DNA of 64,000 nt from Acidobacteriota bacterium (lineage in GTDB: Bacteria > Acidobacteriota > Blastocatellia > Pyrinomonadales > Pyrinomonadaceae). This document shows positions 1 through 64,000 of this stretch, one piece after another (the first letter of the stretch is position 1; each line of letters opens with the position of its first letter). The stretch is from assembly GCA_003697135.1 (NCBI GenBank), contig RFGC01000035.1, positions 186,001 through 250,000 on the forward strand, given 5' to 3'. Both the position numbers and the translations under genes were made by a program. The notes under the pieces are model-generated. The model was not told the origin of the DNA and did no database searches. It saw only the letters and a list, made by a program, of their open reading frames with translations.

Positions 1-111
1 TTCAAATCAGCGGAAATGCTACCTTTTGATGATGGCACAGGAATAGTTGCCCAAAACGAAGTGCCAAAGGCTTGGCGTTTTCCGTGGCAACTATTTATTA
101 GTAGAAAGTAG
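1..111 (+). CDS. C-terminal fragment of an unrecognised protein, cut by the window edge
   Basis: Frame 1 is open from the first base to a TAG at 109-111 and encodes 36 residues ending WRFPWQLFISRK. The composition (several Trp, Pro and Phe, no low complexity) looks like real coding sequence, and it lies directly upstream of a co-oriented gene after a 64-bp gap. I cannot assign a family from so short a tail. The alternative is a chance open stretch, since 37 codons is short. Confidence 0.45.
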   Translation, partial: FKSAEMLPFDDGTGIVAQNEVPKAWRFPWQLFISRK

Positions 112-175
112 CAATTAGGTTCTGACTTCAACTTTTTTACTTCAATTCGTAAAAAACATAAAAGACGGGAAAAGT

Positions 176-967
176 ATGTGGAACCGTAAGCACATAGAGT
201 TTATATGGTTTGATGACGTCAAATACGAACCCTTTCAGATTCCGGGATTTCCCGAAGGGCTGAAGCTGAAAATCTTGAGTATTGACGAAACAGATGGAGC
301 ACTAAGCGGAATTTTAAGCATTCCTGCGGGCTGGCGTTTTGATGAAGATTTTGTTTCCGATGCTCAAGAAGAGCTTTTTGTTTTGAGCGGCGACCTAGAA
401 ATTGCAGGCGAGAAACTAACTGAGCAATTTTATTCTTTTCGCCCAGCAGGAGCGGCTCATGGGCGAATTCGTAGCGAGAAAGGATGTGAAGTAATTGTAA
501 TGTGGGATAAAAAATTTAATGCACATCTCGGAGTTAAGGGTCCAAAAAGCGATATAAAAACGATTGACACAATGCAAATGTACTGGAAACCGAATTTTGC
601 CGAAGGGCCTGCGGCGGGAATATCCGTCAAGCTCTTGCATGAAGACAAGTCAACAGGTGGTGCCACTTTCATCGTGGGAATTCTGCCGAACTGGCGTGAA
701 GATCGTGCAGAACATCATCCTTGCGTCGAAGAGTCATTCAAACTTTTCGGCGATATGAACTTGAACACACTACTTGGAAACAAACTCCTGATGGGCGAAA
801 ACTCATACTTTTTCCGTCCACCTTTCATCAAACACGGGCCTATGTTCACAAAGAAAGGCACAATGTCGCTTATTAGAACAAGCTCAACTCTGATAAACCG
901 ATATTGTCCAATCGAAGAAGACCCTGAATACCACGCCTGGCTAGCAAATGGCGCTAGATTACCGTAG
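176..967 (+). CDS. Tandem-cupin (DUF4437-like) protein
   Basis: This 263-residue soluble protein has two related beta-rich halves, roughly residues 20-115 and 135-240. Each has the cupin rhythm: a proline/glycine turn, a Glu-Glu pair (QEELFVLSGDLEI in the first half, VEESFKLFGDMNL in the second), then an Arg-Pro-(P/A)-containing strand followed by His-Gly (RPAGAAHG and RPPFIKHG). That resembles ChrR/DUF4437-type bicupins, which bind a metal and act as sensors or small-molecule enzymes. The substrate is unknown. The ATG at 176 follows a GGGAA element. No signal peptide is visible, so it is probably cytoplasmic. The next gene starts 188 bp downstream, so it may be monocistronic. Confidence 0.7.
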   Translation: MWNRKHIEFIWFDDVKYEPFQIPGFPEGLKLKILSIDETDGALSGILSIPAGWRFDEDFVSDAQEELFVLSGDLEIAGEKLTEQFYSFRPAGAAHGRIRSEKGCEVIVMWDKKFNAHLGVKGPKSDIKTIDTMQMYWKPNFAEGPAAGISVKLLHEDKSTGGATFIVGILPNWREDRAEHHPCVEESFKLFGDMNLNTLLGNKLLMGENSYFFRPPFIKHGPMFTKKGTMSLIRTSSTLINRYCPIEEDPEYHAWLANGARLP

Positions 968-1155
968 ATGCGACGCTTTGTTGAGACCTAGCAAGCACCT
1001 ATCGAAAAATTCAACACTTAAGACAAAACCTAGTCTCGTATTTCAGTCAACACCGAGTCGGCTGACACTTAAACTTCACTAAAATCAGCTTTTAGTTCAA
1101 TCTTGAGACTTTCGGAAACATTCCTGAAAAAAATTCCGTAAAGAATAAAGTAACT

Positions 1156-2391
1156 ATGAGCTTTTATGAGACTCTTAAGTTGGCGCTATCAGCTATCTGG
1201 GCGCACAAACTACGTTCTTTCCTAACGCTTCTCGGAATGATTATTGGAGTAGCGGCGTTCATGATAGTTTTGTCGCTTCTTCAGGGATTCAGCGCCTACG
1301 TTGACGAAAAAATCGCCGGAATCGGCTCAAACACCTTCACAATCCGACGGTTTAGTTTTGAAGATTTCAAAGACACGGACACAATCGCAGAAGCTCAGCG
1401 AAGAAACAAAGAGCTTAGCTTTGATGAACTCGAATTCATAAAGGAAAGAGCGCAATTTATTGATAAAATCGGCGCAAAGGCTTTGCCAAATTTGCGTGAA
1501 GTAAAGCGCGGCAGTGAAGTTCTAAAAGACGTAAGAATCGAAGGCGCAGAACCCATAATTGCCGAAATTGAAAAAATAGACATAATTGAAGGTCGCTACT
1601 TCACGGAAGAAGAGAATAACAATGCTCAAAGAGTTTGTTTTGTCGGGATTGACATTGCTCGAAAGCTTTTTCCTTACGGCTCGGCTGTCGGACAAGAGAT
1701 TTACATTGATGGCTTACCTTACAAAATCGTAGGCGTCCAAGCAGAAGAAGGCACTATCTTTGGACAACCACAAGACAGTTTCGTGCAATTTCCTATAAAA
1801 ACCTACGGCGCAAATTTTGGCGGACTTACACAAAGCCGTGGAATCTATTTTGTTGCAACAGCAAAAAGTGATGAACTGTTCGACGATGCAGTAGAAGAAG
1901 CAAGAACTTTGATGCGAATAAAGAGAAAGTTAAAGCCAGGAGAAAAAGATAATTTCGCAATTTTCACTCCAGAAGCAATAACAGAGCTGAAAGACCGTAT
2001 TTTTGGCACGATTTCTATTGTGATTTTGGCCGTGCCTTCAATTGCGCTGGTTGTCGGAGCAATCGTAATAATGAACATAATGCTCGTTGCTGTGACCGAA
2101 AGAACAAAAGAGATAGGGATTCGCAAATCTGTTGGAGCGAAACAAAGCGACATTCTCAAGCAGTTTTTGTTTGAATCAGCAACACTTGCGGCAATTGGTG
2201 GAATCATAGGTTTAATTGTTGCTGAAATTGCGGGTGTAATCTTGACGAAATACGTATTTCAAACGCGCATACCGCTTTGGTCGGCAGTTTTAGCAATTGC
2301 CGTCTCTGGCGGTGTAGGAATAATCGCAGGGCTTTTCCCTGCATGGAAAGCCGCTCGTCTCGACCCAGTTGAGGCGCTGAGAGCAGAATAG
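1156..2391 (+). CDS. ABC transporter permease, MacB/FtsX type
   Basis: This 411-residue integral membrane protein has the MacB-like order: one N-terminal helix (about residues 20-42, LTLLGMIIGVAAFMIVLSLL), a periplasmic MacB_PCD domain (about 45-270), then three C-terminal FtsX helices. The cytoplasmic motifs around TERTKEIGIRKSVGAK and the terminal FPAWKAARLDPVEALRAE are diagnostic of this family. Such permeases move lipids, peptides or lipoproteins, or act mechanically on envelope enzymes, and need a MacB/LolD-type ATPase. None is encoded next to it here. A paralogous permease follows after 26-32 bp, so the two probably form one operon and a heterodimer. Confidence 0.93.
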   Translation: MSFYETLKLALSAIWAHKLRSFLTLLGMIIGVAAFMIVLSLLQGFSAYVDEKIAGIGSNTFTIRRFSFEDFKDTDTIAEAQRRNKELSFDELEFIKERAQFIDKIGAKALPNLREVKRGSEVLKDVRIEGAEPIIAEIEKIDIIEGRYFTEEENNNAQRVCFVGIDIARKLFPYGSAVGQEIYIDGLPYKIVGVQAEEGTIFGQPQDSFVQFPIKTYGANFGGLTQSRGIYFVATAKSDELFDDAVEEARTLMRIKRKLKPGEKDNFAIFTPEAITELKDRIFGTISIVILAVPSIALVVGAIVIMNIMLVAVTERTKEIGIRKSVGAKQSDILKQFLFESATLAAIGGIIGLIVAEIAGVILTKYVFQTRIPLWSAVLAIAVSGGVGIIAGLFPAWKAARLDPVEALRAE

Positions 2392-2423
2392 GTTATTTTC
2401 AGGGTAAATCTCGATTTTTGAAT

Positions 2424-3680
2424 ATGATAGGCAAAACGGCATTTTGGGAAAACTTGAAGATGGCTGTTGATACAATCAGAAGCCACAAACTTCGTTCTTT
2501 TCTCACGGTTATTGGCGTTGTTGTTGGTGTAATAACCGTCATGCTTATTTCTTCGATAATCAGCGGCATTGATACTGCTGTTAAAAAGGAAATCGAATCT
2601 TTCGGAACACGCTCGATATTTATTTACAAATTTGAGGTAGGCGTTAGAACCAGCGCTCCAACTCGCGAAGAAAGATTGCGTCCGCCTTTAACAATAGAAG
2701 ATGCTCTTGCCATGAGAAAACTCCCTTCCATCGAAACAACCGTGCCGTTTTTAGATGTTTCAAGTAGTTTCTTCGGACAAAAAACGATTGTTTCCAGAGC
2801 AGGCAAGCAAACTGCCTCGGTTCAGATAAACGGAACTTCGCCTGAACTAGAAAAAGCAGGTGTTGAAATCCTCGCTGAAGGAAGATGGTTTACGGAATAT
2901 GAAAGCGAAGAAGGAAAGGCGGTTTGTTTGATAGGTAACACCGTTAAAGAAACATTTTTCCCTTATGAATCGCCGATTGGCAAGGAACTCGAAATCAACG
3001 GTATACAATTTCGTGTAATCGGACTTTTGGAAAAACGAGCACAACTTTTCGGCGGTGGCGGTGGCAATAACGATCAAAGCAACGTAATTTACATGCCAAT
3101 AGGGATAGCTAAAAGAATAAAACCAAACTCTGATGATGTGTTTATTCTTGCCGTAGCTAAGGAAGGAAAGATGGAAGAAGCAAAAAGCGAGATAGAAAAT
3201 TTGCTGAGAACTCGTCGAAAAGTGCCTTTCGATGCACCGAATAATTTTTCGATGGAAACCGCAGCAAGCATAATCGAGCAATTTCGTGCGATAACGGCGG
3301 GTGTAGCATTGGCTATGGTTCTGATTTCATCTGTTGGGCTGATGATAGGCGGCATCGGTGTTATGAACATTATGTTGGTTTCCGTTACAGAAAGAACTCG
3401 CGAAATCGGAATTCGTAAAGCTATAGGAGCAAGACAAAGCGATATTTTGATGCAGTTCTTGATCGAAGCCGCTACCTTGACTGGTTTTGGTGGCATCTTG
3501 GGACTTGCAATCGGCTGGGCTTTAACCTTCGTTGTTGCCTTGTTCTTCCCTTCATACGTGCCTTGGTGGGCACCGATTGCCGGTTTCTTGGTAAGTGTCG
3601 GTATTGGTCTTGTCTTCGGACTTTTCCCTGCGTGGAAAGCCGCTCGCCTCGACCCGATAGAAGCTCTCAGATACGAGTAA
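2424..3680 (+). CDS. ABC transporter permease, MacB/FtsX type (second of pair)
   Basis: Paralogue of the preceding gene with the same architecture: N-terminal helix near residues 22-45, a periplasmic MacB_PCD domain with a Gly-rich loop (FGGGGGNN), three C-terminal helices, the TERTREIGIRKAIGAR loop and the closing FPAWKAARLDPIEALRYE. It was probably created by tandem duplication and now pairs with its neighbour as a heterodimeric permease. An in-frame TTG at 2418 is six bases upstream of the ATG chosen here; neither has a well placed Shine-Dalgarno sequence, so the exact start is uncertain. The gene ends 52 bp from the convergent ATPase gene, whose family (OppD) is not the usual partner. Confidence 0.92.
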   Translation: MIGKTAFWENLKMAVDTIRSHKLRSFLTVIGVVVGVITVMLISSIISGIDTAVKKEIESFGTRSIFIYKFEVGVRTSAPTREERLRPPLTIEDALAMRKLPSIETTVPFLDVSSSFFGQKTIVSRAGKQTASVQINGTSPELEKAGVEILAEGRWFTEYESEEGKAVCLIGNTVKETFFPYESPIGKELEINGIQFRVIGLLEKRAQLFGGGGGNNDQSNVIYMPIGIAKRIKPNSDDVFILAVAKEGKMEEAKSEIENLLRTRRKVPFDAPNNFSMETAASIIEQFRAITAGVALAMVLISSVGLMIGGIGVMNIMLVSVTERTREIGIRKAIGARQSDILMQFLIEAATLTGFGGILGLAIGWALTFVVALFFPSYVPWWAPIAGFLVSVGIGLVFGLFPAWKAARLDPIEALRYE

Positions 3681-3732
3681 ATCAACATTGAACTTTCGCA
3701 GTTTTATTCACGGCTTTACCTGAAAATCGGCT

Positions 3733-4701
3733 TTAGTAAAGGACACACCTGACCTTTGCATCATTTACTTGTTTTAGCAAAATCTCACTTTTTTCGCATA
3801 TTTCTCTTTTGAATTCGCATCGTGGAGCGAAGTGACAACCCGGCGGGAGATTTAGTAGATTCGGCACCATTCCCTCGATTGCCATAAGCCGATCTATTCT
3901 TTTGTTTGCCTCAGAAGATAGCCTGGGAACAGAACGGAGAAGTCCTTGAGTGTAAGGGTGCCTCGGATTTTCAAAAATCTCTACTGTTGATGCTTCTTCA
4001 ACAATCTTACCCGTATACATAACACAAACTCTGTCGGCGACTTCTGCAACAACGCCCAAATCGTGAGTTATCAAAAGCACAGCTAGCTTTCTTTCCCGTC
4101 TCAATTTCTCCAACAGCTCTAAAATTTGCGCTTGAATAGTAACATCAAGTGCTGTAGTTGGCTCATCAGCAATCAGAAGATCGGGATCGCAAGCCAGCGC
4201 CATCGCAATCATTACTCTTTGGCGCATTCCACCAGAAAGCTGATGAGGATAATCTTTTGCCCTTCTTGCCGGATCGGGAATAGCTACTTCTCTCATTGCT
4301 TCAACAGCCGCTTCCCATGCCTCTTTCCTACTCATTTTCCGATGTAGCCTTAAAACCTCAGCTATTTGCTCCCCAACCGTATAAACAGGATTAAGCGATG
4401 TCATCGGGTCTTGAAATATCATTGCTATCGAATTGCCGCGTATTTCACGCATTCTTTCTTCCGAAACATCAGCTAAATTCTCGCCCTTGAAAACTATCTC
4501 GCCTGAAACTATCTTTCCCGGTGGTGGAATTAACCTCATCACAGAAAGCGCAGTTACCGACTTACCGCAACCAGACTCGCCTACCAATCCCAGTAGTTCG
4601 CCCTCGCGAATGCAAAAGCTCACGTCATCAACTGCTCTAATCACACCGTTTCCAGTAAAAAAATACGTTCGCAGGTTTTTAACATCGAGCAAAATGGACA
4701 T
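3733..4701 (-). CDS. Peptide-type ABC transporter ATP-binding protein (OppD/DppD family)
   Basis: This 322-residue ATPase has Walker A GESGCGKS at residues 41-48, a Q-loop ([11 protein letters not shown]), signature LSGGMRQR near 154, Walker B LLIADEP followed by TTALDVT, and the H-loop in LLITHDLG. The C-terminal extension [15 protein letters not shown] is the cysteine-containing oligopeptide/dipeptide transporter domain that separates OppD/DppD/GsiA subunits from other ABC ATPases. It would energise uptake of peptides or nickel-like ligands. It is solitary here: no OppB/C permease, binding protein or OppF follows on this strand, so its partners must be elsewhere. The ATG at 4701 is the first residue of a typical N-terminus. 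Confidence 0.93.
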
Positions 4702-4795
4702 AGCAAACTTTATCTTCAGATTTTACCTCAAAAATGTTATCATGACTTAGGCATCAACTTAGAACGAAGTTTCTTTGAAAAGGAGAGCTGAACTC

Positions 4796-6496
4796 GTGAA
4801 AAGGATTTTGAGATTTTATTTTGCCCTTTTCCTGATTATTGCGCTTAATCAAAGTTTTCTTTCGCAAACGGCAAAAAATCCGAGCATAGGCAAAGAAGTT
4901 ACAGCTTCTGAGCCCACGAAAAACAGTGCCGTTACAATTGAAAAAGTAGAAACTGATATAGCCGAAGCGCTGACAATAATCCAGGAAAAATATGTCAACA
5001 AAAACTTAGACTATAACGAGCTATTCAAAGTCGCAATAGACTCAATGCTTCATACTCTCGATCCGCACTCAAACTATCTAGATGCAAAAGAATTCGAGCA
5101 ATTCAGGACTGAGCAACAATCGCAATACTTCGGCATCGGAGCAACCATAGGAGATTTGCGCGATAGCTCCGGAAAAGTAATAGCAACCTATATCAAATCA
5201 ACGTTTGAAGGTTCGCCTGCAAACCGTGCGGGACTTCGCTATGGCGATAAAATCATAGAAGTCAACGGTGTATCAATGCTCGGAAAGCCGTTTCCTGAGG
5301 TTCGTTCACACTTGAGAGGTCCTCGCGGGACAGTTGCGAAAATAGTTATCGAAAGACATGATACGGGCAAAAGAGAGACAGTTGAAATAATCAGAGATGC
5401 CGTGCCTCAGCCTTCAATACCAGAAGCCTATATGATTCGCCCTGGCATCGGATATATCGCAATGACCGTAGGCTTCAATCAAACAACCTACAACGAATTT
5501 CAAAAAGCAATGGCAGAACTAAAGAGCCAAGGCATGGAGTATCTTATACTTGACCTGAGAAACAATGGCGGCGGCCTCGTCAACCAAGCATATAGAATAG
5601 CCTCAACCTTTTTGGCGCGTGGTCAAACTGTTTTCACTCAAAAAGGTAGATTAGAAAATTCCTATGGCACTTTTCCTTCCGATAATCCAAATCCCGACAA
5701 AACTCCTATGGTGGTTTTGGTTAATCGAAACACTGCATCAGCTTCGGAAATTTTAGCAGGAGCTTTGCAAGACCACGATAGAGCTTTGATTGTAGGAGAA
5801 GACACATTTGGAAAAGGCTTGGTTCAAAATCCTTTCCTGCTAGACTATGGTTCGATGCTTCTCTTGACAATAGCCAAATACCAAACACCTTCCGGAAGAC
5901 TAATACAGCGCGACTATTCTAATGGAAGTCTTTACGACTACTACACGAATGGCGGAAGCTTACGCGAAGAAAGGCAAAATAACAAACAAAAAGGCGAAGA
6001 AAGCAAGACCGACTTGGGGCGAAAAGTTTACGGTGGCGGTGGGATTCAGCCTGATATAGTCGTAAAACCCGAAAGCATTCCTGCTGAACGTGCACGTCAA
6101 CAAGCCAAATTGCTCGATCCGATATTTGCTTTTGCTATGGACGTCGTTTATGGAAAGGTGCCTTCTTTGGAAAGTTACCGAGTCAATCGTCCAATAATTT
6201 TCAATCATGTCTTGAAACCTTCCGATTTCCCGATAACCGAATCGGTATTTCAAGCCTTCAAAAACTTCGCAATGGAAAAATACAAAATACCAGCAAACCT
6301 GATTGATCAAGAAAGAGAATTCATTGCGAGAAACTTAAGAATTGAATTTGTTACTGCCGCTTACGGCTCAATGACGTCTTTTCAAGTTTCAAACGAATAT
6401 GATGAACAACTAAAACAAGCTATAGAAGCCTTGCCGAAAGCAAAAGAGCTGTTGGCGTCTTCGCTTCAAAAAAGAGAAGCCTTCACTAATCGCTAA
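4796..6496 (+). CDS. Carboxyl-terminal processing peptidase (S41 family) with PDZ domain
   Basis: This 566-residue exported serine protease has a signal peptide (residues 1-22, ending NQSFLSQ), a helical segment, a PDZ domain (about 110-195, with the GIGATIG carboxylate loop) and an S41 catalytic domain. The active-site block NTASASEILAGALQDH supplies the nucleophilic Ser, and GEDTFGKGLVQ supplies the general-base Lys. CtpA/Prc enzymes trim C-termini of periplasmic proteins and degrade peptidoglycan hydrolases. I place the start at GTG 4796 because AAGGAG at 4779-4784 is correctly spaced for it. A TTG at 4775 lies before that ribosome site and would spoil the signal peptide. The C-terminal ~100 residues are helical with no family I recognise. 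Confidence 0.93.
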   Translation: MKRILRFYFALFLIIALNQSFLSQTAKNPSIGKEVTASEPTKNSAVTIEKVETDIAEALTIIQEKYVNKNLDYNELFKVAIDSMLHTLDPHSNYLDAKEFEQFRTEQQSQYFGIGATIGDLRDSSGKVIATYIKSTFEGSPANRAGLRYGDKIIEVNGVSMLGKPFPEVRSHLRGPRGTVAKIVIERHDTGKRETVEIIRDAVPQPSIPEAYMIRPGIGYIAMTVGFNQTTYNEFQKAMAELKSQGMEYLILDLRNNGGGLVNQAYRIASTFLARGQTVFTQKGRLENSYGTFPSDNPNPDKTPMVVLVNRNTASASEILAGALQDHDRALIVGEDTFGKGLVQNPFLLDYGSMLLLTIAKYQTPSGRLIQRDYSNGSLYDYYTNGGSLREERQNNKQKGEESKTDLGRKVYGGGGIQPDIVVKPESIPAERARQQAKLLDPIFAFAMDVVYGKVPSLESYRVNRPIIFNHVLKPSDFPITESVFQAFKNFAMEKYKIPANLIDQEREFIARNLRIEFVTAAYGSMTSFQVSNEYDEQLKQAIEALPKAKELLASSLQKREAFTNR

Positions 6497-6627
6497 CCAA
6501 AAATTAGCAAAAATAGTCTTTTCATTGACAAATAAGGTCTGTTCGTTTAGAAAAATTCGTTTTTCTTCGCCTTTAGATTTATTCTCGACTGGTGAGCATG
6601 GCTTGGATCTTTGATTCTTCGGCAAAG

Positions 6628-7389
6628 TTACTTCTCACCAAGAAACCAGAGCTTTTTGATTTGCTTTCTTCGTCTGAGACCGAATTTTTCTATCGAGTAT
6701 TTAACGATGTAATCCATCGCTTCGGAAACAGAATCCGTTATGAGTAAAAGCTCTAGGTCTTCTTCTGAAATACTTTTGGCACGCACCATATCCTTGAGAA
6801 GCTCTGAAAGATGATACCAGTAATCTTTGCCGAAAACCACTACGGGAAAATTCATAATTTTTCTTGTTTGGATCAAAGTTAGAGCTTCAAACAGCTCGTC
6901 TAAAGTTCCGAAGCCACCTGGCATGACTACGAATGCATAAGAATACTTGACCAGAGCTACTTTGCGAACGAAAAAGTATCGAACTGTTAGCCAATGATCA
7001 AGATAGGGATTTGGTTTTTGCTCGAATGGAAGAAGAATGTTGCATCCAACAGAAACACCGCCAGCTTCTTTTGCACCTCGGTTAGCGGCTTCCATCAAAC
7101 CAGGTCCGCCTCCCGTCATAACGGTAAATCCCAACTCCGCAAGATGAAAACCAACTTTGCGCGTCAATTCATAGTATTCATGCTCTTCCGTAAAGCGTGC
7201 AGAACCAAAAACCGTAACACAGGGACCAACAAAATGAAGGACTCTAAAAACCCTCAAGAATTCCCAGCTTATTCTCCCAATGCTCCAAAGCTCTTTTATT
7301 CTAGAACGTGGGCCTTCGAGAAAAAGCTTCTCTTTTTCTTTAGCTTCAAACTGATTGACTTTTCCTTTTGTGATGTAAGCATCTTTCAC
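6628..7389 (-). CDS. LOG-family Rossmann protein (TIGR00730, nucleoside monophosphate phosphoribohydrolase-like)
   Basis: This 253-residue protein carries the two motifs of the LOG/YvdD family: GGGPGLMEAANRGA, and PGGFGTLDELFEALTLIQTRK, matching the PGGxGTxxE signature. Family members cleave nucleoside 5'-monophosphates, including cytokinin riboside monophosphates, releasing the base and ribose 5-phosphate. The older label lysine decarboxylase is a misannotation. The predicted start is GTG at 7389, only 38 bp from the divergent ATG of the LytTR regulator at 7428, so the two promoters must overlap. The first ~40 residues are charged and precede the Rossmann core, an extension typical of the longer LOG subgroup. 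Confidence 0.9.
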   Translation of the reverse strand: MKDAYITKGKVNQFEAKEKEKLFLEGPRSRIKELWSIGRISWEFLRVFRVLHFVGPCVTVFGSARFTEEHEYYELTRKVGFHLAELGFTVMTGGGPGLMEAANRGAKEAGGVSVGCNILLPFEQKPNPYLDHWLTVRYFFVRKVALVKYSYAFVVMPGGFGTLDELFEALTLIQTRKIMNFPVVVFGKDYWYHLSELLKDMVRAKSISEEDLELLLITDSVSEAMDYIVKYSIEKFGLRRRKQIKKLWFLGEK

Positions 7390-7427
7390 AAAAAAATGAT
7401 AGAAAAATTTTCTGGAGTTTTGAAGAT

Positions 7428-8207
7428 ATGCAGAAATTACGCGTAGTTATAGCAGATGATGAAAGACCAGCAAGAAACTTTCTAAAAAACTTGCTAGCAG
7501 AATTCGATGATGTCGAAATAGTCGGCGAAGCCGAAAATGGAGCCGAAGCAGTCGAGCTGATCAAGCAAACAAAACCAGATTTGGCTCTTTTGGATTTGCA
7601 AATGCCCGAATTAAGCGGTCTTGATGTTGTGCGCTCACTTCGCAAAAACCAACTTCCTCTTGTTGCCTTCGTTACGGCTTATGATGAATACGCTGTTCAG
7701 GCATTTGAAATCAATGCAGTTGACTACTTGCTTAAACCTGTAGAAAAGACTCGTCTCATGGAAACCCTGCAAAGAGCGCACGAAAGACTTGAAAAAATAG
7801 ATTTCCGTGAGATTGAAGCTAAAAAACTTCAGTCAGCCATTAAAACCTACGAATCTTCAACAAATTTTGAATATCTCAAAAGAATCCCGGTCAAAAAACG
7901 TGATGAGATTTTTCTTGTTCCCGTGCGTGAAGTAGCTTCAATAGTAGCCGACGGAGAATTGCTTCACATAACAACAATTCACAATCGCCGTTATACGATA
8001 AACTATCGCTTAAAAGACCTAGAGGCGCGCCTTTCTCCCGAAAGATTTATTCGTATCTCCCGCAGCGCTTTGATAAATTTGGAAATGATCGCTAAAATCA
8101 ATTCAATGCCAGGTGGAACCTATACAGTTGTGCTGAAAAATTCTCAAGAACTTCCTGTAAGTCGCTTGCAATCGAAAATTCTGCGTGAAAAATATCTGAA
8201 AATGTGA
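7428..8207 (+). CDS. LytTR-family response regulator
   Basis: This 259-residue two-domain regulator has a receiver domain (residues 4-120) with the acidic pair D10-D11, phospho-acceptor D56 in LLDLQMP, Thr in VTAYDEYAVQAF and Lys in LLKPV. It is followed by a linker and a LytTR DNA-binding domain (about 155-258, RIPVKKRDEIFLVPVREV and the RISRSALINL segment). LytTR regulators bind direct repeats upstream of secretion, autolysis or exopolysaccharide genes. No LytS-type kinase is adjacent. The nearest kinase-like protein is the Hpt/ATPase protein at 9399. GGAG lies before the ATG. Its stop overlaps the start of the crotonase-like gene (TGATG), implying translational coupling. Confidence 0.94.
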   Translation: MQKLRVVIADDERPARNFLKNLLAEFDDVEIVGEAENGAEAVELIKQTKPDLALLDLQMPELSGLDVVRSLRKNQLPLVAFVTAYDEYAVQAFEINAVDYLLKPVEKTRLMETLQRAHERLEKIDFREIEAKKLQSAIKTYESSTNFEYLKRIPVKKRDEIFLVPVREVASIVADGELLHITTIHNRRYTINYRLKDLEARLSPERFIRISRSALINLEMIAKINSMPGGTYTVVLKNSQELPVSRLQSKILREKYLKM

Positions 8208-8746
8208 TGAGAGAACAAAACTCAAACGGAAAATTCAGAATTCTCAAATTCCAAAACTTTCAAAAAATACCGAAGACCGAATTAAGAAACTTACGCGCAT
8301 TGATTCTCATTGTAGATTCTGGTGTAAATGAAGATGAAATCAAGCTAGACGAGCTTGAGAATTCCATACCGATAATTCTAGTTTTGAAGGGCAAAGCCGA
8401 TAAAAATCTAGTTGAGAAATGTCACATCTGCCTTGCTACAGAAAACGCGAAAATAGGAAATCTATCATCTTCGGAAGCCTTGAAGAAGAAACTGATAAAT
8501 CGGATTGTTGCGGAAACTTCCATCGAGACCGAAGCAATTGAAATGGCTGAAAGAATATCCGAGAAAACTGCGCCTTTAGCAGTTAAGGCGCTTTTGAAAG
8601 CCGTTATTGAAGGTGAAAAACTTGAGCTGGAAGAAGGCTTACGATTAGAAGCTGAACTGTTTAGTCAGCTTTTTTCGACTGAAGACGCGCGCGAAGGCAC
8701 AAAAGCTTTTCTAGAAAAACGTAGTCCCAATTTTCAAGGCAAATAG
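8207..8746 (+). CDS. Internally deleted enoyl-CoA hydratase/isomerase (crotonase)-like protein, probably non-catalytic
   Basis: This protein has 179 residues against about 255-265 for a crotonase. The last ~75 residues are a textbook crotonase C-terminus: an AERISEKTAPLAVKALLKAV helix, LEEGLRLEAELF, then STEDAREGTKAFLEKRSPNF. Upstream, LRALILIV, SIPIILVLKG and CLATENAKIG align with the beta-strands before and after the oxyanion hole. The Gly-rich oxyanion loop is replaced by ADKNLVE, and the following PExxLGxxPGxGGTQ catalytic-Glu segment is missing, so the protein jumps from ENAKIG to SSSEALKKKLINRIV. The frame is intact and coupled to the LytTR gene, arguing against a simple pseudogene. GTG 8204 is an alternative start. 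The family assignment is from remembered consensus; the function is unknown. Confidence 0.75.
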   Translation: MREQNSNGKFRILKFQNFQKIPKTELRNLRALILIVDSGVNEDEIKLDELENSIPIILVLKGKADKNLVEKCHICLATENAKIGNLSSSEALKKKLINRIVAETSIETEAIEMAERISEKTAPLAVKALLKAVIEGEKLELEEGLRLEAELFSQLFSTEDAREGTKAFLEKRSPNFQGK

Positions 8747-8853
8747 CCTTGATAAAAACGCTCAAAAAACTCAAAATTGTTATGATGAATTTGAAAGCTA
8801 ATAAAAAACTCGATTTCTTTAGCGAAATCTAAACTTTTTGGAGGAATTGACAA

Positions 8854-9354
8854 TTGAAGCCGCAAATACATCAAGGGAAACTCGACGGCAAAGGTTTTCG
8901 ATTTGCAATCGTTGTTTCACGCTGGAATGATTTTCTAACTTCAAGACTCTTAGAAGGTGCGCTAGATGCCCTAGAACGACTCGGTGTTGAGGAAAAAGAC
9001 ATCCAGATTTTCAAGGTCCCCGGCTCTTTTGAAATTCCTTTGACAGCCTTGAAACTCGCTCGCAGTAGGAAATTCGATGCGATTATATGCCTGGGAGTTA
9101 TCATACGTGGTGAGACACCGCATTTTGAATATGTAGCAGGCGAAGCGGCAAAAGGAATCGGTCAAGTAGCAATGCAAACCGACGTTCCAGTTTTGTTCGG
9201 GATTGTAACCGCTGATACAGTCCAGCAGGCAATGGATCGAGCAGGTGTTAAAATGGGCAACAAGGGATTTGAAGCGGCGATGGCCGCTGTCGAAATCGTC
9301 AATCTTTATAAGAACATAGAAAACTTGCTCAAGAAACCAAATGATTCAAACTGA
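8854..9354 (+). CDS. ribH: 6,7-dimethyl-8-ribityllumazine synthase
   Basis: This 166-residue RibH condenses 3,4-dihydroxy-2-butanone 4-phosphate with the ribitylamino-pyrimidine to give lumazine, the penultimate step of riboflavin synthesis. Family marks are [46 protein letters not shown] with catalytic His 90, [17 protein letters not shown], and the closing [17 protein letters not shown]. The length is standard. The start is TTG at 8854, supported by GGAGG at 8840-8844. It is unusual in standing beside signalling genes rather than other rib genes or nusB. Cytoplasmic; usually forms pentamers or 60-mer capsids. Confidence 0.97.
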
Positions 9355-9398
9355 TAAAAGCACGCTCATGTTTTTTAGGTGACTCTGCAGCGAATTTC

Positions 9399-10523
9399 AT
9401 GGAAAGCCTTCGTAGGAAATTCTTGCATGATTCTGTCAATAAACTCCGAGAAATTCTCTCGGAGCTTGATGAACAACCTTTTGTTTCCAATGAATTAAAG
9501 CAGAAACTTTTCCGCGCGTTTCACACAATCAAGGGGACTTCTCAAGTTTTAGGCTTGAAAACGGTATCTCAAATTGCGCATCAGCTAGAAAACTTAATTC
9601 AACACAACGAGATAGTCCCAAATCATCTGCATAAAGAAATACAAATACTAATCAATGCTTTGAAAGGCAAACTTTCTTCAGAAGAATTTAATTCATTACC
9701 AGCAAAAGAAGAGAAATTAGAACCTGAAATACTGCCAAGCGAGCTAGTGCAACGACTCTCTCACCAAGAAAAGAAACTCTTAACTCGTGCCATTTTAGAA
9801 GGCAAGAACATTTTAGTAGTCAGCAAAAGCTTTCAGGTTGAAACTTTTGCCGATGAATTCAAAGAGTTTCAATCGGAATTCAGCGATTATGCGGAGATAG
9901 TTGCAAGTTTTTGCCGAAGGGATCGAGAAAATCTTGATTTCCAATTTGTCTTAACCACCAGCGAGAATGCAAAAGGAATCGAAGGTTTGAAAATTGAGAA
10001 ATTTCTTAGTGCAAGGCTTCTCTTGCTCATGAGCCGTCTCATCGCTCACGGCAAGCAAGTTGCTTTGAGCAGAGGAAAAGAAATCCAGTTTGAATTCTAT
10101 GGAGATTTTGTGGAATTACCCGAAAACCTGCTCGACTCAGTTTTTGAAATCTTACTTCACCTTATCCGTAATTCTGTTGATCACGGAATCGCAAGGCAAG
10201 GAAAAATCAAAATTGAAGTAAGGCAAGAATCCAACAAGTTAATTTTGTGCCTTAGCGACAACGGTCAAGGAATAGACTTGGCAAAAGTAAAGAAAAAGGC
10301 TATTGAAAAAGGAATTATTCACGAGGAAACAGAGCTATCAAATCAAGAGATTTTGAGCTTAATCTTTACGCCTGGCCTTTCAACTTCTGATGAAGTTTCA
10401 GAAATCTCCGGCCGCGGTATTGGGCTTGACGTGATAAAACAAAAGATCGAAGAAAAAAGCGGTAGTTTGCAAGTCCAAACTAGCACCGAAGGCACAAGCT
10501 TCGAGATAGTTTTCAACGTTTAA
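9399..10523 (+). CDS. CheA-like histidine kinase with Hpt and HATPase domains only
   Basis: This 374-residue protein starts with an Hpt domain (residues 1-80) whose FHTIKGTSQVLG motif carries the phosphorylatable H42. A ~100-residue region follows without a recognisable dimerisation P3 or CheY-binding P2 domain. It ends with a HATPase (about 225-374) with N-box LIRNSVDHGI, G1 LSDNGQGID and G2 SGRGIGLDVIKQK. The CheW-like P5 domain of true CheA is missing, because the protein stops right after the ATPase. It could be a receptor-independent phosphodonor for the LytTR regulator at 7428, but that is inference. It begins 44 bp after ribH and may share its transcript. Confidence 0.82.
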   Translation: MESLRRKFLHDSVNKLREILSELDEQPFVSNELKQKLFRAFHTIKGTSQVLGLKTVSQIAHQLENLIQHNEIVPNHLHKEIQILINALKGKLSSEEFNSLPAKEEKLEPEILPSELVQRLSHQEKKLLTRAILEGKNILVVSKSFQVETFADEFKEFQSEFSDYAEIVASFCRRDRENLDFQFVLTTSENAKGIEGLKIEKFLSARLLLLMSRLIAHGKQVALSRGKEIQFEFYGDFVELPENLLDSVFEILLHLIRNSVDHGIARQGKIKIEVRQESNKLILCLSDNGQGIDLAKVKKKAIEKGIIHEETELSNQEILSLIFTPGLSTSDEVSEISGRGIGLDVIKQKIEEKSGSLQVQTSTEGTSFEIVFNV

Positions 10524-10648
10524 TCCAACCTGCCTCCGTTTTTGCAAATTTTGAAAAAGATTCTATCGTAAAGGTAGAAACAACTTTTAACATCGAAGCT
10601 TGAATCGAACTGTTTTGCAATGTAAGATTTCATCAGGATTTTTAGGTT

Positions 10649-11656
10649 ATGAAAACTCTGCTTTTGCTTTTAATGATTTCAACGGTCTTCAATCTTGTGC
10701 TTGCGCAGCAGCAAGTAACTTCTCAAACATCACCGCAAACAACTACAGTTTCGGACGCAAAAGTTTCACGCGGATACCAAATCGGGCCGGGTGATGTTAT
10801 AGAAGGAAAAGTTTTGGGAGAGAGAGATTTTGACTTTTTGGTTACTGTTGACGATGACGGAAAAATCGAAGTTCCGTTCTCCGATCAACCAATAAATGTA
10901 ATGTGCAAAACTGAGCGCGAACTTCGAGCGGAAATAACAAAGTTGGTCGCTCGTTATGTGCGAAATCCACAAGTTGGCATCAGAGTTGTCGAAAGAAAAA
11001 GTCGCCCTCCTGCAACCATTTACGGTGAAGTCCTCCATCAACAACAAGTCATCTTGACTCGGCAAACAAGGCTTTTAGAGCTTTTGTCCTTTGCAGGCGG
11101 TGTCACTGAAAAAGCTGGTGGCATTATTCAAGTATTTCGCCCGCAACCTCCTCTTTGTGCCGATCCGAAAGAATTGCAAGAGTGGAAAGAGCTTGCAACA
11201 GACATGGGAGTGCCTTCAAAAATTTACAGTTTAACAAGTGTCAGACAAGGTAAAGAAGAGTCGAATCCGATAATCTATCCAGGTGATATAATCATCGTTC
11301 ACAGAGCCGCACCTGTTTATGTTATAGGAGAAGTAATGGTTCTGCGAGAAATACCGATCACCGAAAAAGGATTGTCTCTAACCGAGGCAATAGCTCAAGC
11401 TGGCGGATTTAGCCGTCAAGCAAAAACTAGCGAAATAAAAATCAGAAGACTTAAACCAAATTCAAGAGAAAGAGAAATAATCACGGTTGATTACAACACA
11501 ATTAGGAAAGGTCTCCAGAAAGATATAATGCTTGAGCCTGAAGATATTGTCGAGGTCGGAAAAGCAAAGAAAGGCATTGGAGAGGCACTTTTGGACATCT
11601 TGAGTGGCGGGGCAAACAGCTTTACTCAAGTGCTTCCTCAGCGAGTGTTGTATTAG
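10649..11656 (+). CDS. Polysaccharide export protein, Wza-like (Poly_export plus SLBB)
   Basis: This 335-residue exported protein has a signal peptide ending VLAQ near residue 20, a Poly_export domain (about 45-125, YQIGPGDVIEGKVLGERDF at its start) and two SLBB beta-grasp segments (near 130-170 and 225-290, the second starting YVIGEVMVLREIPI). Wza-type proteins form the outer-membrane channel for capsule or exopolysaccharide. No lipobox cysteine is seen at the signal peptide end, unlike E. coli Wza. TTTTTAGGTT precedes the ATG. The matching Wzc-type kinase is at 28248 and an O-antigen ligase-like protein at 59075, so the pathway genes are scattered. Its stop is only 10 bp from the convergent NHL/M23 gene. 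Confidence 0.9.
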   Translation: MKTLLLLLMISTVFNLVLAQQQVTSQTSPQTTTVSDAKVSRGYQIGPGDVIEGKVLGERDFDFLVTVDDDGKIEVPFSDQPINVMCKTERELRAEITKLVARYVRNPQVGIRVVERKSRPPATIYGEVLHQQQVILTRQTRLLELLSFAGGVTEKAGGIIQVFRPQPPLCADPKELQEWKELATDMGVPSKIYSLTSVRQGKEESNPIIYPGDIIIVHRAAPVYVIGEVMVLREIPITEKGLSLTEAIAQAGGFSRQAKTSEIKIRRLKPNSREREIITVDYNTIRKGLQKDIMLEPEDIVEVGKAKKGIGEALLDILSGGANSFTQVLPQRVLY

Positions 11657-11666
11657 AGTTTCAGGT

Positions 11667-13673
11667 CTAATTCGCTTGCTTGATAAATTCTATCTCTCTT
11701 GAAGTCGTATTTCCGAAAAAGTCGGCTACTGAAACTTTCAAAGTGTATTTGCCTTCATTGAGAGAAGCAATATCTAAAAAATTCTCTTTGACATAACCGT
11801 TTTGATCAAGCTCGTTTGAAACAATGTATTTGAAAAAACTCTCTCCTCTCGGACCTGCGCGGCTTCCGAGAGCATAAACAAGCGGAACTTGACTTGAGAA
11901 TCCGTATGATTCTGCTCGATTCGGCAATCGGCTGAAACTCATCGTCCAAAGTTTATCAATAATTAAATTTTCACCCTGAAAAACTTGGTAACCGACGCGA
12001 TAAACTCCCAACTTGCGCCTTTGAGGATTCCCATCCATTCTGTCAAATGCTTCTACAACTATTCGCACTTTTCCGCTTAACTGAGGAATTTTTTCGGTTT
12101 CTACTTTGTTCCAGTCCTTGTCAAAAAGCTCTACTTTTTCTATTGTAGGAGCAATCTTGTCAGAAACATTCGGCAAAGACAAAACTTCAAGCGGATTGCA
12201 TTCATATCCGCTCACCCCAATCGTTAGGTGAACATGATTCATAGCGTTCAGAGTCCCAATCGGTTCACCTTCTTCAAATTTCGTTCCTCTCGCAATCCGA
12301 AGTCCTATCGGCTTGCCATTCTCATCAAAAGAAAACTGAAATCTTTCATCGGCGAAAATTCTACCATCTGCGTATCTTCCCAAGTTGATATGAATATAGC
12401 CAAACTTTGGCATTTTTAATCCTTCACGCAAATTGCCAAAATTTGAAACCGCATTTGGCAGAAGAACTTTTTCAGCTTGAACGAAATACGCCGTCTCACC
12501 ATAGCCTCCGGCGATGTCTATTCCGTTGTGAAACCAAGCCTCATCTTCTCGGTTTTGCAATTCTCCTCGAATCTCGCAGAAAGTCCCTGCAATATCGCGT
12601 TTTCGGTCAGGAGGCTCGTAACACCAACGCACGGAAAGCGGCATTTCACATTCTCGCTCAGCCAAACGACTGATAGTCTCCTCAGTTACTTCAGCAAATT
12701 CTTCGGACTTTGTAACTACAGTAATCAAACGACTATCAGAATCGGCAATGAAAACATTTTCCTTTTCATCAATGGCAATGGAAGAAGGCCGCAAGAGTCT
12801 TGTTGGAAAACCAAATTTATCAACAATGCTTTCAGATGTAAAAGCCTTCTTTACTCGATAAAGCGAATATGAATCAGCAAAGATAAGCTCGTCGTTCTTT
12901 ACAGCAACACTCATCGGAAACAAGGTTTCTTCAGCGAGTTCTAGTGTCTCAACTCTTCCGTCTTGGCTCACTTTTCTGAGCTTTCCGTTTGAGAAATCAT
13001 TTACTACTAAACCTCCGTCTGGGAAAACTGCAAGCGTCGTGGGAGTGTTGAATTTTGCGTTCCCTGCAACTCCATCAGCAAATCCTTGCGAACTCCCTGC
13101 AAGCGTTCTAACGATGCCGTCTTCGATTATTCTAATTTTGTCATTGTAGGTATCAGCAACAAAGATTTTGTTTCTCCATACAGCAATGCCCACGGGAGCA
13201 TTAAACAAAGCCGTCTCAGCAATGCCATCGGCGAAACCTCTTTTCCCTTCTACTCCCGCTATGATTGCGGCTTCACCAGTCTGAACGTTAATGCGCTTTA
13301 TTGTATGACTTCCGGAATCAGCTACAATCAAAAAGCCCTCACTGTCGAAAGCTATTTGAGAAGGTGTTTGAAGATTATCTGCTACAAGCTCTATCTCCAC
13401 AGATTTTTCTTCTTCTCTTGAGGTTTTCTTTCCCCATGAAGACCAACCCAACCGCTTTGTTTTCACAGAAACTCTGAATATAACCCCTTTTCCACCATCA
13501 GAGACATAAAGATTCCCGTTTTTATCAACTGCTAAACCGAAAGGTTCTCCGAATTCTTCGATGATTCCGGCGAAAACCCTCAGCTTGATTGGCTTTTCTT
13601 GATTTTCAGAGTGGTAGCAGGCCAGATGAATAAGAAGAAAAATTATCAAAACGGTGCAGAATCCTAATCTCAT
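11667..13673 (-). CDS. NHL-repeat beta-propeller fused to an M23 (LytM-like) peptidase domain
   Basis: This 668-residue exported protein has a hydrophobic N-terminus (residues 3-18) followed by Cys 19, so it may be a lipoprotein, although His at -3 is atypical for a lipobox. Residues ~30-335 hold five or six NHL repeats (for example PFGLAVDKNGNLYVSDGGKG, PSQIAFDSEGFLIVADSGS). Residues ~360-500 form an M23-like domain: HNGIDIAGGYG gives the HxxxD zinc ligands and NHVHLTIG gives HxH, so the metal site looks intact. The last 160 residues are beta-rich. It probably cleaves or binds peptidoglycan. It is the last gene of a minus-strand operon, 6 bp after DUF4350. Confidence 0.78.
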   Translation of the reverse strand: MRLGFCTVLIIFLLIHLACYHSENQEKPIKLRVFAGIIEEFGEPFGLAVDKNGNLYVSDGGKGVIFRVSVKTKRLGWSSWGKKTSREEEKSVEIELVADNLQTPSQIAFDSEGFLIVADSGSHTIKRINVQTGEAAIIAGVEGKRGFADGIAETALFNAPVGIAVWRNKIFVADTYNDKIRIIEDGIVRTLAGSSQGFADGVAGNAKFNTPTTLAVFPDGGLVVNDFSNGKLRKVSQDGRVETLELAEETLFPMSVAVKNDELIFADSYSLYRVKKAFTSESIVDKFGFPTRLLRPSSIAIDEKENVFIADSDSRLITVVTKSEEFAEVTEETISRLAERECEMPLSVRWCYEPPDRKRDIAGTFCEIRGELQNREDEAWFHNGIDIAGGYGETAYFVQAEKVLLPNAVSNFGNLREGLKMPKFGYIHINLGRYADGRIFADERFQFSFDENGKPIGLRIARGTKFEEGEPIGTLNAMNHVHLTIGVSGYECNPLEVLSLPNVSDKIAPTIEKVELFDKDWNKVETEKIPQLSGKVRIVVEAFDRMDGNPQRRKLGVYRVGYQVFQGENLIIDKLWTMSFSRLPNRAESYGFSSQVPLVYALGSRAGPRGESFFKYIVSNELDQNGYVKENFLDIASLNEGKYTLKVSVADFFGNTTSREIEFIKQAN

Positions 13674-13679
13674 CTCTTC

Positions 13680-15014
13680 TTAAACAACTTCTTTTGATTT
13701 TCTCAAAACTCCGATCTTCTGTTCTATTTTTCTCAATTCTGAAACCAGTTTGATTACTTCGTTCTTGCTTGTTGATGCGCCGTAAATGATGTCATTGCAT
13801 CGAGAAATTATAGATTCAACCTGAGAGATGCCGAGACCTGTCCTTTCAGCGATTTTGCGGGCCAGCTCGCTTGATTTTATTTGTGAAACATCTATCCCCA
13901 AACTCCTAGCGACACGACGCCGAAAATCCGAATAGATATTTTCCAAAGCCAAATCATAAGCCTTAGCTGATTTCTGCAGCTCCGCCATGGCAGATACGTA
14001 TTCAAGTTTTGAGAGCCGATTTGGATTAAAGTCAGGCAGAGGACGCCCAAAACGACGACTTTGCGTAAACAGAACTGCAAAAACTACAACAGCTAGTTGA
14101 ATAACAACAAATCCAATTGGTGTTTGCGAGAAATAACTGATAAGCTCATTTCCACCTGAACCGTAGCCATGATGGTATTCATCAAAAGCTATAACCCCTT
14201 TTGAAGAACCAACAAGATTAGTAGCCAGCCGAACATTATCTGCTAATCTAATCCCAGCGTTTGAGACAATGTAAGGATCGCTTAAATAAACTATTTTTCC
14301 GTCGCCAAACGGAAGTTCTACTAGAAGGTTAGTTTTGTCATTTGTGAAATGCACAATCGGAATCTGATTGCCTGCTAATTCTTTAAGCTTTTCTATTTTC
14401 TCATAAGCATGTTTTCCAGCGAGATTGTCTTCAACTAAGCCCTCGCTTGGTTCTGGTGATTTTTCATTTGCTACTCTCTCGAAATTAACCTGTGGAGCAA
14501 AAATTGAAGGCTGTATAGCATTAACTCCTCGTGAATAGATGCTCGGTGCTGTTGGCCTGCCGACCGAAACATCTCTTACTTTTGGATCATACGAATCTGT
14601 CGCACCACCATAAAACCGCAAAATTTTCACACTCCAAACCTTGTTTTCCAAAAATCTCTCAATCCTACCTTCTCTACTTATCAAAATCAATTCTCCACCT
14701 CGAAAAGTCCATTCCAGAAGCTCTGCTATTTCTTGCTCCGTAAATCTGACCACTGGCTCTATTACCAAAAAAATTTGGACCTTATCCTTTAGCCTCGAAA
14801 CAGGCTCTCGCCATCTTATCGGATTTCTACCAGTTTCTGTCAATAAATCGAAGAATGCTTTCGTGCCTGTGCCGCCGGTGTTGTAGCTTGATCGCTCTGG
14901 ACTTAGTTCACTGTCTGGTGTTTCATCAAAACTCGTTTTTGAAACAATGTTCAAAACAATAAGCACAAGCGTTAAAACCGCAAAACCAACAATGACAAGA
15001 ACCTGCCGTTTCAT
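13680..15014 (-). CDS. DUF4350-domain membrane protein
   Basis: This 444-residue protein has an N-terminal membrane helix (about residues 5-25), then a DUF4350 region (YNTGGTGTKAFFDLLTETGRNPIRW is the usual opening, here residues ~44-68; FDEYHHGYG comes later). A second helix lies near 305-325 (VIQLAVVVFAVLFTQS), followed by a charged cytoplasmic tail of ~110 residues. DUF4350 has a GATase-like fold without known catalysis. It is typically found with DUF4129, MoxR ATPase and DUF58 genes, a membrane-linked complex of unresolved role. Here its start overlaps the DUF4129 stop by four bases, consistent with translational coupling. MoxR and DUF58 are not in this window. Confidence 0.85.
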   Translation of the reverse strand: MKRQVLVIVGFAVLTLVLIVLNIVSKTSFDETPDSELSPERSSYNTGGTGTKAFFDLLTETGRNPIRWREPVSRLKDKVQIFLVIEPVVRFTEQEIAELLEWTFRGGELILISREGRIERFLENKVWSVKILRFYGGATDSYDPKVRDVSVGRPTAPSIYSRGVNAIQPSIFAPQVNFERVANEKSPEPSEGLVEDNLAGKHAYEKIEKLKELAGNQIPIVHFTNDKTNLLVELPFGDGKIVYLSDPYIVSNAGIRLADNVRLATNLVGSSKGVIAFDEYHHGYGSGGNELISYFSQTPIGFVVIQLAVVVFAVLFTQSRRFGRPLPDFNPNRLSKLEYVSAMAELQKSAKAYDLALENIYSDFRRRVARSLGIDVSQIKSSELARKIAERTGLGISQVESIISRCNDIIYGASTSKNEVIKLVSELRKIEQKIGVLRKSKEVV

Positions 15015-16093
15015 GCTTTTTCTTTCTTAAGTGCCCGAAGATATTTTTCACGAAAACCTTCCCAATCTCTAATCTCAGGCTCTCCTAGCCCATACCAAAA
15101 CCGCTCGAAATAACCTGTCAAAGACTTCATACTTTCATAGATTTCCTTGCTTTTTGAAACCTCTTTTAGATAATCGCGATTTGTCTTATACTTTGAAAGT
15201 TTTATGATTTTTCTATCTCCGAGTTCACACAAAAAAGCTATGTATCCTTTACGAATAGCTCCCCTCAAGTCACCTGCAATAGCCAACTTTTCGGCTTCAT
15301 CAAACAGCGTGTTTGAAGTGATCTCGTCAGATATAATCTCACCCAGAATAATGCGCTCACTATCGCCTTCCGAGGCTTTGTAAGCCTCCATAAAACGCGG
15401 TGCAAAGCGATAAATGAGAAAGCCTACGAATGCAATCGCAATGAGCAAATAAACCAATTGAAAAGCATTCTTAACCCATTCCCTAGAACCAACAGTTTCA
15501 TCTGAGAGATCAATTCTGGGCATCCTATCAAATAACCAATCGAAAATTTTCCTTATCAACTTTTCAAGAGAACCTTTTTTCTCTTTCTCAGCCCTAGCAA
15601 ATTCTGGACGGCTTAGTATTTCCTCAAGCTTCCTTTTCTCTTCGTCTTTTGAAACATTTGTATAAGTATCTTCTTGCTTAATCCTTTGGATACTTTCCTG
15701 AATAGACTCCAAAGAATATATTGTTTCGAGAACCTTACTAGGGCGATCCTCCGCCTTGGACTCCTTTATTTCATCAAGCTTCTTGAGAAACCACTCATTG
15801 CTGATCTCAAAATTCTCAGAAGTTCCTTGTGATGATTCTTTGGTTACCGTCATTGTAGCAGGAAACATTTTCTTCAACTGGGCCAAAATATCCCCTTGAC
15901 AGACATTACCTATTTCCGATTTCGAGATTATGTTCTTCGCTGTGGTTTCACCCTTCAGAAAACAACCCAGTCGGCCTTTCGCCGTTTCGATCATTGCTTC
16001 GTATTCATCTAAAGTTACCGCAAGAATCTTCGCTGAAGACAATGCTAAGAACAATAATACCGAAAAGAAGGATTTTTGAATGAGCGGATTCAT
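15011..16093 (-). CDS. DUF4129-domain membrane protein
   Basis: This 360-residue protein has a signal peptide (residues 1-25, ending SAKILA), a helical periplasmic region of ~190 residues rich in Lys/Glu, one membrane helix (about 212-232, VYLLIAIAFVGFLIYRFAP) and a cytoplasmic DUF4129 domain. The domain is recognised by EAEKLAIAGDLRGAIRKGYI, NRDYLKEV and FERFWYGLGEPE. DUF4129 is the C-terminal module often fused to transglutaminases. Here the transglutaminase is absent and the domain stands alone. The gene lies 54 bp after the multi-helix membrane protein and overlaps DUF4350 by four bases. Confidence 0.85.
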   Translation of the reverse strand: MNPLIQKSFFSVLLFLALSSAKILAVTLDEYEAMIETAKGRLGCFLKGETTAKNIISKSEIGNVCQGDILAQLKKMFPATMTVTKESSQGTSENFEISNEWFLKKLDEIKESKAEDRPSKVLETIYSLESIQESIQRIKQEDTYTNVSKDEEKRKLEEILSRPEFARAEKEKKGSLEKLIRKIFDWLFDRMPRIDLSDETVGSREWVKNAFQLVYLLIAIAFVGFLIYRFAPRFMEAYKASEGDSERIILGEIISDEITSNTLFDEAEKLAIAGDLRGAIRKGYIAFLCELGDRKIIKLSKYKTNRDYLKEVSKSKEIYESMKSLTGYFERFWYGLGEPEIRDWEGFREKYLRALKKEKA

Positions 16094-16147
16094 TGTTATT
16101 GGGCTACTATCTTATCAATTTCAACAACATTCAGGTTAATTTCAAAC

Positions 16148-17188
16148 TTACAATTCACTTTTGGCTTTCGACTTCTCTGCTAAAGCAGGCTCCAACGGAC
16201 TTATGTATTCTTCAGGCAAATCAGGGATTTCACCGAGAACTTGCTTTGCCATAAGTTCTATATCATAGCCTTCGTGTTTGATTCTACTATCAATGTAAAG
16301 CAAACAAAGTCCTATCATCAAAACGGGACTAATTAAAACCAAACTGAATTGAAAAATAAGCGCACTCGCAACCAAATACCACATGGGAGGGTTGTCAGAA
16401 ACCAATGCAAAATCTTTCACGTCACTAAAGTAATATGCATAGAGCGATAAAGGCACATAAAAGAGAGACAGAGCTGATGCTGTAGCGAAAAAGGTAAAAG
16501 CAAAGAGAACATAAACATGATTGGTGCTTCCTTTCGCTAAAGCTAAACTTCTAGAAAACGCAGAAGAAATATTGCGTCCTTCCACCATTATTACCTGTGG
16601 CACATAGGCAAATCGAGATACAACCCCGAAAAAGAGCTTAAAAAGAAAAAATACCGCTAAAAGGAAGAATACTATCGAAAGAAAACTTGAAACATAACCC
16701 GGACCAAAAATTGAAAAGATAAAAATCCAAGACATCCCAACTAAAAAAGGCAAAATCGAAAATGTTAAAACTGCAAGCGGAACTGCGGAAAGTAAAATTA
16801 GAAACGACGCTGCCAGAAGAGAAGATAATCTGCTAATAGTGTTTGAATAAGTTTCACGAAAAGAAAAAGGTGTTCCGAAAAGAATATGAGTAATAAAGTT
16901 TCTCGTAGCTCCTCCCATGACGCACAAAACAAGCATAATTTCGATAAACCAAAACACCAAGTTCCCAGTCAGAATGAGCAAATTTGCAGATATGCTTTCC
17001 CTTTCTACGTAAAAAAGAATATTGAAAACAAGCCACCAACTCGCAGAAAAAAGCGTTCCAACAATAACAGGTGGAAAGGCTATGAAAAAGAAGGTCGAAA
17101 AGTGCTGACGATACAGGCGAAAAGCTCTATCTACTAAATCACCTGCTCCAATAGATGGAAGCGAGTAGTTTCTGATAGCATCCCTCAT
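16148..17188 (-). CDS. Multi-helix membrane protein (glycerophosphoryl-diester-phosphodiesterase membrane-domain-like)
   Basis: This 346-residue protein opens with IGAGDLVDRAFRLYRQHF, the hallmark of a bacterial membrane family often called the YciC-like or glycerophosphoryl diester phosphodiesterase membrane domain. Five or six hydrophobic segments follow (near residues 35-60, 68-95, 125-165, 175-205, 235-265 and 285-310). The family has no established reaction and commonly sits in DUF4129/transglutaminase clusters, as here. Its start overlaps the stop of the LolA-like gene by four bases. The C-terminal ~30 residues are cytoplasmic and charged. Confidence 0.75.
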   Translation of the reverse strand: MRDAIRNYSLPSIGAGDLVDRAFRLYRQHFSTFFFIAFPPVIVGTLFSASWWLVFNILFYVERESISANLLILTGNLVFWFIEIMLVLCVMGGATRNFITHILFGTPFSFRETYSNTISRLSSLLAASFLILLSAVPLAVLTFSILPFLVGMSWIFIFSIFGPGYVSSFLSIVFFLLAVFFLFKLFFGVVSRFAYVPQVIMVEGRNISSAFSRSLALAKGSTNHVYVLFAFTFFATASALSLFYVPLSLYAYYFSDVKDFALVSDNPPMWYLVASALIFQFSLVLISPVLMIGLCLLYIDSRIKHEGYDIELMAKQVLGEIPDLPEEYISPLEPALAEKSKAKSEL

Positions 17189-18030
17189 TCTTCTTTTGTG
17201 CTAAAAGAGTTTGGATCGAGTTGCTGGTTGAAAAGAATAGAAACCACCTCAAAAATCCATTCATACTCACTGAGACCTTGATTTTGTCCTTCTAGCATTA
17301 AGTAGATTTTGTATCTATAGGGAAAGCTTAGACCTTCCAACCGTTTGTGATTGGAAAAATCTTCTATCAGGATTTCTCTTCTCTCCCTAATGCTTGAGGA
17401 AGCATCTGGACTGATTGCTTGAGATGCTGAGATTATTCGCCGATACTCCGTTCTAAGATGCTGGAAGTTTTCTCTATCAATGAAGATAAAAATTTCAAGG
17501 TCTGAGCCACGCTTAGGAGTGTAGCTCAAAACGTAAGCTTCTCTGTTGTCTATTTTTCTTGTTCCTTCAAGTTTTATTTTCGCTTTTGTTTCGTCAAGCC
17601 TTTTCAAAGCCCAACCTGTTGAAAGAACACCACCCAATAAACCTTCCTCTAACACATCTGAAAATCTGTAGATGTAATTGCCGAAAGGAGAACGAGCATT
17701 GTTGTAAGCATAGGAGACTTTTGAATCCTTACCATCGAAAATAATCACCTCGCGCGGATAATTGGCAACAGGAAAACTCATTCCTAGCAAAAGTTTTCTG
17801 TTTTCCGAAGCCAAAACAGCCTTTCCATCAGCACCCGCCCCACCGGAACGAAGAATTGTAAACTTTACCTCTCCCGAAACTACTTGATTGTTGATTTTGG
17901 AAAGACTCTCACCACCAATAACCTTAAGATGCCTTGCGACTATATCCTCGGCTTTTAACTTTTCTTGCTTCTGTGCGTAGCTAGTAATAACAACAGCAAT
18001 AAAAAGAAATAACTTCACAAATGTCTTCAT
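17185..18030 (-). CDS. LolA-like / outer membrane lipoprotein-sorting-type periplasmic protein
   Basis: This 281-residue exported protein has a signal peptide (residues 1-19, ending VITSYAQ), then AEDIVARHLKVIGGESLSKI, a standard opening of Acidobacteria-type LolA-like proteins, and an all-beta body with DNREAYVLSYTPKRGSDLEIFIFIDRENFQHLRTEY-like strands. LolA-fold proteins carry lipid or lipoprotein in the periplasm; this branch is uncharacterised. As first gene of the five-gene minus-strand operon it supports an envelope role for the group. The terminator at 18061-18091 separates it from the receptor gene upstream, so a promoter must lie between about 18031 and 18060, which I cannot pick out. 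Confidence 0.7.
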   Translation of the reverse strand: MKTFVKLFLFIAVVITSYAQKQEKLKAEDIVARHLKVIGGESLSKINNQVVSGEVKFTILRSGGAGADGKAVLASENRKLLLGMSFPVANYPREVIIFDGKDSKVSYAYNNARSPFGNYIYRFSDVLEEGLLGGVLSTGWALKRLDETKAKIKLEGTRKIDNREAYVLSYTPKRGSDLEIFIFIDRENFQHLRTEYRRIISASQAISPDASSSIRERREILIEDFSNHKRLEGLSFPYRYKIYLMLEGQNQGLSEYEWIFEVVSILFNQQLDPNSFSTKEE

Positions 18031-18060
18031 ACTTTTTATCAGGAATTATATCAGAAAAGC

Positions 18061-18091
18061 AAAAAAGCGGAAGCCTTAAGAGCTTCCGCTT
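18061..18091 (-). terminator. Rho-independent terminator of the Oar-like receptor gene
   Basis: GCGGAAGC at 18067-18074 pairs perfectly with GCTTCCGC at 18082-18089 around a seven-base loop (an eight-base-pair GC-rich stem). Read on the minus strand, the stem is followed by a run of six T (complement of 18061-18066). It begins about 30 bases after the receptor stop codon and is placed to end that transcript before the next minus-strand operon. Confidence 0.9.
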
Positions 18092-18120
18092 GAAAACAAG
18101 ATCAACCTTCGAGCAAGTTT

Positions 18121-21100
18121 TCACTTGAACTCGAATCTACCAACGAATTGGACAACTCTTGGTGCAAAAGCAGAAGTAATTCGACCAAAGTTAGCACTGT
18201 TGATGTTTCCGTTGCCGGGGAAGACACCAACAAAGAAGTTCGTCCTGTTGAAGACGTTGAAGGCTTCAACACGGAACTGCAAGCGCATTCTTTCGTTGAT
18301 CGTAAAGTTCTTCAGAAGTGAAGCATCCCAGTTGTAATAATTAGGTCCATTCCATGCGTTGCGTGCCATGTTACCGGTTTCCCCTGGAGCAACGTTGAAG
18401 AAGACCTGTCCTGGGAATGGTGTGCTTCCAAATCCTTCTGCTCCACGACCTGACCCAAGAGCACCGCAGTTGCCAGATGCCAAGTTTGCCTGATTGATGT
18501 TAATCACAGCAGGATTGATGAAAAACACTCCACAAGGTGTTCTGAACACACCTATCAACCTTGAGATTTCAGGGTTGCTTAGCGGAGAGAAAGCAGTTTG
18601 TCTTCCAGAACGGCCTGCACGATTGAGCGTTCCGCGTGGGTCTGTGATTGAAATTGGTGCACCAGTGCCAAAGCGCACAATCGCCGAAAACTGCCAGCCA
18701 CCGACTATCTGATTTATGATACCGCCTTGATTCAAGAACGGTTTTCCTTTACCGAAAGGCAGTTCATAGATTGTATTGAAGTTGATCACGTGCTCTTGAT
18801 CGAAATCTGCACGAGCATACTCATTGCGGCGGTTGTTATTGTCAATAAGCGGATCGAAGCGAGTTTGCCCAACACCAGCCGCATCTGTCAAGGTCTTTTG
18901 CAAAGTATAGTTGAACTGGAAGTAGATTCCTTGCGAGAAGTTACGCCTTAATTCGACCTGCATCGAATTGTATCTTGACTTTGCAAAATTACCTATCAAG
19001 TCAGCAACACCAGTGTTCGGATTCCTCAAGAAAAGCGGACTAACTCCAGGAAAGATACCCGGATTTGTAATGTAGATAATCGCCAAATCTGCTGGCTGAC
19101 CTAACAGAATTTGGTTCCTGATTGTTGCATTGTTTAACAATCCGCCATTAGGTAAAGTCGGGAAGAAAGTAAGTTGCTGGCATCCGGGAGTTGGGAAGCA
19201 ATTCGGGTTGCCAGTCAGGAGCAGGTTTTGTCTTGCTCTCAAGAAATCCGCAAGAAATCCGTTTTCTTTGATTATTACTTGGTTGAAGTCTAATCCACGC
19301 ACTAGGTTATTGCTATGGTTACCAACATAGCGAACTTCCAGTGCTAGCTTCCAGGGCAATTCCCTTTGTATGCCTATATGATATTGATACAGGCTCGGCA
19401 CTTGGAGATCGGGGTCTATACCAAAGACAGTGCCGAAGTTCCCTGCCAAATTGTTGTTAAAAGCATAGCTTCTCGGCATCACAAAAGTTGGAGGTGTAAC
19501 GCTCGGATTGAAGTTTGCAAGCTGAACAAACGTGCTTTGTGTCAAAGTCACCGTTTGTGTAAGCCCTTGATTAGCGTTAAGTGCGTTGTCAGCTGAGCGA
19601 ACAAACTCATCGTTCACAAAGCTGACGCTGAAGCCACCACGAATAACGCTTCTGCCTTCACCAGGGAAGATATACCTCAAAGGACCACCAAAATTCGGTG
19701 ACCAAGCAAAGCTAACGTTAGGAGCCAAATTATTGTAATCGGTCTTGAAGAAGCGGTTATCACCAAAGTTAGTTCCAACGAAGTTATATTGTCCATTAGG
19801 ATCAAGAATTGCATTCACCATGCTTGCATTAGAGCCAAGCACAGGCTCAACAGCCAATCCGCTAGGCTCACTCACAGGCGTATAGACTTCATACCTTGCA
19901 CCCAAATTCAAAGTAAACTCAGGGGTTATACGCCACTGATCGCTCACGTATGCTGAATAATGTTCGTAGTGAAGTCTTCTGCTCGGCAAGACACCTGCTC
20001 TGTAACCACTGGTCTTATCAACAACATTGAAAGTCTGGGCCACACTGCTCACGTATCCACCAAGTAATGCAAGCAGTGCATTAGCAGTATTCAACTGTGC
20101 AGACGAAATACCACCAGGGAATTGAGCGGCAGTCAACTGTGGTGCTCCTGGAATAGCTCCGATGCTAACCGTTGGTATAGTAGAGTTAGAAAACGCTGGA
20201 GGACCAAAGGGATTGATTCTGAACCAATAGATGTGACCACCGAAGCGAATTGTATGCCTTGATAAGCTGTAGGTGAAATCATCCCTAACAAGCCAGATAG
20301 CTGTATTACGCCCTTGTCTTTCAAAAGTTGATTCAGGGCTTGAAACTAAAGGAATCGTGAGAAAGTAATTTGTTGGTTTATCGGTTCTATCAAAAAATGG
20401 ACGACTCAACTGCAGAGCTACACGAAACTCGTTTATCATTCTTCCAGTGGGCGTAAATCTCCACGCGGAGTTAGTTGTGTAGGTCTTCGCTTTCTGAAAA
20501 CCGAAAGGTGTGGTGTTGAATCCGCCGTTATCAACATCTGGCCTCAATAGTGACTCTTGTCTATAAGCATAGATCGTGCTGAAGGTATTCTTGGAGTTCA
20601 GATCGAAGTCAAACCTAGTGGTAATTGCTTCTCTGTCTTGGTTTTGCTTCTGCGAGAAACTGTAACCAGCAGTGTTTCTGAAATCCCCACCTGAGATGAA
20701 GTTATTGGGGGCAGGAAGCTTTGAAATGATTCGGTTTTGGATCACTGGGTCTGGCGATACCCCTGCCGTGGTGAGAACATTCAACGTTCTGGTAACACCG
20801 CTGTTATCAATGTAAGTAAATATACCCGTTTTGGCTTGCGGTAGAAGCGTTGTTCGGGTTATGCTTGCTGACTGTCTCAACCGGAATCCCTCATACGATC
20901 CAAAGAAGAATAGTCTATCTTTGATTACCCTACCACCTATTCTTCCACCGAACTGGTTTCTGTTAAGGAAAGGTCTGGGAATCCTGTTCAAGTTGTTGAA
21001 GAAGCTGTTTGCTGCAAATTTTGAGTTGCGGTTGTAAATGTAAAGCGCTCCCGTGAATGTGTTACCGCCGCGAGGCGTAACAATGCTGACCTGAGAAGCA

Positions 21101-21774
21101 CCATATCCGTATTCAGCACCAGCATTTTGGTTAACTATAGTAAATTCCTCAACGTCGTCAACGTTCGGACGATCAGGAACGAAGTCCGTGGCGTTTGCAC
21201 GGATAAAGTTATCCTGAACGTTCAGACCGTCACGAGTGATGTTTGTAAACGAAACTCTTTGTCCGTTTATGACGGTGTTAGTAGCACCATTCTGGGAAGT
21301 CCCAGCCTGCAAGCCTATTAAGGCAAGTGGGTTTCGTCCGTTCAGAGGGAGTTCGATAATTTCACGCGCTGTTATCGTTCTCGAAACCTCCCCAGTTGCA
21401 GAGTTTATAAGCTCATTTCCAGCAGTAACTACAACTTCGTCTGTGATAGGACCCAACTCTAGAGATACGTTCAAAACGTAAGTTTTTCCTACTTCAATTT
21501 TTACATCATTGTAAACACCAGTTTTACGCCCTTGGGCAGTCACTCTAACCGTGTAACTACCAACGTCAAGGTTCGGAATGGCTACTGAACCATCACCACC
21601 TGTAACGAAAGTTCTTTCTCTCCCAGTCGCGTTGTCGGTCACCACAACCGTCGCTCCTGGAATCACACCGCTTGGATCGGACACATTAACCGTCAAGTTA
21701 CCTGTATTTGACTGTGCCAAACCAAGCAACACAAAAGCAAAAAACACACTGAAACAAAGAAGTAATTTCTTCAT
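18121..21774 (-). CDS. Oar-like TonB-dependent receptor with N-terminal carboxypeptidase-regulatory domain
   Basis: This is a 1217-residue outer-membrane protein. Signal peptide 1-20 (ending LLGLAQ), a CarboxypepD_reg Ig-like domain (about 25-112, DPSGVIPGATVVVTDNATG), a plug domain (about 125-250, containing REIIELPLNGRNPLALIGLQAG) and a large beta barrel ending in VQFVGRFEFK with the terminal aromatic typical of barrel insertion. The ELPLNGRN motif and size are characteristic of the expanded Acidobacteriota receptor family. These are thought to import large oligomeric nutrients or secrete proteases; the ligand is unknown. AAAGGAGG precedes the ATG, suggesting strong translation. It is monocistronic, with a terminator at 18061-18091 and palindromic sites upstream. 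Confidence 0.93.
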   Translation of the reverse strand: MKKLLLCFSVFFAFVLLGLAQSNTGNLTVNVSDPSGVIPGATVVVTDNATGRERTFVTGGDGSVAIPNLDVGSYTVRVTAQGRKTGVYNDVKIEVGKTYVLNVSLELGPITDEVVVTAGNELINSATGEVSRTITAREIIELPLNGRNPLALIGLQAGTSQNGATNTVINGQRVSFTNITRDGLNVQDNFIRANATDFVPDRPNVDDVEEFTIVNQNAGAEYGYGASQVSIVTPRGGNTFTGALYIYNRNSKFAANSFFNNLNRIPRPFLNRNQFGGRIGGRVIKDRLFFFGSYEGFRLRQSASITRTTLLPQAKTGIFTYIDNSGVTRTLNVLTTAGVSPDPVIQNRIISKLPAPNNFISGGDFRNTAGYSFSQKQNQDREAITTRFDFDLNSKNTFSTIYAYRQESLLRPDVDNGGFNTTPFGFQKAKTYTTNSAWRFTPTGRMINEFRVALQLSRPFFDRTDKPTNYFLTIPLVSSPESTFERQGRNTAIWLVRDDFTYSLSRHTIRFGGHIYWFRINPFGPPAFSNSTIPTVSIGAIPGAPQLTAAQFPGGISSAQLNTANALLALLGGYVSSVAQTFNVVDKTSGYRAGVLPSRRLHYEHYSAYVSDQWRITPEFTLNLGARYEVYTPVSEPSGLAVEPVLGSNASMVNAILDPNGQYNFVGTNFGDNRFFKTDYNNLAPNVSFAWSPNFGGPLRYIFPGEGRSVIRGGFSVSFVNDEFVRSADNALNANQGLTQTVTLTQSTFVQLANFNPSVTPPTFVMPRSYAFNNNLAGNFGTVFGIDPDLQVPSLYQYHIGIQRELPWKLALEVRYVGNHSNNLVRGLDFNQVIIKENGFLADFLRARQNLLLTGNPNCFPTPGCQQLTFFPTLPNGGLLNNATIRNQILLGQPADLAIIYITNPGIFPGVSPLFLRNPNTGVADLIGNFAKSRYNSMQVELRRNFSQGIYFQFNYTLQKTLTDAAGVGQTRFDPLIDNNNRRNEYARADFDQEHVINFNTIYELPFGKGKPFLNQGGIINQIVGGWQFSAIVRFGTGAPISITDPRGTLNRAGRSGRQTAFSPLSNPEISRLIGVFRTPCGVFFINPAVININQANLASGNCGALGSGRGAEGFGSTPFPGQVFFNVAPGETGNMARNAWNGPNYYNWDASLLKNFTINERMRLQFRVEAFNVFNRTNFFVGVFPGNGNINSANFGRITSAFAPRVVQFVGRFEFK

Positions 21775-22104
21775 AATTTTCCTCCTTTATCTAGGCTTTC
21801 CAGATTTCTCTGGCTTTAACAAGATATTGCTTGCAACTACCATGCCATAAAAAGCACGCGCACCACTTCTCCTTGTTTTACTTAGACTTACCAAATCGAG
21901 CCAATAAAAGTCTGTTTAAACGAAGAGGCAAACTTTTCCAAAAAAATGGAAAACCAAAGAATAACATCCAAAAAAATGGATATTTTCAACGCCCCAAATA
22001 AACGCTGAGTCAAAAGACTCTAAAAATAGGAAATCCGCTTAGGCTTTCCTTGGGATTGCCAGTGTGATATATTGCAATTAAACTAACAAAAGGCGGGAAC
22101 AAAG
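21775..22104. promoter_or_regulatory. Divergent intergenic region between the Oar-like receptor gene and thyA
   Basis: These 330 bases hold no convincing gene. The minus-strand Shine-Dalgarno AAAGGAGG (complement of about 21781-21788) serves the receptor gene, and AGGCGGG near 22091-22097 serves thyA. A TATATT element around 22063-22069 could be the thyA -10, but I see no good -35. The centre contains two copies of a palindromic 14-mer, listed separately. Confidence 0.6.
21934..21981. promoter_or_regulatory. Paired palindromic operator-like sites
   Basis: The 14-mer TCCA-A6-TGGA occurs twice, at 21937-21950 and 21967-21980, exactly 30 bp apart (about three helical turns). Each copy is an inverted repeat around six A, and each extends: TTTTCCA/TGGAAAA at the first (21934-21953) and ATCCA/TGGAT at the second (21966-21981). 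Same-face spacing of two identical dyads in a divergent promoter region is the usual picture for cooperative repressor or activator binding. The binding protein is unknown. A-tract bending is an alternative role. Confidence 0.55.
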
Positions 22105-22950
22105 ATGAAACAGTATCACGAACTTTTGCGTTACATTCTTGAAAAGGGCAAGCCGCATAACGATAGAACAGGTGTAGGAACGCTTTCTGTTTTTGGTTAT
22201 CAAACTAGATTCGACTTAAGAGAAGGGTTTCCAATCGTTACTACAAAGCGGATGCCGTTTCGGTGGATCGCTGAAGAACTCTTTTGGTTTTTAAGCGGTT
22301 CAACTGATGAACGCGAACTTCGTGCAAAAGGTGTCGATATATGGGCTGAATGGGCTGATTTTGAACACACTTCTAAGTTTGGTCGTAGCGAAGGAGATTT
22401 AGGACCTATCTACGGCTATCAATGGCGTTCTTTCGGCGGTGATTATCCTTTAAGAAACGGAATTGACCAGATTAAAGAGTTGGTTGAAGAAATCCAAAGA
22501 GATCCGAACTCTCGCCGCTTGATTGTTACTGCTTGGCATCCTCTTCATGCAAAACAAGTAACTCTGCCACCCTGTCATACTCTTTTCCAATTCAAAGTTG
22601 AAGACGAAAAAGTTTTACATTGTCAGCTTTACCAACGCAGTGCAGATGCTTTCTTGGGTGTTCCATTCAATATCTCTTCTTATGCACTTCTGATGCATCT
22701 CATCGCCCACGTTTGTGACTTGGAAGTAGGCGAGTTTATTCATACGTTCGGCGACCTACATATTTACACAAACCACATTGAACAAGTCAAACTTCTTTTG
22801 AGTCGGTTGCCTTTCCCTTTACCGAAGCTAGAACTAGTCGGCGCTGAAGACTACAAAGGATTTGAGGGCTTGCTGAAATTCAGATATGAAAATCTAAAAC
22901 TAATAGGTTATCAATCACACGATAAAATAGCCGCTCCTGTTGCGGTTTGA
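22105..22950 (+). CDS. thyA: Thymidylate synthase
   Basis: This 281-residue ThyA methylates dUMP to dTMP using methylenetetrahydrofolate. It shows the folate/dUMP-site motif [43 protein letters not shown], nucleophile Cys 157 in [30 protein letters not shown], and [12 protein letters not shown]. The length is slightly above the E. coli form, with a short insert ([14 protein letters not shown]), and the C-terminus extends beyond the usual end to KIAAPVAV. That ending matters because the terminal residues close the active site in characterised ThyA. No folA follows; a CWC-domain gene starts 18 bp downstream. Confidence 0.97.
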
Positions 22951-22968
22951 ATAAAAGTTGTCACCGAA

Positions 22969-23217
22969 ATGGACATAAGAATTTGCCCATCATGCCGAAG
23001 AGAATTCCACTGCGGAGCTAACAATCAAACTTGTTGGTGCTTTGACATTTCTCTAGCCTCATCAACCTTAAAAGAGCTTGCCCAACGATTCAAAGAATGT
23101 CTTTGCCTTGAATGCTTATTAAAATTTGAGAAATCACAATCTCGACAAGCTCAACACTTTTCGGAGAACAACCCGTTGCTAACCGATTCCAACCCTTTCG
23201 CAAAACAACAAACCTAA
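22969..23217 (+). CDS. Cysteine-rich CWC family protein
   Basis: This 82-residue protein has a Cys pattern (C6, C9, C15, C22, C24, then CLCLEC near 43-48) that fits the small CWC family: ICPSCRREFHCG, then CWCFDIS. The cysteines probably bind zinc. No biochemical role is established for the family. The gene starts 18 bp after thyA and is probably co-transcribed. The C-terminal 30 residues are polar and probably disordered. No signal peptide. Confidence 0.75.
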   Translation: MDIRICPSCRREFHCGANNQTCWCFDISLASSTLKELAQRFKECLCLECLLKFEKSQSRQAQHFSENNPLLTDSNPFAKQQT

Positions 23218-23327
23218 CAAACCAATGGCTTAGTGAGAGACTGTCTTTCAAAACACAACATCTGCAAGACACAATTCATCTGTTCTTCCGAGGCAAGGAA
23301 GGCAAAAATAAGTTTGAATCAACGAAG

Positions 23328-23996
23328 CTAAAACAAAGCATTCAAAAACGGATTTGTGCGTTTTTCTTTTCCTATAGTTGTTTCGGGGCCGTGACCTGAA
23401 TAAACAACTACATCATCACCAAAAGGAAGGATTTTGTTCAGTATTGAATCCATCAATTTCTCGTAAGAACCTCCGGGAAAATCCGTTCTACCGATGGAAC
23501 CAGCAAAAAGACAATCGCCAACAAAAATTTTTTTCTCTCTTCTTTCGCACATAACGACATGTCCGGGAGTGTGACCCGGACAATGACGAATCTCGAACTC
23601 TAGCAATCCGAGTTTATAGATTTCTTTGTCTTCCCAATTGCGCGTTACCTTCGGAGGCGTTTCAAATTCAAGTCCCAAACTTGCAAAGCTCATTCTGGGT
23701 ATGCCTAAAAATAAGGGCTGTTCTGGAAGTGCATAATAAAGAGGCTCATCTTCTTTATGAAGTATGATTTCAACATTAGGAAAAATTCTGTGCAAGTCTG
23801 CGACTCCGCCAACGTGATCTAAGTGCCCATGAGTTAAGGCAATTGCTTGAAGATCAAAATTATTCCGACGAATATACTCAGCTATCTCGTAAGCTCTGCC
23901 GCCAGGATCAATACAGATTGCTTTCAGAGTTCTTTCGCACGCAACTACTCGCGTGTTTTGCTGAAAAGCCGTTGTAACAAAGGTTTCAATTATCAT
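23328..23996 (-). CDS. MBL-fold metallo-hydrolase (glyoxalase II-like)
   Basis: This 222-residue beta-lactamase-fold enzyme has the full di-metal set: THGHLDH (H56, H58, D60, H61), GHTPGHV, the bridging Asp in VGDCLFAGSIGRTDFPGG and the last His in YSGHGPETTIGKE. FAGSIGRTDFPGG is typical of YcbL/glyoxalase-II-like hydrolases acting on thioesters such as S-lactoylglutathione or related small thiols. The C-terminus (KRTNPFLNALF) is conserved in the short type-II group. Its ATG overlaps the stop of the upstream small gene (ATGA), so they are co-translated. Confidence 0.92.
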   Translation of the reverse strand: MIIETFVTTAFQQNTRVVACERTLKAICIDPGGRAYEIAEYIRRNNFDLQAIALTHGHLDHVGGVADLHRIFPNVEIILHKEDEPLYYALPEQPLFLGIPRMSFASLGLEFETPPKVTRNWEDKEIYKLGLLEFEIRHCPGHTPGHVVMCERREKKIFVGDCLFAGSIGRTDFPGGSYEKLMDSILNKILPFGDDVVVYSGHGPETTIGKEKRTNPFLNALF

Positions 23997-24298
23997 TTTT
24001 CCTCAAGGAGCATTCTATCAATGTATTTTTCGGCTTCAAAAGGTGTAGCTTTTCTACTAGCCAAAACGTGCAAGATAGCTTGCCGATAGGTCTCTGCCGT
24101 AGGAGTGCTAGGAAAACAAGGAATCTCTAATTCTGAAAGACTCAAGTAATTTATTAGAATTCCCAAAAGCATCCAAAGCAAAGTCTCTTCTCTAGTCCCA
24201 ACAGAATTAAACTTACAAACAGTATCAGCGTCCTTTTTGAGATCACTACAAATTTTGGCAAACTCAGCCTCAGTGATTTTCAAAACAAGCTTCTTCAT
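23993..24298 (-). CDS. Small protein of unknown family
   Basis: I do not recognise this 101-residue protein. It is soluble, acidic and helical by composition, with a hydrophobic middle (TLLWMLLGILINYLSLSELEIP) that could be an amphipathic helix pair, and ends AEKYIDRMLLEEK. It was kept as a gene because its stop overlaps the MBL hydrolase start by four bases and the reading frame has balanced composition. The ATG at 24298 is chosen; a TTG at 24319 would add seven residues. It probably shares a transcript with the hydrolase. Confidence 0.6.
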   Translation of the reverse strand: MKKLVLKITEAEFAKICSDLKKDADTVCKFNSVGTREETLLWMLLGILINYLSLSELEIPCFPSTPTAETYRQAILHVLASRKATPFEAEKYIDRMLLEEK

Positions 24299-24356
24299 GG
24301 AAGAATTTTCGTCTTTCAAGAACTACAGCAATATCTGAGCAAAAAGGCGAGTTGTA

Positions 24357-27300
24357 TCAGTTATCAATCCCAATTTTCTTAATCACCTTATCCAAAAGCA
24401 GGTTTGAGATTTTTTCTTGAACACTGTTTGACTTAAGTCTTTCGCTCAAATTTCTAAAGTCAACGGTATCAAGGTTTTGGTCTTGATTAAAGCATGAAAA
24501 AACGAAAAACTCTTCGCCGGTGTAAGGATTTATATGGCGTTGCAAACACTGAGCGCAGATTTCTTTCATCATGCACTGCATTGGGGAATTTATCGAGCCT
24601 ATTGCAATGTGATTTTCTTTCAAATAAGGTTTCAAAACCGTGTAGCGAGCTTCCTTTACGGCATTCATCATTCTGTCTGAGCCAATCGCAATGATTCTAT
24701 CAACTTCAGAAAACTTTATGAGTTGATTGCCAAGCTCACCTTTTGCGTATGCGAGCATTGCTTGAACGATGTTGCCGCGAAAATGAACGTCCTGCGGTCT
24801 GTGAGGCACTATCGGCTCACCATAATCCGTTGCCCATATAACTTGATCTGTGGAGTTTTCTATCTCTTCGCGTTTGAACAAGTCTGCTCCGTTTTTGTAT
24901 CCGGCAAAATAAATAACTCTATTGCCTTTTTCCTTCATTGCTTTAGCTATCGAGAAAAGCACAGCATTTCCCAGACCACCGCCAGCAAGCAAAACGGTTT
25001 CATTTTCAGGGATTTCCGTAGGCGTTCCCGTCGGTCCCATCACCACAACCTCTTCACCTTCTTTTAGGAACGCACACAGCCGAGAAGAAACGCCCATTTC
25101 AAGAACAATCATCGAAAGCAAGCCTTTTTCAGGCTCAGTCCAGGCTCCCGTCAATGCCAAACCTTCCATTAAAAGTTTTTTACCTTCGACTATTGGCGCT
25201 CTCGATTCAAAATTTTGCAGGCGATAAAATTGCCCCGGTTTGAATTTTCTAGCTTGCAAAGGAGCTTTAACAATAACTTCAACAATACTCGGCGCGAGAC
25301 GCTCAACCTTTACGACAAAAGCACGAAGTTCCTCGTCAAGCCTTTCAACTATCCTATCGAAAATCTTCTCATCGGCCTTTTTCGCTGAGTCTGCAAAGAG
25401 TTGAACGATTTTTTCATAACCCAACTTCGCCGATGCCATTGCCTTTACGACGTTTCCAGCGTAAACAGGATGATTATCGCCGTAGTAGGAAATGAATTTT
25501 CCATCTCTTTCGTATGAGGTGAAAAATGCCGTTCCGTCCTGCTGAGCAGGAACCAACTTGAAATGGCCATTTTCCCTAACTACCCTGTGAGGCATAAAAT
25601 ACTGCTGGCTTTCGTCTAGCTTGAAAGTTCCAGGATTTTCTTTTTCGTAGATGACGTTTGGCGAAGTGCCTGCCGCGATGCAAACAGTCCGTGCCGGAAA
25701 TTCAACCATCTCACCGGTGCCAACGAATTTACCTGTTTCGGGATCGTATTTTTGCCGTTCAAAAATAATTGCCTTTACAGCACCGAACTCATCGGGAACA
25801 GCTTCCCTTGGGTCCATCAATTCGACAAAATCAATGCCTTCCTCAAGCGCTTTTTGAACTTCTTCGTGATTAAGTCGGTAAGCAGGCGAGTCTTGCAAAC
25901 GTTTGCGATAAACGAGCGAAACGCCGCCCCAACTTCTTACCAACGGGATGAAATTCGGCTTTTCACCTGCAAGTTTGGCTCTCTCGCGCTCGGCTCTTAC
26001 AGCTCTTCCGTGTTCGAGAAACTCTCTTAAAATAATCTTTTCTTCTTCATCCAAGCTCTGCCAAACTTTTTCTTCCCCGAATTCAGATGCTATCTCTTCA
26101 AAATTTTTCAGGATTTTCTCGACTTGAACAGGATAATAAGCGAAAAGCTCCGTAGAAGTATCAATTCCCGTCAACCCACCACCAATAACAACGGCAGGAA
26201 GGCGGATTTGGAGATTTGAAAAAGTATCCTTTTTGAAAGCTCCCGTAAGTTGCAATGCCATCAAAAAGTCAGAAGCTTTCCGAATACCACGAATCAGATT
26301 ATTCTTCATTCGGACAAATGTAGGTCTTCCGGCACCTGTAGCTATCGCTATATGATCGAATCCGAAGTTCCAAGCATCTTCAATCGTCAAAGTCCCACCA
26401 AATCGAACGCCACCATAGGCGCGGAAATAACGTCTGCGCGAAAGAAGTAGCTGCAGAATTGTCAGGAAATTCTTATCCCACCGCACCGTGATTCCGTATT
26501 CGGAAACTCCGCCAAAACCTGATAGAATCCTTTCGTCCAAATCCGTGGTAATTTCTCTTATGTCCTTGATAGGCCGCGGGACAAATCTTCCATTGGAACC
26601 TGTTAATTCTTCATCTAAAGGCTCAATTTTTAAGCCATCAATTGCAACAACACCAAATCCTTCGTTCAAAAGATAGTGCGCAAGTGTATATCCAGCAGGG
26701 CCTAAACCTACGACTAAGACATTTTTGCCATTGTATGGTAATGCGTAAGGACGTTTAGCATTGAGCGGATTCCACCGGGTCAAGAGACTGTAAATTTCAA
26801 ATCCGTATGGTAACGATAAAACATCTGTCAAAACGGAAGTTTCGACTTTCGGTATATTCACAGGTTCTTGTTTTTGGAAAATACAAGCTTTCATGCAGTC
26901 GTTACATATCCGATGCCCTGTGCCTGCACACATGGGATTATCAATAGTTATCAAAGCCAATGCACCGATGGAATCGCCCTGCCGTTTCAAAAGATGCATC
27001 TCTGAGATTTTCTCTTCAAGCGGACAACCTTCAAGCCACGCACCAAGAGGATTGCGTTTTGTTTCACCGTTTGGCTCTTTCAGTCCCTTCGAGCAAGAAT
27101 CTTTCAAACGTTCATGGCAGATCAGGCAATAATTCACTTCGTAAAGAGATTCACGCATTGTGCCGCGCGTGTCTGTTAGTTTGAAACCATCACGACGGCG
27201 CAAATCTTCATCAAGCCCTCGCATAGCTTCGGGAAGTTCAGGCTTGTAGCGGGTAAGACGCACTAGATTCTGATAATCCAAGTTGTGCGGAGTTTTGAAG

Positions 27301-28043
27301 GACAGCCAGTTCTTGGTTTTCCTAAAAAAGTGAGTAGCAGACCATTGTTCGATTAGATGTAAAGTAGCTTTTATTTTCAGCAAATCTCCTTGAGCTTCTG
27401 TTTCAAGAATAGCTTTTGAAAACAACTTGCCAAAAGTTTTGTCTTTCAACTTCTCGTAAGCCTTCGATATTTTTTGAACCGTTTCCGAGGCTTTTGCTGC
27501 AGTTTCAGGCTTTGACAGACTTTCTTCAGCCTGCAATAGTTCTTCGGTTATTTTGGCAATCGCCAGTTCTTCATCATAAACAAGAGTCCTATCGAAGGCT
27601 TCAAATTGCAATTCCCTTAATGCCTGATCAAGCTCTGCCAAATTTATTTGCGATAAGCTCTCAGCCGTAAATTTTTTGATAGCACGGCGCTGAACAAAAA
27701 ATTTGTATTTCCAGATCGAGTCTTGCTCAGTTATCTTGCGCCTGAATTCGTCGTATTCCTTCTCTATGCGAAAAAGCTTCGCAACGAATTCCGCCAAATA
27801 CTTAGCAGATTCAACCAAAATTCTTGATTGAGTCTTCTGGTCGTATTGACTGCCTTTCGACTCAATATGGCCTTTGAGTTCATCAGCTAGACTAGGATTT
27901 TTCTCCTTTAGGTCCTGATAAAAAAGTGATGCCAACTGTTCTAATTTTTCAGGCAGATAAAGGTCTGAATACCTAAAGCCCGGTATCCCAAGCTCAAAAT
28001 CATAGTTTCTATGAGTGTTTGCTGCTTCCGTAGTGCTTATCAT
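24357..28043 (-). CDS. Large fused flavin/iron-sulfur oxidoreductase (GltD/NfnB-like plus PyrK/NfnA-like)
   Basis: This 1228-residue protein has an N-terminal helical region (residues 1-300) of unknown fold. A cysteine-rich segment follows (about 305-395: CLICHERLKDSC, CNDCMKAC), like the Fe-S part of GltD. Then come two dinucleotide folds, VVGLGPAGYTLAHYLL near 440 and VVIGGGLTGIDTSTEL near 615. From about 900 there is an FNR-like module (KFKPGQFYRLQNF, LLAGGGLGNAVL). It closes with PyrK-type 2Fe-2S cysteines (MQCMMKEICAQC ... FSC, near 1150-1180). NfnB (GltD-like) and NfnA (PyrK-like) are separate subunits in characterised ferredoxin:NADP oxidoreductases; here both are in one chain. Soluble; probably moves electrons between NAD(P)H and ferredoxin. 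The partner is unknown. Confidence 0.82.
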   Translation of the reverse strand: MISTTEAANTHRNYDFELGIPGFRYSDLYLPEKLEQLASLFYQDLKEKNPSLADELKGHIESKGSQYDQKTQSRILVESAKYLAEFVAKLFRIEKEYDEFRRKITEQDSIWKYKFFVQRRAIKKFTAESLSQINLAELDQALRELQFEAFDRTLVYDEELAIAKITEELLQAEESLSKPETAAKASETVQKISKAYEKLKDKTFGKLFSKAILETEAQGDLLKIKATLHLIEQWSATHFFRKTKNWLSFKTPHNLDYQNLVRLTRYKPELPEAMRGLDEDLRRRDGFKLTDTRGTMRESLYEVNYCLICHERLKDSCSKGLKEPNGETKRNPLGAWLEGCPLEEKISEMHLLKRQGDSIGALALITIDNPMCAGTGHRICNDCMKACIFQKQEPVNIPKVETSVLTDVLSLPYGFEIYSLLTRWNPLNAKRPYALPYNGKNVLVVGLGPAGYTLAHYLLNEGFGVVAIDGLKIEPLDEELTGSNGRFVPRPIKDIREITTDLDERILSGFGGVSEYGITVRWDKNFLTILQLLLSRRRYFRAYGGVRFGGTLTIEDAWNFGFDHIAIATGAGRPTFVRMKNNLIRGIRKASDFLMALQLTGAFKKDTFSNLQIRLPAVVIGGGLTGIDTSTELFAYYPVQVEKILKNFEEIASEFGEEKVWQSLDEEEKIILREFLEHGRAVRAERERAKLAGEKPNFIPLVRSWGGVSLVYRKRLQDSPAYRLNHEEVQKALEEGIDFVELMDPREAVPDEFGAVKAIIFERQKYDPETGKFVGTGEMVEFPARTVCIAAGTSPNVIYEKENPGTFKLDESQQYFMPHRVVRENGHFKLVPAQQDGTAFFTSYERDGKFISYYGDNHPVYAGNVVKAMASAKLGYEKIVQLFADSAKKADEKIFDRIVERLDEELRAFVVKVERLAPSIVEVIVKAPLQARKFKPGQFYRLQNFESRAPIVEGKKLLMEGLALTGAWTEPEKGLLSMIVLEMGVSSRLCAFLKEGEEVVVMGPTGTPTEIPENETVLLAGGGLGNAVLFSIAKAMKEKGNRVIYFAGYKNGADLFKREEIENSTDQVIWATDYGEPIVPHRPQDVHFRGNIVQAMLAYAKGELGNQLIKFSEVDRIIAIGSDRMMNAVKEARYTVLKPYLKENHIAIGSINSPMQCMMKEICAQCLQRHINPYTGEEFFVFSCFNQDQNLDTVDFRNLSERLKSNSVQEKISNLLLDKVIKKIGIDN

Positions 28044-28247
28044 CGTGTTACGTAGAAAATACGAATTATACTCTTATCACGTCAAATAAGAAAAATTTCT
28101 CTTACTAACTATTGAACCACCTCAGCAAAAAAATTCAAACAGAAGGCAAAATAAGAGTGTCTTCATCGTTATATGAGTTATAATGATTTACAAAGTTTTT
28201 GGATTCATGAGTTTTTTGTCAATTTTGTTAGAATACTGTAGAAACCT

Positions 28248-30746
28248 ATGAACAAAGAAAGAGACGAACGGTTATTGCCTTTACCCAAAGAAATTCAGGA
28301 GTATGAATTAACATCAAGGTATTATCCTTCCTATGGTGGTAGCACAGAGCTAGTTGAACAAAGATTCGATCCGCGTGAGTATTTGATAATCATCTATAAG
28401 CGTCTTCCGATGATAATTGCTTTGGTCGTTATAGTCACTTCATTAGTTGCTTTCTACATGTATCGGCAGCCTTCAATATACGAAGCAAGAGCAGTCTTAC
28501 TCATAGAACCTCGCAGGCCGAAGATACAATCCAAAGATACGATTAACATAAACTTTGGCTATGACATGAACTACTACAACACTCAGGAAAAGCTACTTGA
28601 AAGTCCTGAGCTGATAAAAGAAGCAGTTATAAAACTCGGTCTTTATCGAAATCCAGAGCTTTTCAAAGGGCAAGGTCGAGGAGTTATAGCTTCCATAAAA
28701 TCACTTTTTAGTGGCGGAAGCGATGAACCTTCAAAAACTCAATCACTACCCGTTTTATCTGAAAATAACGACGAAGGTTTTTCATCAGAAGAAATAAAGC
28801 TGTCACCTGAAGAAAGGTTAAGAGTGGAACGGATAACCGCTTCCCTAGCAGGTTCGGTTGATGCCATTCAAGAAGAACGAACAAATCTTTTTTCGGTAAA
28901 GGTTGTCCATACTAATCCAGAGCTTGCGGCTAGATTAGCTAATGCAATAGTGGGGGTTTACATTGATAGAGCCGCCAGAAGAGAAGTAGAGGGAACGAGA
29001 AAGTCACTAGAAGACCTCACCAAATCAATAGAAGAGCTTAAGGAAAACATTGCACAACTTGAACAGCAAAGAATTGAAGAAATGAAAAGCAGCGGCCTTC
29101 CACTTGCCGAAAAGGGACAAGAACTAGCAGCTAGCATCCTAGAACAAAAAAGCACCGAATGGCTCAAAGCTGAAGCTGAAAGAAGAGCGATAGAACAGCA
29201 ATATAGAACTGCTGTCGAAGTGGCTAAAAAAGGCGAGATTTTATCGGTTGCTTCAGATAACAAGTTTATAATCACTGCTAGAGAACAGCAGCTAAAATTG
29301 AAAAAAGATTCCGAAGCTAGACTCGAAGACATAGAAGGCCAAATTGAAAAAGCTGAGAAAGAAAAGGCAGCGCTTTTAGCAAGATATACAGAGGAACATC
29401 CTTCAGTTAAACAAATCGAAGCGCAGATTCAACAGCTAAGAGAAACGAAAGAAAAAGTCAAGAACGAAGTTGAGAAAAAATTGGAACTCGAAAGCAAATT
29501 ACTAGAGCAAAGAGCACAAAAAGAACTTCTAACGGCTTTATCTGCACAACTCAATGCAGCAAAACAAAAAGAAGAACAAGCAAGAGCATCTTATCTGGCC
29601 GAGGTCGAAAGGTCAAATCAACAAGGTCAGGCTGGTATGCGCTTGAAAACACTAACACAAGCGATTGATACAAATCGTGAACTGTTGAATACATACATTC
29701 AAAGGCAAAAAGAATTGGAACTGGCTATCAGTTCATCAAGACCCGATAACATCTCAATAGCAACAGAAGCCACAAAACCCGATGCACCAATCGGGCCACA
29801 GCGCAACCGTAACATTCTGCTAGCTTTCCTAGCCTCTCTTTTTGTCGGAATAGGTTTAGCTTTTCTGTTCGATTACCTCGATGATTCGGTTCGCACGGTT
29901 GATGATGTTACTAAGCATCTTGGATTGCCGACCTTGGCTATAATACCTGAAGCAACTGCATCGAAAAAAACCAAGCTCTTACCAGCAGGAGAAAAAGAGC
30001 AAAGTTCCTCTGTGGCTTTGGTTACGCTTTCCAGCAAACAATCTCCGTTAGCAGAAGCTTTCAGGCATTTGAGAACATCTTTGCTTTTCTCTTCAGCAGG
30101 AAAGCCACCACAAACGATTCTCATAACTTCATCGCAACCTGCTGAAGGAAAAACAACAACAGCAATCAATACGGCTATTGCTTTAGCTCAGTCCGGTGCA
30201 GACGTCGTTTTAATCGACTGCGATCTTAGAAGACCAAGAATCCACGAGCATCTATCACTATCCAACAAAACAGGACTCACAAACTATCTTTCAGGCGATC
30301 AATCACTCGAAGGTTTGCTGAAGCCTATTCCCGAACTGCCTAATTTGAAAGTCATAACCAGTGGTCCCATACCACCCAATCCAGCAGAGTTACTTGGTTC
30401 AGATGAAATGAAAGCTCTTTTGAACTTTTTGAAAACCAACTTCAAGCACGTGATATTGGATTCTCCACCAGCAATTTCATTTGCCGATGCCGCTATTCTC
30501 TCAACAATAGTTGATGGAGTCGTGATAGTTGCTATGTCAGGTAAGAGTTCAATGAATCTGATGAAACGCTTCAAACAAAGACTCATAAGCATCGGTGCAA
30601 GAATATACGGTGTCGTTTTGAACGGCGTCAAACCTTCATCCCTTGAATACAGCTATTACGGATACTATTACGGCTACTACGGTTACTATGGCTCTTCTGA
30701 AAAAGACGATGATGTTTTTGAAGAAAAAAATGGAAAGGAAGGCTGA
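28248..30746 (+). CDS. Polysaccharide co-polymerase with tyrosine autokinase domain (Wzc/ExoP-like)
   Basis: This 832-residue inner-membrane protein has a cytoplasmic N-terminus and a first helix near residues 52-72 (MIIALVVIVTSLVAFYMY). A Wzz domain and long periplasmic coiled coil (about 240-500, rich in Glu/Lys/Gln) follow, with a second helix near 520-545. The BY-kinase domain has Walker A SSQPAEGKTTT near 628, Walker A' VLIDCDLRRPRIH and Walker B VILDSPPAISFADA. The tail from about 800 is a tyrosine cluster (YSYYGYYYGYYGYYG), the autophosphorylation site. It controls chain length and export of exopolysaccharide together with a Wza-type channel such as that at 10649. The divergent neighbour is the oxidoreductase, 204 bp away. 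Confidence 0.95.
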   Translation: MNKERDERLLPLPKEIQEYELTSRYYPSYGGSTELVEQRFDPREYLIIIYKRLPMIIALVVIVTSLVAFYMYRQPSIYEARAVLLIEPRRPKIQSKDTININFGYDMNYYNTQEKLLESPELIKEAVIKLGLYRNPELFKGQGRGVIASIKSLFSGGSDEPSKTQSLPVLSENNDEGFSSEEIKLSPEERLRVERITASLAGSVDAIQEERTNLFSVKVVHTNPELAARLANAIVGVYIDRAARREVEGTRKSLEDLTKSIEELKENIAQLEQQRIEEMKSSGLPLAEKGQELAASILEQKSTEWLKAEAERRAIEQQYRTAVEVAKKGEILSVASDNKFIITAREQQLKLKKDSEARLEDIEGQIEKAEKEKAALLARYTEEHPSVKQIEAQIQQLRETKEKVKNEVEKKLELESKLLEQRAQKELLTALSAQLNAAKQKEEQARASYLAEVERSNQQGQAGMRLKTLTQAIDTNRELLNTYIQRQKELELAISSSRPDNISIATEATKPDAPIGPQRNRNILLAFLASLFVGIGLAFLFDYLDDSVRTVDDVTKHLGLPTLAIIPEATASKKTKLLPAGEKEQSSSVALVTLSSKQSPLAEAFRHLRTSLLFSSAGKPPQTILITSSQPAEGKTTTAINTAIALAQSGADVVLIDCDLRRPRIHEHLSLSNKTGLTNYLSGDQSLEGLLKPIPELPNLKVITSGPIPPNPAELLGSDEMKALLNFLKTNFKHVILDSPPAISFADAAILSTIVDGVVIVAMSGKSSMNLMKRFKQRLISIGARIYGVVLNGVKPSSLEYSYYGYYYGYYGYYGSSEKDDDVFEEKNGKEG

Positions 30747-30967
30747 AAAGTCTTCTGTTCTTTGCAGCATTAGCTGTAAAATCCCAAAACTTTAGACCCA
30801 CTAACTGGTGAAAGTTTAGAAAACACCAATATAGTCGTATGGTTTACTTTAGGAGTAACACATATTCCGCGCCCCGAAGAATAGCTTGTAATGCCCGTCT
30901 CGAAAGCTGGTTTCAAAATCATTCCTGCTGGCTTTTTCGACCAAAATCCAGGTTTGGGGATTCCAAA

Positions 30968-31900
30968 ATGAGGTTCAAATTTCCGATACACAGGAAAATA
31001 AAGTCGTTTTTTGTATTGTCTCTTGCTTTGTTTCTTGGTTTCGGATTCGCATTGGCGCAAAAAACTACCAAAAGAATTACGTCGCCGATGCCTGAATCGC
31101 TCGATGAGCGAATCAAGAAAGAAATTGCGGGATTTCAAGGTAGTGTTTATATCTATGCCAAAAACATAGACAACGGTAAAACTTACGAACTGCGGGCAGA
31201 TGAAAGAGTTAGGACTGCCAGCACAATAAAATTGCCGATAATGGTTGAGGTTTTTGCACAAGTCGCAGAAGGAAAGCTCAAATGGGATGAAAAATTTGTT
31301 TTGAAAAACAAAATCAGTGGTTCAGGCATTCTGGGAGAATTCACTGAAGGCACAGAACTAGACTTGAAAACCCTGGTTAATCTGATGATAGTTGTCTCCG
31401 ATAACACAGCAACTAACATGATTCTTGATAGAATCACTACCGATGCCGTTAATGAAAGAATGGAAAAACTCGGTTTCCAACACATTCGTTCTTTGAGAAA
31501 GATCGGTGGCGGTGGAGAAGCGAAAATAATTGACGAAGGCACAAACAGGCTTTTCGGAATCGGTGTTGCAACAATGCGTGAGATGGGCAGGCTTCTCGAA
31601 ATGATTGAGAGAAAAGAAATCATCTCAAAAGAAGCCTGCAAAGAAATGATAGAAATCCTGAGACGCCAACAATACACCGACGGACTCGGTAGAGGCTTAC
31701 TTGAAACGACTCCAATAGCTTCAAAATCAGGCACACTCGACCGTTTAAGAAGCGATGTCGGAATAATCTACACACGCAAAGGAAGAATCGTTATGGCAAT
31801 CACAGTTGACGATATGCCGTTTGTTGATTACAGCTTTGAAAATCCAGGCTTAAAACTGATATGGCGATTATCTCAAATTCTACAGGAAGGATTAAAATAA
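30968..31900 (+). CDS. Class A beta-lactamase-fold serine hydrolase, lacking the Glu166 motif
   Basis: This 310-residue exported protein has a signal peptide (ending LGFGFALAQ). The penicillin-recognising core shows STIK (nucleophile Ser and Lys), SDNTATN (SDN motif) and KSGT. At the position of the class A ExxLN omega loop the sequence is Gly-rich (IGGGGEAKI), so the deacylating Glu appears absent. It is therefore more likely a transpeptidase- or esterase-like relative than a resistance enzyme. I chose ATG 30968 because it begins the signal peptide and follows GGGGA. The open frame continues upstream to an ATG at 30839, which would add 43 residues of non-signal sequence. Confidence 0.85.
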   Translation: MRFKFPIHRKIKSFFVLSLALFLGFGFALAQKTTKRITSPMPESLDERIKKEIAGFQGSVYIYAKNIDNGKTYELRADERVRTASTIKLPIMVEVFAQVAEGKLKWDEKFVLKNKISGSGILGEFTEGTELDLKTLVNLMIVVSDNTATNMILDRITTDAVNERMEKLGFQHIRSLRKIGGGGEAKIIDEGTNRLFGIGVATMREMGRLLEMIERKEIISKEACKEMIEILRRQQYTDGLGRGLLETTPIASKSGTLDRLRSDVGIIYTRKGRIVMAITVDDMPFVDYSFENPGLKLIWRLSQILQEGLK

Positions 31901-31973
31901 TTCAGCTTCTGGTTAGAAAATTCAAACATTTAGAATCTTGTTCAAGCAATCTTTACTGAGAAATCGGAGCCTT

Positions 31974-32444
31974 TTACATTGGTGGCAAAGGTGCTTTGAT
32001 TCTAGGACCTCGTTGACGAAATTGACGGAACTTTTCAAGTTGTTCAGCGGTTAAGATTTTACGAAATTCTAACTCAAGCTGGATTCTGAGCCTTGTGACT
32101 TCAGCTTGTGCAACTTGCAATTTTTGAAGTTTCTCCGTTACAACGGCTTCGTTCACTTCATCAGCATATATGGCTTCGTCAAGCTCACGATTGGCTTCTC
32201 TGAGCTTAGCAACAGCTTGTCGGAGTGCTGGCCGCATTTTTTGATTCACCGCACGAATTTTCTGAATCTGTTCTTGAGTCAGCCCAAGTTCTTGCAGAAC
32301 TTTCCCTGAAAGTCTTTTTGGCTGAGTCACCTCTTTTCTCGGCGGCTCGACTAAGTTATTCTCTCCTCGTTGCGCCAACGCATTCAACGCAATGATAAGT
32401 AAAGCGAATACAATAACGAAAACTCTAACTGCAAAAGCTTTCAT
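31974..32444 (-). CDS. Spy/CpxP-family periplasmic LTxxQ protein
   Basis: This 156-residue exported helical protein has a signal peptide (ending LNALAQ), then two LTxxQ motifs (LGLTQEQIQKI and ILTAEQLEKF) framing long amphipathic helices rich in Arg, Ala and Glu, the Spy/CpxP/CnrX signature. Family members chaperone misfolded periplasmic proteins or sense metals and modulate envelope stress regulators. It is the third gene of the sigma/anti-sigma operon. ATG 32444 is preferred; the frame also starts at TTG 32456, overlapping the anti-sigma stop. GGAGGA of the anti-sigma C-terminus lies just upstream. Confidence 0.87.
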   Translation of the reverse strand: MKAFAVRVFVIVFALLIIALNALAQRGENNLVEPPRKEVTQPKRLSGKVLQELGLTQEQIQKIRAVNQKMRPALRQAVAKLREANRELDEAIYADEVNEAVVTEKLQKLQVAQAEVTRLRIQLELEFRKILTAEQLEKFRQFRQRGPRIKAPLPPM

Positions 32445-32452
32445 GACCTTTG

Positions 32453-33136
32453 TCAAATTCCTCCTATTTCATCGAATATATCAACAAGTCTAATTCTTTC
32501 TTCCTGAAAATCTGGTAAATCTATTAAATCTTCCTCTATTGGTTTCGATCTATTCAACCGGTTTCCTTTTTTCTTCAGCTGAGGCTTCGGCTTTATTTTA
32601 ACTTCATTTTGCCTCTTTTCTACGTTATTGGTTGTGCTTCTATCTTGCAATGATGCTCCATCATCATAAATTTCCTTTTCTTCTTCCGTTAATTCTTCTT
32701 TTACAACAGTTGCAGATTCTCTTACTGAAGCTAACTCTTTTTGAACGTTCTCATCGAAAAGCGCTATTTCTTCGCCGCTCTGGCTAGTAAAGAAAACCAA
32801 CCCCAAAGCTATCAAAAGACAAACCGAAGCCAAAACAATCCATCTCCGAAGAAATAGTCTTTCCCAAAATTCACTTAAAACTGACGCTATTTGTCCAGCG
32901 TGACTCTTGGAAATCTCAATCTTTGGCAACGTTAAATGCTCGAAATCATTTTGACGCCATTCAGAAAGAGCAAATCTCACTTCGTCGAAGGCTCTGAGTT
33001 CGTTAAAGCAAACCTTACAAGCTTGAAGATGACCTTCAAACTCCTCTCTTTCGGTCTCTTCAAGCTCATCGTAAAGATACGAAACCAATTTTTCACCGAA
33101 TCCACAATCTCTTATCTCAAAATTATGATTCTTCAT
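32453..33136 (-). CDS. Zinc-finger anti-sigma factor, single membrane span
   Basis: This 227-residue protein has an N-terminal ZAS domain (residues 10-55) with GHLQACKVCFNE, giving the His-x3-Cys-x2-Cys zinc motif. A linker leads to one membrane helix (about 92-114, WIVLASVCLLIALGLVFFTS) and a charged C-terminal region that would be periplasmic and disordered (KIKPKPQLKKKGNRLNRSKP). The ZAS domain sequesters the ECF sigma factor encoded just upstream. Its start overlaps the sigma stop (ATGA) and its stop abuts the Spy-like gene, so all three are coupled. Confidence 0.9.
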   Translation of the reverse strand: MKNHNFEIRDCGFGEKLVSYLYDELEETEREEFEGHLQACKVCFNELRAFDEVRFALSEWRQNDFEHLTLPKIEISKSHAGQIASVLSEFWERLFLRRWIVLASVCLLIALGLVFFTSQSGEEIALFDENVQKELASVRESATVVKEELTEEEKEIYDDGASLQDRSTTNNVEKRQNEVKIKPKPQLKKKGNRLNRSKPIEEDLIDLPDFQEERIRLVDIFDEIGGI

Positions 33137-33747
33137 AACACCTCTAAAGGCTTTTCTTCTAATTTTTTACGAAGTTGTTTCAGAGCCGTATAAAGCCGAC
33201 TCTTTACAGTGCTGAGTGGAATGCCTAAAGTCTCAGAGATTTCCTGAAACGTCATGTCCTCAAATTCTTTCATAATAACCACCTGCTTTAACTCAAATGG
33301 CAACGCATTCACAGCTTTTCTAACCATCCTTATTCGCTCTTCTCTTTCCAAGCTCCGAACAGGCGAGAACCCATCATTTTCAGCCGAATGTTCTACAGTA
33401 GCAGGATTTTTTTTAATCTCTTCCTCAAGAGAATCCTCGCTACGCCTTTTCAAAGTTCTTTGCTTTGTCAGGCATTGATTTACAGCAATTCGATGAAGCC
33501 ATGATGAAACCTTCGCCTCACCGCGAAAGCTCGATAAATTCTTGTAAGCAAGAATAAAAGTTTCCTGCACAGCATCGCGAGCCGATTCCTCGCATCCCAA
33601 AATACCATAACAAAGAGCAAAAATTTTTCGTTCCCATCTTTTGACTATTTCATTGAAGGCTTCCTGATCGCCCTTAACTGCTTCCCTGACGAGTTGCTCA
33701 TCGTTTGCGTATGCCATTACTGGAAGAACTCTCAAACAAAGTTGCAT
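33133..33747 (-). CDS. ECF-type RNA polymerase sigma factor
   Basis: This 204-residue sigma-70 factor has region 2 at about residues 25-95 (VKRWERKIFALCYGILG, then DAVQETFILAYKNLSSFRGEAKVSSWLHRIAVNQC) and region 4 at about 135-190 (LPFELKQVVIMKEFEDMTFQEISETLGIPLSTVKSRLYTALKQLR-type helix-turn-helix). Regions 1 and 3 are absent, as in ECF factors. It should drive an envelope-stress regulon held in check by the adjacent anti-sigma factor. ATG 33747 is taken; ATG 33717 (MAYANDEQ) is an equally credible start, since neither has a clear ribosome site. Confidence 0.95.
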   Translation of the reverse strand: MQLCLRVLPVMAYANDEQLVREAVKGDQEAFNEIVKRWERKIFALCYGILGCEESARDAVQETFILAYKNLSSFRGEAKVSSWLHRIAVNQCLTKQRTLKRRSEDSLEEEIKKNPATVEHSAENDGFSPVRSLEREERIRMVRKAVNALPFELKQVVIMKEFEDMTFQEISETLGIPLSTVKSRLYTALKQLRKKLEEKPLEVL

Positions 33748-33788
33748 CTTGACTTCACCGATTCTTTAGACGCAACTGCCTTAAAGAT

Positions 33789-33862
33789 AGTCTGAAAAGT
33801 TAGACACCGATGAAATTAAGTCCATTCAACACACCTTTGCCTGCCAGATTAACTTTCAGACT
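33789..33862. repeat. Inverted repeat upstream of the ECF sigma gene
   Basis: AGTCTGAAAAGTTA (33789-33802) is complementary to TAACTTTCAGACT (33850-33862) with one bulged A, separated by 47 bases. It lies between the TPR gene and the sigma gene, both on the minus strand, and is not followed by a T run, so it does not look like an intrinsic terminator. It could be an operator pair or a stem in the sigma-gene leader. Confidence 0.45.
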
Positions 33863-33926
33863 CTCAAAAACTCAATTTCACAGAGATAACACACAAACGA
33901 AAAATCTCATCTTTGTCGGAATGACT

Positions 33927-35267
33927 TCACAAAGGCGTTCTTTGAGTTAAAAAACTTGCACTAGCATTCAGCCCAATCCAACTTAAAATACTGAATGCTG
34001 ATAAAGTCCAGCCAATTGCACCTAGCGATTGTTCATAAAAAGAGCCTAAAACAATAAAGGGGAATCCCATCAAAAAAGCCCATACAGCAAGCTTTTTCCC
34101 AAAGTGAATTTTTTCAAGCCAGCTTACTCGGCTTATCTCCTTTTCCATGTAAGTTAAATCGGAATTTAATCTGCTAAAGTAAGCAATTTCTCTGGAAATC
34201 CATTCTCTTAATGCATCAACTCTGGTGATTCTTTGTGCCGCCATCAAATAGTGAATCACACGAGCAACCTTACCCTCTCTGAGTGCAGTCTCCGCCAAAC
34301 CTAAAAACGCACGATAGTTTTCTGCATCTTTTTCCAAAACCATATGGAACGTTCTTTTAGCTTCATTGAGATCGCCGTTTTTAAGATAAGTTTCTGCTAT
34401 GTAGGTCAAAATTTCAGCATTATCCTTCCCGTAGATTCTCGATAAACGCAGATAGCGTTTCGCCTTCTTTGCAGATTCCTGATCTTTTTCTGATTCTGCA
34501 AAAAGTTGAAGACAGAGTGCATACTCAAAGCAAAGCCAAGCATCTTTGGGCTTCAATGTCAAAGCACGTCGGAAGGCCTCAATAGCTTGCGGTAAGTAAC
34601 CTAAAATCTTCAATTCATTTGCAACTTTGCGCAATCTTTTAACTTTAAGTGTCTCATCTGAATTTGGTAGCATTTGAGTCTCGTCATTACGGTTGTTCAG
34701 GATTAACAGGTCAAACCGCAAAGTTTCTCTAAGGTGTTCTGGAAATAACTTCAAAGCCCTTGCTTCCGCAAGAACTTCTTCCTGGTTAGTTGCATATTTA
34801 CTGAGTTCAAGAGACGCAAAATCCAGAACCTCTCTGTGGATAGCAGAAACCAGAGCCTTTAGGAAAGCACGATATTTATTGTTCTCACTCGAAATGAAAA
34901 TCAGACGAGACTCGAAACTGCAAATCATTGTTTTGTAGGTAAAGGAAACTCTCTTTGCTTTCCTCAAAGTTAAAAGTGGGCTGGTCTCAACTTGGTTTAT
35001 TGAATCTACGCTGATTTTGGTTTTTCGTCCGTTAATGTATGCCCAGAGTCTCGGAAATATGCCTGTTCTAGAGATGCTTTGCCCATCAAAGACAATCTTG
35101 TCTGTTATCGAGAGCATCAAAACAGAAAGAAAAGCAAAAACAAAAAGCAGCAAAGCTAACAGAACTTTTTCAATGTAAAACAAAAAACAAACACCAAAGA
35201 GAGCTACGAAGAAAACAAACAGATAACCGCCGAGCGGTGGCGAAATTTTTAGCTTAAGGTTGTCCAA
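33927..35267 (-). CDS. TPR-containing membrane protein
   Basis: This 446-residue protein has two N-terminal membrane helices (about residues 12-58), a PH-like/bPH2 region with basic strands (about 60-140), then four or so tetratricopeptide repeats (about 205-355: GYLPQAIEAFRRALTLKPKD, NGDLNEAKRTFHMVLEKDAEN). It ends with two membrane helices (about 390-440). It is an inner-membrane scaffold of unknown partner. I recognise no enzyme motif. The following gene on this strand is the ECF sigma factor after 179 bp. Confidence 0.72.
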   Translation of the reverse strand: MDNLKLKISPPLGGYLFVFFVALFGVCFLFYIEKVLLALLLFVFAFLSVLMLSITDKIVFDGQSISRTGIFPRLWAYINGRKTKISVDSINQVETSPLLTLRKAKRVSFTYKTMICSFESRLIFISSENNKYRAFLKALVSAIHREVLDFASLELSKYATNQEEVLAEARALKLFPEHLRETLRFDLLILNNRNDETQMLPNSDETLKVKRLRKVANELKILGYLPQAIEAFRRALTLKPKDAWLCFEYALCLQLFAESEKDQESAKKAKRYLRLSRIYGKDNAEILTYIAETYLKNGDLNEAKRTFHMVLEKDAENYRAFLGLAETALREGKVARVIHYLMAAQRITRVDALREWISREIAYFSRLNSDLTYMEKEISRVSWLEKIHFGKKLAVWAFLMGFPFIVLGSFYEQSLGAIGWTLSAFSILSWIGLNASASFLTQRTPL

Positions 35268-35428
35268 AACTAAAACTCCCTTCCTGCCAACTTCAAACTA
35301 GATAGTTGATTTTTAACATACTTTTTCAAAAAAAGAAATGTTTTTTCAGAAAAAGAAAACCCTCCTGCAAAGCATTCGATAAAATCTGTTAGCATTGGTA
35401 TTCTGCTTTCTCAAACAACGAAAATTGC

Positions 35429-36010
35429 TCAAGGTTTTGTTCTTTCCAATTTGCCTTCTACGAGAGTGTATTTTGAGACTATTTCCTTTGGTGCAAGAGT
35501 TTTAGCTAGACTCCATGTGAAGTCCATTTCAGCTTTAATTGTCGCGGTTGCCATTCGTGTTTCACGGAGCATCAAAAAGCTTCCATAAAAGAGAAACAAG
35601 ATTCCTATAATCCCAATCGGAATAGGCATCCAACGATAGATGTTGAAAAGCCCTGCCGCCGCAATCGTAACACTAGTCAAAATGAAAAAGCATAAACCGT
35701 AATAGAAGGCACTCAAAGCTCCTTGCAGGATTCTTGCCCTGCTTGTCACTTTATCGAGCAAGTTAACCGTTACTTCCAAACGCTTTTCATACAAAGGGAT
35801 CGAATCTTTGTTTTCCGTAGTTATCATCTCGTTAAGTCTTTTCTCAAGTTCTCTGACTCGATCAACAACTCTTCCAAGTCTTGTTGATGTGGAAAGCACA
35901 AGCGAACCGGTTGCAGAAATTAAAAGCGCCGGTGTAATCATTGCAGTAAGAAATTCAACCGTAGAGTTCAAAGCATTGGGATTGACGTTTATCAAATCAC
36001 CTGACGGCAT
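35429..36010 (-). CDS. DUF2721 family membrane protein
   Basis: This 193-residue protein opens with a helix containing LTAMITPALLISATGSLVLSTSTRLGRVVDRVREL, the diagnostic stretch of DUF2721. Two further hydrophobic segments follow (about 92-112 and 117-140). The middle is a charged helical linker likely to form a coiled coil. The family is widespread and has no assigned role. It lies 68 bp after mtgA on the same strand and may be co-transcribed with it and crtI. Confidence 0.85.
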   Translation of the reverse strand: MPSGDLINVNPNALNSTVEFLTAMITPALLISATGSLVLSTSTRLGRVVDRVRELEKRLNEMITTENKDSIPLYEKRLEVTVNLLDKVTSRARILQGALSAFYYGLCFFILTSVTIAAAGLFNIYRWMPIPIGIIGILFLFYGSFLMLRETRMATATIKAEMDFTWSLAKTLAPKEIVSKYTLVEGKLERTKP

Positions 36011-36078
36011 AAGAAAAATTATAACACCCAGGTCTAGAGTCTTAAGCTATTCACAAAAGCAAATAAAGCACCAAAGTT

Positions 36079-36837
36079 TCAAGGGATTTTGACGTGGTTC
36101 AATGAACGCAGAATAATTTTTTGTCTTCTGGCAACTCGTTTTGGATTTTTCTTAGGATTGAAAACATTAAGAGGGGAAGGAATCATTGCGGCAAGGTATG
36201 CCGCTTCAGATGGGGTTAAGTCTGATGCTGATTTTTTGAAATATGTTCTGGCAGCGGCTTCAGCACCGTAAATTCCGTCGCCCCATTCGATTACGTTCAA
36301 GTAAATTTCCAGAATTCTTCTCTTTGAAAGCTCTCGCTCGAGAAAATAAGTTATCACAGCTTCCCGCGCTTTTCTCACAAAGGAACGCTCTTCTGAAAGA
36401 TAAAGATTTTTTGCAAGTTGCTGTGTTATCGTCGAAGCCCCGCGTTTGAAGGAAGGAAGAGAGGGAATCCAATCATTCGGATCATTATCACCTTCTTCTT
36501 TGGCTTCCTTTTCAGCTTCTTTTACCGCTTCATCCCATGCTTTTTGTATAGCCTCCCAGTCAAATCCATGATGTTCGACAAAACGAGCATCTTCACCTGC
36601 AATAACAGCACGCTGAAGATTAGGTGAGATTCTGTCAATCGGTGTCCATATCATAAACTTTTTCGGCTCTCTACCTTCAGCACGTGCTTGCGCGAGTCTC
36701 GCTTCTATAAGCGCTGTCGTGGTCGGATTTTCGTAACGAAGCTTTTTAATGTTCGGAAAAGTTAGGTATTCATAGAGAAGCCATACGAAAAAAGCTCCGA
36801 TAAGCGTTAGAAATGAAATTTTTATCCAATACCACAT
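36079..36837 (-). CDS. mtgA: Monofunctional biosynthetic peptidoglycan transglycosylase
   Basis: This 252-residue GT51 enzyme has an N-terminal membrane anchor (residues 5-25). The glycosyltransferase core includes the catalytic Glu motif AGEDARFVEHHGFDWEAI, RGASTITQQLAKNLYLSEERS, KAREAVITYFLERELSKRRILEIYLNVIEWGDGIYGAEAAA and SEAAYLAAMIPSP. It polymerises lipid II into glycan strands on the outer face of the inner membrane. There is no transpeptidase domain, hence monofunctional. It contains a charged insert (EAVKEAEKEAKEEGDNDPND) between the catalytic Glu and the QQLAKN motif. The start is 12 bp after crtI. Confidence 0.95.
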   Translation of the reverse strand: MWYWIKISFLTLIGAFFVWLLYEYLTFPNIKKLRYENPTTTALIEARLAQARAEGREPKKFMIWTPIDRISPNLQRAVIAGEDARFVEHHGFDWEAIQKAWDEAVKEAEKEAKEEGDNDPNDWIPSLPSFKRGASTITQQLAKNLYLSEERSFVRKAREAVITYFLERELSKRRILEIYLNVIEWGDGIYGAEAAARTYFKKSASDLTPSEAAYLAAMIPSPLNVFNPKKNPKRVARRQKIILRSLNHVKIP

Positions 36838-36849
36838 TGGATTTCCGAA

Positions 36850-38322
36850 TCAGTTTTTGGTTGCACAAATCATGTTTGCGACGATTTTACCTGAAGACAT
36901 AACTCCGGGAAGCCCTGCTCCGGGATGAGTTCCAGCGCCAACAAAATAAAGATTCTTCACATCTTCGCTTTTGTTATGCGGTCTAAAGTAAGCTGATTGC
37001 GACAATATCGGCTCAACGGAAAAGGCACTTCCGAGATAGCTGTTCAAAACATCTTGAAAATGAAGCGGATCGATCCAGTGATCAACAACTATGTGTTTTG
37101 AAAGATTCGGTAAGTAACGTTCTTCAAGATAACGAACAATTTTGTCTCGATAAATGGGAGCTACTGTTTTCCAATCCGTTTTGCTTTCAAGATGTGGAAC
37201 TGGCGAAAGAACATACCAGCAATCGCACCCCGAAGGCGCAAGCGTGGGATCGGTTGCAGTCGGACGATGAAGATAGAGAGAAAAATCGTTGGCTAATCTT
37301 TTGTATTTGAAAATATCATCAAGCAAGCCCTTATACCTCGGCCCCATCAAGATTTCATGATGGGCCATCTGTTCATATTTCCTATCAGTGCCAAAATAAT
37401 AAACAAAAAGCGACATTGAATATGACATTGACTTTATCTTTTTGTCCGTGTATTTTTTGCGAAATTGCGCCTTTATCAACTTCAAATAAGTCCATGCAAC
37501 ATCAGCATTTGATATAACCGCATCAGCTTTTATGAACTCTCCACTTTTCAGATAAACACCTTCCGCTTCGCCTTTGTGATTTACTGAAATTTCCGAAACC
37601 TCAGCATTTAGCCTGATCTCACCGCCTATTTCATTGAAGAGCCTGCAAAGAGCATTCACCAAAGCTCCGGTTCCACCCATCGCAAACCAAACCCCAAACT
37701 CTTGCTCAAGTTGATGAATCATTGCGTAAATTGAGGTCGAAGTGAACGGATTTCCTCCTATCAAAAGCGGATGAAAACTAAAGCAAATTCTGAGCCTTTC
37801 ATCTTTGAAGAATTTGGAAGCAAATTTATAGACGGAGCGATCCGAACGGAGCTTTATCATCTGCGGTATAACCCGAAGCATGTCGCCCCATGTTGAAAAA
37901 GGCTTGTCAATAAGCTCAAAACCGACTCTATAGATTTCATTCAGGCTCGAAGCAAATTTTTTGTAACCTTCGACCTCGTCTGGATTGAATTTCCGTATTT
38001 GCTCAAGCAAATTTTGTTTATCGTCGTTGTAATGAAAAACGAGGCCATCTTCAAATCTTATATTGTAAAAAGGATTGAGCTTTACTAGTTTGACGTAATC
38101 CTCAGTTTTCTTGCCTGCGATTTGGAAAAGCTCATCAATCAACCACGGAGCAGTTATAATGGTCGGTCCAGCATCGAATTTGAAGCCATCCAATTCATAA
38201 ACATAAGCTCTGCCACCGGGCTTATCGCGTTTTTCCACTATGACAACCTGATGCCCTTTAGCCTGAAGACGTATAGCCGCCGAAAGCCCACCAAAACCAC
38301 TACCTATTACAACTATCTTCAT
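36850..38322 (-). CDS. crtI: Phytoene desaturase
   Basis: This 490-residue FAD-dependent carotenoid desaturase has the N-terminal dinucleotide fold VVIGSGFGGLSAAIRL with acidic EKRDKPGGRAY, and the CrtI-typical stretches FDAGPTIITAPWLIDELF, FSFHPLLIGGNPFTSTSIYA and GGTGALVNALCRLF. The C-terminal FAD-contact block is NLYFVGAGTHPGAGLPGVMSSGKIVA. It converts phytoene to lycopene or a less desaturated product at the membrane. No phytoene synthase (crtB) or cyclase is in the window, so it may act with genes elsewhere. The nearest downstream gene is mtgA after 12 bp, an arrangement with no obvious functional link. Confidence 0.92.
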   Translation of the reverse strand: MKIVVIGSGFGGLSAAIRLQAKGHQVVIVEKRDKPGGRAYVYELDGFKFDAGPTIITAPWLIDELFQIAGKKTEDYVKLVKLNPFYNIRFEDGLVFHYNDDKQNLLEQIRKFNPDEVEGYKKFASSLNEIYRVGFELIDKPFSTWGDMLRVIPQMIKLRSDRSVYKFASKFFKDERLRICFSFHPLLIGGNPFTSTSIYAMIHQLEQEFGVWFAMGGTGALVNALCRLFNEIGGEIRLNAEVSEISVNHKGEAEGVYLKSGEFIKADAVISNADVAWTYLKLIKAQFRKKYTDKKIKSMSYSMSLFVYYFGTDRKYEQMAHHEILMGPRYKGLLDDIFKYKRLANDFSLYLHRPTATDPTLAPSGCDCWYVLSPVPHLESKTDWKTVAPIYRDKIVRYLEERYLPNLSKHIVVDHWIDPLHFQDVLNSYLGSAFSVEPILSQSAYFRPHNKSEDVKNLYFVGAGTHPGAGLPGVMSSGKIVANMICATKN

Positions 38323-38403
38323 AAACTAAAGTTTAGCAATTTGCTAAAACGGCTTTCCAATTTCAAGCCTTTTGGATTTTATTTTTAGAGGCATTAGACA
38401 TTC

Positions 38404-39303
38404 TTAAAACTTCAAGTTCTCAAGAATTTCTGAGAGTTTTCTGCGTGAGTTTTCAGAGATAGGCACAAGTGGCAATCGAAGATTCTCTTCAAGAAGCCCC
38501 ATCTGACTCATCACAAATTTGCAAGGTGCAGGACTTGATTCGATAAAATTCGCCTCCATCAATGGCAAAAGCTTGTAGTGAAGTTTTCTTGCAGATGTCC
38601 ATGCACCAGAGAGAGCTTTCTCAACCATTGCCGACGTCTCTTTGGGAAATTCATTTGACACAACCGAAACTAGACCATCAGCACCGATGCTAATTAGAGG
38701 AAGGGTTATCGCATCATCACCTGAGAAAACCTTAAAACCTTTTGGACGATTTGCACAAATCTGCATTATTTGCGATAGATTCCCAGAAGCCTCCTTCGTC
38801 GCAACAATGTTACCAAAGTTTGTAGCTAATTTTAGAGTTGTTTCTGCTGAAATGTTGCAAGAAGTTCTTCCTGGAACGTTATAAAGCATTATCGGGAAGT
38901 CCCTAACAGATTTGGCTATTTCAGCAAAATGCGCATAAAGTCCTTCTTGAGTTGGCTTGTTGTAGTATGGAGCTACAATCAAAGCGGCATCGGCACCTAG
39001 CTCACGAACTTTACGCGTAAAGTCAATAGTTGCCGAAGTATTGTTGCTTCCCGTCCCTGCTATGACTTTTGCCTTATGCTTGTGAGCTACTTCGATACAA
39101 ATTTTTATAACCTGAAGCCTCTCCTTTTCGGTCATAGTGGCTGACTCACCAGTTGTTCCACAAGGCACAAGAAGTTTTACTCCATTTTTGACCTGCCTTT
39201 CTACAAGTGCACGGAAACAATCTTCATCAATAGAACCATCTTTGCGAAATGGTGTCACCAACGCTGTTGCGCATCCTCTCATCCATTCAACTTCCATAGT
39301 CAT
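38404..39303 (-). CDS. dapA: 4-hydroxy-tetrahydrodipicolinate synthase
   Basis: This 299-residue class I aldolase has the active-site set T50-T51 in PCGTTGESAT, Y141 in MLYNVPGRTS and Schiff-base K170 in IVATKEASGN. APYYNKPTQEGLYAHF and FKVFSGDDAITLPLISIGADGLVSVVSN follow in order. It condenses pyruvate with aspartate semialdehyde on the way to lysine and meso-diaminopimelate for peptidoglycan. The length is normal. No other dap gene is adjacent. The first residues (MTMEVEWMRG) allow ATG 39303 or 39297. Confidence 0.97.
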   Translation of the reverse strand: MTMEVEWMRGCATALVTPFRKDGSIDEDCFRALVERQVKNGVKLLVPCGTTGESATMTEKERLQVIKICIEVAHKHKAKVIAGTGSNNTSATIDFTRKVRELGADAALIVAPYYNKPTQEGLYAHFAEIAKSVRDFPIMLYNVPGRTSCNISAETTLKLATNFGNIVATKEASGNLSQIMQICANRPKGFKVFSGDDAITLPLISIGADGLVSVVSNEFPKETSAMVEKALSGAWTSARKLHYKLLPLMEANFIESSPAPCKFVMSQMGLLEENLRLPLVPISENSRRKLSEILENLKF

Positions 39304-39422
39304 AAGCCATAGTATATGCAGGAAAATCTAACGAGCAAAACCTTGAATGAAGAAAGCCTATGCTCATTAAACTTTAATCCGTTTCTTGAAAGATGAACAG
39401 ATTTGGGATTAAATGTTAGGAC

Positions 39423-39932
39423 ATGAAGATTAGACGAATTGATCCATCATCTGATTCGGATATTAAACAGATAACAGAAATCTATAACTACTACATCGAA
39501 AACACGCCACAAACCTTTGAAACTGATCCCATCAGCACAGACCAAATGCGAAAAAGGGTTTTGGAAATAGTTGAAAACTATCCATATCTTGTAGCCGAAG
39601 AAGATAATGAAATTCTGGGATATGCTTATGCAACCCGCTTCAGACTCGATCAAGAGTTTGCTTATTCTGCTTCAGTTGCGATATATGTCAAAGCCGGAGT
39701 AACACACAAAGGCATCGGGACTCAACTTTACATGACTTTATTTGACGAGCTATCTTCAACTGACTTTCACACAATCGTAGCGGCAATTTCTCTACCAAAT
39801 GAAGTCGGAGTTAGATTTCATGAAAAACTCGGTTTTAAAAAGGTGGCACATTTCTATCAAATCGGCTATAAACTTGGTAGGTGGGTTGATGTAGGATACT
39901 GGCAAAAGATGAACATAATCGGAGATGAGTAA
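39423..39932 (+). CDS. GNAT N-acetyltransferase, phosphinothricin acetyltransferase-like
   Basis: This 169-residue enzyme resembles the Pat/Bar/YwnH branch. It opens with IRRIDPSSDSDIKQITEIYNYYIENTPQTFE, and the acetyl-CoA loop VTHKGIGTQLY corresponds to the Q/RxxGxG/A motif. It closes with FHEKLGFKKVAHFYQIGYKLGRWVDVGYWQK. Such enzymes acetylate small amines, for example methionine sulfoximine or phosphinothricin analogues; the native substrate is unknown. Its last eight bases overlap the start of the alpha/beta hydrolase gene, indicating coupling. Confidence 0.92.
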   Translation: MKIRRIDPSSDSDIKQITEIYNYYIENTPQTFETDPISTDQMRKRVLEIVENYPYLVAEEDNEILGYAYATRFRLDQEFAYSASVAIYVKAGVTHKGIGTQLYMTLFDELSSTDFHTIVAAISLPNEVGVRFHEKLGFKKVAHFYQIGYKLGRWVDVGYWQKMNIIGDE

Positions 39933-40722
39933 AAAAATAATACACTTTGCTCATGCAAACGGTTTCCCGGCTTTATCATATAAAAAACTCTTCTCCGAAT
40001 TGGCGGATGAATTTGATATTTTCTTTCTCGAAAGACATGGTCACAACCCCGAATTCCCGGTAACTGACAATTGGACCTTCTTGAAAGATGAACTGAGAGT
40101 TGAAATTGAAAAGCGCTACACTGAACCCGTGATAGGAGTTGGACACTCGCTCGGTGGAATCTTGCATCTTCTAGTATCTGTCGAAAGACCTGATCTCTAC
40201 GAACAAATAGTTCTGCTTGATTCTCCTATCATTAGCCGACCTGCAAGTGGATTCCTAAAACTTGCTAAAAAAACTAGACTAATCGAGAAATTCTCTCCCG
40301 CAGGTAGCACAAAATTTAGGAAAAACTTTTGGCAAAGCAGAGAAGAAGCCTTTGAATACTTCAAGAATAAACCCAGATTCCGTGATTTTGATACAGATGT
40401 TTTGAAAGATTACATACAACACGGGCTCGTTCAAAATAACTCTGGTTTTGAACTCTTTTTCAATCCTTTGATAGAAACAAAAATCTATTTGACAATACCC
40501 GACAATCTTCCGGAAATATACGAAAAAATCAGTGTCCCATTTTCTTTTATCAAAGGCAGTAGATCGCTAGAAAGCAGGCTTGCTGGTTTGGCTTACACTA
40601 AAAAACACCCATTACTCAAAGCTTTTCTGAAAGTAAAAGGCTCTCACCTCTTCCCATTCGAGAATCCTACAGACACCGCAAGAGCCGTGAAAAAAGCAAT
40701 CAAAATGACCGATTTTGACTAA
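39925..40722 (+). CDS. Alpha/beta hydrolase
   Basis: This 265-residue soluble hydrolase has an oxyanion/first-turn motif HANGFPALSYKKLF, nucleophile elbow GHSLGGIL and a probable catalytic His in GSHLFPFENP near the C-terminus. The cap region (residues 110-190) is helical. HANGFP followed by GHSLGG is typical of a family of small uncharacterised esterase-like hydrolases. The substrate is not predictable. It is translated together with the preceding acetyltransferase (8-bp overlap). The next gene is 340 bp downstream, after the pil promoter. Confidence 0.9.
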   Translation: MSKKIIHFAHANGFPALSYKKLFSELADEFDIFFLERHGHNPEFPVTDNWTFLKDELRVEIEKRYTEPVIGVGHSLGGILHLLVSVERPDLYEQIVLLDSPIISRPASGFLKLAKKTRLIEKFSPAGSTKFRKNFWQSREEAFEYFKNKPRFRDFDTDVLKDYIQHGLVQNNSGFELFFNPLIETKIYLTIPDNLPEIYEKISVPFSFIKGSRSLESRLAGLAYTKKHPLLKAFLKVKGSHLFPFENPTDTARAVKKAIKMTDFD

Positions 40723-40782
40723 ATTTGAATGATTCATTTTGAAAGAAATCGAAAAAAACCACATAAAATCTCAAAAAAGTGG

Positions 40783-40810
40783 TTGACAAATCTCCGGTTG
40801 ATGTTGTAAT
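40783..40810 (+). promoter_or_regulatory. Sigma-70-type promoter of the pilMNOPQ operon
   Basis: A perfect TTGACA at 40783-40788 is followed after 16 bases by TGTAAT at 40805-40810, five of six matches to TATAAT. The predicted start of transcription is near 40816-40818, about 245 bases before the pilM ATG. This is the only strong promoter between the hydrolase gene and pilM. Confidence 0.72.
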
Positions 40811-41062
40811 TTATTTCTGCAGTCGTTAAGAACGATTGCATAAGTCGCCTTGAATTGCAAAATTATCTGCTAGCAAGAGAGAAGAACCATCAATGCTTAG
40901 CTCGTCGAACAGTCAGAAAAAGCGAAATGGGTGTCTCAGTTCTATCCTGCGTTCCACTCAAGAACCCCTTTCTGAACTCTTGCTGAAAAGATTCAAGGCG
41001 GCGAACCAGCCCCGAAAAGAATCTGAGATACCCATTTCGTTACCTGAATTTAAGGAGAGAAT
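40811..41062 (+). ncRNA. Structured leader of the pil operon (possible cis-regulatory RNA)
   Basis: There is no gene in these ~250 bases. CAGTCGTT/AACGATTG (40820-40838) can form a hairpin at the expected 5' end. Bases 40923-40939 pair with 41023-41039 over 17 positions, all Watson-Crick except one G-U, closing an 83-nt interior that contains small possible stems. The 3' strand of this helix ends 14 bases before AAGGAG (near 41052-41057), the pilM ribosome site, so folding could affect translation. The sequence lacks the conserved blocks of c-di-GMP-I (GEMM) riboswitches. It could be a new riboswitch, a protein-binding leader or, less likely, a MITE. Confidence 0.5.
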
Positions 41063-42115
41063 ATGCTGATAGGTAAAAAAAGAACTGCTGCTGGATTAGA
41101 CATTGGATCAAGCTCAGTCAAGTTGGTTGAGCTAGAAGGGAAGATAGGCAATCTAGGTTTGGTAAATTTAGGATACGAGAACCTACCTGACACAGCAATA
41201 GTTGAAGGTCAGATAATGGAGTTAAACACAGTAGCTGAAGCTATTCAAAACGTGTTTCAAGCAAACCAAGTAACAACAAATCAGGTCATAACAGGTGTAA
41301 GTGGCTATTCAGTCATAGTAAAGACAATAATTCTGCCACCAACAACCCCTGAAGAGTTAGAAGAATCAATAGTTTGGCAAGCCGAAGAAAATTTAGGCTT
41401 CAGATCATCAGATGTCAATTTCGATTATTACGTGACTGAATCAACACAAGAATACACAAAGGTTCTAGTCGCAGCTTGCAAAAAAGAAAGAATAGACCTT
41501 CTCAAAAGAACTCTCCAATTTGCTGGAAAGCAACCTTCGATTATTGATGTTGATACTTTCGCATTACAAAACTGTTATGAGATAAACTATCAGCCTTCTG
41601 CATATGATGTTGTGGCACTTTTGAATGTAGGAGCTTCAACAACAAACGTTAACATTGTAAGAGGCATAAACTCTCTTTTCATAAGAGATATAACGATGGG
41701 TGGGAATCAATTCACCGATGCTCTGCAGAAGGGATTAGGAATTGGCTTCCAGCAAGCAGAGGCGATTAAGAGAGGCATGAAAGAAGCGGCAAAAGGATTT
41801 GATGAGCAAACCATATCTAATCTGCTCGAAGCCCCGATGGAATACTTGTCGCTTGAAATCCAAAGAACATTTGACTTTTTCAAAGCTACTGAGGAAGGAA
41901 GCGACGTCAAAGTCGATAAAATCTTGATTTCTGGAGGCGGGTCTAAACTGACAGGATTCCCTGAGTATCTTTCCTCTGTTATGGGAATACCCGTTGAAGT
42001 TCTAGACCCTTTCCGCCAGATAAGAGTTGATACCAGAAAATTCGATCCTGATTACCTAAGTGAAGTCATGCCCGAAATGGCTTTAGCTGTTGGATTAGCT
42101 TTGAGAGGCCTTTGA
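41063..42115 (+). CDS. pilM: Type IV pilus assembly protein PilM
   Basis: This 350-residue actin-like (FtsA-fold) cytoplasmic protein anchors the pilus alignment complex to PilN. Family marks are GKKRTAAGLDIGSSSVKLVEL at the N-terminus, LPPTTPEELEESIVWQAEENL, DVVALLNVGASTTNVNIV, and the ATP-site motif ISGGGSKLTGFPEYLSSVMGIPVEVLDPF. AAGGAG stands six bases before the ATG. It is the first gene of a compact five-gene pil operon in the canonical order, with the promoter and leader upstream. Confidence 0.97.
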   Translation: MLIGKKRTAAGLDIGSSSVKLVELEGKIGNLGLVNLGYENLPDTAIVEGQIMELNTVAEAIQNVFQANQVTTNQVITGVSGYSVIVKTIILPPTTPEELEESIVWQAEENLGFRSSDVNFDYYVTESTQEYTKVLVAACKKERIDLLKRTLQFAGKQPSIIDVDTFALQNCYEINYQPSAYDVVALLNVGASTTNVNIVRGINSLFIRDITMGGNQFTDALQKGLGIGFQQAEAIKRGMKEAAKGFDEQTISNLLEAPMEYLSLEIQRTFDFFKATEEGSDVKVDKILISGGGSKLTGFPEYLSSVMGIPVEVLDPFRQIRVDTRKFDPDYLSEVMPEMALAVGLALRGL

Positions 42116-42148
42116 AAACTAAAAATTTGAACTTAGAGAGGTGGAAAG

Positions 42149-42862
42149 ATGATAAAAATTAACCTATTAGAATCGGTCACCGAAAGACAGAATCCGACTG
42201 TAGTAACTGTAGAAAAGAAGGTAGCTAGTCCAGTTTCTCGGCTTCTTGTAATGTCAATAATCGTTGCGGCGTTAACAGTTCTTCTTATAGGCTGGGAAGT
42301 TATTTCAACACAAATGAGAAAGGCTGAAGCAGAAAGAGAACTCGAAGAGCAAAGGAAATTAGCGGCTCAACTTGAAGCTATAATGAAAGAGCAGAAAGAA
42401 CTCGAACAAAAGATAGCTAACATAGAAGCCCGCGTTGCGGCAATCAAGAACTTAAGAGAAACCCAAGCTGGTCCTAGTGCCGTGCTTGAAGCAATAAGAG
42501 AAAGAGTTGCAATGCTGCCGCAACTTTATCTTGAAAGCTTGGAGCAAAGAGGCGATCAAATAACTATAAAAGGAAACTCACCTAACGAAGAAGTGGTCAC
42601 TCAATTTGGCCGTAGTCTTGAATTCTCATCAGGTCTCTTCACCAATCTGAACATCGAAACCCAAAGACGAGAAATACAGACTACAACGGCTTCTGAGAAC
42701 GAACAAGCTCCAAAACTAGGAATAGTGGATTTTACTATCAGAACAACTTATAATCCGAGCAGAAAAGCTCAAAATGAACAGACTCAACAAGCTAGCAATC
42801 CGCCTTCCAGGCAGATTTCAGGTCAATCAACCCAAACTAACCAGCAATTAGCAAAGAATTGA
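42149..42862 (+). CDS. pilN: Type IV pilus assembly protein PilN
   Basis: This 237-residue inner-membrane protein has the conserved cytoplasmic INLLE motif at residues 3-7, which binds PilM. One membrane helix (about 30-50) follows, then a coiled coil (about 52-100, rich in Glu/Lys/Gln) and a periplasmic ferredoxin-like region (VLEAIRERVAMLPQLYLESLEQRGDQITIKG). The C-terminal ~40 residues are a Gln/Asn/Ser-rich tail not seen in short homologues. GAGGTGG precedes the ATG. It lies between pilM and pilO. Confidence 0.92.
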   Translation: MIKINLLESVTERQNPTVVTVEKKVASPVSRLLVMSIIVAALTVLLIGWEVISTQMRKAEAERELEEQRKLAAQLEAIMKEQKELEQKIANIEARVAAIKNLRETQAGPSAVLEAIRERVAMLPQLYLESLEQRGDQITIKGNSPNEEVVTQFGRSLEFSSGLFTNLNIETQRREIQTTTASENEQAPKLGIVDFTIRTTYNPSRKAQNEQTQQASNPPSRQISGQSTQTNQQLAKN

Positions 42863-42874
42863 GGTGATGTAAAG

Positions 42875-43534
42875 ATGCTTGAGAAACTTAAAAATGCAGA
42901 ATGGTATGTGCAATTGATAGTTTTGATTCTTGTAGGTGCTCTGGCGTGGTTTTTGGTTTATCACTTTTACACTAGTAATATCCGCACAGAGATAGAAACT
43001 CTAAATGGAGAGATTGAACAGCTAAAGGCAAAAAATCAACAAGCACAGATTGCTACGCAGAGAATAAATGAATTTCGCGCTCTTTATGCCAGCAAAATGG
43101 CCGAATATGAAGAACTAAAAGTTCTTTTACCAGAAGAACGCGAAATCACCAATGTTCTACAAGGACTTCAAGACACTGCACGTGAAAGCCGTCTTATAGT
43201 GATGCGTTTTAGTCCCCGTGATGACTCCCAAAAAGAAGGCGGTATAATGGCAAAGCCGGTGGAAGTAGAGGTTGACAGCAATTTTAATAATTTAAGAGTG
43301 TTTTTCGATAGGATGGCAAAACTGCCTAGAATTGTCTCAATAACTGACTTTAGCCTGAGACAACTTGATCAACAAACAGCGGAGCGAACTTTACATGCTC
43401 AGTTTTTGCTGACTGCTTACTATGCTCCGCCCGAAAACCTTGCTACTACGCAAACTGGTCCAGGGACTCCGGCAGGGCCAAACCCGACAGGGCCGACCCC
43501 GCCATTGCCTAACCAGCAAACTATGACTAGATAA
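42875..43534 (+). CDS. pilO: Type IV pilus assembly protein PilO
   Basis: This 219-residue protein has a short cytoplasmic start, one membrane helix (about 13-32, VQLIVLILVGALAWFLVYHF), a periplasmic coiled coil (about 35-85), then a ferredoxin-like domain (VLQGLQDTARESRLIVMRFSP and PVEVEVDSNFNNLRVFFDRMAKLPRIVSITDF). It pairs with PilN. The tail is Pro/Gly/Thr-rich (GPGTPAGPNPTGPTPPLPN), a feature shared with the tails of its PilN and PilQ neighbours. GAGGTGA lies upstream. Confidence 0.93.
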   Translation: MLEKLKNAEWYVQLIVLILVGALAWFLVYHFYTSNIRTEIETLNGEIEQLKAKNQQAQIATQRINEFRALYASKMAEYEELKVLLPEEREITNVLQGLQDTARESRLIVMRFSPRDDSQKEGGIMAKPVEVEVDSNFNNLRVFFDRMAKLPRIVSITDFSLRQLDQQTAERTLHAQFLLTAYYAPPENLATTQTGPGTPAGPNPTGPTPPLPNQQTMTR

Positions 43535-43559
43535 AATTCTTTGAAGAGAGAGAAAGACT

Positions 43560-44318
43560 ATGAAGTTAAAAAATTTTCTACTTCTCGTCCTGCTTTTAAG
43601 CGTTTCTTATGTAGCAACTAATGCTCAACGCGATCCGTTCGCCAAACCAGACTGGGCTAAATCAAAATCCCCAATGGCTGGAGGAAAAACTTCTTCAGGA
43701 ACTTCTGTTGTAGGAATACCTTCAATTGAAGCAAGAATAAACTACTACAAGAGACTTCGAGAATCAGCCATTGCAAACAATAGACCGATCCCCAAGGTAA
43801 CCACAGTTTTGACTCTAGATGAACTAGCCGTTACAGGGATTTTCAAAACTCCACGCGGATACGCCGCTATGGTAGAAGCTAAACCGCTGAAACTTTCTTA
43901 CACCATCTACCCTGGCGATAGGTTTTTTGACGGACAGCTTGTTGCAGTTGAAGAAAACAAACTTATTTTCCGTAAAGTAACCAAGCTAAGTAGTGGCAAG
44001 TTTGCGATTTCGGAAGAAGTAAAGCCGCTTAAGCAATACACTGTGCAGCAAGAATTAAGTGGCACTGCACCTATTGAAACTAAAAAAGAAACAGCAGAAA
44101 AAGAAGTTCTTGTAAATCAACAACAAGAAGGGCAAACAAAAGCAGCATCACCACAACAGGAATCTGTTGTTCCAATATTCGAGGAAATGCTGCGACAACA
44201 AGGTTTGTCATCTGAAAAAAGCCAAGAAACTCGAAAGAAATCTACTTCTGGAAATGAGATGAAATCCGAAAAACAAGATTCAAAAGGTAAACCGACAAAA
44301 TCTAGGAAGAAACCATAA
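43560..44318 (+). CDS. pilP: Type IV pilus assembly protein PilP
   Basis: This 252-residue exported protein has a signal peptide ending YVATNAQ near residue 22. The DPFAKPDW start is characteristic of PilP, and its HR-domain-like beta sandwich (about 80-150) contains LDELAVTGIFKTPRGYAAMVEA and YTIYPGDRFFDGQLVAVEENKLIFRKV. It links PilNO to the secretin PilQ. It lacks the lipobox Cys of Proteobacterial PilP, and carries a long Lys/Gln/Ser-rich tail (about 165-252) that is probably disordered. Confidence 0.88.
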   Translation: MKLKNFLLLVLLLSVSYVATNAQRDPFAKPDWAKSKSPMAGGKTSSGTSVVGIPSIEARINYYKRLRESAIANNRPIPKVTTVLTLDELAVTGIFKTPRGYAAMVEAKPLKLSYTIYPGDRFFDGQLVAVEENKLIFRKVTKLSSGKFAISEEVKPLKQYTVQQELSGTAPIETKKETAEKEVLVNQQQEGQTKAASPQQESVVPIFEEMLRQQGLSSEKSQETRKKSTSGNEMKSEKQDSKGKPTKSRKKP

Positions 44319-44330
44319 AAGGGAGGAAAT

Positions 44331-46133
44331 ATGCCAAGAAAAAGCAGAATTTTATTTCTTCTACTACTCATCGGCTCAACCTTCAATCTAATTTTTGCTC
44401 AAAAAACAGGCCCCCAACAAGAAGGTAAAAGATACGGAGAACCTGGTTTTCGTGGTGAACCGATAAGCTTGAACGTCGTTAATGCTGATATTCGAGATAT
44501 TCTAAACTACATCAGCGAACAATACGGCGTAAACTTCGTCATTGACAAGTCTGTTAAAAGCGTCCCTGTTACCGTCAACATCACGGATGTGCCTTGGAAC
44601 ATAGCTTTAGACGCTATATTGCAGTCCCAAGATTTGGGTGCTCAAGTTAATGGACCAATAGTAAGAATTGCAGAACGCAAAACTTTAGCTGATGAAGCGG
44701 CTGTAGAAGCTAAAATCAGAGAAAGCCGCCTTGATACTTCGCCGCTTTTCACTGAATTCATACGCTTGAACTACGCCTGCGGTGCTGGATGTGGCTCTCA
44801 AACAGGATTCAAAGGTGGAGTAGTTGGCGGCGGTGGCGGCGGTGGTGATGGTGACCAAGGTATTATTGGTATTATTAAAAAACGCCTTTCAAGAAGAGGT
44901 TCAATAGAGGTTGATGGTAGAACCAATACCTTGATTATAACCGATGTCAAAGAAAACATTGATGCGATTCGCCAGTTGGTAGCTTTACTAGATCAACCAG
45001 AGCCTCAAGTTGAAATAGAAGCCCGTATTGTCGCAGCAAATAGAAACTTCAGTCGTGACCTAGGCGTGCAACTCGCCGCTGCTCTTTTAACAAATCAACA
45101 AAGAGGTGGTGGCGGTGCTTTGTCAACGATCAGCGGCGGCGTGGGCGCAGGTGGAACCGGCGGCACTGGTGGCACAGGTGGAACTGGCGGCACCGGGGGA
45201 ACCGGTGGCACTGGTGGAACTGGCGGCACCGGGGGAACCGGCACAGGAGGTGGAGGTATAGGGAGATTAGGTCTTAGCCCATTCGGTATCCCCAGTAATA
45301 TTGGAACACCTGATGGAAGTCTGGGCGCTGCTGCAAATACTGTTTTTGGATTGACAACAGGAGTTTTCGGAACTGCTCAAATCAGTCTCCTCTTAACTTT
45401 AGGGGAGAAGAAAGGGCAGGCTAAAACTATAGCAACTCCGCGCGTCACTACACTAAATAATCAAACAGCCGAAATTGAAAGCGGAACACAAATTCCGGTT
45501 ATAACTGCTCAAACTGGTGCAGGTGGAGGTGCTCCTACGGTTTTCACAACCCAGTTTGTATCTGTTCCGCTTCGTTTGCAAGTAACCCCACAAATAACTG
45601 ATGTAGGAACAGTTATCTTGGATATAGTTGCCGAGAATAACACACTCAGCACAACTGTTGCAGTCGGTGGGACTCCCGGTATAAACACTCAAAGAACAAA
45701 AACGAGAGTAGTTGTTCCTGATGGTGGCACAACGATTATAGGTGGTGCTTTGCTTGATGCGGAAGGTGAAGACGTCTTTAGAACGCCGGGACTTTCTAGA
45801 ATCCCGATCATAGGTTATCTCTTCAAGAGAAAAGCCATCTCTCGACAGAGTAACGAGATATTGTTCTTCATCACACCGCGAATCGTTCGATCTGATATGA
45901 GTGGAAAACCGTTACCATCGAAGATTAGCGATGGAACGCGAACTACGACTTTGTTGCAACCGGTGCCACTAGGTAATCCGGAATCAAATACGGCTCCAAC
46001 ACCAAGAACCGTTCAGCCTCAGCAACCTGTTACGTTACCTATAGTGCCGTTGACGACGGTTCAACCGACTCAACCGACGCAAATACCACAGCAGCCGGTT
46101 CAACCGACTCAACAGCCACAACAACAGCCGTGA
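44331..46133 (+). CDS. pilQ: Type IV pilus secretin PilQ
   Basis: This 600-residue outer-membrane secretin has a signal peptide (ending FNLIFAQ near 24), an STN domain (about 35-100, ISLNVVNADIRDILNYISEQYGVNFVID) and a secretin N1 domain (about 145-220) interrupted by a Gly-rich loop with CGAGCG. A Gly-Thr-Gly repeat follows at about 273-305, and then the secretin core (about 335-525, with PRVTTLNNQTAEIESGTQIPV and VVPDGGTTIIGGALLDAEG). The C-terminus is Pro/Gln/Thr-rich. It lacks the AMIN domains of longer PilQ proteins. GGGAGG precedes the ATG. It forms the channel for pilus emergence. Confidence 0.95.
   Translation: MPRKSRILFLLLLIGSTFNLIFAQKTGPQQEGKRYGEPGFRGEPISLNVVNADIRDILNYISEQYGVNFVIDKSVKSVPVTVNITDVPWNIALDAILQSQDLGAQVNGPIVRIAERKTLADEAAVEAKIRESRLDTSPLFTEFIRLNYACGAGCGSQTGFKGGVVGGGGGGGDGDQGIIGIIKKRLSRRGSIEVDGRTNTLIITDVKENIDAIRQLVALLDQPEPQVEIEARIVAANRNFSRDLGVQLAAALLTNQQRGGGGALSTISGGVGAGGTGGTGGTGGTGGTGGTGGTGGTGGTGGTGTGGGGIGRLGLSPFGIPSNIGTPDGSLGAAANTVFGLTTGVFGTAQISLLLTLGEKKGQAKTIATPRVTTLNNQTAEIESGTQIPVITAQTGAGGGAPTVFTTQFVSVPLRLQVTPQITDVGTVILDIVAENNTLSTTVAVGGTPGINTQRTKTRVVVPDGGTTIIGGALLDAEGEDVFRTPGLSRIPIIGYLFKRKAISRQSNEILFFITPRIVRSDMSGKPLPSKISDGTRTTTLLQPVPLGNPESNTAPTPRTVQPQQPVTLPIVPLTTVQPTQPTQIPQQPVQPTQQPQQQP
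45150..45245 (+). repeat. In-frame 9-bp tandem repeat in pilQ (Gly-Thr-Gly coding)
   Basis: About ten copies of a 9-base unit GGN-ACN-GGN, encoding (Gly-Thr-Gly)n, with a higher-order pattern: a ~54-base block containing GGTGGAACTGGCGGCACC recurs twice almost exactly. Every unit is a multiple of three, so gain or loss of copies keeps the frame and changes only the loop length, at residues ~273-305 between the N1 and secretin core domains. Confidence 0.85.
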
Positions 46134-46148
46134 TAGTTGGAAAAGTTT

Positions 46149-46514
46149 ATGTTCAAAGAAGTCTTACGAGAAATGATGGTCAGAACCGATGGATGCATCG
46201 GCGCCTTGATAATGGGAATGGACGGGATTCCAGTTGAAGAAGTTTGGAATCCCTTCGCTCAAGAAATGAACTTCGACATTGCTGTTGCAGAATTTTCATC
46301 GGTCGTTAAAAATGTCTGCCGACTCAATAATTCAATTGGCCTAGGCAAGATGAATGAAATGACTATCTCAACTGAACACGGTGTCTTCATCTTTCGCATA
46401 GTTAGCAAAGACTATTTTCTCGCTATGGTTCTTCGTTCCGATGGGAATATTGGGCGCGGAAGATATGAACTGAGGCGTGCTGAACTTCTCTTGGAAAAAG
46501 AGCTAGTGTTCTAA
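46149..46514 (+). CDS. Roadblock/LC7 domain protein (MglB-like)
   Basis: This ~121-residue single-domain protein has a Roadblock pattern: VLREMMVRTDGCIGALIMGMDGIPVEEV at the start, a central helix (FSSVVKNVCRLNNSIGLGKMNEMTI) and paired strands (VFIFRIVSKDYFLAMVLRSDGNIGRGRYELRRAE). These proteins dimerise and regulate small Ras-like GTPases; MglB controls MglA and pilus polarity in Myxococcus. No GTPase gene is adjacent. ATG 46149 is favoured over TTG 46137. It begins 15 bp after pilQ and is the last gene before the operon terminator. Confidence 0.85.
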   Translation: MFKEVLREMMVRTDGCIGALIMGMDGIPVEEVWNPFAQEMNFDIAVAEFSSVVKNVCRLNNSIGLGKMNEMTISTEHGVFIFRIVSKDYFLAMVLRSDGNIGRGRYELRRAELLLEKELVF

Positions 46515-46535
46515 ACTTCATATATCCCTCCTTGG

Positions 46536-46576
46536 AAAGTCAAACCGAAGCGTCATTGCTTCGGTTTGACTTTTTT
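46536..46576 (+). terminator. Rho-independent terminator of the pil operon
   Basis: Bases 46536-46551 are perfectly complementary to 46558-46573, a 16-bp stem (core GTCAAACCGAAGC) with a six-base loop GTCATT, running into TTTTTT at 46571-46576. It lies 22 bases after the Roadblock gene stop. Its A-rich 5' arm could also allow weak action in the reverse direction. Confidence 0.95.
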
Positions 46577-46726
46577 GAAAAAACCCACTAAGCACTTTGC
46601 TAATTTTCAGTAGTTTTTACAGAATCGAGTGGAAATACTTTGGTTAGATTTGCTGAATACAGCTTCAGTGTGTAAAAATAATGCCTTTGCATTCCAAGAA
46701 AACTGAGAAAACAAAGGAAGGATTGA

Positions 46727-47665
<939 letters not shown>

Positions 47666-47819
47666 GCTTTGTCCAAAAAAATAGCTTCTACAAACACTGT
47701 AGGTTTATTCTCTCATATCCCTGAGAGGATTCACTAGATTGAACCTTTTGTGTTACTAAAACATCCTTATAATTTAAGCTCTTGGCTATTAAACTACTCT
47801 TGTTCTGGTGAAATGGCTT

Positions 47820-48821
47820 ATGGGCAATAGTTTCACTAAGGAGTTGTTTCGTCGTTATGAAAAAAATCCGATTCTGACAGCTAAAGACTGGCCTTATCCG
47901 GCAAATAGTGTTTTCAATGCTGGTGCTACAAGACTTCCAAACGGAGAGATTCTGCTTCTTGTGAGAGTCGAAGATAGAAGAGGAATCTCTCATCTAACTG
48001 CGGCAAGAAGCAAAGACGGCATAACAAATTGGATTATTGACGAAAAACCAACCTTCTTTCCCGATCCGGATAATTATCCCGAAGAAATCTGGGGGATCGA
48101 AGACCCAAGAATAACTTGGATTGATGAGCTAAAGAAATATGCTGTCGTTTATACTTCTTATTCCACGAGTGGACCACTTGTTTCGCTTGCCCTAACAGAG
48201 GATTTCCGTCACTTTGAACGTCATGGTGCAATCATGCCACCCGAAGACAAAGATGCAGCTCTTTTCCCGAAAAGATTTAACGGCAGATGGGCATTGATAC
48301 ATCGTCCGATGTCAAATTACCCTGTGGTTAAGGCAAATATATGGATTTCATTTTCGCCTGATCTGAAACACTGGGGAGATCATTCTGTTTTGCTTGAAGC
48401 AAGACGCGGTGCATGGTGGGACGCAAACAAAATAGGACTTTCACCGCAACCAATCGAAACCCCGGAAGGATGGTTAATAATTTATCACGGTGTTAGAGTA
48501 ACACCTTCTGGATGTCTATACAGACTAGGGCTAGCATTATTAGACCTAGAGGACCCACGCAAGGTTATCGCTAGGGGTGATGAATGGATTTTTGGCCCTC
48601 AAGAGCCTTATGAAAGAACAGGCGATGTGGGTGATGTTGTCTTTCCATGTGGTGTCGTATGCGATGAAGCAAGCGGCAAAGTTTTCCTCTACTACGGCGC
48701 TGCTGATACTTCAGTTGCTCTTGCAATAGGCGACCTACAAGAAATTCTGGATTGGCTCAAACTCAACAATCGTTCAAAAAGCAAGAATGAAGAAGTCCCT
48801 TGGGGTGTTTCCAGAACTTAA
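47820..48821 (+). CDS. Glycoside hydrolase family 130 (mannoside phosphorylase-like)
   Basis: This ~333-residue five-bladed beta-propeller enzyme has NPILTAKDWPYPANSVFNAGATRL and LLVRVEDRRGISHLTAARS at the start. GIEDPRITWID holds the conserved acid/base Asp, followed by FPKRFNGRWALIHRPMS, WDANKIGLSPQPIETPEGWLIIYHGVR, and the closing FPCGVVCDEASGKVFLYYGAADTSVALA. Family members phosphorolyse beta-mannosides such as mannosyl-N-acetylglucosamine or beta-1,4-mannan oligomers. The start at ATG 47820 follows GGTGA; GTG 47808 is possible. It is cytoplasmic, with no signal peptide. Confidence 0.93.
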   Translation: MGNSFTKELFRRYEKNPILTAKDWPYPANSVFNAGATRLPNGEILLLVRVEDRRGISHLTAARSKDGITNWIIDEKPTFFPDPDNYPEEIWGIEDPRITWIDELKKYAVVYTSYSTSGPLVSLALTEDFRHFERHGAIMPPEDKDAALFPKRFNGRWALIHRPMSNYPVVKANIWISFSPDLKHWGDHSVLLEARRGAWWDANKIGLSPQPIETPEGWLIIYHGVRVTPSGCLYRLGLALLDLEDPRKVIARGDEWIFGPQEPYERTGDVGDVVFPCGVVCDEASGKVFLYYGAADTSVALAIGDLQEILDWLKLNNRSKSKNEEVPWGVSRT

Positions 48822-48949
48822 GCGTTTTTGACTTATCACAGATTTTCCAATAGACTTTTGTTTTGGCATTTAAGTAAACTCGGAATTCGGACTCGTGAGA
48901 GAATTTGTGCGGTAAATGCCGACAATTTTGTTTTTAGGAGTAATGAATC

Positions 48950-49096
48950 ATGCCGAAGAGAACATATCAACCGAACAATCGTCGTCGAGCGAAAAAACAC
49001 GGATTTCGTGCGAGAATGGCGACAAAAGGCGGACGGGAAGTTCTAGCGCGTCGCCGAGCAAAAGGACGCAAAAGATTAACACCACACCACTATTAG
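48950..49096 (+). CDS. rpmH: 50S ribosomal protein L34
   Basis: This 48-residue, strongly basic protein has the full L34 pattern: [22 protein letters not shown] up to residue 22, then [26 protein letters not shown] at 48936-48940 is nine bases before the ATG. It heads the classical rpmH-rnpA-yidD-yidC cluster. The +2 frame across the whole gene is also open and joins rnpA (see findings). dnaA, the usual left neighbour, is not present; GH130 is there instead. Confidence 0.98.
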
Positions 49097-49104
49097 GTTT
49101 CCGT

Positions 49105-49515
49105 TTGCCAAAAAGCTGTCGTCTTCGCAAACCCAAAGAGTTTCAAATAGTTTATTCTCAAGGAAGACGTTTCGACGGTGAATTCATGACAGTCTTTGTC
49201 CTGCCTTCAAATGATGAATTTCATAAAGTCGGTATAACCGCTTCGAGAAAGGCTGTCGGCAAAGCTCATGATAGAAACCGAGCTAAGCGTCTTCTGCGAG
49301 AAGCTTTCCGTTTGAGCAAGAATGAATTGTATTCGCTCAGAAGCAGATACTGCTGGGTCTTAAACGCAAAACGCAGTCTGCTCCGAGTAAAATTAGAAAA
49401 ACCCTTGAACGATTTTCGACAAATAATCGAAAAAGTTAGAAAGGAAGAAGGTTCGATTCCGCCTGAAAAAAGCCATGTTGAAATTGATATTACTGAAAAC
49501 ACTAAAAGCTTATAA
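49105..49515 (+). CDS. rnpA: Ribonuclease P protein component
   Basis: This ~136-residue basic protein is the RNA-binding subunit of RNase P, which matures tRNA 5' ends. It has LPKSCRLRKPKEFQIVYSQG (start of the fold), the RNR signature block KVGITASRKAVGKAHDRNRAKRLLREAFR and WVLNAKRSLL. The start is uncertain. TTG 49105, eight bases after the rpmH stop with TTAGG nearby, gives a normal-length protein, but the frame is open upstream through all of rpmH to ATG 48943 and ATG 48916. The 3' end overlaps yidD by 41 bases. Confidence 0.93.
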   Translation: MPKSCRLRKPKEFQIVYSQGRRFDGEFMTVFVLPSNDEFHKVGITASRKAVGKAHDRNRAKRLLREAFRLSKNELYSLRSRYCWVLNAKRSLLRVKLEKPLNDFRQIIEKVRKEEGSIPPEKSHVEIDITENTKSL

Positions 49516-49687
49516 GATTTTTGTATCGCCGCTTTTACCTGATGCTTGTCGTTTTTACCCGACATGCTCGGAGTATATGGCTGAAGCCATTGAAAAATAC
49601 GGTGCTTTTCTTGGGCTTTGGATTGGATTCAAACGTCTTCTTCGATGCCATCCACTTTGTCGTGGTGGTTACGATCCTGTTAGATAG
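49475..49687 (+). CDS. yidD: Membrane protein insertion efficiency factor YidD
   Basis: This 70-residue protein has the invariant YidD core: YKIFVSPLLPDACRFYPTCSEYM, AIEKYGAFLGLWIGFKRLLRCHPLCRGGYDPV. The Cys cluster (C at DACR, TCSEY, RCHPLC) is fully kept. It is a small amphipathic peripheral membrane protein that helps insertion by YidC/Sec. The ATG lies within the last codons of rnpA, so translation is probably coupled. yidC starts six bases after its stop. Confidence 0.96.
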   Translation: MLKLILLKTLKAYKIFVSPLLPDACRFYPTCSEYMAEAIEKYGAFLGLWIGFKRLLRCHPLCRGGYDPVR

Positions 49688-49693
49688 ACCGAA

Positions 49694-51565
49694 ATGATGG
49701 AAAATAGGCAAAAAGAAAATCAAGCTAGAATTCTTCTGGCCACTGCGCTTTCGATGCTGGTCATTGGCCTCTGGTCGTATTTTTTTGCTCCAGAACCGCC
49801 TAAAGAAAAGCCAAAAGAAACTACCACACAGCAGGCTGACGTTGCTGAAAAACCTTCAGAGAGCCTTTCTGAACAAACCACCATTAAACCTGTCAACACA
49901 GCACCAAATCGAACAATAACAATCAAAACGCCACTTTACGAAGCAAAATTCGATTCAAAAGGTGCTTTGGCAACAAGTTGGGTTTTGATCAAAAATGTCC
50001 ACGATCAACATGAAAAGTTGCTTTTTGCCAATGGCTCTGATGGGACCTCAGGCAATCCACTCCAACTGATTTCACAAAAAGCCCTTGAAACAAGGCAATT
50101 ACCGTTTCGCTTAGTCTCTAACAGAGCAGATTTAGAGGCTTTTCTTAATGAAAGCACTTACGAAGTTCTCACTGATTCGGAAAACATAGAGCTAAAGGGG
50201 TCAGAATCAAAACAAATAGACTTCCGCCTTGTAAGTCCTGAAGGTTTTGAGATTACAAAGAGTTTCATCTTTCGCGCTGATAGCTACGTTACAGATTTCA
50301 CCATCAAAGCGACACAAAACGGGCAGAGCCTGCGAGACTTGAAACTACTTGTAGGTGCAGAGTTCGGCGATCAAGCAATCATTCATCACAATTACTACCA
50401 TATCGAACCTGAAGCAATTGCTTTAGTCAATAATGCTACTGAACGCTACGGCGGATACTATTTCAATTACGACAGCGAAAACAAAGCCGTAAAAAAATTC
50501 AATGGGAAAATTGACTGGACAGCCGTAGGCGATACTTACTTTGCGATTGCCGCGGTTCCATCGAAACCTGCTTCGGAAACAGAATTTCATTCGCTTAGAT
50601 ACGAAGTCAATGTTGAACCTTTCTACAGTGGCATTTTCGCTTGGATAACAAGAAGTCAAACAACCAAACTCACTAGGCATTTCGTTTCTGCCTATCTTCC
50701 CGTTGCTGATGGCGACAACATCAAAGTCTATGTAGGCTCGAAAGACTATTTCACGCTGGCACAGTATAACCAAAAACTTAGCCAACAAGTCGGCAGAGAA
50801 ATCAACTTGGATAACCTAATCAACTGGGGCTGGACCGGCACAATTACAAAGCCAATAGCAATACTGCTTCTACGCATACTGAATTTTATATTCGCCTATG
50901 TCGGTAACTACGGCGTTGCAATCGTTATATTCACCATAATTTTCTACTCAGTGCTTTTCCCTATTCGACTGCATCAAACTAAAGCCTTCAAAAAGGCTCA
51001 GGTAAATGCTCCGAAAATGAAGGAGATACAGGACAAAATCAGGGATTTACAAAAGAAAGGTGTTCCGCTTGACGATCCGAGAATGCGCCAACTGCAACTT
51101 GAGCAATTGAAACTGATGAAAGGTGCCGTGCCTTTAGGTGGCTGTTTGCCGTTACTTTTGCAAATCCCACTCTTCATTGCGCTTTACGTAGCTGTTACGG
51201 TTTCACTCGATTTTAGACAAGCACACTTCTTGTGGCTACCTGATCTTTCTGCAGCTGATCCATTACACGCCTTAGAGTTCCTATTTGCTGGTTCGATGCT
51301 AATCTCGATGCTGTTCACTCCAACTGCCCCTGCAATGACTCCAGAACAAGCAATGCAACAAAAAATGATGACTTACCTGATGCCACTAATGATGTTGTGG
51401 CTATTGTGGGGAGCGCCATCGGGTTTATTGCTTTATTGGTTCTTCGGCAATATCGTAAGCTTTGGCCAGCAACTTGTCATCAACCAAATGTTAAAAGACT
51501 TTCAACCTGTAGAAACAACTTCAACCGCTGTTGCTGGGAGTAGAAAAAATTTGCAAACTCCTTGA
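49694..51565 (+). CDS. yidC: Membrane protein insertase YidC
   Basis: This 623-residue Gram-negative-type YidC has an N-terminal helix (about 14-31), a large periplasmic beta domain (about 60-375, with TPLYEAKFDSKGALATSW), and the five-helix insertase core (from NWGWTGTITKPIAILLLRIL). The core carries the basic cytoplasmic coiled-coil loop KAQVNAPKMKEIQDKIRDLQKKG and the groove segments PLGGCLPLLLQIPLFIALYVA. The C-terminal tail is short. Start codons ATG 49694 and 49697 are adjacent. The order rpmH-rnpA-yidD-yidC is conserved, but the usual jag/khpB and mnmE genes do not follow. Confidence 0.97.
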   Translation: MMENRQKENQARILLATALSMLVIGLWSYFFAPEPPKEKPKETTTQQADVAEKPSESLSEQTTIKPVNTAPNRTITIKTPLYEAKFDSKGALATSWVLIKNVHDQHEKLLFANGSDGTSGNPLQLISQKALETRQLPFRLVSNRADLEAFLNESTYEVLTDSENIELKGSESKQIDFRLVSPEGFEITKSFIFRADSYVTDFTIKATQNGQSLRDLKLLVGAEFGDQAIIHHNYYHIEPEAIALVNNATERYGGYYFNYDSENKAVKKFNGKIDWTAVGDTYFAIAAVPSKPASETEFHSLRYEVNVEPFYSGIFAWITRSQTTKLTRHFVSAYLPVADGDNIKVYVGSKDYFTLAQYNQKLSQQVGREINLDNLINWGWTGTITKPIAILLLRILNFIFAYVGNYGVAIVIFTIIFYSVLFPIRLHQTKAFKKAQVNAPKMKEIQDKIRDLQKKGVPLDDPRMRQLQLEQLKLMKGAVPLGGCLPLLLQIPLFIALYVAVTVSLDFRQAHFLWLPDLSAADPLHALEFLFAGSMLISMLFTPTAPAMTPEQAMQQKMMTYLMPLMMLWLLWGAPSGLLLYWFFGNIVSFGQQLVINQMLKDFQPVETTSTAVAGSRKNLQTP

Positions 51566-51587
51566 TAATCCAAGAATCTACTCGCTT

Positions 51588-53840
51588 ATGAGACTCTCGT
51601 TAACCAAATTCGCTTGTATCTTCTCATTGCTCCTTCTTGCGAGTCTCGTAGGAGTAGCACAGTTCCAAGATGAAACTCGCATAATTGTTGCATGGCAGGT
51701 AAAAAAATATGACATCGAGGTTTCCTTCGACGATAGGGTTCTAGTTGCCAAAGCAACGTTAAGCTTGCAGAACATAGGAAACTCTGCGGGATCAAGAGTT
51801 ACGCTTAGAATTAACGAAAAGGCTGAGATTCTATCTGCAAGCGTCAACGGAAACTCTGCCGATTTCACGAAAGGACAAGAAAGAGCAGGTAGCCGCAACA
51901 TACAGCGGATAGTTGTGCCTGTTCCTGCTGTTCAGCCAAATGGCACTGTTTCTTTAACCATCAGTTATAGGCTGAAAGTTGAAGAAAATACAGGACTCAA
52001 TACAATTTCGCCCGTTAGCTCTCAATTTTTGCCACTTGCCTTTTGGTATCCGACACCAAACAGCTTTTATTCTCCACGCGGCGCTGATTATGCTCCGTTC
52101 AAGCTAACTGTTAACACTACGCAAACGGTAGTTTCATCCGGGATTCAGAACGGAAACACTTTTGAGCAAAAGCTAAACGGGCAATTATTTTTCGTTACAG
52201 GCGATTGGGACACTGTTAACTTCAAGGACGTAAAGGTTTATTTGCCGAAAGGTTCAGGCGACTTTGAAAAGCAAAGAGCTTCAGAGCTTGCAAATCTCTT
52301 CGTTGAAGCGAAAACTTTTGTTGCATCTCTGCTGGGAAGTATTGACGAAACGCCTTCGAGAATAGTTTCTGTAAGGCGCAGTGCGGGCTTCTATGAAGCA
52401 GGAACCGTCTTACTCGAATATGGTGCATTTAGGCGCCAAAAAATAGATGCCCAAACTGCAATGACAATAGCCGAAGCCGCCGCAAGACTTTGGCTTGGAA
52501 ATGCAGTTTTGATTCGCGGCGAAGGTTACGGAGTAATCCATGAAGGTTTAGTTCGATACATTGCCAATCTCTTTATTGAAAAGCAGTTCGGCAAAGAAGT
52601 AGCAAGAACTGAAAGATTTCGCCAGCAAATTTCTTATTCTGCTATCGCAAGACGTGAAGCACCGATTACTCAAACTTCCCCGCTTGACAATTCTTACTAC
52701 GCTTCCGTAGCAAACAAAGGAGCGGCTATTTGGCGCTTGATCGCAAGAGACTTAGGCGGAGTTAACGAATTCTTCAAAATTCTCCGAACACAACTCAAAG
52801 CTGGCGTTCTAACTCTTTCGGACTTAAGGCTCGCATTCGCCAGCCAGAAAGAAAATCTTGATTTTTGGTTCGATCAAATCAACGATCTGAATCTTATGGT
52901 CGGACTGCCGCGAAATGAAGCGGGACAGACAAAAGTAGCCTTGAGAAACACCGGTTCAATTCCGGTTTCTGTTAGCGTAGTCGCAACGACTGAAGCTGGC
53001 AGTGAAATTCGCACAGAAGCTACAATCCCTGCCAAAGATTTCGGCGAAGCTATTTTCAACACATCAGCGAAAATCATCAGAGTCGAGATTGATCCCGAAA
53101 AGTTTTATCCTCAGCTTGATTACTCCGATGATATTGCTCCTAGAGAATTCAATGAATCTGACCCGATTCTTGTTATCAAAAGAAGTTTCGATAAACAAGA
53201 TTACGTATCTGCAGAAAGCAATGCCTACAAAATTCTACGCTCATATCCTAATCTCGATGACGCTAGAGTCCTGCTTGCACGCTCGCTTTTAGCTGAAAAC
53301 AAACTCGCTGAAGCAGAAAAAGAATTCCAGACAATCTTGAATGAAAAACTTCCGTCGGCAAGAAGCATGGCTTGGGCAAATGTTGGACTAGGCGAAATTG
53401 CTTTGAAATCGAATCAGGCATCGAAAGCATTGGGATTTTTCGAGGAAGCTATAAAATCCGATGCAGAATATGGTTCAACACTGTTCGCAAGAAATGGTAG
53501 GAGAAAAATCTTGCCAAGTTCAAGAATTGAAGAAAGCATCAAAAATTTCTTTGCCGAATTCGACAAAGCGGCAGTTTCAAAAAGCAAACAGAATGTTGAA
53601 AGACTAATAGTCCCCGGCGAGATGGTCAAATTCTCAGCAAATCTCGCAGGTCAAGCCGAAATTTGGGAAACCAAGGTCGTTCAGGTTGACAAACTCGATG
53701 CAAACAACTATCTTGTCGAAGTTGAACTAAGAGCAAAACTCCTAAACCGTAATCAAGAAAGCGGAATGGCTGTTTTTTATCTTTCAAAGGTAGGAAACGA
53801 ATGGAAACTAAGTGGTGTTGAAATGTTCGAGGTAAGATAA
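51588..53840 (+). CDS. M1-aminopeptidase-like pseudoenzyme with TPR domain
   Basis: This 750-residue exported protein has a signal peptide (residues 1-24, LLLLASLVGVAQ), an N-terminal saddle-like beta domain (about 30-200), a thermolysin-like region (about 200-400), and beta and TPR segments (about 530-650: LDDARVLLARSLLAENKLAEAEKEF, then ASKALGFFEEAIKSD). At the place of HExxH-x-W-x-G the sequence reads EAAARLWLGN, so both zinc His are gone. The third-ligand motif NEGF survives as HEGL. It is therefore probably a non-catalytic scaffold. The start at ATG 51588 begins the signal peptide; the frame extends 57 bases into yidC. Confidence 0.75.
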   Translation: MRLSLTKFACIFSLLLLASLVGVAQFQDETRIIVAWQVKKYDIEVSFDDRVLVAKATLSLQNIGNSAGSRVTLRINEKAEILSASVNGNSADFTKGQERAGSRNIQRIVVPVPAVQPNGTVSLTISYRLKVEENTGLNTISPVSSQFLPLAFWYPTPNSFYSPRGADYAPFKLTVNTTQTVVSSGIQNGNTFEQKLNGQLFFVTGDWDTVNFKDVKVYLPKGSGDFEKQRASELANLFVEAKTFVASLLGSIDETPSRIVSVRRSAGFYEAGTVLLEYGAFRRQKIDAQTAMTIAEAAARLWLGNAVLIRGEGYGVIHEGLVRYIANLFIEKQFGKEVARTERFRQQISYSAIARREAPITQTSPLDNSYYASVANKGAAIWRLIARDLGGVNEFFKILRTQLKAGVLTLSDLRLAFASQKENLDFWFDQINDLNLMVGLPRNEAGQTKVALRNTGSIPVSVSVVATTEAGSEIRTEATIPAKDFGEAIFNTSAKIIRVEIDPEKFYPQLDYSDDIAPREFNESDPILVIKRSFDKQDYVSAESNAYKILRSYPNLDDARVLLARSLLAENKLAEAEKEFQTILNEKLPSARSMAWANVGLGEIALKSNQASKALGFFEEAIKSDAEYGSTLFARNGRRKILPSSRIEESIKNFFAEFDKAAVSKSKQNVERLIVPGEMVKFSANLAGQAEIWETKVVQVDKLDANNYLVEVELRAKLLNRNQESGMAVFYLSKVGNEWKLSGVEMFEVR

Positions 53841-53849
53841 ACACAAGGC

Positions 53850-54371
53850 ATGAAACCTGAAGTTCTCGAAGCGGCTAAACTTGTAAAATTCTTGTTGATG
53901 GACTGCGACGGTGTTTTGACCGACGGAAAGATTTACATCGGCAAAGAAGGCGAGAGTTTCAAGGCATTTCACGTTCGAGACGGTCAAGGATTAGTGCTGT
54001 GGCATTCCGCTGGATTTTTTTCAGGCGTCGTTTCGGGAAGAAAATCGGAAATTCTTCAGGTGCGTGCAAGTGAACTGGGAATTAACATAGTCGAGCAAGG
54101 CGTCGGTAACAAGGCATTAGCGCTTGAAGGAATTTTGAAAAAGTTCAATCTATCGGCAGATGAAGTTGCTTTCATTGGTGATGACATCAACGACATAATT
54201 CTTATGCGTCAAGTGGGCCTTTCAATTGCAGTCGCCGATGCGGTTTCTGAAGTAAAAAGCATCGCAAAGTTAGTAACCGAAAACAAAGGCGGCTGCGGAG
54301 CGGTGCGAGAAGTCGTGGAAATCTTGCTGAAAGCAAAGGGAATCGAACTTCTTGAGCTTGTAAAAAACTAA
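53850..54371 (+). CDS. KdsC-type HAD phosphatase (Kdo-8-phosphate phosphatase-like)
   Basis: This 173-residue HAD hydrolase of the cap-less C0 subfamily has nucleophile motif LLMDCDGVLTDGKI (D18, D20), the conserved FHVRDGQGL and SGRKSEILQVRASELGI, then motif III/IV AFIGDDINDIILMRQVGLSIAVADA. KdsC releases phosphate from 3-deoxy-manno-octulosonate 8-phosphate in lipopolysaccharide core synthesis; a close alternative is a sialic-acid-type (NeuA/acylneuraminate-9-P) phosphatase. The start is nine bases after the TPR/M1-like gene, so the two are probably co-transcribed. No kdsA or kdsB is nearby. Confidence 0.87.
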   Translation: MKPEVLEAAKLVKFLLMDCDGVLTDGKIYIGKEGESFKAFHVRDGQGLVLWHSAGFFSGVVSGRKSEILQVRASELGINIVEQGVGNKALALEGILKKFNLSADEVAFIGDDINDIILMRQVGLSIAVADAVSEVKSIAKLVTENKGGCGAVREVVEILLKAKGIELLELVKN

Positions 54372-54467
54372 AAAGCCGGAAATCCAAGACAGAATTTCCC
54401 TGAAGGAGACCAGATAAAAAGATTTCGCTACTTTAAGCGATTAGATTCTGAATCAATAAAAGCGACT

Positions 54468-55631
54468 ATGGAAACAACAACCAAAAAACAGAAACCCGAT
54501 ATTCGAGCGATTACGCGTTTAGTGCCACGAGAAGGAAATCTGGTGCAAGGACAATCAGAGCTTCCGATACATCCCGAACTTGCAAAAGAAGCGTCAAGGA
54601 TAATCTCCGCAAGCCAAAACCATTATGGCGCATCGGAAGGCGATTACAATTTGCGCAAAGCTGTTGCCGACAAAATTAAAAGATACAACCGAATCGAAGT
54701 TGACGCTGACAAAACTCCCGTTGAATTGATGATAACAAATGGCGGAACGGGAGCACTGATTGGTATAGCTCTGAGTTTTCTGCAAGGAAAATCAGCAGTC
54801 GTTTTTGAGCCTTATTATCCTTATCATTGCAAAATACTTGAACAATTCGGCTCGAAACCAGAGATTTTTGAGCTTGACGAAAACCTCAAGTTCGACAAAG
54901 ACGAGCTGTTCGAGTTTTGCAAACGTCTCAAACGAAGAAGCGAATTTCCGCTTCGGGCGATAATTGTTTGCACGCCGGCAAATCCTTCTGGAAAAGTAAT
55001 GACTCAAGAAGAACTCGAAGCAATTGCAGAAATCTCAAATGAGCTAGATTTGTTGGTTATTTCTGATGAGGTCTATGAACATTATGTTTCGGGAGAAAGC
55101 CCGCATATTTCGATTGCATCTTTGCCGGGCATGTGGGAGCGAACGATTACGGTCAACTCATTTTCAAAATCGTGGAACATTTCTGGCTGGCGTCTTGGAT
55201 ATTGTTATGGCAAAGCAGAATTCATCGCTCCGATAAACTCCGCGGCAAACGTCGTTTACGTTTGCCCTGCAACACCTTTGCAAGCGGCACTGGCTAAGGT
55301 TCTTTTGCTTGAAGAAGGTTACTACGATGAGCTACGCCAAAAATTCGACCAAAAAAGGCGATTTTTTGCTGAAGGATTGAAAAGTTTGGGATTCGAGATT
55401 TACGATTCAGGTTCTTCGTTTTACCTGTGGGCAAGAATTCCTCAAGCGTTCGATGACGCAGTTGCTTTCAACCAAATGCTCATGGAAAAAGGCAGTGTGG
55501 CGGGCGTGCCGGGAAGCGCCTTTGCTGATTCAGATCGTTGGAATGCTTTCATGAGATTTTGTCTTGCGCGTGAAGACTGGATACTGGAAAATTCATTGAA
55601 AAAAATCAGCGACACGCTCAAGCAAATCTGA
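54468..55631 (+). CDS. PLP-dependent class I/II aminotransferase
   Basis: This 387-residue fold-type I aminotransferase has the substrate motif NGGTGALIGIALSFL and GEPYYPYH-like strand VFEPYYPYH. CTPANPSGKVMTQEELEAIA, VISDEVYEHYV, PLP-binding K234 in NSFSKSWNISGWRLGY and the distal Arg motif MRFCLA follow. The general group includes AspC/AlaA/PatA-like enzymes. The preferred amino acid cannot be read from sequence. The N-terminal extension (residues 1-15) is basic. Cytoplasmic. Confidence 0.93.
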   Translation: METTTKKQKPDIRAITRLVPREGNLVQGQSELPIHPELAKEASRIISASQNHYGASEGDYNLRKAVADKIKRYNRIEVDADKTPVELMITNGGTGALIGIALSFLQGKSAVVFEPYYPYHCKILEQFGSKPEIFELDENLKFDKDELFEFCKRLKRRSEFPLRAIIVCTPANPSGKVMTQEELEAIAEISNELDLLVISDEVYEHYVSGESPHISIASLPGMWERTITVNSFSKSWNISGWRLGYCYGKAEFIAPINSAANVVYVCPATPLQAALAKVLLLEEGYYDELRQKFDQKRRFFAEGLKSLGFEIYDSGSSFYLWARIPQAFDDAVAFNQMLMEKGSVAGVPGSAFADSDRWNAFMRFCLAREDWILENSLKKISDTLKQI

Positions 55632-55698
55632 TAGAATAAAACAAGCCTAAAAGCATTTGGTAATCAGAAAAAGTTAGTAAACATTTGAAGGAGAAAAA

Positions 55699-57648
55699 AT
55701 GAGACGAAGTTTTGTTTTGTTTCTAATCGTTTTGTTTCTATTCTCGGCTGGAAGTGGTCAAAGCCCGATTAGACTACAGCCTTTCCTTTCTGGGCTTAGC
55801 TTACCTGTTTACATTACAAGCGCAAAGGACGGGACAAGAAGGCTTTTCGTAGTTCAGCAAAGAGGACTTATCAGGGTTGTCCAACCTGGCACTAACTCCG
55901 TTAGCACCTTCATTGACTTAACAAGCCGAGTTAGCCAAACAGGCACGGAGCGCGGACTACTTGGACTAGCATTTCATCCACAATTCGCAACTAACGGATA
56001 CTTCTTTGTAAACTACACTAGAGCCAGCGACGGTGCTACGGTTGTTTCGCGTTTTAAGGCGATAAACAATAACACAGTTGGCGACCCGAACAGCGAGAGA
56101 ATCATAATCGTCATACCACAACCTTTTGCAAACCACAACGGCGGGATGATTGAATTTGGACCCGATGGCTATCTCTATATCGGAATGGGCGATGGTGGTT
56201 CTGCTAATGATCCCGGCGCTCGTGCTCAAAACATCAACGAACTTCTGGGTAAAATGCTTAGAATCGCTCCTGATGTTTCCGAGTCTCCAACCGCTCCACC
56301 ATACACGATTCCGCCTGATAATCCTTATGCAGGACCGACTCCGGGAGCCGATGAAATTTATGCGATTGGGCTTAGAAATCCTTGGCGATGGTCTTTCGAT
56401 CGCCAAACGGGACAACTTTGGGCAGGTGACGTTGGACAAAATGCAGTTGAAGAAATTGACATCATCTTGATAGGCAGAAATTATGGTTGGAGAGTTTATG
56501 AAGGCTCTATATGCACAGGGCTTGATCCTCAATTGTGCGCCGGAGGAACGAATCCGATAAATCACACACCACCAATTTACGAGTACACCCACTCTAACGG
56601 ACGCTGTTCTGTGACTGGCGGATACGTTTATCGTGGCATAAGACGCACCTTCCAAAGCGGTAGTTACATCTACGGCGATTACTGCACAGGCGAAATCTGG
56701 ATAGGTGGCAATTCAACTCCAATTATTGACACGCCGCGCAATATCTCTTCTTTCGGTGAAGATGATGACGGAGAGATTTACGTAGTCGGACTTGGCGGAA
56801 CAATTGAGAAAATCGTTAGGGCTAGTGCTTCATCAGATTTCGACGGCGACGCTAAAACCGACATTTCGGTTTTCCGTCCTTCCGAAGGAAATTGGTATCT
56901 ACTTAGAAGTTCAAATGGTTCTTTCCAAGCTCAACAGTTTGGCACGAATGGTGATATTCCAGTTCCGGAAGATTTTGACGGAGATTACAAAACAGACATA
57001 GCAGTCTTTCGCCCATCAAACGGCACCTTTTATGTATTAGGCAGTAACGGCAATGTATTTACGGCCTTCCAGTGGGGCACAACGGGCGATATTCCCGTAG
57101 TTGGAGATTATGATGGTGATGCAAAAGCAGATTTTGCAGTCTTTCGCCCTTCAAACGGTGTTTGGTATGTAAGGAATTCGACGGACGGTTCATTTAACTC
57201 ACAGCAATTTGGCTTGAATGGTGATATTCCCACAGTCGGCGATTACAACGGCGATGGCAGAAATGATCTTGCAGTTTTCCGTCCATCAAACGGGACTTGG
57301 TATATCCTGAACAGCCAAAGCAACGCTCTAATGATAATTCAATTCGGCATAAGCACCGATATTCCCACACAAGCTGATTTTGATGGAGACGGAAAAACCG
57401 ATTTAGCGGTCTTCAGAAACGGCGTTTGGTATGTTCTAAACAGCTCGAATGGTTCTCTTACGGTTACTCAATTCGGCATCAGCGGTGATATTCCGGTTGT
57501 GGGAGATTACGATGGAGACGGACGCAAAGACATAGCAGTTTGGCGCAGTGGTTTTTGGTATATTTTGAGAAGCTCAAGTGGTAGCTTAATAGCTTTCCAA
57601 TTTGGAACAAGCGGAGATTTACCTACGCCTAGATATGACGCGCCCTAG
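55699..57648 (+). CDS. PQQ-dependent sugar dehydrogenase-like beta-propeller with C-terminal VCBS/FG-GAP repeats
   Basis: This 649-residue exported protein has a signal peptide ending FSAGSGQ near 21. A glucose/sorbosone dehydrogenase-like propeller (about 30-375) has GLLGLAFHPQFATNGYFFVNYT, HNGGMIEFGPDGYLYIGMGDGG and RNPWRWSFDRQTGQLWAGDVGQN. From ~380 to the end there are six repeats of ~44 residues with calcium-binding D(F/Y)DGDxxxD motifs and the phrase FRPSNGxWYVL, plus a partial seventh. The propeller may use PQQ; the repeat tail probably mediates surface attachment. AAGGAG precedes the ATG. Confidence 0.93.
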   Translation: MRRSFVLFLIVLFLFSAGSGQSPIRLQPFLSGLSLPVYITSAKDGTRRLFVVQQRGLIRVVQPGTNSVSTFIDLTSRVSQTGTERGLLGLAFHPQFATNGYFFVNYTRASDGATVVSRFKAINNNTVGDPNSERIIIVIPQPFANHNGGMIEFGPDGYLYIGMGDGGSANDPGARAQNINELLGKMLRIAPDVSESPTAPPYTIPPDNPYAGPTPGADEIYAIGLRNPWRWSFDRQTGQLWAGDVGQNAVEEIDIILIGRNYGWRVYEGSICTGLDPQLCAGGTNPINHTPPIYEYTHSNGRCSVTGGYVYRGIRRTFQSGSYIYGDYCTGEIWIGGNSTPIIDTPRNISSFGEDDDGEIYVVGLGGTIEKIVRASASSDFDGDAKTDISVFRPSEGNWYLLRSSNGSFQAQQFGTNGDIPVPEDFDGDYKTDIAVFRPSNGTFYVLGSNGNVFTAFQWGTTGDIPVVGDYDGDAKADFAVFRPSNGVWYVRNSTDGSFNSQQFGLNGDIPTVGDYNGDGRNDLAVFRPSNGTWYILNSQSNALMIIQFGISTDIPTQADFDGDGKTDLAVFRNGVWYVLNSSNGSLTVTQFGISGDIPVVGDYDGDGRKDIAVWRSGFWYILRSSSGSLIAFQFGTSGDLPTPRYDAP

Positions 57649-57774
57649 ATCGAGGCGTTCGTTTGATTAGGAGAGAGCAAGAACAAAATCCATTCCCATT
57701 TCAGAGACTGCAAGTTTGCAGTGTTTTCCGACTATTTTGTATGATTTTCTAACTAGGCTTCTTGGAAAAAAGCA

Positions 57775-59070
57775 ATGGACTCAAGTGACAAACCAGTGAA
57801 CTTTATTGATACAAAAAAACAACTAGGACGCGTGATTCAATTGCTTGCTATCGTCCTAGCGGTTTTGTTTGCTTGGCTATCTGTCAAATGGCAATTAGGA
57901 AACATGCTGGCTGAGAACACTTCACCAGTAAGTCCTGATGCAGAAAAGGTGGCTGAATATGCTGTTTGGTTAGCTCCTGATGATCCACTTGCAAATTGGG
58001 TTTTAGCCGCATCAAAAGCACGTTCCATATCATCTAACTCTGAGCAAATTGTTGAATCTTTCAAAAATACAGTAAGACTTTCACCCTACGATTTTCGCTG
58101 GTGGTTGGAACTTGGAAGCGCTTTGGAAGAAAACGATCGGATCGAACAAGCAGAAGTTGCTCTGAATAAAGGTGTTGTCCTAGCACCTTCGTATGCCTAT
58201 CCGAGATGGAGACTTGGAAATTTTTATTTGAGAAGAGGCAAGATTGAATCTGCAATAAATGAATTTCGACAGGCTTTAAGGCATAACACCATTTACCGTC
58301 AGCAGATTTTCTCAGTTCTCTGGAACTATTTCGACCAAAATCCGGAAGTCTTAATTCAAACCGTCGGAGACGATTCTTCGGCAATAGTTGATCTAGCAAC
58401 ATTTTTTGCGGCAAGAGGCCGGCCCGATGAAAGCCTCCTAGTTTGGCAAAAACTTAGCCCTGAAGAAAAAAACCGCAGAGAGCCGATTGCGAAAGTCCTT
58501 GCTCAAGGATTGTTTGACAAAAAACACTTTCGTTCTGCACTAGAGTTTTCAAGACAAACTGGACTTGATGCTGATGCTGAAATCGGCAAAGTGCAAAATG
58601 GCGGATTTGAGTCGCCAATAGACCGTGAAAGTAAGGCTTATTTTGATTGGAAGGTTGTTCCAGTCGAAAAGACCGACGTTCGTCTTGATGCCACTCAAAA
58701 ACACAACGGAAGGCGGAGTTTACGGATTCAATTCAGCGGTTATTCTGATATTCAATACTATCACGTTTATCAAACTGTTGCGATTGAACCAAGCAAAAAA
58801 TATCGCTTAAGCTTTTGGTATCGTGCTGAAAAGGTAAAAAGCGCAGGTCCTCCACTTATAGAAGTCCTAAATGCAAGCGATTACAAACTCTTAAAGACAA
58901 GTAAGCCACTGGAAGATTCTGCAGAGTGGCAGAAACAAGAAATCGAGTTTACAACGTCCGAAGACGCTGAAGGAATTGTTGTGCGCGTTGGTAGAGTCGT
59001 TTGTGGTAGTCAATGTCCCTTGTTTGGAACTATCTGGCTTGATGATTTTGAACTTGTAGAAATACGTTGA
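57775..59070 (+). CDS. Membrane-anchored TPR protein with C-terminal carbohydrate-binding-like domain
   Basis: This 431-residue protein has one membrane helix (about residues 18-37, IQLLAIVLAVLFAWLSVKW), then TPRs (about 95-200: YDFRWWLELGSALEENDRIEQAEVALNKG, YPRWRLGNFYLRRGKIESAINEF) and a jelly-roll-like region (about 265-431). The latter resembles CBM_4_9 modules (QNGGFESPIDRESKAYFDWKV at its start, KYRLSFWYRAEKV, TIWLDDFEL at its end). It starts 127 bp after the PQQ gene. The adjacent O-antigen ligase-like gene starts 4 bp after its stop, pointing to a shared role in surface polysaccharide. Confidence 0.83.
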   Translation: MDSSDKPVNFIDTKKQLGRVIQLLAIVLAVLFAWLSVKWQLGNMLAENTSPVSPDAEKVAEYAVWLAPDDPLANWVLAASKARSISSNSEQIVESFKNTVRLSPYDFRWWLELGSALEENDRIEQAEVALNKGVVLAPSYAYPRWRLGNFYLRRGKIESAINEFRQALRHNTIYRQQIFSVLWNYFDQNPEVLIQTVGDDSSAIVDLATFFAARGRPDESLLVWQKLSPEEKNRREPIAKVLAQGLFDKKHFRSALEFSRQTGLDADAEIGKVQNGGFESPIDRESKAYFDWKVVPVEKTDVRLDATQKHNGRRSLRIQFSGYSDIQYYHVYQTVAIEPSKKYRLSFWYRAEKVKSAGPPLIEVLNASDYKLLKTSKPLEDSAEWQKQEIEFTTSEDAEGIVVRVGRVVCGSQCPLFGTIWLDDFELVEIR

Positions 59071-59074
59071 TCTT

Positions 59075-60448
59075 ATGCCTAGCAAATTGATTTTCTTCAT
59101 AATCTGTTCTGCTCTCGTTTTAACAACACTTCTCTATGGAGCTGTCCATCAACCCATTTTGGCGTTGTTTTATCTAAGTGCCAGTTTGATTGTGATTCTA
59201 TGGGCTATCGAAGGTTTCGCTACTGGCAAGCTACGCTATAGCAAATGCTTGCTTCAACTCCCACTAGTGGCAGTAATTCTTTACGGTATTTTCCAAATCA
59301 TACCCTTTGGCTACATTGCTGAAATTGCTGGCGTTGGCGGTATTCCTAAAACCATCTCGATCAATCCTTTTGCAACCAAGCTGGCTGTTGTTCACTTCAT
59401 AGCTCTGCTCATTTACTTTGCTTCGATGCTTGCTTTCATTGACTCAGTAAAGAGAATCAAAACACTTGTCTTTTTGATGATAATCTTCGGAGCGGTTTAT
59501 TCTTTTTATGCCATTTTGCAATCGGTGTTAAGTCCTCAAAAAATCTACGGGATTTATGAATTACCGCTGGGAGCTAATCCATTCGGTTCTTTCGTCAACA
59601 GAAATAACTTTGCGTCTTTGATTGAAATGATAATTGCAATACCACTTGCAATGCTTCTTACCGGCATTGTGCCAAAAGACAAACGCTTGCTTTACGGGAT
59701 CGCTATTGGACTGATGGGAATTGCCCTTCTGCTGAGCGGTTCGCGTGGTGGACTCGTCGCATTTTTTGCTGAAATCCTTTTCTTGATCTTTTTTGCCGTT
59801 GAATCAAAAGGGACAAAAGGAGTCATATTGAAAACTGCTACTGCGGCTCTCTTTTTGATAGTCATGATAGCTGGCGCTGCTTTCGTTGGCGGTGAAACTA
59901 CTTTGACCAGAATTGCTCAAGAAAGAAGTGAATTGGGAGAAGCAGTCGAAACGACTAATCGCTTGCACATTTGGAGCGTGAGCTTGAAAATAATAGCTAG
60001 CAATCCCGTGTTCGGCGTCGGACTTGGAGCTTTTCCGCAAGCCTACACGCAATTCGATACACTCAGCGGCGCAGAAAGAGTTGAACAAGCGCATAACGAC
60101 TATTTACAAGTTTTAACCGATGCCGGTATCTTCGGCTTGATTTTTGCAGGATTCTTTGTGGCTTATCTCTTCAAAAAAGGACTTGAAAGTATCAAAACGA
60201 ACAATGAATTTCGACATTCGATTGCGGTTGGGTCGCTAGCAGGTTGTTTTGCTGTCTTAGTGCATAGTTTCTTTGACTTTGTGCTTCATACAACTGCAAT
60301 CTCGCTTTTCTTCCTTGCGCTTTGCGCTCTTACGGTTCTTTGCGGACAATCTTTTTCTGATGATGAAATTGTAAGATTCAAAAAAAGAAAAAGAAGAAAT
60401 AACGTAACCAAATTAGAAGAGCATTCGGCAACATTCGCGGCAAAGTGA
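59075..60448 (+). CDS. O-antigen ligase / Wzy-like polymerase
   Basis: This 457-residue membrane protein has about eleven hydrophobic helices and a periplasmic loop with the Wzy_C features: GGVPKTIS-type GVGGIPKTISINPFATK, then SLKIIASNPVFGVGLGAFPQAYTQF and ERVEQAHNDYLQVLTDAGIFGL. The last is the VQAHNxYLQ motif of O-antigen ligases and some polymerases. SGSRGGLVAF is also typical. It would join or polymerise polysaccharide units in the periplasm. It is coupled to the TPR/jelly-roll gene (4-bp gap). The C-terminus is basic. Its stop is four bases from the convergent pssA stop. Confidence 0.9.
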   Translation: MPSKLIFFIICSALVLTTLLYGAVHQPILALFYLSASLIVILWAIEGFATGKLRYSKCLLQLPLVAVILYGIFQIIPFGYIAEIAGVGGIPKTISINPFATKLAVVHFIALLIYFASMLAFIDSVKRIKTLVFLMIIFGAVYSFYAILQSVLSPQKIYGIYELPLGANPFGSFVNRNNFASLIEMIIAIPLAMLLTGIVPKDKRLLYGIAIGLMGIALLLSGSRGGLVAFFAEILFLIFFAVESKGTKGVILKTATAALFLIVMIAGAAFVGGETTLTRIAQERSELGEAVETTNRLHIWSVSLKIIASNPVFGVGLGAFPQAYTQFDTLSGAERVEQAHNDYLQVLTDAGIFGLIFAGFFVAYLFKKGLESIKTNNEFRHSIAVGSLAGCFAVLVHSFFDFVLHTTAISLFFLALCALTVLCGQSFSDDEIVRFKKRKRRNNVTKLEEHSATFAAK

Positions 60449-60452
60449 TGCA

Positions 60453-61334
60453 TTATGGTTGTCTCATCGTAATTTCTTCTGAAGACACATTCTTTTCTTC
60501 AGTCTTTGCCGTAATGCCACTCAAGAGATACCAAATCACTCCATGAGATACGTAAGCCGCTGAAAGAGTCAAAAGAGCGTAGCGCGAATAAAGCCAAATA
60601 AGCATCCCAATTGCCGCTATCCCTAAAATCGCATATAAACTATTTCTCCCAGTGCCGACAGTTTTGAAACTCTTGTATCTCAAAGTGCTGACCATTAGAA
60701 TCCCCAAAATAGCAATCATTATCATTATCAAAATGGCATAAAGCCTGGCTTGAGCAGGTTCGTATGAATTAAGCGGATACGGCGAATAATGAACGATAGC
60801 CGCCAAAAGTCCTGCGGAAGGTGGGATTGGAAGTCCTACAAAGTTTTTCTTATCGGTCTTTACCGCTCCTTCCATCAGCACGCGTGGACGCGTTGCTTGA
60901 ATGTTGAATCTTGCAAGGCGAAAAGTTCCGCACATCAGATACATGAAAAGAACGAAAAGGCTAAGATTGTAAAGCTGGCTTCCTTCTGGAAATACAACTC
61001 CCACTCCCCAACTATAAGCTAAAACCATCGGGGCTATGCCGAAGGTCAAAACGTCTGCCAACGAATCAAGTTGAACACCTATTTCGGTTGTGGTCTTTGT
61101 TATTCTGGCGACTCGTCCGTCAAGGATGTCGAAAAGTATTGCGATGCCGATTGCTATAGCCGCATAATTGAAATACTCAGCCGCAAGCGCACGATTTGTC
61201 TCATTGAGCTGAAATCCTCGAAGAGAATAGATAACTGATATGAATCCCATCGCCGCATTTGCGGCCGTAAAAGTCGAAGGAATTAAATATAAGCCCTTTT
61301 TCAGCCCTTTATGGACTTTTTCTTCACCGTCCAT
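60453..61334 (-). CDS. pssA: CDP-diacylglycerol-serine O-phosphatidyltransferase
   Basis: This ~293-residue CDP-alcohol phosphatidyltransferase has LYLIPSTFTAANAAMGFISVIYS at the start and the invariant motif DILDGRVARITKTTTEIGVQLDSLADV (DG-x2-AR-x8-G-x3-D-x3-D). Seven or eight membrane helices follow, plus the ARFNIQ and FVGLPIPPSAGLLAA stretches of PssA. It makes phosphatidylserine, precursor of phosphatidylethanolamine. ATG 61334 is chosen; TTG 61370 would add twelve residues. No psd gene is adjacent; the upstream gene on this strand is the FNR-type oxidoreductase, 57 bp away. Confidence 0.94.
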   Translation of the reverse strand: MDGEEKVHKGLKKGLYLIPSTFTAANAAMGFISVIYSLRGFQLNETNRALAAEYFNYAAIAIGIAILFDILDGRVARITKTTTEIGVQLDSLADVLTFGIAPMVLAYSWGVGVVFPEGSQLYNLSLFVLFMYLMCGTFRLARFNIQATRPRVLMEGAVKTDKKNFVGLPIPPSAGLLAAIVHYSPYPLNSYEPAQARLYAILIMIMIAILGILMVSTLRYKSFKTVGTGRNSLYAILGIAAIGMLIWLYSRYALLTLSAAYVSHGVIWYLLSGITAKTEEKNVSSEEITMRQP

Positions 61335-61391
61335 GCTTTCTGATTCTAAGGGAAACTTTGTCTGAAACAAAATTGTAAACCTTTGAAGTCA

Positions 61392-62327
61392 TCAAATATC
61401 CAAAACCAATTTCTCGGTTTTAGCTCCTGAACAACAAATCATCATCTTCTTGTTGGAAGCTTTTTCGGCTTCTGATAAAACTTCGTCCTTGTGGTCTGGG
61501 ATACCTTCTAAGACTATAGTTTCGCATGTTCCACAAATTCCAGCCATGCATGAATAAGGGACATCTATGCCGCTGTGAAGAAGCACGCTCAATATGCTTT
61601 GTCCTTCTTCAATCTTGAAGACCTTCCCACTTCTTGCAAGTTCAACAATGAAACCACCTTTAATTTCCTTTGGCTTGAAGTATTCAACATGAATCTGTTC
61701 AGACGGGAAATCACGAGTGCAGGCTTCAAAGGCTTCCATCATTGGCAAAGGGCCACAACAGTAAAGATGCGCTTTTTCGGATACATTTTTAACAGCAGAA
61801 GCAATATCGAAAACACTGCCTTTCTCATCGTCAAAATGAAAACTAACTTGTGGAAAATCCTTCAATTCATCGTAAAACGCCGCTTCATCTTTGGTTCTGC
61901 AAGCATAAAAGAGCTTCCATTTCTTACCTTGAGCTTGCAAAACATTAACCATTGAAAAAATCGGAGTAATACCGATTCCACCCGCAAAAAAGATGCTTTC
62001 TTCTGCCGATTGGTCTAGCGGAAACGTATTTTTCGGCGGCTCGATCATCAAAATTTCACCAACCTTCAATTTGTCATGGATATAAACTGATCCACCCGTG
62101 CTTTTTTTGTCACGCTTTACGCCTATAACATAGCTCTTCGGATTCTCTTCTGCTTTGATAAGAGAATAATGCCTGACAAGCCCGTTAGGCAAATGGACAC
62201 CGATATGCGCTCCCGCCTCAGCTTTAGGCAAACTTTCACCGTTTAATGGAACGAACTCGTAAAGATTTATATCTTTCGCCGCGTAACGAATCGAAACCAA
62301 ACGTGTTTTTATGAGGTTTTCTCCCAT
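61392..62327 (-). CDS. FNR-type oxidoreductase with C-terminal 2Fe-2S ferredoxin domain (VanB/PDR family)
   Basis: This 311-residue reductase has an FMN-binding barrel (about 5-100, RHYSLIKAEEN), NAD-binding domain (about 105-220, FFAGGIGITPIFSMV and CGPLPMMEAFEA) and a plant-type ferredoxin (about 225-311) with GIDVPYSCMAGICGTCETI, then CC near residue 300. This is the phthalate dioxygenase reductase order (FMN, NADH, 2Fe-2S), usually serving a Rieske oxygenase. No oxygenase gene is next to it, so the terminal acceptor is unknown. ATG 62327. Confidence 0.92.
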   Translation of the reverse strand: MGENLIKTRLVSIRYAAKDINLYEFVPLNGESLPKAEAGAHIGVHLPNGLVRHYSLIKAEENPKSYVIGVKRDKKSTGGSVYIHDKLKVGEILMIEPPKNTFPLDQSAEESIFFAGGIGITPIFSMVNVLQAQGKKWKLFYACRTKDEAAFYDELKDFPQVSFHFDDEKGSVFDIASAVKNVSEKAHLYCCGPLPMMEAFEACTRDFPSEQIHVEYFKPKEIKGGFIVELARSGKVFKIEEGQSILSVLLHSGIDVPYSCMAGICGTCETIVLEGIPDHKDEVLSEAEKASNKKMMICCSGAKTEKLVLDI

Positions 62328-62430
62328 ACTCGACTTTTCAAATTCAATTATCTACCCTGAGAAACAGCTATAGCAAACATTCAAACCGACACCACCTACT
62401 TAGAAAAAAATAAATGATGCTCCACAAATA

Positions 62431-62468
62431 AAAAACTGCAAAGGCTTCAACCTGTAGCGCCTTTGCAG
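62431..62468 (-). terminator. Rho-independent terminator of the peptidoglycan-binding gene
   Basis: CTGCAAAGGC at 62436-62445 pairs perfectly with GCCTTTGCAG at 62459-62468 across a 13-base loop. On the minus strand it is followed by TTTTT (complement of 62431-62435) and then TATTT. It lies 85 bases downstream of the 62553 stop codon, on the right strand for that gene. Confidence 0.85.
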
Positions 62469-62552
62469 AAGCTTAAATCTACACCGATCGGCAATAAAAC
62501 CTCTTACCAACAGTATGTAAACAACTTAAAAAAAACAGGGCAGATCAAATTT

Positions 62553-63182
62553 CTATTGACTTTTCTTCATCACGATTTCCTTTTGCTTGTCGGTTAACTG
62601 AATACCCATTTTTTCCAGTGTTTCCGCATTCAAAGTCCCAGTTTGTTTTATCCCGCTTGCTTCTTGGAATTTCTTTATGGCTTCTCTTGTATCTTTGTCA
62701 AGTTTGCCTGTTGCTTCACCCTTGTAATATCCCTTTTCTTTAAGCATCTTCTGAGCTTGCTCTATCTGCTCTTTTGTTGCTCTGAAAACAGGGCCACGTT
62801 TTGTTCCCGTCTTTTGTTCAGATGAAGCATAAGACTTAGGATCAACAGGAATCTGTTTCTGCTTTTCCGTCAGTTCAACTCCCATTTTTTCAAGCGTGGC
62901 ACGATTCAAGCCACCGGTCGGACGCAAACCATTTTCGGATTGATACTTCTTAACCGCCGCACGCGTAGCCTCGTCCATTTTGCCTGTTTGCGGGACATTA
63001 AGCTTTTTTTGAACTTCAATTATCTGTTCCTTGGTAGCTCTGAAAACGGGTCCTCTTTTCTTTTTTTCGGTTTTCTCCTGTTTCGCTCCTTTAGAAGTTT
63101 CGGAGGGAGCCTGCTCTTGGGCAAACCCAAAAAGACTCAATGAAAGAACTACCGCCATCGCAATCAAAAATCTCTTTACCAT
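62553..63182 (-). CDS. Exported protein with two peptidoglycan-binding domains
   Basis: This 209-residue protein has a signal peptide (residues 1-20, MVKRFLIAMAVVLSLSLFGFAQ), a Lys/Glu/Ser linker, then two copies of a PG_binding_1-like motif (about 50-105 and 135-195). Each opens with RGPVFRATKEQI, an exact internal repeat, and continues to a MDEATRAAVKKYQSENGLRPTG or LDKDTREAIKKFQEASGIKQTG helix pair. There is no catalytic domain, so it probably tethers itself or a partner to the cell wall. ATG 63182 follows GGAGG; the frame begins at TTG 63197, inside that ribosome site. Confidence 0.88.
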   Translation of the reverse strand: MVKRFLIAMAVVLSLSLFGFAQEQAPSETSKGAKQEKTEKKKRGPVFRATKEQIIEVQKKLNVPQTGKMDEATRAAVKKYQSENGLRPTGGLNRATLEKMGVELTEKQKQIPVDPKSYASSEQKTGTKRGPVFRATKEQIEQAQKMLKEKGYYKGEATGKLDKDTREAIKKFQEASGIKQTGTLNAETLEKMGIQLTDKQKEIVMKKSQ

Positions 63183-63315
63183 AAACCCAACCTCCAAGAC
63201 TGAAGATTCTCGTTCCGCTCAAGCAAATTATCTAAAACCTAAACCAAAGTCAAGTCAAAAATCCCTTCAGGTAGGACTCTGTGGAAATTTTTCAAGAACA
63301 TACAGGTCGCTCCAG

Positions 63316-63801
63316 TTAGAGATTTGCTCTATCTTGGGAAGGAATTTCCTTTAGGATTGGCTCTTTATCCTTTATGGAAAGCAGAATTTTATCAACCTCT
63401 TTTATTTCGATCTTTGAAGTTATAACTCTTGAAACTCTCTTCGGCAAAATTATAGGCGCAAGATTGGCAATCGTTTCTGCGAGTTCCACAATATCGCCAC
63501 CTCCTCTCCAATGCTCACGAACAACCTGTTCGTCGGTATAGTTAATGAGCCTTAGAATTGTCAAAGCAACCAAATAGATGTCGTCAACTTGACCGATAAA
63601 AGGAAAAATATCGGGAATAAAATCAAGTGGTGAAAGGACATAGGCAATCGCTGCCACAAAAAGAGCCTTTTCTGCTATTGGAACTCGCTTATCCTTCAAA
63701 AGCGCACCGAGAAGTAAAACCAAATTCGGTAAAAACAACAATAAATTCTTCACTCTGTCTTTGATCTTAACCTTTTCCTCAACTCTCTCTTTCTTCGACA
63801 T
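63316..63801 (-). CDS. DUF1232 (YkvA-like) membrane protein
   Basis: This ~161-residue protein has a helix pair (about 20-65) holding the DUF1232 motif ALFVAAIAYVLSPLDFIPDIFPFIGQVDD, in which SPLDFIPD is the family signature. A second region has VREHWRGGGDIVELAETIANLAPIILPKRV. The function of DUF1232 is unknown; it is generally single- or double-pass membrane. ATG 63801 is used because GGAGGG lies about seven bases upstream; the frame extends to 63873 but lacks a ribosome site there. Confidence 0.88.
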   Translation of the reverse strand: MSKKERVEEKVKIKDRVKNLLLFLPNLVLLLGALLKDKRVPIAEKALFVAAIAYVLSPLDFIPDIFPFIGQVDDIYLVALTILRLINYTDEQVVREHWRGGGDIVELAETIANLAPIILPKRVSRVITSKIEIKEVDKILLSIKDKEPILKEIPSQDRANL

Positions 63802-63952
63802 ATTCTTCCCTCCGCAAAATTCTAAAACCTCTGTGCATAAAACTTCAAGGTGAGCGTCTTGATCTTCTCTCAATCCTAGTTTCTGCCATCAAAACGACGC
63901 CAAAATTAGAGATTGAAAAACAATCCTTCCGCTTAGTAAAATTTGAAAAGCA

Positions 63953-64000
63953 ATGGAAAATATAAACGTTGTTCATCTCATAATTTTCTTTATCGGCTTA
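63953..64000 (+). CDS. Start of a membrane protein, cut by the window edge
   Basis: ATG 63953 opens a frame MENINVVHLIIFFIGL that runs off the end of the window. The strong hydrophobicity from residue 6 suggests a membrane helix or signal sequence. Only 16 residues are visible, and the upstream region (GAAAAG) is a weak ribosome site, so this may be a chance frame. Confidence 0.4.
   Translation, partial: MENINVVHLIIFFIGL

Follow-up and report, generated by a model that had tools for sequence, protein, structure and literature searches.

The locus lies in a 64,000-nucleotide stretch of DNA (the window) from an Acidobacteriota bacterium of the family Pyrinomonadaceae, in which pilM, the first gene of a pilM-N-O-(P)-Q operon, is preceded by a promoter and a 252-nt leader. 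Pfam matches identify PilN, PilO and a secretin downstream of pilM; the gene that separates the last two had no Pfam match, and only its position suggests the name pilP. The features of the promoter, leader and first gene are as follows:

40783..40810, + strand: promoter, with the -35 element TTGACA at 40783-40788, a 16-nt spacer and the -10 element TGTAAT at 40805-40810 (sequence read directly)
40818..40840, + strand: P1, the 5' hairpin, pairing 40818-40827 with 40831-40840 around the loop AAG (fold and arm-swap test)
40844..40855, + strand: PK1, the 5' pseudoknot strand GTCGCCTTGAAT, forming 12 bp with 40991-41002
40915..41046, + strand: P4 domain, the end-to-end match of the covariance models (R2, 22 bits, E 0.0009)
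40923..40939, + strand: 5' arm of P4, CGAAATGGGTGTCTCAG (sequence read directly, fold)
40940..40990, + strand: P4 loop, the conserved core region, degenerate in this genus
40991..41002, + strand: PK2, the 3' pseudoknot strand ATTCAAGGCGGC, forming 12 bp with 40844-40855
41023..41039, + strand: 3' arm of P4, CTGAGATACCCATTTCG (sequence read directly, fold)
41052..41057, + strand: Shine-Dalgarno sequence (SD) of pilM, AAGGAG (sequence read directly)
41063..42115, + strand: pilM (Pfam PilM_2, 3.3e-61)

A first-pass annotation of this DNA had proposed a promoter followed by about 250 untranslated bases. The promoter is present (TTGACA-16-TGTAAT) and is conserved in the family, with 50 leaders keeping the form TGTTGACA...tGTAa.TTt. 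A strict promoter scan overlooked it in the window because the scan accepts only A as the second base of the -10 element. The untranslated status of the leader also looks right on comparison with the sister species, despite a 58-aa reading frame that is open at 40893-41069 and overlaps pilM. This frame was rejected as an explanation of the leader, as the lengths of indels relative to the sister species are not divisible by three.

Within the leader, a 17-bp helix with one G-U pair, enclosing 83 nt, had been described, and the description is exact: CGAAATGGGTGTCTCAG (40923-40939) pairs with CTGAGATACCCATTTCG (41023-41039). Chance falls far short of explaining pairing of this extent. With G-U pairs allowed, the leader (252 nt) contains an unbroken helix of up to 19 bp, whereas the longest helices of 200 shuffled leaders averaged 9.5 bp and never exceeded 14 bp, and none of 200 shuffles folded as low as the leader itself (RNAfold energy -76.6 kcal/mol, z -4.8). 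The reported distance of 14 nt from the helix end to the pilM ribosome site is off by no more than two bases (41039 versus an SD at 41052-41057). The helix is therefore real as described, but taking it alone as the element did not stand, as it forms only one part (P4) of a larger RNA. Similarly, the single G-U pair had been offered as a sign that pairing is conserved, which is a weak argument; conservation of pairing was instead shown by related genomes. For example, the 3' arm of P4 differs from that of the sister species by three substitutions within a shared 15-bp part, and pairing is kept in all of them.

A search for the pilM protein covered 119 genomes of the family; about 70 leaders upstream of its matches were read, and 50 of them have one common architecture. 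In 5' to 3' order, this comprises the promoter, the P1 hairpin, the motif CGCCACC, P2 (an outer stem), P3 (a hairpin) and the long stem P4; between the two arms of P4 lies a conserved loop with GGUGGCA at its end, and the return arm is followed by a hairpin (P5, present in most relatives) or a short spacer, and then by the SD. The folded leader RNA is about 230 bases long and, in the carriers read, immediately precedes pilM, with its 3' end close to the SD. In relatives, the core of the P4 loop reads CAGUUGRCCURUC..GUCCYGUC..YGUCAAUC, and the pseudoknot strands are GCCACC (upstream) and GGUGGC (loop end); across carriers, the first strand lies 59-67 nt from TTGACA and the two strands are 137-169 nt apart. 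Because PK1 is outside P4 and PK2 is inside its loop, P4 and the PK1:PK2 pairing together constitute a pseudoknot. The core of this pairing in the window, GTCGCC:GGCGGC, is a compensatory variant that is read three bases further left than in the other leaders, and the end pair is U-A in the window genome and A-U in the sister species. Five leaders (L044, L047, L049, L050 and L051) keep P1 and the promoter and have lost the P4 pairing and one pseudoknot pair; we regard their version of the RNA as decaying or altered.

Misaligned 3' arms of P4 left RNAalifold with almost no structure to predict from plain MAFFT alignments of the full set of leaders. As plain alignment fails on these variable arms, we used a covariance model together with an alignment-free arm-swap test, in which the 5' arm of each species is paired in turn with the 3' arm of that species and with 3' arms from the others. 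Among 50 relatives, own pairings were more stable than swapped ones for P4 (-27.0 vs -18.2 kcal/mol, 0/20000 permutations) and for P1 (-10.9 vs -6.0 kcal/mol, 0/20000). The same was true of P2 (-10.1 vs -8.0, 0/10000) and the pseudoknot (-13.2 vs -12.25, 0/20000), and the P3 and P5 regions folded better than shuffles (z -8.4 and -7.4, respectively). When 43 leaders were aligned by fitting to the covariance model, 16 of the 17 P4 pairs had changes on both sides, with 90 two-sided cells versus 29.4 in shuffles (0/500) and a covariation score of 0.362 versus 0.177 (0/500). An alignment obtained in this way leans towards structure. A plain MAFFT alignment of 25 sequences gave 38 two-sided cells versus 15.1 (0/500), and shifting the P4 partner by 1-3 columns in the MAFFT alignment reduced the covariation score as well as the proportion of cells that pair. 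All of these counts refer to sequences, not to independent events. The six-pair core of the pseudoknot is fully paired in 41 of 50 relatives, and compensatory changes (C-G to U-A and A-U to G-C) occur in several lineages. Compensatory changes in conserved helices, one criterion for a structured leader, were thereby met, and covariation among related pilM leaders, judged by these tests, gave strong support for P4, P1, P2 and the pseudoknot. As far as comparison of sequences can show, the helices and the pseudoknot are conserved by base pairing.

The window was searched with one covariance model built without this genus (R1) and another rebuilt to include the sister species (R2). R1 recovered held-out leaders of other genera (e.g., L010 at E 3e-16 and L013 at E 2e-14), did not match GEMM-type or outgroup leaders, and detected the sister species at E 0.003 (8 kb searched). 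In the 64-kb window, the leader locus was ranked first by R1 but weakly (12.5 bits, E 0.26), and was the top match of R2 (22 bits, E 0.0009). Judged from these scores, its position, pseudoknot and promoter, and its 72% identity to the leader of the sister species, the window leader is a divergent member of the RNA family with a degenerate loop.

The element was found only at pilM in the genomes searched. A pattern search of 162 genomes of the class returned 37 matches in the family, one per genome, and none with the reversed pattern; in every genome where pilM had been located, the match lay ahead of that gene, and one extra match in another family (G049) looks like chance. The covariance model matched 17 of 396 genomes of the phylum, all of them Pyrinomonadaceae and once each. 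A second criterion for a structured leader, one consistent downstream gene (pilM) behind a promoter, was also met. The proposed Rfam check yielded no match: Rfam 15 gave nothing at gathering score for this leader or for those of other carriers, and only chance matches around the leader at E up to 5. We expect Rfam to contain most motifs of a 2017 paper on 224 candidate RNAs. The first-pass annotation had also held that the leader is not of the GEMM c-di-GMP-I type, in agreement with which RF01051 matched neither the window at gathering, nor the surroundings of the leader at E up to 5, nor the carrier leaders, whereas sister genera scored 38-53 bits.

In those sister genera, an RF01051 (c-di-GMP-I, GEMM) riboswitch occupies the same position at pilM, and two other families of the class also have members with a c-di-GMP-I riboswitch at pilM. 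Within this family, the general remark about frequent c-di-GMP riboswitches at pilus operons holds true. All 30 carriers in a pilM tree of 57 rows form one clade (support 100/99). Sequence comparison thus shows a leader RNA that arose once, at a site that is occupied by a c-di-GMP-I riboswitch in related genera. Upstream of GEMM leaders and of a third type of pilM leader (described below), there is likewise a TTGACA promoter of this type, with GTTAAAC...AAAAT...TTGACA-type promoters preceding all three. Because same-type promoters precede the three leader types and the carriers are one clade, it appears that the leader RNA was exchanged while pilM and its promoter stayed; the direction of exchange, from GEMM to the new RNA, is an inference from outgroups that have GEMM. 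A structured, non-GEMM leader RNA in front of pilM, as originally suggested, is supported by covariation and by the lack of an Rfam match, and its cis-acting regulatory role is inferred.

The leader is very likely a functional cis-acting RNA, and probably controls pili as an RNA element not described before. We lean slightly towards a ligand-sensing riboswitch, with ligand binding inferred in the absence of biochemistry; a cyclic dinucleotide as the ligand is a tentative and rather doubtful suggestion, for which there are no binding data. Under the proposed mechanism, the pilM operon would be transcribed from its own promoter into an mRNA starting with a structured cis-acting leader outside Rfam. 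P4 would present the conserved loop, the 3' part of which would pair with a strand upstream of P4 to give a pseudoknotted core flanked by P1, P2, P3 and, in most relatives, P5. The leader is inferred to sense a small ligand, with c-di-GMP or another nucleotide signal as leading candidates, and may change pilM expression after transcription start, via translation or mRNA stability, not termination. Intrinsic termination was rejected as the switching step, as no terminator-like site was found in the leader. Blocking the pseudoknot strands left the predicted accessibility of the SD unchanged (0.44 vs 0.45). Pairing of PK1 with the SD is possible in the window genome (40849-40857 with 41048-41056) and frequent in only 6 of 50 leaders, and alternation of PK1 between PK2 and the SD was rejected as not conserved. 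Hence, sequestration of the SD by a pseudoknot strand is not supported, and no switching platform has been demonstrated. Most riboswitch classes occur at several genes, not one, and the restriction of this element to pilM therefore counts against the riboswitch reading. The degenerate loop of this genus, the weak R1 score of the window leader and the loss of P4 in the five leaders named above also weigh against the overall explanation. Loss of c-di-GMP signalling from the window genome was rejected given seven GGDEF domains and one weak PilZ match, and a c-di-GMP signal therefore remains possible. As an overall explanation, a cis-acting leader outside Rfam that does the job of GEMM at pilM by other means is reasonably probable. 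More speculative, and possible at best, is a new cyclic-dinucleotide riboswitch class that displaced c-di-GMP-I once in the ancestor of the clade, keeping promoter, gene and signal.

The main rival, and a real one, is a protein-binding leader, with a regulatory or pilus protein acting on the P4 loop to repress or protect the pilM mRNA. Ribosomal-protein and other autoregulatory leaders are lineage-restricted, structured 5' leaders of single genes. The new leader is likewise lineage-restricted and found at a single gene with one copy per genome, as is typical of autoregulatory leaders, but it precedes a pilus operon and no binding protein is known for it. The CYRUC motifs of the loop (1.3 per core vs 0.21 shuffled) and the failure to find a switching platform add to the case for a bound protein; it is weakened by the absence of an identified candidate protein and by the presence of a ligand-sensing riboswitch at the same place in sister genera, and we consider it unlikely. 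Covarying helices in which much of the sequence can vary, without a demonstrated switch, could also belong to a passive structure that senses nothing and serves merely to stabilise the mRNA or to leave the ribosome site accessible. However, a pseudoknot and a loop conserved across genera exceed the needs of a protective hairpin, making this explanation improbable. An independent small RNA, processed or terminated upstream of pilM, would account for the promoter and compact fold, yet is very unlikely for an element without a terminator-like site that adjoins pilM and, in the carriers read, ends near its SD. A MITE or a small coding gene, as the 17-bp inverted repeat and the 58-aa frame overlapping pilM might suggest, is already contradicted: the repeat is single-copy in its own genome, its arms covary across genera, and indels are not multiples of three. 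Neither outcome that had been named in advance as a refutation (recurrence of the repeat elsewhere in the genome, or relatives without compensatory changes) was encountered, with many compensatory changes present.

Considered as a riboswitch, the new leader can be compared with two known classes. The c-di-GMP-II riboswitch is a pseudoknotted leader RNA that senses c-di-GMP; the new leader is also pseudoknotted, but no Rfam model matches it at a useful score. With GEMM-I (RF01051), it shares a structured leader of the pilM operon, the same position and, in sister genera, a similar promoter. It differs in matching neither RF01051 nor other Rfam models, and in having a long stem that closes a loop of ~80-100 nt plus a pseudoknot, as opposed to the 87-position three-stem junction of GEMM-I. 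Literature searches yielded nothing relevant on pilM with riboswitches or c-di-GMP, nor on structured RNAs of Acidobacteria (no mention of Acidobacteria in PMC8632094), and the only pilM riboswitch that we found described is that of Geobacter metallireducens, which is of the GEMM-I type, senses cGAMP and acts by termination (PMC9262584). The new leader, in contrast, has no visible terminator. As a pseudoknotted, strongly covarying leader outside Rfam, the RNA may represent a new riboswitch class, and the known c-di-GMP-I riboswitch at the same gene in sister genera means that its ligand can be tested from a short list of nucleotides. Should the two RNAs prove to share a ligand, the pilM leaders would provide a clear natural example of RNA sensor replacement at a fixed locus.

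The third type of pilM leader was observed in genera g3, g5 and part of g10 (L139-L141, L059-L061, L064-L066 and L068). These leaders have the same kind of promoter, are neither GEMM nor the new RNA, and had no Rfam match even at E 0.5; that of g10 contains the hairpin GGCAGTGAGGATGCTGCC. A small arginine-rich open frame seems to be present in the last 100 nt before pilM in GEMM-type and third-type leaders (L054-L073), and was not seen in new-RNA leaders. Upstream of the promoter, a conserved GTTnAAC half-site is located ~20 nt from TTGACA, facing TGTTGACA around the -35 element (L003-L053 and L122-L141); the GTTnAAC part was not seen in the promoter region of the window itself. From its sequence, the pair formed by GTTnAAC and TGTTGACA before all three leader types is a possible operator. 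CYRUC repeats in the P4 loop of L003-L053 number 1.3 per sequence versus 0.21 in shuffles and, in the absence of binding data, are regarded as possible protein-binding sites.
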